From positions 1-28,640 of the IMG/VR virus record IMGVR_UViG_3300021356_000125: a stretch of 28,640 nt of DNA. One strand, given 5' to 3'. This DNA comes from a virus. Below the pieces are notes generated by a model. That model did no database searches and had not been told where the DNA came from. It was given only the letters and a program-made list of their open reading frames with translations. Below, in pieces: positions 1 to 28,640 of this stretch; positions within the stretch are counted from its first letter, which is position 1, and each line of letters starts with the position of its first letter. The position numbers and the translations under genes were made by a program.

Positions 1-327
1 GCAAAGGTTACACACCCAGACCCTAATTGGATGGCGTGTGCATTGAATGGTGGCATTTTACCACCTGTGTGGGTATATTGGGAGTTGAAGAAAGATGAAG
101 CAAAGCCTGACTTTGTAAAGCATACACGAGGGTATCTGTTGCATAACACTGAGCCAATGAAGCCAATGACAGAAGAAGAAGCAATAGAGTATCTCATACA
201 GAAAGATATACCTGAAAGGGTATGGAGAGATTATGAGAAGTCAAACCGACCAAGACTTGTCATATGTAAGAAAGAGCAATTGCCACAACATCGTACATGG
301 CGAAATGCTTGGAAAATAGCTGCTTAA
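1..327 (+). CDS. Tail-associated small protein, 5' end outside window
   Basis: The reading frame is open from the first base, with no stop before the first ATG at 31, so the true start lies to the left and the visible part is a C-terminal piece of 108 codons. It reads as a compact soluble protein with no membrane segment. Its last 15 residues contain HRTWRNAWK, a form of the D-R-T-F-R-N-A-W motif I know from many small proteins beside tail-fibre genes of marine phages and prophages; the next gene has the same motif near its start. It lies 15 bases before the next gene in the same direction. A role in the tail is inferred only from motif and position; no enzymatic signature is visible. Confidence 0.75.
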   Translation, partial: AKVTHPDPNWMACALNGGILPPVWVYWELKKDEAKPDFVKHTRGYLLHNTEPMKPMTEEEAIEYLIQKDIPERVWRDYEKSNRPRLVICKKEQLPQHRTWRNAWKIAA

Positions 328-342
328 CTAGGAGGAACTAAA

Positions 343-717
343 ATGGCAACTAAGACTTTTGTAACCGACAAGGATGGTGCAACAGCAGACGCTTCAAGCA
401 TAACCATGCCATCCGATAGGCATTTCAGAAATGCTTGGAAATTAAATGGTAGCGTTATGGCTGAAGACATGACTGCTGCTAAAGTTATCTTCAAGGATAA
501 AATCAGGGAAGTGCGAAAGCCTTTACTTGAAGCTGAAGATGTAGTCTACATGAAAGCAATGGAAGCTGATGACGCTTCTGCTAAAACTGCATCTGTTACA
601 CGCAAGACTGCATTGAGAAATGCACCTGCTGCAAGTGCAATAGATGATGCAACAACAATAGCTGAATTAAAAGCTGCTTGGGATACAAGCACATTGGGTG
701 ACAGCCCTTACGCATGA
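343..717 (+). CDS. Small virion or tail-accessory protein with RNAWK motif
   Basis: A 124-residue protein with a strong ribosome-binding site, AGGAGG, about eight bases before the ATG. Residues 24-34 (PSDRHFRNAWK) carry the FRNAWK motif, followed by an acidic/basic helical region (K-D-K-I-R-E-V-R-K-P-L-L-E) and an alanine-rich tail with an A-I-D-D-A-T-T-I-A-E-L-K segment. This layout (FRNAWK, helix, A-x-D-A-x-T repeat) is one I recognise from unannotated proteins next to phage tail genes. No signal peptide, no membrane helix, no cysteine. Function unknown; a structural or tail-assembly role is inferred from the neighbours. Confidence 0.8.
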   Translation: MATKTFVTDKDGATADASSITMPSDRHFRNAWKLNGSVMAEDMTAAKVIFKDKIREVRKPLLEAEDVVYMKAMEADDASAKTASVTRKTALRNAPAASAIDDATTIAELKAAWDTSTLGDSPYA

Positions 718-726
718 GGTAAATAA

Positions 727-1266
727 ATGGCTTTAACTAAAGTTAGAGGTTTAGGTCTAGGCACACTAGATGACAACATTACATTCAGCACGGCAGGTAA
801 AGGTGTGCATCTAGGTGTTACTTCTGCTACATCTTCTAATTTACTTGATGACTATGAAGAAGGAACATTTACACCAGTTGTAGCAGATGCTAGTAGTGGT
901 GGTAATACTGCTTCTTTGGGTGTTGAACAAGGAGAATATATTAAAATAGGTACTCTTGTCTTTTTTGCAATCGTAGCAGCTAATATAAATACATCTGGAA
1001 TGACTGGTGGTAACACTCTTTTTATAAGAGGTTTACCTTTTGCAGGAAAAACAAGAGCTAGTTTTAGTCAACATTTTGTGGTTAGGGCTGATAATTTAAA
1101 TGTAGGTAGTGCTTGTTTTGGTTTAGTTGGAGTATTGCCATCTGCTGTTTCTTATTTGCAGTTTGTTGAAAACAGAGATGATACTGGTGACACTAATTTT
1201 GCAGTATCTGGAATTAGTGGCAGTACTTCTGATATATTTATTACAGGATGTTATGTATCAGATTAA
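727..1266 (+). CDS. Probable tail fibre or tip protein
   Basis: A 179-residue protein with a short preceding gap and a weak purine-rich leader (GAGGTAAATA). It starts M-A-L-T-K-V-R-G-L-G-L-G-T-L, a common opening of marine phage fibre proteins, then has N-L-L-D-D-Y-E-E-G-T-F-T-P-V (about residues 38-51), a motif repeatedly found at the start of C-terminal head domains of such fibres. The rest is rich in Gly, Ser, Thr and Phe with alternating hydrophobic residues, which suggests beta structure. It sits in a string of fibre-like genes. I infer a surface-exposed receptor-binding or decoration role; the target is unknown. Confidence 0.8.
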   Translation: MALTKVRGLGLGTLDDNITFSTAGKGVHLGVTSATSSNLLDDYEEGTFTPVVADASSGGNTASLGVEQGEYIKIGTLVFFAIVAANINTSGMTGGNTLFIRGLPFAGKTRASFSQHFVVRADNLNVGSACFGLVGVLPSAVSYLQFVENRDDTGDTNFAVSGISGSTSDIFITGCYVSD

Positions 1267-1281
1267 TCAAAAGGAGATAAA

Positions 1282-1542
1282 ATGGCAATAACTAAAGAAG
1301 AAATACAAGATAAAATAGAAGTTGTGGGAAACTTCAAACACATACAAGTAAGAACAGCAACGATTATAAAAGAGGATGGTGTTGAAATATCACGTTCCTT
1401 TCATCGCCATGTTGTAGCACCAGATATAAGTGCAGATGACCTAGATAATGAAAGTGCAGATGTTAAAGCAATGGTAGCACAGTTTCACACTGATGCAGTA
1501 AAAACAGCGTATGCTGACCATTTAGCAAATCAGGAAGTCTAA
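1282..1542 (+). CDS. Hypothetical protein in tail-fibre cluster
   Basis: An 86-residue acidic protein preceded by AAAGGAGA, a good ribosome-binding site. The N-terminal half looks like a small beta fold (V-V-G-N-F-K-H-I-Q-V-R-T-A-T-I-I-K-E-D-G-V-E-I-S-R) and the C-terminal half is helical and acidic. Its stop shares one base with the next start. Small proteins with this look are frequent between fibre genes of marine phages, but I do not recognise a characterised family and no function can be assigned. Confidence 0.8.
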   Translation: MAITKEEIQDKIEVVGNFKHIQVRTATIIKEDGVEISRSFHRHVVAPDISADDLDNESADVKAMVAQFHTDAVKTAYADHLANQEV

Positions 1543-2006
1543 TGCCATACATAGGAAAAGCACCACAGCAAGGTATCCGTAACAGATACATCTACCAAGC
1601 CACGGCAGGACAGACAACCTTTAGTGGCTCAGATGCTAACTCACTCACATTGAGCTACCCTGACGGTGAGTACGTAGATGTATATCAAAACGGTATACTA
1701 CTCAAACCTGCAACCGACTACACTTCTACATCAGGTACATCAGTTGTGTTGGTCACAGGAGCATCAGCTAATGATGTAGTAGAGATAGTCGTGTATGACA
1801 CATTCAGTATAGCCAACAGCTACACCAAGTCTGAGTCTGACACACGCTATCCCTTCTTAGGTAACGACAGTATCATACGAACCAATGGTCAGACTATCAG
1901 TGCTGATATAACAATAGACAGCAGTACAAATGCACTGTCAGCAGGACCTATTACAGTCGGTGCATCAGCAACGCTAACAGTTAATGGATTTTATACAATA
2001 TTATGA
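1542..2006 (+). CDS. Tail fibre protein, N-terminal-type module
   Basis: A 154-residue protein starting M-P-Y-I-G-K-A-P-Q-Q-G-I-R-N, close to the Y-I-G-x-x-P opening known at the virion-attached end of many marine phage fibres. Residues about 15-95 read as a beta-rich domain with D-V-Y-Q-N-G-I-L-L-K-P-A-T-D-Y, which in other phages recurs as an adhesin-like unit (V-x-x-N-G-x-x-L-x-x-x-x-D-Y). This is followed by S-Y-T-K-S-E-S-D-T-R-Y, a short helical spacer typical of trimeric fibres. Start and stop are coupled to both neighbours (TAATG and ATGA). The C terminus ends abruptly, so the fibre head may be supplied by the separately encoded proteins downstream. Confidence 0.85.
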   Translation: MPYIGKAPQQGIRNRYIYQATAGQTTFSGSDANSLTLSYPDGEYVDVYQNGILLKPATDYTSTSGTSVVLVTGASANDVVEIVVYDTFSIANSYTKSESDTRYPFLGNDSIIRTNGQTISADITIDSSTNALSAGPITVGASATLTVNGFYTIL

Positions 2007-2428
2007 CAAGTGAACTTAGAGTAGATAATTTAAAAGGTAGCACCACAGGTGGCAGTATAAATGTCTTGGGTGAAGGTACATCTGCGACTACTAACTTACA
2101 GCAGGGTTTAGCGAAGGTGTTTATAAACTTTGATGGCACAGGTACTATTGCCACTAGAGATAGTCTTAATATTGCAAGTATTACAGATAGTGCCACAGGA
2201 AATTATCAGAACAATAGCACCAATGCCATGTCATCTGATGATTATGTTTGTGTATATAACGCAGGAAATGGTTCAGGAGCTTCTGACGAGCCTACTAATC
2301 CTGGTAATGGATATGCAGCAAGTCATCCAAACACATCATCACAAATAGCTATGGAAACAACAGATGATGGAGGAAGTAATAATGATAGAGAATACATTGG
2401 TGGTAGTTGGCATGGAGATTTAGCATAA
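2003..2428 (+). CDS. Tail fibre-like protein, paralogue A
   Basis: A 141-residue protein overlapping the previous stop as ATGA. It opens with S-E-L-R-V-D-N-L and then has G-E-G-T-S-A-T-T-N-L-Q-Q-G-L, D-S-L-N-I-A-S-I-T-D-S and a final H-G-D-L-A. The gene at 3255-3650 matches it over these same blocks and ends the same way, so the two are paralogues flanking the S74 fibre gene. Rich in Asn, Gly, Ser and Thr, with no membrane segment. Likely an exposed, fast-evolving receptor-binding or capping protein; inference from composition and position. Confidence 0.8.
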   Translation: MTSELRVDNLKGSTTGGSINVLGEGTSATTNLQQGLAKVFINFDGTGTIATRDSLNIASITDSATGNYQNNSTNAMSSDDYVCVYNAGNGSGASDEPTNPGNGYAASHPNTSSQIAMETTDDGGSNNDREYIGGSWHGDLA

Positions 2429-3255
2429 TGGCAAGTGAAATTAAAGTAGATACAATCGTCAATGCAGGGGGAGATAATGACTCAGGTATTGACCTAGGTA
2501 CTAATGATACAGTTAAGATAACTATAGCAGGTGCTGAAAAAGCTAGGGTAGATTCAAGTGGAAATCTCTTGGTGGGAACTACAACGTCTGGTGGTACAAG
2601 TGATGGTTTACAATTAGGTGCTGATAATATTGCTAGATTTGCAAATAGCAGTAATGTAAGCCTTATTTTAAACAGAATAACGGATGATGGTGCGATGGCA
2701 CTTTTTCGCAAAGACAATAGTACTATAGGAACAATGGGAACTCTTGGAGATAGAGTATACTTAGCTGTTTCAGGTCATGGGGTCTGCCTAGATGCAAGTG
2801 GAAACAGTTTTTTACCTACCACTGATTCTGGGGGAAACCAAGACAACTTTGTAGATATTGGTGCATCTTCTTCTCGCTTTGATGATATATTTGCAACTAA
2901 CGGCACAATCCAAACATCAGACCAAAACGAAAAGAACACAATAACAGATAGTGATTTAGGTTTAGATTTTGTAAATCGTCTAGCTCCTAAAAGCTATATA
3001 TTCAATGGCAAAACAAGAACACATTATGGACTAATAGCACAAGATGTTGAAACTGTCTTATCAGACATAAACAAAGAAACATCTGAATTTGCAGGGTTTA
3101 TCAAGAGTGATATCTCAGAGGAACAAGATGGTAGCCAGTACAGATACGGACTTAGATATACAGAATTTGTAGGCATACTCATAAAAGCACTACAAGAAGC
3201 AGATGATAAAATAGACGCTCTCACAGCAAGAGTAACAGCATTGGAGTCTGAATAA
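2428..3255 (+). CDS. Tail fibre with C-terminal S74 chaperone domain
   Basis: I take the ATG at 2428, which shares one base with the previous stop (TAATG), giving 275 residues; a TTG seven codons earlier is less likely. It opens M-A-S-E-I-K-V-D-T, like the two neighbours. From about residue 160 it matches the peptidase S74 intramolecular chaperone family: T-S-D-Q-N-E-K-N-T-I, then L-G-L-D-F-V-N-R-L-A-P and Y-G-L-I-A-Q-D-V-E. The likely cleavage/catalytic serine is Ser164 with Lys169 as partner, and the last 30 residues form a coiled coil. In known members this domain trimerises the fibre and then cuts itself off. The fibre part is short, so this may be a tip or side fibre. Confidence 0.88.
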   Translation: MASEIKVDTIVNAGGDNDSGIDLGTNDTVKITIAGAEKARVDSSGNLLVGTTTSGGTSDGLQLGADNIARFANSSNVSLILNRITDDGAMALFRKDNSTIGTMGTLGDRVYLAVSGHGVCLDASGNSFLPTTDSGGNQDNFVDIGASSSRFDDIFATNGTIQTSDQNEKNTITDSDLGLDFVNRLAPKSYIFNGKTRTHYGLIAQDVETVLSDINKETSEFAGFIKSDISEEQDGSQYRYGLRYTEFVGILIKALQEADDKIDALTARVTALESE

Positions 3256-3650
3256 TGGCATCAACACTTAAAATAAATACATTAACAGGTGTCACCACAG
3301 CAGGGTCAATCGCTGTGACAGGCGAAGGCAATAGCACCACGACTAATCTGCAACAGGGGTTGTGTAAAATGTGGTGTAGATGGGATTTAAACGATAACTC
3401 ACTAAGTGGAGTAGTAGATAGCTTTAACGTCTCTAGTGTTACTGATAGTAGTGCAGGAGATGCAAATGTATTTACAACAAATAATTTTAGAGCAAATGAA
3501 TCTTGTAGTCAATGTAATTCAAATGACTTTCATTCTTTTAATGGGGCAACAGGAGATAGCACATTTATAAGGCTTACTAGTGCTGATAATTCACATACTA
3601 CGGCAGATGTAGTTAGAGCCTTTTTATCAGCACACGGAGATTTAGCATGA
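3255..3650 (+). CDS. Tail fibre-like protein, paralogue B
   Basis: A 131-residue protein starting on the last base of the previous stop. It shares with the gene at 2003-2428 the opening (S-x-L-K-I-N-x-L), the G-E-G-x-S-x-T-T-N-L-Q-Q-G-L block, the D-S-F-N-V-S-S-V-T-D-S block and the ending H-G-D-L-A, while the middle differs (it has Cys-Ser-Gln-Cys and His-rich stretches). This is the pattern expected of duplicated receptor-contact proteins that diverge in the exposed part. No enzyme motif seen; role inferred. Confidence 0.8.
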   Translation: MASTLKINTLTGVTTAGSIAVTGEGNSTTTNLQQGLCKMWCRWDLNDNSLSGVVDSFNVSSVTDSSAGDANVFTTNNFRANESCSQCNSNDFHSFNGATGDSTFIRLTSADNSHTTADVVRAFLSAHGDLA

Positions 3651-4732
3651 GCAAAGCAGCAGAATTAGCAAACCTAATTGGTAATATTAACGCAGGTGGT
3701 GGTGGAGTAAATAGGAACTTGATTATAAATGGAAAAATGGCTGTTAGCCAGAGATCAACCTCAGAAACTGGAAAAACAAGTGGTGCTTATTACACTGTTG
3801 ATAGATTTAGGACAGACCACAATGGGTTTACAGGAACATATACCCAAGCCACAGATGTTCCATCAGGTTACGGATTTTCAAATAGTTTTAAAATTGAAAA
3901 TACAAGTGCTGCAAGCAGTAATGGTGGCAGACTAAGAATTGACCAACGTATAGAAGCACAAAACATTAGAAACTCAGGTTGGGATTATACAAACTCTTCA
4001 AGCTCTTTAAGTTATAACTGTTGGGTTAAATCAAGTGTAGCAGGAACATATTATGTTGGTTTTAGGACAGATGATGGAACTTCACGGCAATTTACAAAAG
4101 CATTTACAGTGTCTGCAAATACATGGACTAATGTTTCATTTGCCATTTCAGGCGATAGTAACTTAACTTTTAATAATGACAATGGAATAGGTGCTTTGCT
4201 TGCGATTCATGTTGACGAAACTACTGGTGAGTCTGACAGTGGTCATACGTTGAATGGTTGGCAAAATTATAGCTCTTCAAGTAGAACCCCAGACTTTACT
4301 CAAAAATGGACTGAAACGGCAAATGCAACATTTTTAACAACAGGGTGGCAGTTAGAAGTAGGGCAGAACCCAACAGAGTTTGAGCATGAGCCTTTTGAGA
4401 GGACAATGGCTAAAGCAAGACGTTACTTTTTTAGACAAGATGACAGTGAAAATGCTGCGTGTATTACTGGTGCAGGTTGGACTAGTGGATATGTCTATGG
4501 AGCATACTTTTTTGACACTATTATGAGAGCAAAACCTACTGGTTCTTTTTCTGGTAACTTCTTAGTCCTTGAAGGAGGTTCAAGCTCAGACAGCACTGAT
4601 AATAGTATGCAAACAACAAGCACTAGAACAGCAGAGTTGAGATTTCAAAATAGCAGTCTCGTTTCATCAGGAGATGGAGTTTGGGTTAGATTTAAAAGTG
4701 GTTCTTACGTTCAATTTGATGCGGAGCTTTAA
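3647..4732 (+). CDS. Tail fibre with beta-sandwich, carbohydrate-binding look
   Basis: A 361-residue protein coupled to the gene before it (ATGA). Near its start it has N-R-N-L-I-I-N-G-K-M-A-V-S-Q-R, a motif very common at the head of marine phage fibre domains, followed by Y-Y-T-V-D-R-F. The central region (about residues 95-245) resembles a jelly-roll carbohydrate-binding module: alternating hydrophobics, aromatic residues (S-Y-N-C-W-V, N-T-W-T-N-V-S-F, N-G-W-Q-N-Y) and G-W-Q-L-E-V-G before P-F-E-R-T. A more variable C-terminal part follows. I infer the main cell-surface (sugar) binding protein of this cluster; the ligand is unknown. Confidence 0.85.
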   Translation: MSKAAELANLIGNINAGGGGVNRNLIINGKMAVSQRSTSETGKTSGAYYTVDRFRTDHNGFTGTYTQATDVPSGYGFSNSFKIENTSAASSNGGRLRIDQRIEAQNIRNSGWDYTNSSSSLSYNCWVKSSVAGTYYVGFRTDDGTSRQFTKAFTVSANTWTNVSFAISGDSNLTFNNDNGIGALLAIHVDETTGESDSGHTLNGWQNYSSSSRTPDFTQKWTETANATFLTTGWQLEVGQNPTEFEHEPFERTMAKARRYFFRQDDSENAACITGAGWTSGYVYGAYFFDTIMRAKPTGSFSGNFLVLEGGSSSDSTDNSMQTTSTRTAELRFQNSSLVSSGDGVWVRFKSGSYVQFDAEL

Positions 4733-4734
4733 TT

Positions 4735-4911
4735 ATGAATATTACGAATGCACAATATATAAAAGATTTAATTAATGAAAACGTTGAAATAATCAAGGCA
4801 ACAATAGATGGCACAGTAATGTTTGTACCACTAGACCCTGACAACAGACACTACGCAGAAATACTAAGACAAGTACAGGAAGGCACACTGACCATACAGG
4901 ACGCTGACTAG
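4735..4911 (+). CDS. Small conserved tail-cluster protein (58 aa)
   Basis: A short gene read directly from the DNA, starting two bases after the previous stop with GGAG eight bases upstream. The C-terminal half has the pattern V-P-x-D-x-x-N-R-H-Y-A-E-I-L, then G-T-L-T-I-Q-D-A-D at the end. I recognise this V-P-x-D-x-x-N-x-x-Y-x-x-I...I-x-x-A-D layout from tiny unannotated proteins beside fibre genes in cyanophages and pelagiphages. Its stop TAG overlaps the GTG start of the next gene by one base. Function unknown. Confidence 0.75.
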   Translation: MNITNAQYIKDLINENVEIIKATIDGTVMFVPLDPDNRHYAEILRQVQEGTLTIQDAD

Positions 4912-5405
4912 TGTTCGACCCTGTTACCATATCTGCTGCCGTAGCTACAGCAAGCACAGCTTTTAATGGTATCAAAAGGGCATTTGCAGCAGGACGAGAC
5001 TTTGAAAGTATGGCAGGGGACTTGTCAAGATGGATGGGTGCAGTCAGTGACGTAGATGCTGCCCACAAGTCTGCTAACAACCCATCAATGCTCCGTAAGG
5101 TACTCAGTGCCAAGAGCATAGAAGAAGAAGCAATAGAAGCATTTGCTGCTAAAAAACAACTGGAACAACAAAGAAATGACCTACGCACTTTTATACAGTT
5201 TTCTCAGGGGCAGTCTGGGTGGGAGGAACTCCTACGCATGGAAGCAGACATACGTAAGAGAAGACAGAAAGAAATATACGACAAGAAAATCTTCAGAGAA
5301 AAGGTCATAAACTATGTCGCTTTGGCAGTGGTTTCTGTTGTTGGTCTTGGTGCTTTGGTGCTGTTTATATTTACCCTTATGGGGTTCGACAGAGGTTGGT
5401 GGTAA
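4911..5405 (+). CDS. Membrane-anchored virion-module protein
   Basis: A 164-residue protein with a GTG start overlapping the previous TAG. It opens M-F-D-P-V-T-I-S-A-A-V-A-T-A, has a long charged helical middle with likely coiled coil (about residues 65-130), and ends with one strong transmembrane helix at about 133-157 followed by D-R-G-W-W. It is therefore probably C-tail anchored. Alanine-rich openings of this kind occur in small marine phage proteins next to fibre genes. The last 92 bases are also read in another frame by the next gene. A role in lysis or in virion-membrane contact is possible but only inferred. Confidence 0.8.
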   Translation: MFDPVTISAAVATASTAFNGIKRAFAAGRDFESMAGDLSRWMGAVSDVDAAHKSANNPSMLRKVLSAKSIEEEAIEAFAAKKQLEQQRNDLRTFIQFSQGQSGWEELLRMEADIRKRRQKEIYDKKIFREKVINYVALAVVSVVGLGALVLFIFTLMGFDRGWW

Positions 5406-5784
5406 CTGCGTAAGAAAAGATGGTGGACAGTACACATTTGAGTGGCTTTGTGTAGACAATTATGGTACAATAACTTTAGCACAATCCGACAACATCAAGA
5501 ACTGTTACACCTGCTTTCTCAAGAAGTTCAGTGACTGGACATGGGAGCAAGAGAAAAGACTAGGCATACGTGAAGACCCAAAGTATATCACATGCCGTAG
5601 ATACAAAAGAGTGCAAGCAAAAAACGGACAACAAGTGTGTTTGTACAGGGGAGCAAACGATACATATACGCTAGTGGTTGAAGGTCAGTGTCCAACAGAG
5701 TATCGTTGCAAATATGACCCAAACGGCAAAGAGCCTAATATAGATAGTGTGCTAGACTCACTTAACGACAGCTTTAAGAAGTAA
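5314..5784 (+). CDS. Exported cysteine-rich protein
   Basis: A 156-residue protein starting inside the previous gene in another frame, with AAGGT about nine bases upstream. Residues 5-20 form a hydrophobic stretch (signal peptide or anchor), and beyond it there are eight cysteines (32, 46, 64, 67, 94, 109, 126, 132), an even number that suggests disulfide bonding outside the cytoplasm. No lipobox is convincing: two cysteines fall within the hydrophobic stretch but after Leu-Trp. No known domain recognised. The overlap and topology recall lysis-gene clusters, but the order (tail-anchored protein first) is not that of typical spanin pairs. Confidence 0.75.
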   Translation: MSLWQWFLLLVLVLWCCLYLPLWGSTEVGGNCVRKDGGQYTFEWLCVDNYGTITLAQSDNIKNCYTCFLKKFSDWTWEQEKRLGIREDPKYITCRRYKRVQAKNGQQVCLYRGANDTYTLVVEGQCPTEYRCKYDPNGKEPNIDSVLDSLNDSFKK

Positions 5785-5785
5785 C

Positions 5786-6022
5786 ATGGAAATAGACCCA
5801 GTAATATTTTGGAACGTAGTGTTGACACTCATCATAGCTCCTGCAGTGTGGGCTTTTCGTAGCATGATGGCAGAGGTAAAACGTATAGACATACTGCTCA
5901 ACAGAACACGAGAAGACTATGCGTCTAGGGCAGAAGTAAAAGATGAGATGCAAATTGTGATGGATGCACTGCACAGATTAGAAGATAAGTTAGATAGAGT
6001 TTTAAGTAGGGACGTTAAATGA
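5786..6022 (+). CDS. Small membrane protein with coiled coil, holin/spanin-like
   Basis: A 78-residue protein opening M-E-I-D-P-V-I-F-W-N-V-V-L-T-L, with one transmembrane helix at about residues 8-26 and a long charged coiled coil after it (R-L-E-D-K-L-D-R-V-L at the end). This form, a short N terminus, single helix and coiled coil, is common in marine phages at this place and is often loosely called holin-like. The topology also fits an inner-membrane spanin. It is coupled to the long virion protein that follows (ATGA). Exact role unproven. Confidence 0.8.
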   Translation: MEIDPVIFWNVVLTLIIAPAVWAFRSMMAEVKRIDILLNRTREDYASRAEVKDEMQIVMDALHRLEDKLDRVLSRDVK

Positions 6023-8277
6023 TACCTGAGAATTTACAAGACAGAAACGTAAGACGCTTCAAAGGTTTTACACCACAACAAGTAGCAAAGCTTTTAGAGG
6101 GCAAAGGATTTAAGCCTAACAGCAGAGAGGCTGCAGAGTATCTTGGTGCAATGGCTGAGAGAGCAGAAGAGATGCTACAGAAAGTCAAGCCCATGAAAGC
6201 CTATCAAGGTGCTAGTGTGGGAGGCTTTGACGATAGATCAAAGAAACTATTTGATGCAGCAGTAAAAAGAACATCAAGTACAGACCCAAAGTCACCTGAA
6301 GTACAACGCTATCTCGACAACGTAATAGAAACTCGTGGCAGACCCACAATGGTATTCCCTGGCACTGCTGATCCGTTGCAGGGTTATCAGGAAGGTGGTA
6401 ATGTGCAACGTGATCCACTACCAACAACAGGCACACAGGTAGAACAAAAGACGCAACTAGATACATCACAAGCTAATCTAGCTTCAGCGCAACAAGAACT
6501 TAGCAGACTGCAACAACAACTAGCCTCCACTCCTATTGAAGACGAGAGTGCTAGAAACGCTATTGTTGAAAAGATAAATAAGCAACAGCCAAAGATTACA
6601 AGTGCTGAATCGGCTCTTGCAAGTGCATCACAACAGTTTCAAACAGTAGCTGTGCCAACGGCTGCAGAGGCTGTAGGCGCAACGGTAACAACACCACAAG
6701 ATGTTATTACTAAACAGCCTGTAGATCAGATAGTAGCAACAACTCAACAAACAATAGATCCTGCAACAGGTCAGCTTACAGGAGCTATAACACCTACAGT
6801 CACAACAGGCAGAACAACAGGCACAGCCGATGTCACACCTACAGGACCTGCACAAACAGGTATAGAAAGAACAGCCGATGCTGTCCAAGCTGTACAGCCA
6901 CAAGAGAGATTTGGAAACATATCTCAAGACGCTATAATAAAAGCACAAGAGCAAGCAACAGAAGACCTTAACATAAGAGATGTACAGGCGGCTCAAGGCA
7001 CAGGACAGCAGATTGTCTCTCCTGCAAAGAGAGCTTTACAGCAAGGAGAACTTGTATCAGGGGCAGCCAATGCAGAACAGTCAGCACAGTTCCTAGAGGG
7101 CATTGAGGCCGCTACTGGCGCTCCCTCTTCAGCCGCTACTGTTCAAGGACAGCTTACAAGCTTGATGACACAGTTTGAGGGTGGCACTCCCCCACCTTGG
7201 GCTGCAGGTGCGATGCGACAAGCCACAGCTATCATGGCACAAAGAGGATTGGCGGCAAGTTCTATGGCAGGACAAGCCATTGTACAGGCTGCTATGGAGA
7301 GTGCGTTACCAATAGCTTTACAAGATGCACAGACTGTAGCAAGGTTTGAGGAACAAAACCTAAGTAATAGACAACAAAGGGCAATGCTTTCTGCACAACA
7401 GAGAGCCACATTCCTTGGTATGGAGTTTGACCAAGAGTTTCAATCAAGAGTACAGAACGCTTCTAAGATATCAGATATAGCTAATATAAACTTTTCTGCA
7501 GAACAACAGATTGCTTTAGAAAATGCACAGCTTGCTCAGACAGTTGATCTAGCAAATCTTAACAACAGTCAAGCTGTAACAATGGCTCAGGCTTCTGCAA
7601 TAGCACAAGCTGATATGGCTAATCTAAGTAACAGACAGCAGGCTGCAGTACAAAACGCACAGAACTTTTTGCAAATGGACTTTCGTAATCTTGACATATC
7701 ACAGCAGAATGATATGTTTAAAACACAGTCTGTTGTGCAAAGTCTGTTTACAGATGCTTCTGCAGAAAATGCGTCAAGGCAGTTTAACGCAACAAGTGAA
7801 AACCAAACTAATCAGTTCTTTGCAAGCCTAAGAAATCAAGTTGGACAGTTTAATGCAAGTCAAGCTAATGCAATGGAGCAGTACAATGTTGGTCAGGTAA
7901 ATGCCCTAGAGCAGTTTAAACAGCAAGTGAAGAACCAAAGAGATCAGTTTAACGCTCAGAACGCTCTTGTTATAGCACAGGCTAACGCACAATGGCGACA
8001 GCAGTTAGCTACAGTAAACAATGCCGCTCTCAATGATGCAAACAGACAAAACGCACTACAGGCTAACGGACTAACACAAAAAGGTCTTGATGAGATATGG
8101 CAAAAAGAAAGAGATTTGATGGCATATGCTTTTGCTACAGCAGAAAGTGCAGCAGAGAGACAAAACAAGTTGTTACTCAACGAACTAAACGCAGAGGGTG
8201 CGGCCGACTCTGCTTTCTCTAGTGCATTAGGCACACTTGGTGGCGCAATAATTAACGGTGTATTTGGATTATTTTAA
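6019..8277 (+). CDS. Long Gln/Asn/Ala-rich coiled-coil virion protein
   Basis: A 752-residue protein. Residues 1-60 are a charged helical domain, about 125-290 are a Thr/Gln/Pro/Val-rich low-complexity linker, about 390-440 a conserved-looking P-P-W-A-A-G-A-M-R-Q-A segment, and about 445-663 a long helical region with 11- and 22-residue periodicity (NLSNRQQ at 447 and again at 535; Q-F-N-A units from 587). The last 25 residues are Gly/Ala/Phe-rich and hydrophobic (G-G-A-I-I-N-G-V-F-G-L-F). I recall very similar Q-F-N-A-Q-N-x-L-V-I-A-Q-x-N-A-Q-W text in long proteins of cyanophages and other marine phages. I infer an internal virion or ejected protein, by analogy of place to T7 gp14-gp16; a tape-measure-like role is an alternative. 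Confidence 0.85.
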   Translation: MIPENLQDRNVRRFKGFTPQQVAKLLEGKGFKPNSREAAEYLGAMAERAEEMLQKVKPMKAYQGASVGGFDDRSKKLFDAAVKRTSSTDPKSPEVQRYLDNVIETRGRPTMVFPGTADPLQGYQEGGNVQRDPLPTTGTQVEQKTQLDTSQANLASAQQELSRLQQQLASTPIEDESARNAIVEKINKQQPKITSAESALASASQQFQTVAVPTAAEAVGATVTTPQDVITKQPVDQIVATTQQTIDPATGQLTGAITPTVTTGRTTGTADVTPTGPAQTGIERTADAVQAVQPQERFGNISQDAIIKAQEQATEDLNIRDVQAAQGTGQQIVSPAKRALQQGELVSGAANAEQSAQFLEGIEAATGAPSSAATVQGQLTSLMTQFEGGTPPPWAAGAMRQATAIMAQRGLAASSMAGQAIVQAAMESALPIALQDAQTVARFEEQNLSNRQQRAMLSAQQRATFLGMEFDQEFQSRVQNASKISDIANINFSAEQQIALENAQLAQTVDLANLNNSQAVTMAQASAIAQADMANLSNRQQAAVQNAQNFLQMDFRNLDISQQNDMFKTQSVVQSLFTDASAENASRQFNATSENQTNQFFASLRNQVGQFNASQANAMEQYNVGQVNALEQFKQQVKNQRDQFNAQNALVIAQANAQWRQQLATVNNAALNDANRQNALQANGLTQKGLDEIWQKERDLMAYAFATAESAAERQNKLLLNELNAEGAADSAFSSALGTLGGAIINGVFGLF
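7777..8007 (+). repeat. Seven in-frame 33-base units coding 11-residue repeats
   Basis: Within the long virion protein, residues 587-663 split without gaps into seven 11-residue units, most with Gln at position 2 and an aromatic at position 3: R-Q-F-N-A, N-Q-F-F-A, G-Q-F-N-A, E-Q-Y-N-V, E-Q-F-K-Q, D-Q-F-N-A, and a weaker A-Q-A-N-A. The DNA copies have diverged, so this is an old protein-level repeat and not a recent tandem duplication. Eleven-residue periodicity is typical of hendecad coiled coils. Confidence 0.75.
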
Positions 8278-8702
8278 TGGCAACTTCAGATTATAAAAAC
8301 GCATTAACAAACATGAGAAACTTTATACTTGGTGGAGGGTACGTTGCAGGTACGCTATCAGGTAAGAATATAAATCCTGAAACAGGAGAAAGACGACAAG
8401 CAACAGACGCTATAATGGCACGTTCTCCCACAGTTGGAGACACAAAAAACATACAAGAGTCTATGGAGCTTGGTGACGAAATAAAAGCCCTTAATAAGAT
8501 ATACGAATTACAGAAGGCTGAACAGGATTTAGCTGCTGAAAGGGTAAAAGAGTACGTTGTTCGACCTGGCGATACCATAACAGATGTGCTTGAAAGAACA
8601 GGAATGTCTTTTGCTGAGTTTTCTGCATTAAATGAAGATGTTTCTGACCTAGATTCAGGCGACACAATACAAGTAGTTCAACGTGAGGTACATGAGATAT
8701 GA
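8277..8702 (+). CDS. LysM-domain virion protein
   Basis: A 141-residue protein starting on the last base of the previous stop. Residues about 93-134 match a LysM domain: Y-V-V-R-P-G-D-T-I-T-D-V, then F-A-E-F-S-A-L-N, then L-D-S-G-D-T-I-Q-V-V. LysM domains bind N-acetylglucosamine chains of peptidoglycan. The first 90 residues are helical and have no recognised domain. Placed among the internal virion genes, it may help the entering particle or ejected proteins engage the cell wall. No catalytic wall-degrading domain is present in this protein. Confidence 0.85.
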   Translation: MATSDYKNALTNMRNFILGGGYVAGTLSGKNINPETGERRQATDAIMARSPTVGDTKNIQESMELGDEIKALNKIYELQKAEQDLAAERVKEYVVRPGDTITDVLERTGMSFAEFSALNEDVSDLDSGDTIQVVQREVHEI

Positions 8703-9280
8703 TACAACAAACAGCCAGATTTGAAGCACCCATACCAGGGCAGTCTTTAACAAGCGAACCAAAACTATACCCTTGGGAGACACCTCCTGAGTTAGATAAA
8801 GTTGGTGATGTTGTAAGTTTTTATATTGACAAGCTGTCTTCACAAGACGTTATGGACGATCTGTTTATTGCACTTGATGAAGGCTTTCCACTAAACATAC
8901 TTGTAAAAAGTATATTAACAACAGGTGTCATGGAAGGTATGCACACCATAGATGTCAGTTTAGTGGTTGCACCTGTCCTCCATGAATACATATTAGGAGC
9001 AGCTAAGATACAGAAGATTAAAGTAAAAGAGTTCCCTGAGACAAAAGATGAGCAGATTGATGCTAAAGAAAAGAGAGCATTGGCTGCCACAATTGAAAGA
9101 AGTCTTGAGAAGTCTCCACAAGAGGACACAGGCAAAGCCTTACTAGAAGAAGCACTGTCCTTTGTCCAAGAGGATGCTCCTATGACACAGGAGGGTATGC
9201 CTGAGGAAACAGTAGAGGAGTCTCCTGAGGAGAAGCCAATGGGACTGATGAGTAGAAGGGGTACAGAAGATGGGGTTTGA
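8699..9280 (+). CDS. Putative virion structural protein (IPGQSLT type)
   Basis: A 193-residue protein coupled to the LysM gene (ATGA). It opens with A-R-F-E-A-P-I-P-G-Q-S-L-T, then E-P-K-L-Y-P-W-E-x-P-P-E, a signature I recognise from unannotated structural proteins in marine phages of several types. The middle is a hydrophobic helical domain (V-V-A-P-V-L-H-E-Y-I-L-G), and the C-terminal third is very acidic (repeated E-E, P-E-E) and ends in a short basic patch. Residues suggest a soluble adaptor or scaffold-like protein; function not established. Confidence 0.8.
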   Translation: MIQQTARFEAPIPGQSLTSEPKLYPWETPPELDKVGDVVSFYIDKLSSQDVMDDLFIALDEGFPLNILVKSILTTGVMEGMHTIDVSLVVAPVLHEYILGAAKIQKIKVKEFPETKDEQIDAKEKRALAATIERSLEKSPQEDTGKALLEEALSFVQEDAPMTQEGMPEETVEESPEEKPMGLMSRRGTEDGV

Positions 9281-10535
9281 TGCAAAAGCATTTGCTACAG
9301 CGTTTGCTACCGAAATTGCAGGTGGCATAAAAGAGAGAACAGCAGAAGCAAAGAAGTTTAGAGAAGAAGAGAAAGCAAAGGCTGAAAGAAACTTAACAAT
9401 TTTTCAAAAAAGGATGGCACAGAAGGATGCTGTGACTACATATGCGAACACTCTAAAGGGTTTGGGTGCATCCCCTGCACAAATCATGTTTTATGCTAAA
9501 GATGGTCCTGCTGTTTTAAAATCTATCCATGACATAGTGGTAGATAAAGCTAAAGATTATAAGACACTTACAGGGAAAAAGCTAGGTGAGACAGCTATAA
9601 GTGAGATTATGGATATACCACAGGGCTTTGAAGAGGCAGCGTCAAAGTACAAAGACATGTCAGAGTTTCTTGACGCAGGGTATCGACTATCAAAAGAGAA
9701 CGATGAGTTTGAACAGCCTGAAAACGAAGAAATACTGTCAGGCAACTTTCTGTTAGGTATCATGGGTGTTGGTGCAAAGGAAAGAGTGAGACGAAAGCTT
9801 GAGACAGAAAAGTACATCGGTGATACGACTATAGGACAGCTAAACCGAATAGCAGCACAGAAAGATTTTACTGATGTATTTGGGGGAGAGTTTTCCAGGG
9901 CATCACTAGACCCAACAAGAGGACCTCGAATACTTGATGGAGATGAGGTTAGTGATGTATTACAAGTAACAGAGGCTGAGTATGAAAGAAATATTCAGGG
10001 TACTAGATTAACAACAAATCTTACAAAGTTTTTACAAGAGGAAACAGGAAAGGATGAAGTTGGAAAAGAGCAAGGTAAAATAGCTTCAGCTATAAAAACA
10101 CGCACACAAGAATCCTATGATCAACTTAGCCTAGATGAGAGAAGATACTTTGATAAATTTTTAAAGAAGATGAAGTATGACGCTTTCGTGGAGGAATCAG
10201 AGGGTATGAACTTACAGCCAAGTGAAATAGCGTACTTTGGAAAAGAGTATGTGAACCTATATGAAGAGTTTGCACCCAAAGAGAAAGAAGCCGTTACGGA
10301 TACAGCACCTAAGACAGAGCAACAACAACAGCCTAAGACAGATAAGACTGTTCCACAAGCGGCAACAGATTTCTTAATAGAATCAGGTGAATTAGATCAA
10401 TTCATAAGCAAGTATGGAGTTGAAAGTTTGCCTAGAGACGGTGTTCCCAAAAGACCTGCTGTAAATGACTTTGAAATGAACGCATGGGACAAGCTTTGGG
10501 GTAGATACTACAACGCAGATGGGACACTAAAGTAA
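9270..10535 (+). CDS. Putative internal virion protein, 421 aa
   Basis: Starts at the ATG eleven bases before the end of the previous gene. The N terminus (A-F-A-T-A-F-A-T-E-I-A-G-G-I) may be an amphipathic or membrane-touching helix and is followed by a highly charged coiled-coil segment (about residues 20-60). The rest is mostly helical and charged, with a Gln/Thr/Lys/Pro linker near residues 345-370 and a compact C-terminal piece (N-A-W-D-K-L-W-G-R-Y-Y). No known enzyme motif. Its place between two other large virion proteins suggests it belongs to the inner core or ejection apparatus, like T7 gp15; this is inference by position. Confidence 0.78.
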   Translation: MGFDAKAFATAFATEIAGGIKERTAEAKKFREEEKAKAERNLTIFQKRMAQKDAVTTYANTLKGLGASPAQIMFYAKDGPAVLKSIHDIVVDKAKDYKTLTGKKLGETAISEIMDIPQGFEEAASKYKDMSEFLDAGYRLSKENDEFEQPENEEILSGNFLLGIMGVGAKERVRRKLETEKYIGDTTIGQLNRIAAQKDFTDVFGGEFSRASLDPTRGPRILDGDEVSDVLQVTEAEYERNIQGTRLTTNLTKFLQEETGKDEVGKEQGKIASAIKTRTQESYDQLSLDERRYFDKFLKKMKYDAFVEESEGMNLQPSEIAYFGKEYVNLYEEFAPKEKEAVTDTAPKTEQQQQPKTDKTVPQAATDFLIESGELDQFISKYGVESLPRDGVPKRPAVNDFEMNAWDKLWGRYYNADGTLK

Positions 10536-13500
10536 TGTCTAACATATTCGACCAATTTGACGAGACAGATGCTGTTTCTAAAGGTAATGTATTTGATCGT
10601 TTTGACACAGTAGAAGAGGACAAAGAAGAAAAGACTATACCTGTCCTTGATAAAAACTTAAAAGTAGATGACATTGTAAACACGACTTCTTACGTGGACT
10701 CAATACGAGACTACATGATTGATAGAAAAGGTAAGCAGTACATATCTAAAGATAAAGAGGATGTTGTCGATGACTTCATTGCTCACATGCGATACTTCAA
10801 CACTAACGAGGCATTTACCATAGATGAAGCTCGTTATGTGTCTATGGCAGACGATGATACAAAAGCAAGAGCAGGTAAAGCCTACCAAGTATACGACAAA
10901 CTAGGTAACGTGTTTGTTAATGATGGACTGTATGGGGCTGTAAGTGGTGTCGGAGACTATCTTGGTGCTATTGCAAGCTCTCCCTCAACTTACTTTGGAT
11001 TTGGTATTGGTAAAGGTTTAGCATTAGCAGGAGGTAAGATAGGGGCTAAAGCTGTGAAGACTGCCGCTATGGGTGCTGTAAGAGATGTTCTCAAAAAAGA
11101 AGGCATCACAAAAGCACAGAAGAAAGTATTAGCTAGAAAAGCCTACGATGATGTTATAAAAAAGGCTACAAGACAGAGAACAAAGCTTAACATAGGACTA
11201 ACAGGTGTAGCTGATGCTAGTGTCGCAGGATACCAAGACTTCACTTTACAAAAAGATATTGAAATGGAAGCAGGAGCTAAAGAAGACTTTAACTACCTGC
11301 AGACAGGCTTTTCTGTTCTTGGCTCAGGACTAGGCACAGGTCTATCCATATATGGTGCTACTAAAATACCTGCAGCAAATCAAAGAGGTTTGTCAGGCAG
11401 TGTTGCAAACAAGATTGCTGAGGCGAATAGACTCAAAGCAAAAGAAGTATCAGGTGAAAACAGAAAGAAGTATAACGAGGAATATCTTAACAGAATAAAA
11501 GAACTTAAAAAGGTTGATTATAAAGGTTTTGAGGAGCAAGTAAGAGAGGGTAAAAAACAAGGGAATAATATTCTCTACGCAGATGTATTAAACTTTGTAT
11601 TTGGCAAGAAGCCTGTTGAGTTAGATAAAGTTCCTGTAGATAATAAACTATTAGGCAGTAACTTACCTGCTAAATATCCACATATAAAGCCTGATGATGG
11701 GGCTAAGATAGGTTTGTCAGAGGACATAATCACTATGGCAGAGAAAGCAGGAGCAAAGTTTCGTCCTAATATGAATAACGCTCAGAAGTTCTCAAAGGCT
11801 ATAGGATTCTTAGACGATGAGACGCTAGAACAAGTTACAGAAATTGTTCAAGAAAAGTTTGGTGTTAGCTTAGGTAGAGTGGCTGACGAATACTTTAGAA
11901 CAAATCTTAGCAATAGAATAGCAAGAACCATAAACGAAGGATCAAATATACTACGCTCCGTTCAACGGACAGAGAATAACTTAAATAATGCTTTAGTAGA
12001 TGGAACTCTAAGCTCGTTAGACGAATTAATAAAACCTGCTGATACAAAACTTGGCAAAGGCGGACTACCAGATTATGTACAGAATATATGGAAACGCTTA
12101 CTTGTCTCTGCTCCTGCCACAACGGCTGCCAACGTGTTTGGTTGGGGGCAATACTATCTAGCTAACTCTGTAGCAGAAGTTCTACAGGGAGGTATGTATA
12201 TGTTAGGAGGAGATACACAAAAAGCCAGTGCCTTATTTAGAATACAAGGTAGGAAGTTTCTAAATTTGTTAGACCCATACAGCACCCTTGATAACTATCA
12301 GGAGTTGCTGAAAACAGATGATCGATTGGGTATGCTTCTTAAAGAAACTCTTGCAGGAGGTATTGAAAAAACAGCTAAGAGATTTGATTTTGACCCTGAG
12401 GGTAAAGCTTTCAGAAGAACAGAATTTGGAGTGAACCTCGCTCAGACTATCTCCCTAGTTAACCTTCAGGACAGCTTGACAAAAAGTCAAATGTTTATGA
12501 CAAGCATAGACAAATACCTTAGACTTAATAAAGGTAAAACATTTCAAGAAACATTAGAGTCAGGTAATCTTTTGGATATAGATGAAGACGTTATGAACAG
12601 AGCGTTGAGTGATACACTGAAATCTGTATTTGCTAAAGACTACACAAAGAGTAAAAGCTTTGGTGGTTTAGCAGGTAAACTTGCAGGATTTGTAGAGGAA
12701 GCATCTAACACACCTGGCATAGGCTTTATTCTACCGTTTGGTAGATTTATGAATAATGTTATGGCTACTGCTTATCAGTGGAATCCGGTCACAGGTGGTA
12801 TGGAGTCTGCCGTTGCGCTAATGAAAGGACGGAAGATGGATGCGATGGAGGCTTTCTCAAAAGCTACAGTCGGTGGGGCTGCAATATTCAGTTCCGTGTT
12901 CTTTCAACAAGAGCAACAGAAGAAAGGCTATAATTGGAACGAGTTAGAGACAGGCACAGGAGAAGTCCTAGACATAACTAATACATTTCCACTATCGTTA
13001 TTAATGATAGCAGGTAGAATAGGTGCTAGAATGAGCAACGGTGAAACTGTTGATAAAGACTTAGTATTGGCTTTTAATCAACAAATAGCCATAGGACAGG
13101 CAGCGACAGATGTGCAGTTTGGAAATGATATAACAAGAATTTTGACACTGTTTTTTAATGGTGATCCTAATTTTACAGGCAGACTACCCACTGCCATAGA
13201 GTTAGGTATGTCAAGTCTAGGTAATGTTGGCGCAGGATTTACTCGTCCATTATCCTTATTAAATACTCTAACAGGCTACGCAATACAAGAAACAACACCT
13301 TATGATGTCACACCTTTAGTAGATAGAAGACTTGCAAGAGGAGGCTTTGAGAAGTTTTCTCTTAATAGTTCTAGGTATGTAGATAACATAATAGAGGGTA
13401 TACTCAGTGTTGTTAACACTGTCAAGACAGGAGAGACAGACGCTGTACTACTTGGTAAAGAAAAAAGAGTTGCATCAAGGGAGGGAAGTATCTTTGATCC

Positions 13501-13960
13501 TAGTCCCTACAGGTCTGCTACAGGACAAAGAGTAAAACAACCACGCACATTTGCTAACATTGTGTTCGGTATGATTGATAAGCCTGAGTGGAAGACAGGG
13601 ATGTATACAGGAGTACCTGAGTTTGACAACTTTGCCAATCAAGTATTAGCCCCTATCATAGAGAGTGAAGCAGAACTTTTACTAAAAGATGAAAGATTTG
13701 TTAAAGGTAACTCTGACTATAAAAGAAAAAGAGTTAACAAGATGATGCAGGATGTAAAGGGTACAATGACTAAGTACCTGACAGTTGTTCCTGAAACGGA
13801 GGGAGGACTTCTTTACAGAAAAAAGAAGCTTGATACTAAACCAAAGGCTGATTTAAAAAGAGCTAGAGAAATAACAGAAATAGACTCTAGCATTATTGAC
13901 ATGACTGAGCATGAAGTAGCACAGTTTGAAGCTGCTCTTGACTACATAGCTCAGGAATAA
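10535..13960 (+). CDS. Very large internal virion / DNA-ejection protein
   Basis: A 1141-residue protein, the last of the rightward module. It starts with two copies of N-(I/V)-F-D-(Q/R)-F-D (residues 3-9 and 18-24), a short motif I have seen at the N terminus of large phage virion proteins. Around residues 130-185 there is a Gly/Ala-rich hydrophobic region (Y-F-G-F-G-I-G-K-G-L-A-L-A-G-G) that could insert in membranes, with further weakly hydrophobic stretches near 255-280, 525-570 and 720-790. The end is charged and helical. No lysozyme or transglycosylase motif is apparent, unlike T7 gp16. I infer an ejected protein that forms part of the DNA-entry channel. Confidence 0.8.
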   Translation: MSNIFDQFDETDAVSKGNVFDRFDTVEEDKEEKTIPVLDKNLKVDDIVNTTSYVDSIRDYMIDRKGKQYISKDKEDVVDDFIAHMRYFNTNEAFTIDEARYVSMADDDTKARAGKAYQVYDKLGNVFVNDGLYGAVSGVGDYLGAIASSPSTYFGFGIGKGLALAGGKIGAKAVKTAAMGAVRDVLKKEGITKAQKKVLARKAYDDVIKKATRQRTKLNIGLTGVADASVAGYQDFTLQKDIEMEAGAKEDFNYLQTGFSVLGSGLGTGLSIYGATKIPAANQRGLSGSVANKIAEANRLKAKEVSGENRKKYNEEYLNRIKELKKVDYKGFEEQVREGKKQGNNILYADVLNFVFGKKPVELDKVPVDNKLLGSNLPAKYPHIKPDDGAKIGLSEDIITMAEKAGAKFRPNMNNAQKFSKAIGFLDDETLEQVTEIVQEKFGVSLGRVADEYFRTNLSNRIARTINEGSNILRSVQRTENNLNNALVDGTLSSLDELIKPADTKLGKGGLPDYVQNIWKRLLVSAPATTAANVFGWGQYYLANSVAEVLQGGMYMLGGDTQKASALFRIQGRKFLNLLDPYSTLDNYQELLKTDDRLGMLLKETLAGGIEKTAKRFDFDPEGKAFRRTEFGVNLAQTISLVNLQDSLTKSQMFMTSIDKYLRLNKGKTFQETLESGNLLDIDEDVMNRALSDTLKSVFAKDYTKSKSFGGLAGKLAGFVEEASNTPGIGFILPFGRFMNNVMATAYQWNPVTGGMESAVALMKGRKMDAMEAFSKATVGGAAIFSSVFFQQEQQKKGYNWNELETGTGEVLDITNTFPLSLLMIAGRIGARMSNGETVDKDLVLAFNQQIAIGQAATDVQFGNDITRILTLFFNGDPNFTGRLPTAIELGMSSLGNVGAGFTRPLSLLNTLTGYAIQETTPYDVTPLVDRRLARGGFEKFSLNSSRYVDNIIEGILSVVNTVKTGETDAVLLGKEKRVASREGSIFDPSPYRSATGQRVKQPRTFANIVFGMIDKPEWKTGMYTGVPEFDNFANQVLAPIIESEAELLLKDERFVKGNSDYKRKRVNKMMQDVKGTMTKYLTVVPETEGGLLYRKKKLDTKPKADLKRAREITEIDSSIIDMTEHEVAQFEAALDYIAQE

Positions 13961-13982
13961 AAAAGGGGAGTCTAAGCTCCCC
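13959..13982 (-). terminator. Rho-independent terminator between converging modules
   Basis: A perfect six-pair stem, GGGGAG (13965-13970) and CTCCCC (13977-13982), with a six-base loop. Read on the minus strand it is followed at once by six T residues (13964-13959), so it should end the leftward transcript right after its last gene at 13989. Read on the plus strand it lacks a T-run and would be weaker. The T-run overlaps the stop codon of the 1141-residue gene. Confidence 0.85.
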
Positions 13983-13988
13983 CTAAGT

Positions 13989-14228
13989 TTAATACCATTT
14001 GGTATAGAGTTTATGTGGATCTAAGCTAGACCATGAAGATGAATAGCCTGAGACACCTAACGCTCTAAGCTCGTCACGCACTGCTTCATCTGCAGATTTA
14101 CGTGCCTCCATAGCAGACTTCAAACCTGCCATACGCTTTTCACGGTAAGCTTTTTTCATATCTCTGAGTTGTGTGTCCAACTCATTGATCTCTTTTGCCA
14201 TATCTTCAAGACTAATATCACTTTCCAT
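13989..14228 (-). CDS. Small charged coiled-coil protein (79 aa)
   Basis: Last gene of the leftward module. I choose the ATG at 14228 because GGAGGT lies just upstream; a longer frame from a GTG at 14324 would run through most of the previous gene. The 79 residues form one long charged helix (E-I-N-E-L-D-T-Q-L-R-D-M-K-K-A, then E-A-R-K-S-A-D-E-A-V-R-D-E-L) and a Ser-rich end. No cysteine, no membrane segment. Function unknown. It overlaps the previous gene by eleven bases. Confidence 0.72.
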   Translation of the reverse strand: MESDISLEDMAKEINELDTQLRDMKKAYREKRMAGLKSAMEARKSADEAVRDELRALGVSGYSSSWSSLDPHKLYTKWY

Positions 14229-14442
14229 ATTTACCTCCGTTTTTTTGAAAGCTTTTTCTGCTTCTCTCCTCGCTGAAGTCATGTCGCCTCCCCAAGTTGC
14301 GATAATACGCAGCGTTAAAGCCACGTTCCCATTCTTTAGAAGCTACACTTCCAAGGTGAAAGGGATTACCTCTCAGCATCTTTGTTCCCTCAGAGAGTTT
14401 ACCTCTCGCAAAGACACTGTATCCTTGTTCATACGGTTTCAT
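14218..14442 (-). CDS. Ribosome modulation factor-like small protein
   Basis: 74 residues from the ATG at 14442 (a GTG two codons earlier is also possible; neither has a strong ribosome-binding site, so coupling to the overlapping upstream gene is likely). The first 45 residues follow the Rmf pattern: Y-E-Q-G-Y...G...N-P-F...W-E-R-G-F-N-A-A, compared with G-Y...G...C-P-Y...W-L-G-G-W-R-E-A of the E. coli protein. The rest is a basic tail (R-S-R-K-S-F-Q-K-N-G-G-K). E. coli Rmf makes 70S ribosomes dimerise and go inactive. Rmf-like proteins are known in phages without a proven role. The match is a short pattern and needs a profile search. Confidence 0.65.
   Translation of the reverse strand: MKPYEQGYSVFARGKLSEGTKMLRGNPFHLGSVASKEWERGFNAAYYRNLGRRHDFSEERSRKSFQKNGGKYGK
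14233..14238 (-). promoter_or_regulatory. Ribosome-binding site fixing the 79-aa gene start
   Basis: GGAGGT on the minus strand, four bases before the ATG at 14228 and inside the end of the preceding gene. It is the reason for preferring the short form of the downstream protein. Confidence 0.7.
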
Positions 14443-14665
14443 CGTCACTCACAAAGTTAGATCTGTCTGAACACGCTACTATCAAGACTGTACTGTTTGG
14501 GTAAGTCTTATCTAAATGTTGCTTTAGCGTAGTGCTAATATGATCACCATTTTTAGCTATATAGTCAATACACTCTTTTTGATTAGCAAACATATTACCT
14601 TTGTACTCTAAGTTTTCTACTTGACCGTTAAACAGTATAGTAGCAAATATAACTACAATACTCAT
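14429..14665 (-). CDS. Small exported protein, two cysteines
   Basis: A 78-residue protein coupled to the reductase gene (ATGA). Residues 1-13 are hydrophobic (M-S-I-V-V-I-F-A-T-I-L-F) and look like a signal peptide, followed by a small domain with N-Q-K-E-C-I-D-Y-I and V-A-C-S-D (Cys32 and Cys65), which could form one disulfide in the periplasm. I recognise this signal peptide plus F-x-x-x-x-x-C-x-x-Y layout from small marine phage proteins of unknown function. Confidence 0.72.
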   Translation of the reverse strand: MSIVVIFATILFNGQVENLEYKGNMFANQKECIDYIAKNGDHISTTLKQHLDKTYPNSTVLIVACSDRSNFVSDDETV

Positions 14666-16545
14666 GTTATATCAACAATCTCACACGAGTCCCCTGAACA
14701 AGCGAATGTCTGAGAAGACTGTGTGTTATCTTCCTTCTCATAACTTTGAAACTTACTCCAATCTATATGTCCGAACTTACTGCTAAACTCATTGTATACT
14801 TCTTCTGTACACTCCTGATAGGGTGCTTGTTGATAAGTATGATCGGAGTGTGGTAAGAACGATACACCTGACATCTCGTCAAAGTGTTTAAACACAAACG
14901 CTCCCACTTCCATCCACTCGTCATCTCGCACAGAAATGGTCACAGACGGCTTGTGTTCACACCAATGTCTTTGGTATGTGAGCCACGTTTGTAGCTGTTC
15001 TATGGCTGTCATATCGTCTCTCATCACGGACTTTCTAGGTGACTTCATAGGAAAGCTAAACACCATGTTTGTGTCAGGCTTCATTACATCAGGTTCGCTA
15101 GGAACACCACTGTCTACCATGAAGTTAGTGAGAGGATCTTTATTATCGCCCCTAACGGTACGAATATAATAACTGCTATGACGAGGGTGGATACCACTGC
15201 TTGAGTCCACAAGCTGTGATACTGTCCCACTTGGTTTGACACAGGTGATTGCTGTGCTTTGGGGGATTCCAAAGATTGCTGACCACTCTTTGTTTGTTTC
15301 GACAGCGATCTCTCTGAGTGCTGTAAGTGTTTTGTCAAGTCCATTTTTCTTTCCACTAGTCAATTCGTTATCCATTATCCCTGTAAGGCTAACACCTAGT
15401 AGTCTCTCCTCTTCAGTGTTGTTCTTCCATACCTTACGCAGATAAGGGAACTTAGTTAAGGTAGCCTGTGCTGTACCAAGTATAGTCGCAAGCATTACCT
15501 TCCTCTTCAGATCTTCAAACTTATCTTTCTCTCGTATCACAACTTCTGTTAAGTTGCAGAACTGATAAGGTCTAAGTATTATTTCACTGCAAGGATTAGT
15601 GCCAAACTCATAGTTAGCATCCCTTCTGCCAAACTTCTTTGCCTGTTCCTTTGCAGATGTTCTATTAAATATGCCACGTTCTCCTGACTTTGATTCAACA
15701 AGAGATGTCCACTCCCTTAGGAATGTCTCTCCGTCAGGCTTATCCGTGTAGCATACAGAGTTATTAGCCAATGCCATCTGTGGTGTTGTCTCCCACCACT
15801 GTCCTGACTTAGCGTGACGCATACGTCCATCAGATAGATTAGACAAGCTTATCATAGCAGAACGTCTAACACCACCTGACACTACAACTTCTCCAACCTT
15901 GCACATTAGATTATGACAATCGTAGCTTGATAGTTTACGTCCTGCGTTGTCTTTAAATAAAGCTGTTGTAAAGTTAAATAAATCAACTAAAGGTCCTGGA
16001 CCTGACGCTCTACCACCAAAGATTTGTAGCCTAGAACCTGCAGGTCTAATCTTTGATACGTCCCAATGTGGAGACTCACCCATGTAGAGATGTCCTATAA
16101 GCTTACGTAGTGCTTTTGCCCACCCTTCTTTGCTGTCCTGCACATCTATGACGGTATCAACTTGCTCTATTGTTTGTGGTATCTCAGGTAGCTGATTAAC
16201 GTACTGTCTCTCCACAGAGAACCCAACACCTGTACCACACAATAGTATGTACATTGCTTCATCAAAAGACTTTGGATCATCCACAGGCAGATAGCTACAG
16301 TTGTACCCTGCTGTGTTGTCTCTCTCCAACGCAAGACCTGCTGTCATCAACGCTCTCATAGACGGCATAACTTCTAAATTAGTTATAGCCTCTTTTATCT
16401 GTTGCACAGGCAAGTGTCCCTTAACCTTCAACGACATAAAGTCAACATACCTGTTAACAGTTTCTTCCCATGTTTCTCTTCTGTTTTCGTTTGGTAGCCA
16501 CCTAGCGTACCTAGATATAGCTATAAATTTCTGATAATCGTTCAT
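14662..16545 (-). CDS. nrdJ: Adenosylcobalamin-dependent ribonucleotide reductase (class II)
   Basis: A 627-residue monomeric-type class II enzyme that reduces ribonucleotides to deoxyribonucleotides with vitamin B12 as radical source. All catalytic residues are visible by comparison with the Lactobacillus leichmannii enzyme: Cys83 (G-Y-N-C-S-Y), the finger-loop motif N-P-C-S-E with Cys319 and Glu321, Cys330 eleven residues on (F-C-N-L-T-E), and the C-terminal redox pair Cys616/Cys621 (C-S-G-D-S-C). The spacings 319-321-330 and 616-621 equal 408-410-419 and 731-736 of that enzyme. It is about 110 residues shorter than that protein. It supplies dNTPs for the replication genes upstream; overlaps both neighbours by four bases. 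Confidence 0.97.
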   Translation of the reverse strand: MNDYQKFIAISRYARWLPNENRRETWEETVNRYVDFMSLKVKGHLPVQQIKEAITNLEVMPSMRALMTAGLALERDNTAGYNCSYLPVDDPKSFDEAMYILLCGTGVGFSVERQYVNQLPEIPQTIEQVDTVIDVQDSKEGWAKALRKLIGHLYMGESPHWDVSKIRPAGSRLQIFGGRASGPGPLVDLFNFTTALFKDNAGRKLSSYDCHNLMCKVGEVVVSGGVRRSAMISLSNLSDGRMRHAKSGQWWETTPQMALANNSVCYTDKPDGETFLREWTSLVESKSGERGIFNRTSAKEQAKKFGRRDANYEFGTNPCSEIILRPYQFCNLTEVVIREKDKFEDLKRKVMLATILGTAQATLTKFPYLRKVWKNNTEEERLLGVSLTGIMDNELTSGKKNGLDKTLTALREIAVETNKEWSAIFGIPQSTAITCVKPSGTVSQLVDSSSGIHPRHSSYYIRTVRGDNKDPLTNFMVDSGVPSEPDVMKPDTNMVFSFPMKSPRKSVMRDDMTAIEQLQTWLTYQRHWCEHKPSVTISVRDDEWMEVGAFVFKHFDEMSGVSFLPHSDHTYQQAPYQECTEEVYNEFSSKFGHIDWSKFQSYEKEDNTQSSQTFACSGDSCEIVDIT

Positions 16546-16721
16546 ATTTTTGTCACCTTTATGCTGTTAATTTCAATGTCGTCCATATCATAAAGAAGAT
16601 CTTTTACTATATCTGATATAACTTTTTCACCTTCTTTTTTCTTAGATGCTGAATCACAGGTTACAGGTAGATGGCTAGACTCATCATCTATCTCAACCTC
16701 TGCTGTAATCTTAAACTTCAT
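16542..16721 (-). CDS. Small hypothetical protein (59 aa)
   Basis: I choose the ATG at 16721, which overlaps the preceding stop as ATGA, over a frame starting 17 codons earlier inside that gene. The 59 residues look like a small alpha/beta protein: M-K-F-K-I-T-A-E-V-E-I-D, a helix K-V-I-S-D-I-V-K-D-L-L-Y, and a last strand I-E-I-N-S-I-K-V-T. Small proteins of this form are common beside nucleotide-metabolism genes in phages, but I do not recognise a family. Confidence 0.7.
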   Translation of the reverse strand: MKFKITAEVEIDDESSHLPVTCDSASKKKEGEKVISDIVKDLLYDMDDIEINSIKVTKI

Positions 16722-16948
16722 TCGATCATACTCCTGTTCTCTATGTCCCTGATCATGGCTTTTAAATACCACTCTGCTTTTTTTAAATCCTCAACACCGT
16801 TTTTGTACCTCCATCTGTGGAGATACTTTATCACATTGCCCTGACAATAGGAAGAAAAGTGTTCGTTTAATTGTTGTTGAATATAATCAATACACTCCAT
16901 ACCACCATTATTATAGTGGGGAGGACTATTAACTTTATCTACTTCCAT
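16718..16948 (-). CDS. DUF3310 protein, T7 gp1.7-like
   Basis: 76 residues from the ATG at 16948, which lies just before the conserved start of the domain and overlaps the previous gene by ten bases; a start at 16996 would add 16 unconserved residues. The protein matches DUF3310: V-N-S-P-P-H-Y, G-M-E-C-I-D-Y-I, Y-C-Q-G-N-V-I-K-Y-L-H-R, then G-V-E-D-L-K-K-A-E-W-Y-L. The T7 member, gp1.7, has been described as a nucleotide kinase; whether that activity extends to this small protein is unknown. Its place next to the ribonucleotide reductase fits a role in nucleotide supply. Confidence 0.85.
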   Translation of the reverse strand: MEVDKVNSPPHYNNGGMECIDYIQQQLNEHFSSYCQGNVIKYLHRWRYKNGVEDLKKAEWYLKAMIRDIENRSMIE

Positions 16949-17349
16949 TTGCTCAGTGTTCCTAGTTGTATGCGTTTCTTCTTTTCTGTCAACCATTTTT
17001 TAGGTATCTCCTTATCTGTCCATTTAAATCCATATTTGTCACACCAATCACAGTATCTTGTCTTTGACCCTTTGTTAATTACATTATATGCGTTCTGAAA
17101 CAAAAAGCGTATGTCTAGCTCAGGATACTGCTCTTGTATTAGCAGGTGCTTCACCCTGTCTTTTGCTTTGAACCACCCTTTCGCCTCAATAATAATACCA
17201 TTGTTAAGAACAAAGTCAGGCTTGTAGAGCCTAAACATTTGCACTGCGTATCTGATTGACATTTTTTCATATCTAATCCTTTGCTTGAGAAGGCGCAACT
17301 CTTTGGCTACGCTCTCCTCAAACTTGCTCCTAAATTGTATCTTGGGCAT
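16939..17349 (-). CDS. T7 endonuclease I-like Holliday junction resolvase
   Basis: A 136-residue protein of the phage endonuclease I family, which cuts four-way junctions and branched DNA. It opens with F-R-S-K-F-E-E-S-V-A and has the catalytic set K-P-D-F (Asp45), I-I-I-E-A-K-G (Glu55 and Lys57). The Asp-Glu-Lys spacing (10, then 2) equals Asp55-Glu65-Lys67 of T7 gp3, and Glu11 or Glu12 stands for the T7 Glu20. A C-x-x-C (Y-C-D-W-C) near residue 100 and a basic C-terminal tail follow. It overlaps the exonuclease gene by 20 bases. In T7 the enzyme breaks host DNA and resolves replication intermediates before packaging. Confidence 0.93.
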   Translation of the reverse strand: MPKIQFRSKFEESVAKELRLLKQRIRYEKMSIRYAVQMFRLYKPDFVLNNGIIIEAKGWFKAKDRVKHLLIQEQYPELDIRFLFQNAYNVINKGSKTRYCDWCDKYGFKWTDKEIPKKWLTEKKKRIQLGTLSKWK

Positions 17350-18190
17350 CAGCTAACTTCACATAGTTTATTAAGGGTGGATTGCTAGACCTTGACACCT
17401 TTGAAGGTAGAACCTGTAGATTGTCCCAACACTTTTCTCTGTAGTTACACAAACTACACTCTATACCAAGCTTCATGTTTCCACTAGGCTTGCCATAGTA
17501 TGTTTCCTCTACAGGTTCATAGCACCGTTCAAATGGCTTGTCATCTTCAATGTAAGATATAGTGTCCTCTATCTTTTCGTACTCAGAGTCCATATCCACA
17601 TCACTAGCACTCACATACTTAAAATTACCATTAGCTTTATTGATTACCCACCAACCACCAACAGGTACACCTTTAGCCTTGGCATATCCCACAAGTTGTG
17701 AGACATAACCAAAACTATCTTTCCCTTGTAACGTAGCAAAGTCCGTAAACTTATTCTCGTATGCCCAAGGGGAGGCTGATTTAACATCGTCAACCTTGCC
17801 GTTCAAAACTAGGTCATATGTTCCCTCAACCTTCTTGCGTTTAGTCTGTAGTTCGACATGCTCACTATCCTCAAACTCAACATTTGACGCTCTAAGTAAG
17901 CCCTTAAATACAGCCTCAATGATGTCCCCCAATATCATGTTGATAATAAAGAATGGTGAATCAGCTAACTTAGACTCAGGAGAGTTCTTTTCAAACCACA
18001 ACTGACACCTCTTACGTCCAAGGTTAGACATGCGTAGTTTAAAAGTCCTCTTCTCTCCTGAGAATTGGCGAGACATAGCTTCACTTACATCCTTGGCTAC
18101 GAGGTCAACAATAGCCTTATCCATACTAGCTTCACCTAGCATGACTTTCTGTAAGAAAGAATGAATCGCCACTTCTGCAGGATGGTTCAT
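17330..18190 (-). CDS. Cas4/RecB-type PD-(D/E)XK exonuclease with Fe-S cysteines
   Basis: A 286-residue nuclease. Motifs in order: G-D-I-I-E (Gly88-Glu92), E-G-T-Y-D-L with Asp126, V-D-D-V-K with Asp135 and Lys137, and S-Q-L-V-G-Y with Gln165 and Tyr169 (the Q-x-x-x-Y box). Four cysteines are arranged as in Cas4 and AddB: Cys62 early (K-R-C-Q-L-W), then C-S-L-C-N-Y-R-E-K-C at 245, 248 and 254, which predicts a 4Fe-4S cluster holding the fold. It lies where T7-like phages keep their recombination exonuclease, next to the probable ssDNA-binding protein. I infer strand resection for recombination and breakdown of host DNA; no CRISPR genes are present. Confidence 0.9.
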   Translation of the reverse strand: MNHPAEVAIHSFLQKVMLGEASMDKAIVDLVAKDVSEAMSRQFSGEKRTFKLRMSNLGRKRCQLWFEKNSPESKLADSPFFIINMILGDIIEAVFKGLLRASNVEFEDSEHVELQTKRKKVEGTYDLVLNGKVDDVKSASPWAYENKFTDFATLQGKDSFGYVSQLVGYAKAKGVPVGGWWVINKANGNFKYVSASDVDMDSEYEKIEDTISYIEDDKPFERCYEPVEETYYGKPSGNMKLGIECSLCNYREKCWDNLQVLPSKVSRSSNPPLINYVKLADAQDTI

Positions 18191-19072
18191 CTACTCGTCA
18201 ATCTCAACTACGTTAGCAACTATTTCAGACTCATCGTCAGACAATTCCTCAGGTCTGCGATGCTCCTCCCATTTGCTAATTGTGATTGAGTTCATAGATT
18301 CTACCCACTCAACAAAGTTGTTCAACACCTCTTGATCGTCTGTGGTGATTTCTACTAACTCCCCTAGCTTTGCCTTTACCACACCATAGGTTGCTCCACT
18401 AGGAATACTCTTTACTTCAGACGACAAGTGTAGAAGATGTTGAATAGGAAGCCTGTTCTTTCTTTGAATCTGAGTAAACATATCAGTCATAGCTTTGAAG
18501 CTATCTCTGTTTTTAATCCTCATCAAGAAAGGGAACTCTTTAACATCCACAGGTTTACCATTGGCATCCTTTGCTTTGTCAAGTGTACACAGACCAAAGA
18601 TGACTTTAAACCTATCGGTTGCCCTCATCAGGTCTTGTGTTTCTTGTGGCAACGAACTGAAATCTTTAACATAACCTGACGGTCTACCACAGTTGAACCC
18701 TCCGTAGTTGTCCTTCAAGTCGCCATTCAAAGACGTTGCCATTACAGTACGCAACATCCGTCCTTCCCCCCCATCAGGCTTCTGATAGTTTTTATCGTAA
18801 CGCTGAAACTGAAAGCGTTGCATAAACGGACGAATAGTTATCGTATCACTGTAATACACAGTATCATCAGGGAAAGTTACAGAGTACGCTCCTGCTTTGA
18901 CAATGGCGACTTCCATACTCTCACCATCGACTTGCTTTGTACCCATCACGTTCTGATGAACCTGCTTAATCTCTGCTAAAGCTGATGTGCTTTTCGCAGG
19001 GACATTCGACATCCCCATTAGTTCTGCTAGATCGGCAGGGGATTTTCCTATTACTGCTAATGTGTTATCCAC
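18191..19072 (-). CDS. Probable single-stranded DNA-binding protein
   Basis: A 293-residue protein with a GTG start supported by AAGGAG nine bases upstream. The core is a mixture of beta segments and charged loops with several aromatics (R-F-Q-F-Q-R-Y-D-K-N-Y), and the last 20 residues are strongly acidic (S-D-D-E-S-E-I...E-I-D-E), as in ssDNA-binding proteins such as T7 gp2.5, where the tail recruits polymerase and helicase. It sits between the polymerase and the recombination nucleases, the usual place for such a protein. I do not see a clear OB-fold signature by eye, so the call rests on the tail and on position. Confidence 0.6.
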   Translation of the reverse strand: MDNTLAVIGKSPADLAELMGMSNVPAKSTSALAEIKQVHQNVMGTKQVDGESMEVAIVKAGAYSVTFPDDTVYYSDTITIRPFMQRFQFQRYDKNYQKPDGGEGRMLRTVMATSLNGDLKDNYGGFNCGRPSGYVKDFSSLPQETQDLMRATDRFKVIFGLCTLDKAKDANGKPVDVKEFPFLMRIKNRDSFKAMTDMFTQIQRKNRLPIQHLLHLSSEVKSIPSGATYGVVKAKLGELVEITTDDQEVLNNFVEWVESMNSITISKWEEHRRPEELSDDESEIVANVVEIDE

Positions 19073-19081
19073 TATTATATA

Positions 19082-19087
19082 CTCCTT
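19082..19087 (-). promoter_or_regulatory. Ribosome-binding site for a GTG start
   Basis: AAGGAG on the minus strand, nine bases before GTG at 19072. It lies in a 35-base AT-rich gap, one of the few spaces in this arm, where translation must begin anew instead of by stop-start coupling. Confidence 0.7.
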
Positions 19088-19107
19088 ATATTAAGTTTTA
19101 AATTTTA

Positions 19108-21183
19108 TCAGACTACATCTTTAACGTCAAGCCAATTATCACCTATTTTAGATTCTAATAGCATTGGAACATTTACATCAATATCATAATAATTTTCTAT
19201 AATTTTTTTAAGATTATTATTAACTTCTCTAATTATTCCTAATACATCTTTCTCCTCTAGTGGGTGAACATCTAACACGACTGAATCATGCACTGTGTTT
19301 ACTAACATACTCTTTAATTCTTTTTGGTCTAAACGCTTCTCTATCTCCAACAATACAATAGGAACTATATCACCTGTAGCAAAGCCCTGAACAGGATAGT
19401 TCTTAATCATGGTAAAGTGGGTTGGAGTTCCACTTCTCCGTCTCTCTACGTCAGGGAAAGCATACTGCCTACCTGATGGTATCTTTATTCTACCAAGGTT
19501 GATAGCCTCGTCACCTAACTTCTTGTGCCACTTAGCTATGCCTTTATACTTGTCCATAAAGTGTGTGTAATACTCAGCCTCAGCTTTCGTTCTGCCGTAC
19601 CCTGTAGCTCCATAGAGAGGGGCAAAGGTATGTGCCTTAGCTTCTTGCCTAGTCGTTGGTTGACCTGCCTCAGAGATAATCTGAGCCGTGTAGGAGTGAA
19701 CATCAAAACCTGTGGACACTTCTTCCATTGCAACTTTATCTTGTGACAATAATGCTGCAACTCTAAATTCTAGCTGTGCAAAGTCTGCTTCAAGTATCTT
19801 ACCCTTCAAGCCAAACTGATCGCTGTTCCAACGAGACGTAAACACTTTCTTAACAGGGAATGTACCACCTCTAGGCATGTTCTGCATGTTAGGATTGCGT
19901 CCACTAAAGCGTCCTGTAGCTGTGACATGCTGTGTAAGACTAACGTGTAACAATCCATCGTCCTTAGTGTAATGCTCTATGCCATCAACAAAGGCTGACA
20001 GGTAGCTTGATATAGCACTTTGCCTTTTAAGGTCTGTCAAGAAAGTTTCTGCTGTTGTCATACCTTTTGTCTTGGCTATGTTGATAAGGCTCTCTAAGTT
20101 ACCTTTACTTGTAGAGAACCCATTGGCACTGACCCAATCCTTAGACGGTGGGAAGAACCCTAGCCCTGCCATGTGCTTTAACTTGGTTAGCTTGTACCCT
20201 CTCGTGTCACACTCAGGACAACGAGTTGGCTTGGCAAAAGGACTTCCATCCTTCTTAGTTTTATACACCTTGCCTTTTCCATGACACTTCTGACAAACAC
20301 TAGCCTTAGTCTTCACCATCATAGAACTATTATCTTTAACAGCCTGTCTAAAGTCATCTTTGTTTTCTACATTGTCAAACGCAACAGCCCACTGTTTCTT
20401 GTCCTTTAGTATCCTAGAGTATATGACCTGACTTACTTGCTCAGGAGAGTTGAGATTTATAGGAGTGTCGCCCATCAGTTCTTTTACTTGTGCGTTTAGT
20501 CGTCTCTCTATCTTAACTAGCTCATCCTCAAAGTCCCAACGCACGTCCTGTAAAGCTTTCCTATCTATGTTGAACCCATTCATATACATTCTTGTTAGCG
20601 TCTTGCATACATTGTTGGTAATGTCTCTTACCTTAACTAACGATTGGCTCTCAGGCTTGGCATACTCGTCTAGCAATCTCCAATACAAAGCCCTCGTTAC
20701 AACTAAGTCTTGTGTTAAATACTCCGACAACTCATTAAGAGGTATCTCGTCTGTTTGAAAGCCCCTACTAAAATAGTCTTTGAGTGTATCTGATTTCTTC
20801 ATATTAAGATCGTATCGTATTGCACAGTTTTCCAGGCTAACAGATTGTTTCTGCCCACGTTGTAATATGTACTCACCTAGCATAGTGTCAAATATTTCTC
20901 CACTATATTTAAATCCACAAGCCCACAGCCATTGTAAGTCATACTGTAAGTTGTGTCCTATCAGGAGTGTTGTATTGTCAAGAACTCTTTGCAATCTTGC
21001 CTGTGCATCATCGTCCTCAAGAGTTTTTTCATTGTGGTCAAATACAAATATAGTTTTCTCATCTTGTTTAATGTGATCCATTATGCCCACAAGTGTCAAA
21101 GAATTGTCAGGCTCAAAGGGATCAAGATGTAACTTGCCATCTCGTTTAGTTGTCGTGTTTTCCACATCAAGTATTATCTTCAT
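19108..21183 (-). CDS. polA: Family A DNA polymerase with DnaJ-type zinc-finger insert
   Basis: 691 residues from the ATG at 21183, coupled to the helicase stop (ATGA); an upstream frame of 18 codons is inside that gene. The 3'-5' exonuclease has all its acidic residues: Asp6/Glu8 (L-D-V-E), Asn78...Asp82 (G-H-N-L-Q-Y-D) and Tyr155...Asp159. The polymerase domain has motif A with Asp467 (D-F-A-Q-L-E), motif B R-x-x-x-K-x-x-x-F-x-x-x-Y-G (512-525) and motif C His631-Asp632. Between them, at about 297-330, C-Q-K-C-H-G-K-G and C-P-E-C-D-T-R-G form a DnaJ-like zinc site (Cys297, 300, 322, 325). The residue equal to E. coli Phe762 is Phe520. This is the replicative polymerase; the insert is the hallmark of HMO-2011-type phages. 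Confidence 0.96.
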   Translation of the reverse strand: MKIILDVENTTTKRDGKLHLDPFEPDNSLTLVGIMDHIKQDEKTIFVFDHNEKTLEDDDAQARLQRVLDNTTLLIGHNLQYDLQWLWACGFKYSGEIFDTMLGEYILQRGQKQSVSLENCAIRYDLNMKKSDTLKDYFSRGFQTDEIPLNELSEYLTQDLVVTRALYWRLLDEYAKPESQSLVKVRDITNNVCKTLTRMYMNGFNIDRKALQDVRWDFEDELVKIERRLNAQVKELMGDTPINLNSPEQVSQVIYSRILKDKKQWAVAFDNVENKDDFRQAVKDNSSMMVKTKASVCQKCHGKGKVYKTKKDGSPFAKPTRCPECDTRGYKLTKLKHMAGLGFFPPSKDWVSANGFSTSKGNLESLINIAKTKGMTTAETFLTDLKRQSAISSYLSAFVDGIEHYTKDDGLLHVSLTQHVTATGRFSGRNPNMQNMPRGGTFPVKKVFTSRWNSDQFGLKGKILEADFAQLEFRVAALLSQDKVAMEEVSTGFDVHSYTAQIISEAGQPTTRQEAKAHTFAPLYGATGYGRTKAEAEYYTHFMDKYKGIAKWHKKLGDEAINLGRIKIPSGRQYAFPDVERRRSGTPTHFTMIKNYPVQGFATGDIVPIVLLEIEKRLDQKELKSMLVNTVHDSVVLDVHPLEEKDVLGIIREVNNNLKKIIENYYDIDVNVPMLLESKIGDNWLDVKDVV

Positions 21184-22403
21184 GCTGAGTACCTTCCTGT
21201 TTCTACATCTAGTTCGACATGAACTGTGCCATGCCATCCTGTTAGTTTGTTCTTGGCTAATCTGATGTGCCGTTGTGGGTCATTACTATCCTGCCCCTCA
21301 ATGTCAGGGTTCTTACTAATTAATAGCATCAAATCTGCCTCTGCTGCCTTTCCTGTCTTACTACCTTCAAGCATGGATTGATTCACGTTTATCTTACCTT
21401 CTGCCTCTGCTGATAGTTGTGACATCCATATGATAGCACAGTTATACTTCTTGGCGATGTTTCTTGCGTGGATTGCCGCCTCCTTTAAATAAATGTCTGA
21501 CCTCTCTGAACCCATACTCGCAAACTTATCACCCATATCAAGCACTATGATGTCAGGATTAACGCTCTTGGCTAGTTGCTCCACGTAGTCCATTCTTTTA
21601 TCCGTTGCATCTTTAATAGATAACAACTGTTTTACAGGCTCGTATCGACTAAGTGCCACCTTTCTATTCTCTAATACTTGTTCACTTGACATATTAGATT
21701 TACAGTACAGGTAGCGTAAGCCAACTCTCTTGTATGCTTCTTCATTGCATAACACCACACACTTAGCCCCTTGGTCTATAAAGCCACCCTCCGATGCTAT
21801 AATACTAGCGTGAAAGGAAGTCTTACCTGTATTAGGTCTAGCCCCTACAATAACAAAGTGTCCCCCACTCAGCCCCTCCACTCGCCTAGCGAGAGATGGT
21901 ATGTTAAACTTCCATTGATACTTAACATTCAAGTGGTCAACCAATGTGTCAAAGCTAATGTCGTCACCTTCAAACTTAAAACTAGGAGTGAAGTCATCCT
22001 GATAGCTATCTAGTATGTTGCGTAGTGGCTCAAGATTACTTTTAGTTCCATTCACATAGTCAAAGCCAAGATTAGCTATCTCCTCACCAACCATTTGTTG
22101 AAACAGTTTAGATAAAACTTCTTTCGCTATATCGTTATTCATTGGTTCTTCTTTTGATAACTTATTGAAGAGAACCTCGTAAGATGTTTTGTTGGCTGAA
22201 GTCATAGTGCCATTGTCAGAAAAGAACAAGGCTTGTAGTTCCGTAAGAGATAAGTTTCTCTCATGCTTACCCATAGCTTGATCTAGTGTACCCTTAATCT
22301 TTCTAACATCTTTACTAAACAATCTATCAGGGCATCGACTTCCCTTATGCTCATCGTAAAAATCTTTCTGCATTAAACTTCTTATTAGTGCTAGTTCTAT
22401 CAT
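21180..22403 (-). CDS. Replicative DNA helicase, DnaB/T7 gp4 helicase family
   Basis: A 407-residue superfamily 4 helicase. Residues 1-110 form a helical N-terminal domain of DnaB type. The RecA-like core has Walker A G-A-R-P-N-T-G-K-T (187-195), a glutamate-bearing segment V-V-L-C-N-E-E (216-222), Walker B D-I-I-V-L-D-M-G-D (284-292), and I-I-W-M-S-Q-L with the sensor glutamine, followed by G-S-K-T-G-K-A-A-E-A-D and a late R-L-A-K-N-K-L-T-G. It should form a hexamer and unwind DNA ahead of the polymerase. No primase domain is fused, unlike T7 gp4; the primase is a separate gene upstream with a nuclease gene between. Confidence 0.94.
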   Translation of the reverse strand: MIELALIRSLMQKDFYDEHKGSRCPDRLFSKDVRKIKGTLDQAMGKHERNLSLTELQALFFSDNGTMTSANKTSYEVLFNKLSKEEPMNNDIAKEVLSKLFQQMVGEEIANLGFDYVNGTKSNLEPLRNILDSYQDDFTPSFKFEGDDISFDTLVDHLNVKYQWKFNIPSLARRVEGLSGGHFVIVGARPNTGKTSFHASIIASEGGFIDQGAKCVVLCNEEAYKRVGLRYLYCKSNMSSEQVLENRKVALSRYEPVKQLLSIKDATDKRMDYVEQLAKSVNPDIIVLDMGDKFASMGSERSDIYLKEAAIHARNIAKKYNCAIIWMSQLSAEAEGKINVNQSMLEGSKTGKAAEADLMLLISKNPDIEGQDSNDPQRHIRLAKNKLTGWHGTVHVELDVETGRYSA

Positions 22404-22840
22404 TTTTCTGACCTCTCTTGTAAATATTTTATAGCTTCTTCTAGTAGGTTCACATTATCGTTAAACCTACCTAACCCTATGTTGCACCCATTGCATATCC
22501 AACCTCTAAATGTGTTAGTTTCATGGCTATGATCTAGCACCCAAACTGACCTGTCGTTCCACCTATCGTATTCCTTTAGCACCTCTTCTGTTTTATTACA
22601 GATAGGACACCTATACTCAGGATCAATCGGTTTTGGATTCTCTCTCATAAGCTGTGTACGTATAGCCTGTTTCTTATTCTCACACTCTTTGCACTCAGTT
22701 CGGTAAGCCTTTCCTACTTTAGGTTCTCTGAATGTGAAACAAGAAACATGCTTCTCCTTGTTGCATTTGGGGCAGAATTTATGATCCTTCAAACCTTTTG
22801 TTTTTTTAACAACAAAAAGTTCTAGCTGTTCATCATCCAT
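22400..22840 (-). CDS. Endonuclease VII-like HNH nuclease with extra zinc ribbon
   Basis: A 146-residue protein. Its C-terminal half matches T4 endonuclease VII (gp49): C-P-I-C (Cys78, 81), V-L-D-H-S-H with Asp103, His104 and His106, then R-G-W-I-C-N-G-C-N (Cys116, 119, Asn120). Asp103 and Asn120 stand for the T4 catalytic Asp40 and Asn62, and the four cysteines for its zinc site. The N-terminal half holds a second set, C-P-K-C (23, 26) and C-K-E-C (50, 53), a separate zinc ribbon not in T4 gp49. The family cuts Holliday junctions, branches and mismatches. Coupled to primase (8-base overlap) and helicase (4-base overlap). Confidence 0.92.
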   Translation of the reverse strand: MDDEQLELFVVKKTKGLKDHKFCPKCNKEKHVSCFTFREPKVGKAYRTECKECENKKQAIRTQLMRENPKPIDPEYRCPICNKTEEVLKEYDRWNDRSVWVLDHSHETNTFRGWICNGCNIGLGRFNDNVNLLEEAIKYLQERSEK

Positions 22841-23627
22841 TTAACTGTACCATTTCTCTAAGCTTGTTAAAATCATTCTCACGTTTGTATTTTAAATCAT
22901 CTTCGATCTGTAGTCCATAAACTTCTGAAGGATCACAGTAACTTTTTAACTCTTTGGTATATTCTATAGTCTTTCCTACTGCGTCAGGATCAAGTGCTAC
23001 AATAACTTTATCAAAAATATCAAGATATTCTTTGTGTTCTTTTAATAAGTTTGTTCCTAACAGAGCTACTCCTGTAACACCTATAAATGTTTCTCCAATA
23101 ACTGTTGCTGACACAACGTCTTCAACAACGACAGCTATACTTTTACTAGGCTTGATACAATACGAATAATATTTTGCCGCCCCTCCGTACTTATACCACT
23201 TAGGCTGTGCATTATACAAAGCCCTACCTATGGCATCAATAACTCTACCATTCTTGTATATAGGAAATACAGCCCTTTGACTTTTACAATCGTACAGCAA
23301 CTCTATGTTTAAATCCCAACGTCTTTTAAATCTCTGCACGTAGGCATTGTTACCATCCGTTATGTACTCAGGCATCTCAAACTTCTTAGGCTCTACCGTT
23401 TCTTCTATACCCTGTATTTTATTCTTAATAGTTTCCACCAACATCGGAGTTAGTGTTGCTCCTTTAACGTCACAACTGTTTCTGTAGCAATTATACAGTA
23501 TCAATCCGTCTTTATTGGTAGCTGTAAACTTCTTTACTCCGTCACATATGGGGCAATCTATAGTGATAGTTTCACCCTCTTTACCATCTAGCCTGCTTAT
23601 GAAGTCATTAGTAGGTTTGTTGATCAT
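22833..23627 (-). CDS. DNA primase, zinc ribbon plus Toprim
   Basis: A 264-residue protein equal in layout to the primase half of T7 gp4. The start at 23627 has GAGGAG about eight bases upstream. An N-terminal zinc ribbon has Cys25/Cys28 (C-P-I-C) and Cys47/Cys52. The Toprim domain begins with A-V-V-V-E-D with Glu169 and has V-I-V-A-L-D-P-D with Asp213 and Asp215 as the metal-binding pair. It makes short RNA primers for the polymerase. It overlaps the recombinase gene by 20 bases and the nuclease gene by 8. No helicase domain follows in the same chain. Confidence 0.93.
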   Translation of the reverse strand: MINKPTNDFISRLDGKEGETITIDCPICDGVKKFTATNKDGLILYNCYRNSCDVKGATLTPMLVETIKNKIQGIEETVEPKKFEMPEYITDGNNAYVQRFKRRWDLNIELLYDCKSQRAVFPIYKNGRVIDAIGRALYNAQPKWYKYGGAAKYYSYCIKPSKSIAVVVEDVVSATVIGETFIGVTGVALLGTNLLKEHKEYLDIFDKVIVALDPDAVGKTIEYTKELKSYCDPSEVYGLQIEDDLKYKRENDFNKLREMVQLNG

Positions 23628-24525
23628 TTTTACTCTCCTCTCTTCTATTTAAGGCATTTGTAGCCGATTTGTATGTATGTTTTATGTAAGGACGCATTGA
23701 GTTAGGACTGTTGTGTCCTGATACAGCCATAATTTGAGTAGTATCCACACCTGCTTCAACCATTTCTGTTATAGCTGTCCTTCTCATGTCCATTGCTGTT
23801 AAATCTTTGGGTAGTCCTGCCACCTTCTTGACCTGATTCACCTGTATACCAATGTCTATGTCGCTGTATATAGCGTAACGTCCACTTCTAGGGTAAGGAT
23901 GTGGGGCAACATACTTTTGAAAGCCAAAGTCTTTACGCTGTTGCTCCAACATTTTGTGCATGCTCTCCTTAATAGGCAAATGGACTTCTGCTCTCTTCTT
24001 AGACTGCTCCAAGTCAAGTCTGCGTTCCTCAAAGTTTATATTGCTCCACTCCAAGGTTCGCATGTCGCCTATCCTCTGTGCAAAACTATAAGCCATATGC
24101 ACTATCAGTCCTATACTTCTCCACTTATATTCTCCATAAGCTGTATCCAAGAACAATCGAACTTGATCCTCCGTCCACATAACCTTCCTTGGTTGTGTCT
24201 GCATCTTGGTAACGTGCTTCATTGGGTTGTTAGGTATCAACTCTAGTTCTACGGCTGTATTAAAGAGAACAGAACTAACTGTAGCTGTCATGTTTGCTGT
24301 CCTAACTCCACGTTTTAGCCACTCTTGGTACGCTTTTTTGCACTCAGACACGCCAATCTTCCCTAGATTAGTGCGACCCATCGTAACTTTGGGGCTGAAA
24401 AACGTCCCTACAGCCCTATCAATACAGTAATCGTAGTCTCTTTGGGTTCTTAATCGTAGTGAAAGGAACTGTGGTGTCGTCCTGTAGTAGGCAACAAGAT
24501 CATCAAATGTTTTTATAGTCATCAT
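23608..24525 (-). CDS. int: Tyrosine recombinase / phage integrase
   Basis: A 305-residue protein with an N-terminal core-binding domain (about 1-100) and a catalytic domain. Visible active-site residues: Arg151 (A-Q-R-I-G-D-M-R), Lys176 or 177, Arg248 (A-M-D-M-R-R-T), His271 (S-G-H-N-S) and Tyr280 nine residues later, the usual spacing for the nucleophile. The box II histidine (H-x-x-R) is replaced by Met245. The family inserts or excises DNA at specific sites or resolves multimers. No attachment site or tRNA-like sequence was seen beside it. Start may be either of two adjacent ATG codons (24525 or 24522). Confidence 0.93.
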   Translation of the reverse strand: MMTIKTFDDLVAYYRTTPQFLSLRLRTQRDYDYCIDRAVGTFFSPKVTMGRTNLGKIGVSECKKAYQEWLKRGVRTANMTATVSSVLFNTAVELELIPNNPMKHVTKMQTQPRKVMWTEDQVRLFLDTAYGEYKWRSIGLIVHMAYSFAQRIGDMRTLEWSNINFEERRLDLEQSKKRAEVHLPIKESMHKMLEQQRKDFGFQKYVAPHPYPRSGRYAIYSDIDIGIQVNQVKKVAGLPKDLTAMDMRRTAITEMVEAGVDTTQIMAVSGHNSPNSMRPYIKHTYKSATNALNRREESKNDQQTY

Positions 24526-24586
24526 TCATCATCCATACACAAAGAATAATTATAACATATAGTATTAATAAGAAAAGGTATCCCAT
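24503..24586 (-). CDS. Putative 27-residue membrane peptide
   Basis: A tiny frame beginning on the last base of the preceding stop (TGATG) with AAGGAG eight bases upstream. Residues 3-18 are almost entirely Leu, Ile, Val, Phe and Tyr, a single transmembrane helix, followed by a polar end. It fills the only gap between its neighbours and overlaps the recombinase start by 23 bases, so its translation may also deliver ribosomes to that gene, which lacks a clear ribosome-binding site. Could be a real peptide or a leader; no homologue recognised. Confidence 0.5.
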   Translation of the reverse strand: MGYLFLLILYVIIILCVWMMNDDYKNI

Positions 24587-24825
24587 CACTTCATCTCCTT
24601 TGGTTTACGTAAAGGTATTCTAACCTCCACTACTTTCTTTTGTCGCCACATTACAGCCCTCTCTCCGTTGCCTTCAAAAGCAATGGCAAGAGCGTCTTTA
24701 CTCACAAAACCAGGGTCTAGTTCCCAAACATATCCGTTCTGTTTGTTCTCTCTAGCTTGATGTATAAACTCTTTGTTTTGCTCCACAAAAACAAATGCTG
24801 CAAATCCTAAAAATAGTTCTGTCAT
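24586..24825 (-). CDS. Small membrane-anchored protein next to hydrolase
   Basis: 79 residues from the ATG at 24825, one base after the hydrolase stop, with GGGAG upstream; a frame starting 12 codons earlier would lie inside the hydrolase gene. The N terminus (M-T-E-L-F-L-G-F-A-A-F-V-F-V) is a short hydrophobic helix and the rest is a soluble charged domain (G-Y-V-W-E-L-D-P-G-F-V-S-K-D-A-L) with a basic proline-rich tail. Being directly downstream of the wall hydrolase, it might take part in lysis, but one short helix does not identify a holin. Confidence 0.7.
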   Translation of the reverse strand: MTELFLGFAAFVFVEQNKEFIHQARENKQNGYVWELDPGFVSKDALAIAFEGNGERAVMWRQKKVVEVRIPLRKPKEMK

Positions 24826-24826
24826 A

Positions 24827-25255
24827 TCATTTCTCCCATCTATAAAATATATGTCTATCAATTCTAGTCGTTCTCGTTTTAGTCTTAGCCCACGCAGGTC
24901 TTACGTAGGTTGCGTGGTAGTGTGTTGCCCCTTCTGTTATGTCAAGAGTGATAGTCTTGGTTAATAAAATGGATGCGTGTTCTAATGCTAGACTCCACGT
25001 TTTACTCTCAAAGTTCGGTTCGTCTTTCTTGCCATCACAAAACCAAGTGAACTGACACTTCCAACGCACAGGCTTGTTTGAGTTCTTGTACGTCACAGCC
25101 TCTTTCACTACCTCGCATACTGTATCAGGAAATCTATTGTCGGCTACACGATTAAGAACTACTTGCCCTACAGCCATTTGTCCTATCATCGATTGATTGC
25201 CTGCCTCATGGTAGATGTTAACTGCCATGCACATCAGTGCTGTTTCTAAGAACAT
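24827..25255 (-). CDS. SleB/CwlJ-type cell wall hydrolase (endolysin candidate)
   Basis: A 142-residue protein covering the Hydrolase_2 (SleB) domain almost from end to end. It begins with A-L-M-C-M-A-V-N-I-Y-H-E-A-G-N-Q with the predicted catalytic Glu17, then G-Q-M-A-V-G-Q-V-V-L-N-R-V, both hallmarks of the family, and later C-Q-F-T-W-F-C and A-T-H-Y-H-A. SleB enzymes cut the glycan backbone of peptidoglycan as lytic transglycosylases. There is no signal peptide, so release would need a holin. It lies in the replication arm, not in the virion arm. AAGGAG precedes the start by seven bases. Confidence 0.93.
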   Translation of the reverse strand: MFLETALMCMAVNIYHEAGNQSMIGQMAVGQVVLNRVADNRFPDTVCEVVKEAVTYKNSNKPVRWKCQFTWFCDGKKDEPNFESKTWSLALEHASILLTKTITLDITEGATHYHATYVRPAWAKTKTRTTRIDRHIFYRWEK

Positions 25256-25352
25256 CAGCTATCTCCTTAAATTCTTCTATAATATATGTGTCGTGTTCTT
25301 CTGTATCATCAAACTCCTCGTCTAACAATATTGTGCCATCTCTTCCTTTCAT
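25218..25352 (-). CDS. Small acidic protein (44 aa)
   Basis: A short gene with a near-perfect ribosome-binding site (AAGGAGGT). It encodes a very acidic peptide (D-E-E-F-D-D-T-E-E-H-D-T-Y-I-I-E-E-F) and runs 38 bases into the wall hydrolase gene in another frame, so its translation is probably coupled to that of the hydrolase. It shares the short E-H-D-T motif with the next gene upstream. No known family. Confidence 0.65.
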   Translation of the reverse strand: MKGRDGTILLDEEFDDTEEHDTYIIEEFKEIADVLRNSTDVHGS

Positions 25353-25356
25353 AGCT

Positions 25357-25364
25357 ACCTCCTT
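25357..25364 (-). promoter_or_regulatory. Strong ribosome-binding site for 44-aa gene
   Basis: AAGGAGGT on the minus strand, four bases before the ATG at 25352. It is a close match to the ribosome anti-Shine-Dalgarno sequence and is good evidence that the tiny gene is translated. Confidence 0.7.
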
Positions 25365-25531
25365 TAATGTAATACTTCATAGTCAAACTCAGGGTCATGC
25401 TCTACGTAACCCACTATCTTTGCGTCAATAATGGTGTCGTGTTCTATGTCCCAATCACATTCTCTCGCAACGACCTCTGTGTTGGGTGCATCATGTTCAA
25501 CCTTTATTATTATATATGCCCACTTACTCAT
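25364..25531 (-). CDS. Small acidic hypothetical protein (55 aa)
   Basis: Starts by ATGA overlap with the preceding stop. It opens with a hydrophobic strand (M-S-K-W-A-Y-I-I-I-K-V-E-H-D) and ends in an acidic segment (V-E-H-D-P-E-F-D-Y-E), with several Glu-His-Asp triplets (E-H-D at three places) that might bind metal. No membrane helix long enough to span. Unknown function. Confidence 0.65.
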   Translation of the reverse strand: MSKWAYIIIKVEHDAPNTEVVARECDWDIEHDTIIDAKIVGYVEHDPEFDYEVLH

Positions 25532-25638
25532 AGGATAAGTTGAACAAATGCGTTCAATCCCATAGTCATGGTAATCAAAAAGAATAGGATAAACAATAGT
25601 GCTAGTCCTTCCTCATTATTATTATTATCATTCTTCAT
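25528..25638 (-). CDS. Single-helix membrane peptide (36 aa)
   Basis: I choose the ATG at 25638, with GGAGG ten bases upstream inside the end of the previous gene; the longer open frame runs through that gene. Residues 1-10 are polar with a run of Asn (K-N-D-N-N-N-N-E-E), then a transmembrane helix of about 20 residues (L-A-L-L-F-I-L-F-F-L-I-T-M), then a short end. Single-helix form, near the wall hydrolase; a holin or antiholin role is possible but unproven. Confidence 0.6.
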   Translation of the reverse strand: MKNDNNNNEEGLALLFILFFLITMTMGLNAFVQLIL

Positions 25639-25864
25639 GGCAAAAGTTCCTCCAAAATTTACAGTTGTTATCTGACTTGCATACTCGTTCATGCTTGGCT
25701 GTTTCCCAACATTCCGATTGCCAAGGCGAAAAATATTTTGCTGCAAATCTGTCAGACCAATCTTTTCCATCCACTAACCATAGTCCTAGTATGGGTAAGG
25801 GTATGAGCAGAAGGAAGACTACAAAGAAAGCTTTGCCGAATCCCTCGTTATGATATGGTTTCAT
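25628..25864 (-). CDS. Small membrane protein with cysteine-rich outer domain
   Basis: A 78-residue protein with AAGGAA upstream. A transmembrane helix at about residues 11-31 (F-F-V-V-F-L-L-L-I-P-L-P-I-L-G-L-W-L) is followed by a short domain with four cysteines (52, 62, 68, 75), which probably forms disulfides in the periplasm. I do not recognise the family. Together with its neighbours it makes up a run of tiny membrane proteins just upstream of the wall hydrolase. Confidence 0.72.
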   Translation of the reverse strand: MKPYHNEGFGKAFFVVFLLLIPLPILGLWLVDGKDWSDRFAAKYFSPWQSECWETAKHERVCKSDNNCKFWRNFCHEE

Positions 25865-25866
25865 CT

Positions 25867-26085
25867 TTATATTCCTTTCTTTTTGTTAAGACCTTTTGGG
25901 TCATACTGATCTGCTATCTCCTCAGGTAAATGCCTACTCGCTGTAGGGTCATTGAAGAAATCGTTTAGGTACAGCAAGAATATCAGAAACAACATAGTAT
26001 ATCCAAAGTATTTTAGAAATTTATGGAATATTATGTAAGCCTCTTGTGCTTGCTTTAGTGCCTCCTCTTTTACTTTATCATTCAT
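25867..26085 (-). CDS. Small membrane protein with charged ends (72 aa)
   Basis: From the ATG at 26085, which has AAGGAG seven bases before it and overlaps the previous gene by eight bases; a longer frame is available but runs through that gene. An amphipathic N-terminal helix (K-V-K-E-E-A-L-K-Q-A-Q-E-A-Y) leads into a transmembrane helix at about 28-45 (Y-T-M-L-F-L-I-F-L-L-Y-L), then a polar basic tail ending K-K-K-G-I. Single-helix membrane proteins of this form include pinholins and antiholins, but no motif settles it. Confidence 0.68.
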   Translation of the reverse strand: MNDKVKEEALKQAQEAYIIFHKFLKYFGYTMLFLIFLLYLNDFFNDPTASRHLPEEIADQYDPKGLNKKKGI

Positions 26086-26326
26086 CTTTCTGCTCCTTTG
26101 GTTTCCAATCTTTGTACAAAACAAAGTCTTCATCAGGGCTATCATATCGTACTATCTCGCCTGTGTTCCACTTGGCACATTCCTTCTGTGCTTCTCCGTA
26201 AGTGTCAAAAACTTTGACAGGACTGTCTTGTGTCCACATAGCACCACACCCTTCCTTCACGTACTCAGTATCCTCTTCCTCAAAAGGTGTGAAGAGTATT
26301 GCCCACTTAACTTGTCGCTCATTCAT
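26078..26326 (-). CDS. Hypothetical protein (82 aa)
   Basis: I choose the ATG at 26326, which overlaps the previous stop by eight bases and has AAAGGA upstream, over a frame 24 codons longer. It is a compact acidic protein: V-K-W-A-I-L-F-T-P-F, E-Y-V-K-E-G-C-G-A-M-W, V-K-V-F-D-T-Y-G-E-A-Q-K-E-C and I-V-R-Y-D-S-P-D, suggesting alternating strands and helices. Two cysteines. It looks like a small single-domain protein of the kind that answers to short sensor-like folds, but no known family is recognised. Confidence 0.68.
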   Translation of the reverse strand: MNERQVKWAILFTPFEEEDTEYVKEGCGAMWTQDSPVKVFDTYGEAQKECAKWNTGEIVRYDSPDEDFVLYKDWKPKEQKDE

Positions 26327-26561
26327 TATTTTTTTCCTTTGGTAAATCTTCTTTAAGTAGATAGTCACTATACCAACCACCTCTATGTTGTTGTTCAAAC
26401 TCTAATAGATTTGCTAGTCTATACATAAGAGTTTCTATCTCACAAATGTGTTCATAGTAGACAGGTATTTTCTCTGACGTGTTACAGTTAAACTCTCTCA
26501 GTACATTAACATACCTGAGTAGTTCTATTCTGTCTTTTGGTTCTATCTTAATTGTCTTCAT
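26319..26561 (-). CDS. Hypothetical helical protein (80 aa)
   Basis: An 80-residue mostly helical protein with AAAGGA seven bases before its ATG. It has I-E-L-L-R-Y-V-N-V-L-R-E-F and Y-E-H-I-C-E-I-E-T-L-M-Y-R-L-A-N-L-L-E-F as two likely helices. No membrane segment or enzyme motif. The start overlaps the end of the preceding 58-residue gene by 14 bases. Confidence 0.72.
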   Translation of the reverse strand: MKTIKIEPKDRIELLRYVNVLREFNCNTSEKIPVYYEHICEIETLMYRLANLLEFEQQHRGGWYSDYLLKEDLPKEKNNE

Positions 26562-26724
26562 TTTTTAGTTCCTTTCTTAATAGTTTTGCTTGAAAAATTT
26601 CATGCTCATGCCTACGCTTGGCAACCTTTTCCCTCTTGTCGTTGATGGTCATGGTTGCCTTGCGTACAAACATTGGGTTGCGTGGCTTAGACTGTTTAGT
26701 CTTTTTGTAGATCGTCTTAGGCAT
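26548..26724 (-). CDS. Small basic protein (58 aa)
   Basis: A short gene filling the space between two longer ones, starting two bases after the previous stop. The protein is strongly basic (K-K-T-K-Q-S-K-P-R-N-P-M-F-V-R-K-A; K-R-E-K-V-A-K-R-R-H-E-H), so it probably binds nucleic acid or an acidic protein. I recognise the opening pattern K-x-R-N-P-x-x-x...K from small basic proteins of other phages but know no function. No strong ribosome-binding site; translational coupling likely. Confidence 0.7.
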   Translation of the reverse strand: MPKTIYKKTKQSKPRNPMFVRKATMTINDKREKVAKRRHEHEIFQAKLLRKELKNEDN

Positions 26725-26726
26725 AC

Positions 26727-26966
26727 TTAACTCGCCCTCAGCTTTTCTTTACTCATTGTCATATCTACACACTCTCTTACTGTTCGTTCAAACTCTACTG
26801 TCATACTCCACCTAAAGTTGTCTAAGATATCAATATCCTCGTCCTCACATAGGTAAGCCCAATCTTCTACTAGAATTCTCCTTATTGCTTTATTAATAAA
26901 AGTTTTTTCTTTTTCATTAAAATCTAAGCCTAGAGTTATACCTACATCTTCAATGGGATTGGTCAT
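26727..26966 (-). CDS. Hypothetical acidic protein (79 aa)
   Basis: A 79-residue protein coupled to the previous stop (ATGA), with AAAGGAGG shortly upstream. Mostly helical and acidic in the centre (L-C-E-D-E-D-I-D-I-L-D), with I-N-K-A-I-R-R-I-L-V-E-D-W near the middle. No cysteine cluster, no membrane helix. Function unknown. Confidence 0.72.
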   Translation of the reverse strand: MTNPIEDVGITLGLDFNEKEKTFINKAIRRILVEDWAYLCEDEDIDILDNFRWSMTVEFERTVRECVDMTMSKEKLRAS

Positions 26967-27340
26967 TCTGATCCTCCTTTCCCAAAGTATCTCTTGGCTG
27001 TATCAGTTGTAATGATGTACTCACCTCCATTCTTTAGGTCTTGAATAAGGTAAGGCTTAGTCCTAGCCTTGCGTCTAAACCCTGACAGCTTAAACTCTTT
27101 GCCATCTAGTGTAGCAACCTTGGTGAGGTCTAACCCATCTATACTAGCAAAGTCCTCTAGGTCTTTCTCACTCTGAGACTTAGCACCTTTCATTCTAAGG
27201 TTAACTTTAAACGTCACCTCAGTATCGTTGAAATTAGCACTACCAACCTCAACAATAAACTGTTCAAGACTTTCATTATCGTTAAGAGCATCATCTAATA
27301 TTGCTCTAAGGTCTTTTACCATTTTTCTATTTAATAACAT
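26963..27340 (-). CDS. Conserved phage hypothetical protein (125 aa)
   Basis: A 125-residue protein with AAAAGGAG before its ATG. It follows a layout I know from many marine phages: a helix D-L-R-A-I-L-D-D-A-L, a strand pair around V-G-S-A-N-F-N-D-T-E-V-T-F-K-V-N-L, then F-K-L-S-G-F-R-R-K-A-R-T-K-P-Y, a basic patch, and a final helix D-T-A-K-R-Y-F. The family is widespread but uncharacterised as far as I know. The basic patch hints at nucleic acid contact. Confidence 0.78.
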   Translation of the reverse strand: MLLNRKMVKDLRAILDDALNDNESLEQFIVEVGSANFNDTEVTFKVNLRMKGAKSQSEKDLEDFASIDGLDLTKVATLDGKEFKLSGFRRKARTKPYLIQDLKNGGEYIITTDTAKRYFGKGGSE

Positions 27341-27357
27341 TTCGTTCTCCTTTTAAT

Positions 27358-27456
27358 TTAAAATTGAAAATACCATCTTACTAGTTGATCTAAAACATAA
27401 CACGCTCCAACGAGCAATATAAAAATAGATAGTCCGTGACCACTTTCTTTATACAT
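27358..27456 (-). CDS. Single-helix membrane peptide (32 aa)
   Basis: A tiny gene with GGAGGT four bases before its ATG. Residues 8-22 are hydrophobic (G-L-S-I-F-I-L-L-V-G-A-C-Y-V-L) and the end is basic/aromatic (R-W-Y-F-Q-F). It occupies the space between the methyltransferase-side genes and the 125-residue gene. Good ribosome-binding site, plausible single membrane helix, unknown role. Confidence 0.6.
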   Translation of the reverse strand: MYKESGHGLSIFILLVGACYVLDQLVRWYFQF

Positions 27457-27457
27457 T

Positions 27458-27568
27458 CTAACCTCCATAATTAATCTGATAAATGTAATACGCATAGAGT
27501 GAGAGGTATAAAACCCATTCGTCTAATCGCATTGCATATACCATTGTTGTGTAAATTATTAGTCTCAC
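27458..27568 (-). CDS. Possible aromatic membrane peptide (36 aa), GTG start
   Basis: A frame starting with GTG that overlaps the methyltransferase stop (GTGA), with GAGGG six bases before. It is rich in Tyr and Leu (V-L-Y-L-S-L-Y-A-Y-Y-I-Y) and may hold one membrane helix. Its end carries the ribosome-binding site of the next small gene. The tight fit of both ends favours a real gene, but the GTG start and small size leave doubt. Confidence 0.45.
   Translation of the reverse strand: MRLIIYTTMVYAMRLDEWVLYLSLYAYYIYQINYGG
27461..27466 (-). promoter_or_regulatory. Ribosome-binding site for 32-aa gene
   Basis: GGAGGT on the minus strand, four bases before the ATG at 27456 and overlapping the last codons of the preceding small frame (Gly-Gly-stop). 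It supports translation of the tiny gene. Confidence 0.65.
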
Positions 27569-28640
27569 TTCATACCCTCTAGTATGTGAGCTATAACATC
27601 TATAGTCCACCCATTGCCTAGCATCTTGTATTGCTGAGACTTTGAGATAGGCTTAACCACTCCATCAAAATCGCCCATGATACAATGGTTGTCAGGAACA
27701 GTCTGAAGTCTAGCACATTCCTTTGGTGTGAGCTTTCTCCAATGTAGTTCATCAACACTATCCCATTCATGCCTGTCATAGCTACCTCGTCCCCCAACTC
27801 TAACAGCCTTGGACTTGTCTCTGATAGGAGATACTAGATGGTTGTTATGTTCCCATGAGCTTGTGGTGAGTGATGGAGTTTTGCCATCCTTAGCCTTAAA
27901 GCCACCCTTATTCCAACCTCTAGGCTGTTGGTAGATAAGTACATTATCTTTCTGAACAGTTGTTAGACAATTACTTTTATCGTCCCCTCTACTCTCTAGG
28001 TAAGGCTTTAAAGGTAAGTCTAGTTGGTTGTCTTTCCTCACTCCATCAATCTTGCGCCTGTTAACTATACGTCCCCCCTTAGGATCTGTTGTTGCTACCT
28101 TAGGCTCTCTGTGACCACCTTGCATAGTTGTTAGTGTTGGAGCTTTACCCTCAGGAGAATAAACACGCTTGATAATATCATAGCCTTTTATCTCTGCTGT
28201 CTCTCCTACTTGTATACAGCCATCAGCAACAGCGTAAAGACTGTCAGTAGACTGTTTGTACTGATTGGATAGTAAAGCTCCTGACTTATCCTGATCAGGT
28301 GTAAAAGCTCTGCTACGTGGGTTGTTCCTAGCTCTCTCTTGTGCTTGGTCTGAGAGTGTCCAACTATCGTCTAAACCTTGTTCTAATATATCAGCCAAGA
28401 CAATGCCCCTGTCCTCAGGTTGGCTAATAGGTATGGCTTTATATGTGTCTCCATCTCTAATGCCAAACCAATAGAGCCTGTATCTGTTTTGTGCTGATAC
28501 TAAAGAACTGTTGATAGCTGTTGGTTCAAAGCCTAGTATTTCTGAGATTTGCTTTTTGTATTCCTCTTTCATTCTGACATTCTCAAGAAAGATATACTTA
28601 GGTTTTAACTCTTGTACGAGTTCCCACCAATCAAAGAACA
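27565..28640 (-). CDS. dcm: C5-cytosine DNA methyltransferase, start outside window
   Basis: The frame is open to the right edge, so the N-terminal part (AdoMet and Pro-Cys motifs) lies outside; 357 codons are visible. The first visible residues include I-F-L-E-N-V, motif VI of the family. Then come Q-N-R-Y-R (motif VIII), a long target-recognition region of about 230 residues, R-K-L-T-P-K-E-C-A-R-L-Q (motif IX) and Q-Y-K-M-L-G-N-G (motif X). The recognition region has three A-P-T-L-T-T-like units. The enzyme would methylate cytosine in phage DNA, most likely to protect it from host restriction. An internal ATG at 28572 should not be taken as the start. Confidence 0.93.
   Translation of the reverse strand, partial: FFDWWELVQELKPKYIFLENVRMKEEYKKQISEILGFEPTAINSSLVSAQNRYRLYWFGIRDGDTYKAIPISQPEDRGIVLADILEQGLDDSWTLSDQAQERARNNPRSRAFTPDQDKSGALLSNQYKQSTDSLYAVADGCIQVGETAEIKGYDIIKRVYSPEGKAPTLTTMQGGHREPKVATTDPKGGRIVNRRKIDGVRKDNQLDLPLKPYLESRGDDKSNCLTTVQKDNVLIYQQPRGWNKGGFKAKDGKTPSLTTSSWEHNNHLVSPIRDKSKAVRVGGRGSYDRHEWDSVDELHWRKLTPKECARLQTVPDNHCIMGDFDGVVKPISKSQQYKMLGNGWTIDVIAHILEGMK

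Follow-up and report, generated by a model that had tools for sequence, protein, structure and literature searches.

The family A DNA polymerase encoded in the window (the whole stretch of DNA analysed, a 28.6-kb virus record) carries, in the loop that joins thumb helices H1 and H2, a large insertion in which two pairs of cysteines flank a hairpin; all four cysteines are invariant among the relatives in the matches listed, and the positive charge of the hairpin is conserved as well. We lean, with modest confidence, towards the reading that this basic hairpin, pinned by zinc at the tip of the thumb, grips the primer-template DNA as an in-built processivity or grip element.

The finger pointed out in an earlier note on this DNA is real and is an already published hallmark of the HMO-2011-type phages, while its structural location, its match to zinc site II of DnaJ and its charge pattern are new and together argue against a chaperone and make its function directly testable. 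The earlier HMO-2011 paper credited with the partial DnaJ domain is reportedly that of Kang et al. 2013. The earlier note was right in comparing the arrangement with that of HMO-2011, as the GenBank record of this phage notes PF00684 in its polymerase and the partial DnaJ domain has been described in HMO-2011-type polymerases (PMC9038755, PMC6918029), where it serves as a criterion for recognizing such phages (PMC9038755, PMC8528129). HMO-2011-type phages have been reported as dominant and widespread in the sea, and the role of the finger has so far only been guessed at, the only functional hint found being that E. coli DnaJ serves the replication of phage lambda (PMC9038755). None of the papers searched treats HMO-2011 and the thumb together.

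Polymerase gene and phage group

The features discussed are collected in Table 1. The Pfam matches of the polymerase to PF01612 and PF00476 lie above the cut-off, which identifies it as a family A enzyme with a 3'-5' exonuclease. The AF2 model of the whole enzyme (pLDDT 93.1) shows a Pol I-type fold with a well-predicted insert, matches the Bacillus Pol I large fragment with a Z value of 34.9, and retrieves other family A polymerases from a viral structure library. An alternative start at an in-frame ATG at 21237 would yield 709 residues; the start used here is supported by the fact that helicase and polymerase genes overlap by 4 bases in HMO-2011 too.

Table 1. Features of the polymerase and of neighboring genes in the window (residue numbers refer to the 691-residue product)
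Feature	Position	Strand	Remarks
DnaB-like replicative helicase	21180..22403	(-)	upstream partner gene of the polymerase
Primase with Toprim domain	22833..23627	(-)	own N-terminal CxxC...C...C zinc ribbon
Family A DNA polymerase, 691 aa	19108..21183	(-)	start overlaps helicase stop by 4 bases
3'-5' exonuclease domain, residues 56-172	20668..21018	(-)	Pfam PF01612, E=5e-9
Thumb helix H1, residues 247-255	20419..20445	(-)	AF2; within NLNSPEQVSQVIYSR; Pol I NLSSTKQLQTILFEK
Thumb insertion, residues 259-356	20116..20409	(-)	98 aa, net charge +11
Putative DnaJ-type zinc finger, residues 291-338	20170..20313	(-)	between strands 290-296 and 330-338
Putative zinc knuckle 1, residues 297-304	20272..20295	(-)	CQKCHGKG
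Basic hairpin between cysteine pairs, residues 301-321	20221..20283	(-)	HGKGKVYKTKKDGSPFAKPTR; charge given in text
Putative zinc knuckle 2, residues 322-329	20197..20220	(-)	CPECDTRG
Thumb helix H2, residues 360-372	20068..20106	(-)	AF2; just past GFSTS; S357 corresponds to Pol I STSEEVL
Rest of polymerase domain, residues 354-685	19129..20124	(-)	PF00476, E=3.7e-50
293-aa protein with acidic C-terminal tail, candidate SSB (unproven)	18191..19072	(-)	directly after polymerase

The closest isolates in polymerase identity are CRP-2 and CRP-603 (61.5%), CRP-207 (58.7%), and HMO-2011 (56.4%), with 100% coverage at 55-62% identity for CRP-2, CRP-207, HMO-2011, CRP-1, and CRP-345, and the window therefore belongs to an HMO-2011-type marine phage. 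As judged from its sequence, the polymerase is a further member of the HMO-2011-type family with nothing essential differing: HMO-2011, CRP-1/2/3, HTVC033P, and more than 200 metagenomic genomes share its family and the partial DnaJ domain with its pair of CXXC motifs, the second of which is slightly degenerate here.

Some observations concern the other genes of the window. The Toprim match of the primase is sub-threshold, and its zinc ribbon holds an inner TNKDG turn; because the primase carries this ribbon of its own, the idea that the finger of the polymerase substitutes for a missing primase zinc domain was rejected. A cell-wall hydrolase (PF07486; 24827-25255, minus strand) is encoded just past the integrase gene in the replication-side gene block, and a protein encoded at 27565-28572 (minus strand) matches C-5 cytosine methylases over residues 236-334, corresponding to only the C-terminal third of the profile.

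Position and fold of the insert

The earlier note had placed the insert between the exonuclease and polymerase domains, which does not hold. When the polymerase is aligned by profile with E. coli Pol I, NLNSPEQVSQVIYSR falls on NLSSTKQLQTILFEK at H1 and STSKGNLE on STSEEVLE at H2 (S357-T358-S359 being STS), and the insert therefore lies within the thumb of the polymerase domain, in the H1-H2 loop, as it does in the AF2 model (helix names follow the Klenow literature). The inter-domain appearance arises from the Pfam limits of the exonuclease and the main DNA_pol_A stretch (Table 1). Against 14 residues in E. coli Pol I and 21 in the finger-less relative StenR_269 (about 32% identity), the H1-H2 loop of this polymerase has 98. 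Since such short-loop polymerases (StenR_269, Pol I) exist without the finger, it is dispensable for catalysis as such. In the Stenotrophomonas phage StenR_269, a gene with a thioredoxin domain lies immediately upstream of the polymerase despite the short loop. In the Taq sequence, we take residue E507 to lie in the H1-H2 loop and S515 at its end. Both of these thumb residues touch the primer strand in KlenTaq (PMC6345897).

Cys297 (20293-20295), Cys300 (20284-20286), Cys322 (20218-20220), and Cys325 (20209-20211) were confirmed within the region singled out by the earlier note. Knuckle 1 is a perfect CXXCXGXG motif, and knuckle 2 is without the first glycine, with T327 instead. A profile search of the kind recommended there gave a match of PF00684 (DnaJ_CXXCXGXG) in the whole protein with an E value of 1.2e-4 (residues 291-332; 22.7 bits, under the Pfam cut-off of 32.7), and 126 of 127 distinct inserts match this profile at E<=0.01. 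In the PDB, the insert profile matches E. coli DnaJ best (1exk, E=1.2e-5); the alignment falls on repeats 2 and 3, which we take to pair as zinc site II. These matches indicate a likeness to DnaJ beyond chance and bear out the view that the polymerase contains two half-repeats of the DnaJ central domain. The J domain is absent, as the earlier note stated, with no PF00226 match in the polymerase or anywhere in the window; likewise, no Pfam match to the C-terminal substrate-binding domain of DnaJ was obtained in the polymerase, and its two CXXCXGXG repeats compare with the four repeats and two zinc sites of DnaJ.

Strands lead in and out of the knuckles in both models, that of the whole enzyme and that of the finger alone (pLDDT 83). 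Searches with the lone finger by VIA-align returned weak matches (Z 2.0-4.2) to DnaJA2, Anti-TRAP, UvrA, DnaJ, BSD2, and lambda Q, nearly all rows representing DnaJ-type or related zinc sites and several of them non-chaperones, and Foldseek against the PDB gave nothing below E 0.001 (best E 0.21). By its sequence, and weakly by its model, the insert is assigned to the DnaJ-type fold, and the four cysteines are putative zinc ligands.

Relatives were collected in three scans of IMG/VR with search peptides outside the finger, taking the best 80 matches of each, and from isolates, so that very distant members are under-sampled; the matches listed comprise 188 distinct full-length polymerases, the most divergent at about 33% identity. 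Every one of these 188 has the four cysteines; a look for relatives without them, as suggested by the earlier note, found none within the group (0 of 188). G313, G329, and G340 are invariant in the same 188 polymerases among the matches listed, G302 is Gly in 187 and G304 in 183, only 90 have Gly at the first glycine of knuckle 2, and the remaining cysteines of the polymerase vary. In 144 of 155 distinct inserts, 21 residues separate the two cysteine pairs, as against 33 in the remaining 11; the longer spacing is that of a CRP-738-like subgroup and indicates that the hairpin tolerates a 12-residue extension.

Finger-less polymerases were found only further out, at about 24-32% identity. In a tblastn search of 50,697 phage records (E<=1), the only polymerases with the insert were those of HMO-2011-type phages, the remaining weak matches not being annotated as polymerases, and a search of plasmids yielded nothing convincing. 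Among genome contigs, the finger was found in marine metagenome bins, on what are most likely phage contigs, and was not found in three distant polymerases (<=26% identity). The bins with HMO-2011-type polymerases are labelled Euryarchaeota, Flavobacteriales, Neomarinimicrobiota, and others; as same-named, same-length contigs are filed under two different organisms, they look like misbinned phage contigs.

The net charge of the hairpin between the two cysteine pairs (21 residues) ranges from +2 to +11 (mean +5.6) and is never negative. In 149 of 186 polymerases this charge reaches at least the 95th percentile of all stretches of equal length in that protein, with a median at the 99.5th percentile. 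K291, K308, and K310 are Lys or Arg in 96-98% of the relatives among the matches listed, and K262 in all of them. The corresponding hairpins of DnaJ from E. coli and from two viral contigs, a small control, have charges of 0 or +1 and feature Phe, Met, and Gln. The H1-H2 loop is also net positive (+2 to +9) in every finger-less lineage examined.

Possible roles of the finger

In the reading we favor, one zinc site of the DnaJ type, equivalent to zinc site II with its repeats 2 and 3, would have been grafted into the H1-H2 loop at the thumb tip, where the two CxxC knuckles would hold one zinc ion and pin the base of the 21-residue basic hairpin (K-x-K-K-D-G-x-P). The hairpin would point towards the DNA, extend towards the primer-template backbone behind the active site and keep the polymerase on the duplex, and the group would possess its own processivity or grip element instead of an accessory factor of the thioredoxin kind. 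In family A polymerases it is the thumb that holds the duplex behind the active site, and insertions in the thumb recurrently alter grip. The reading follows precedents in which the thumb insertion of T7 clamps the DNA through basic residues that contact its phosphates, T7/T3 thumb insertions raise processivity when transferred to Pol I or Taq (PMC5984650), and a lysine-rich thumb insertion of plant organellar polymerases has been modelled on duplex DNA (PMC7699545). Against it stand the ability of basic patches to bind acidic protein tails as well, the weak fold match of the lone finger, and the existence of short-loop polymerases that do without it.

The strongest rival to DNA grip takes up the first of these points and regards the finger chiefly as a protein dock for the acidic tail of the phage SSB or for another replisome protein, which we consider possible but rather unlikely as the main role. 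The candidate is the product of the next gene downstream (about 290 residues), which carries a conserved acidic C-terminal tail, as an SSB would: the last 20 residues have a net charge of -9 in this phage and of -10 in HMO-2011, and in 123 out of 134 relatives the charge is -3 or lower. However, neutral tails occur in a few relatives of this protein, and profile searches of Pfam, PHROG, and PDB gave no match marking it as an SSB. By position, it is the homologue of gp13 of HMO-2011. A precedent for docking is again found in T7, where the tail of the SSB gp2.5 contacts the thioredoxin-binding domain of the thumb (PMC7699545); since the T7 thumb insertion does both jobs, docking is compatible with DNA grip and both may hold for the finger.

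It appears improbable that the insert is a structural or evolutionary ornament, in which zinc steadies an enlarged loop without DNA or protein contacts of its own. Other phage polymerases do contain differing large insertions (51-134 residues) in the same loop, but the presence of the putative zinc ligands in 188 of 188 polymerases and the near-invariant surface lysines exceed what a stabilized spacer would need, and the loop is basic in every lineage examined. A chaperone-like element recruiting host DnaK or holding unfolded proteins would agree with the homology to zinc site II of DnaJ and with the link to lambda replication drawn in PMC9038755, yet it is very unlikely, because the window lacks a J domain and the polymerase the other DnaJ domains, two repeats are present rather than four, and a basic hairpin stands where DnaJ has a hydrophobic one; like zinc sites also occur in the non-chaperones Anti-TRAP, UvrA, and lambda Q. 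Least probable of all is a redox switch, in which oxidation would free the zinc from the four cysteines and turn replication down, an idea that draws on the thiol chemistry linked to DnaJ-type zinc sites (PMC5818400), but the absolute conservation of the cysteines fits a structural zinc site equally well.

With DNA grip as the preferred reading, the label of a "partial DnaJ" domain becomes a testable question, namely whether grip or processivity suffers when the finger or its lysines are removed.

Comparison with known systems

The Cys-rich domain of DnaJ (1exk, 1nlt) resembles the finger in that a CxxCxGxG knuckle lies at either end of a hairpin, whereas the finger differs in its single putative zinc site, the lack of J and substrate domains, and a basic instead of a hydrophobic hairpin.

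The earlier statement that T7 polymerase has no comparable element is valid insofar as T7 has no H1-H2 insertion, but it overlooks the basic 76-residue insertion in the T7 thumb. This thioredoxin-binding domain, which we take to span approximately residues 258-334, ends where the H1 motif FNPSS begins (residue 334, also the beginning of Pfam DNA_pol_A), and the T7 insertion therefore occupies the preceding loop. Like the insert described here, it is a basic element inserted into the thumb of a family A enzyme (net +6 in 76 residues), but it lies before H1, one helix earlier, whereas the finger's insert follows H1, and it is without cysteine knuckles and needs thioredoxin. A direct correspondence of the two was rejected, as they lie on opposite sides of helix H1 and are neighbors only; by analogy, a common role in grip and partner binding is possible.

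The basic thumb insertion of plant organellar polymerases, for which a hold on duplex DNA has likewise been proposed (PMC7699545), differs in that no zinc finger has been described there and in its separate origin. In polymerases of Zobellviridae and Autographiviridae (ICP2, MEP402, R8W, LIMEzero), the same loop is enlarged and net positive, but it has no CxxC pairs and no demonstrable sequence homology to the finger. A derivation of the KKDGxP hairpin from the stretch K-x-G-x-x-x-G-x-P-K in this loop of Zobellviridae and similar polymerases was not supported, since this stretch was not picked in a position-specific score scan and the profile alignment paired it elsewhere. In VP41s3, ICP2, and MEP402 (Zobellviridae) and in Alcaligenes phage QDWS535, the polymerase is encoded by two ORFs, split between thumb region and palm, and the first three have an extra small ORF between the halves.

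Against this background we propose, tentatively and with some inclination to doubt, that a DnaJ-type zinc site was converted from a chaperone hairpin to a DNA clamp or replisome hub, representing a second, independent answer to the thioredoxin problem of T7. If the finger does provide grip, it would constitute a compact processivity module of natural origin, which could be transferred to other polymerases.
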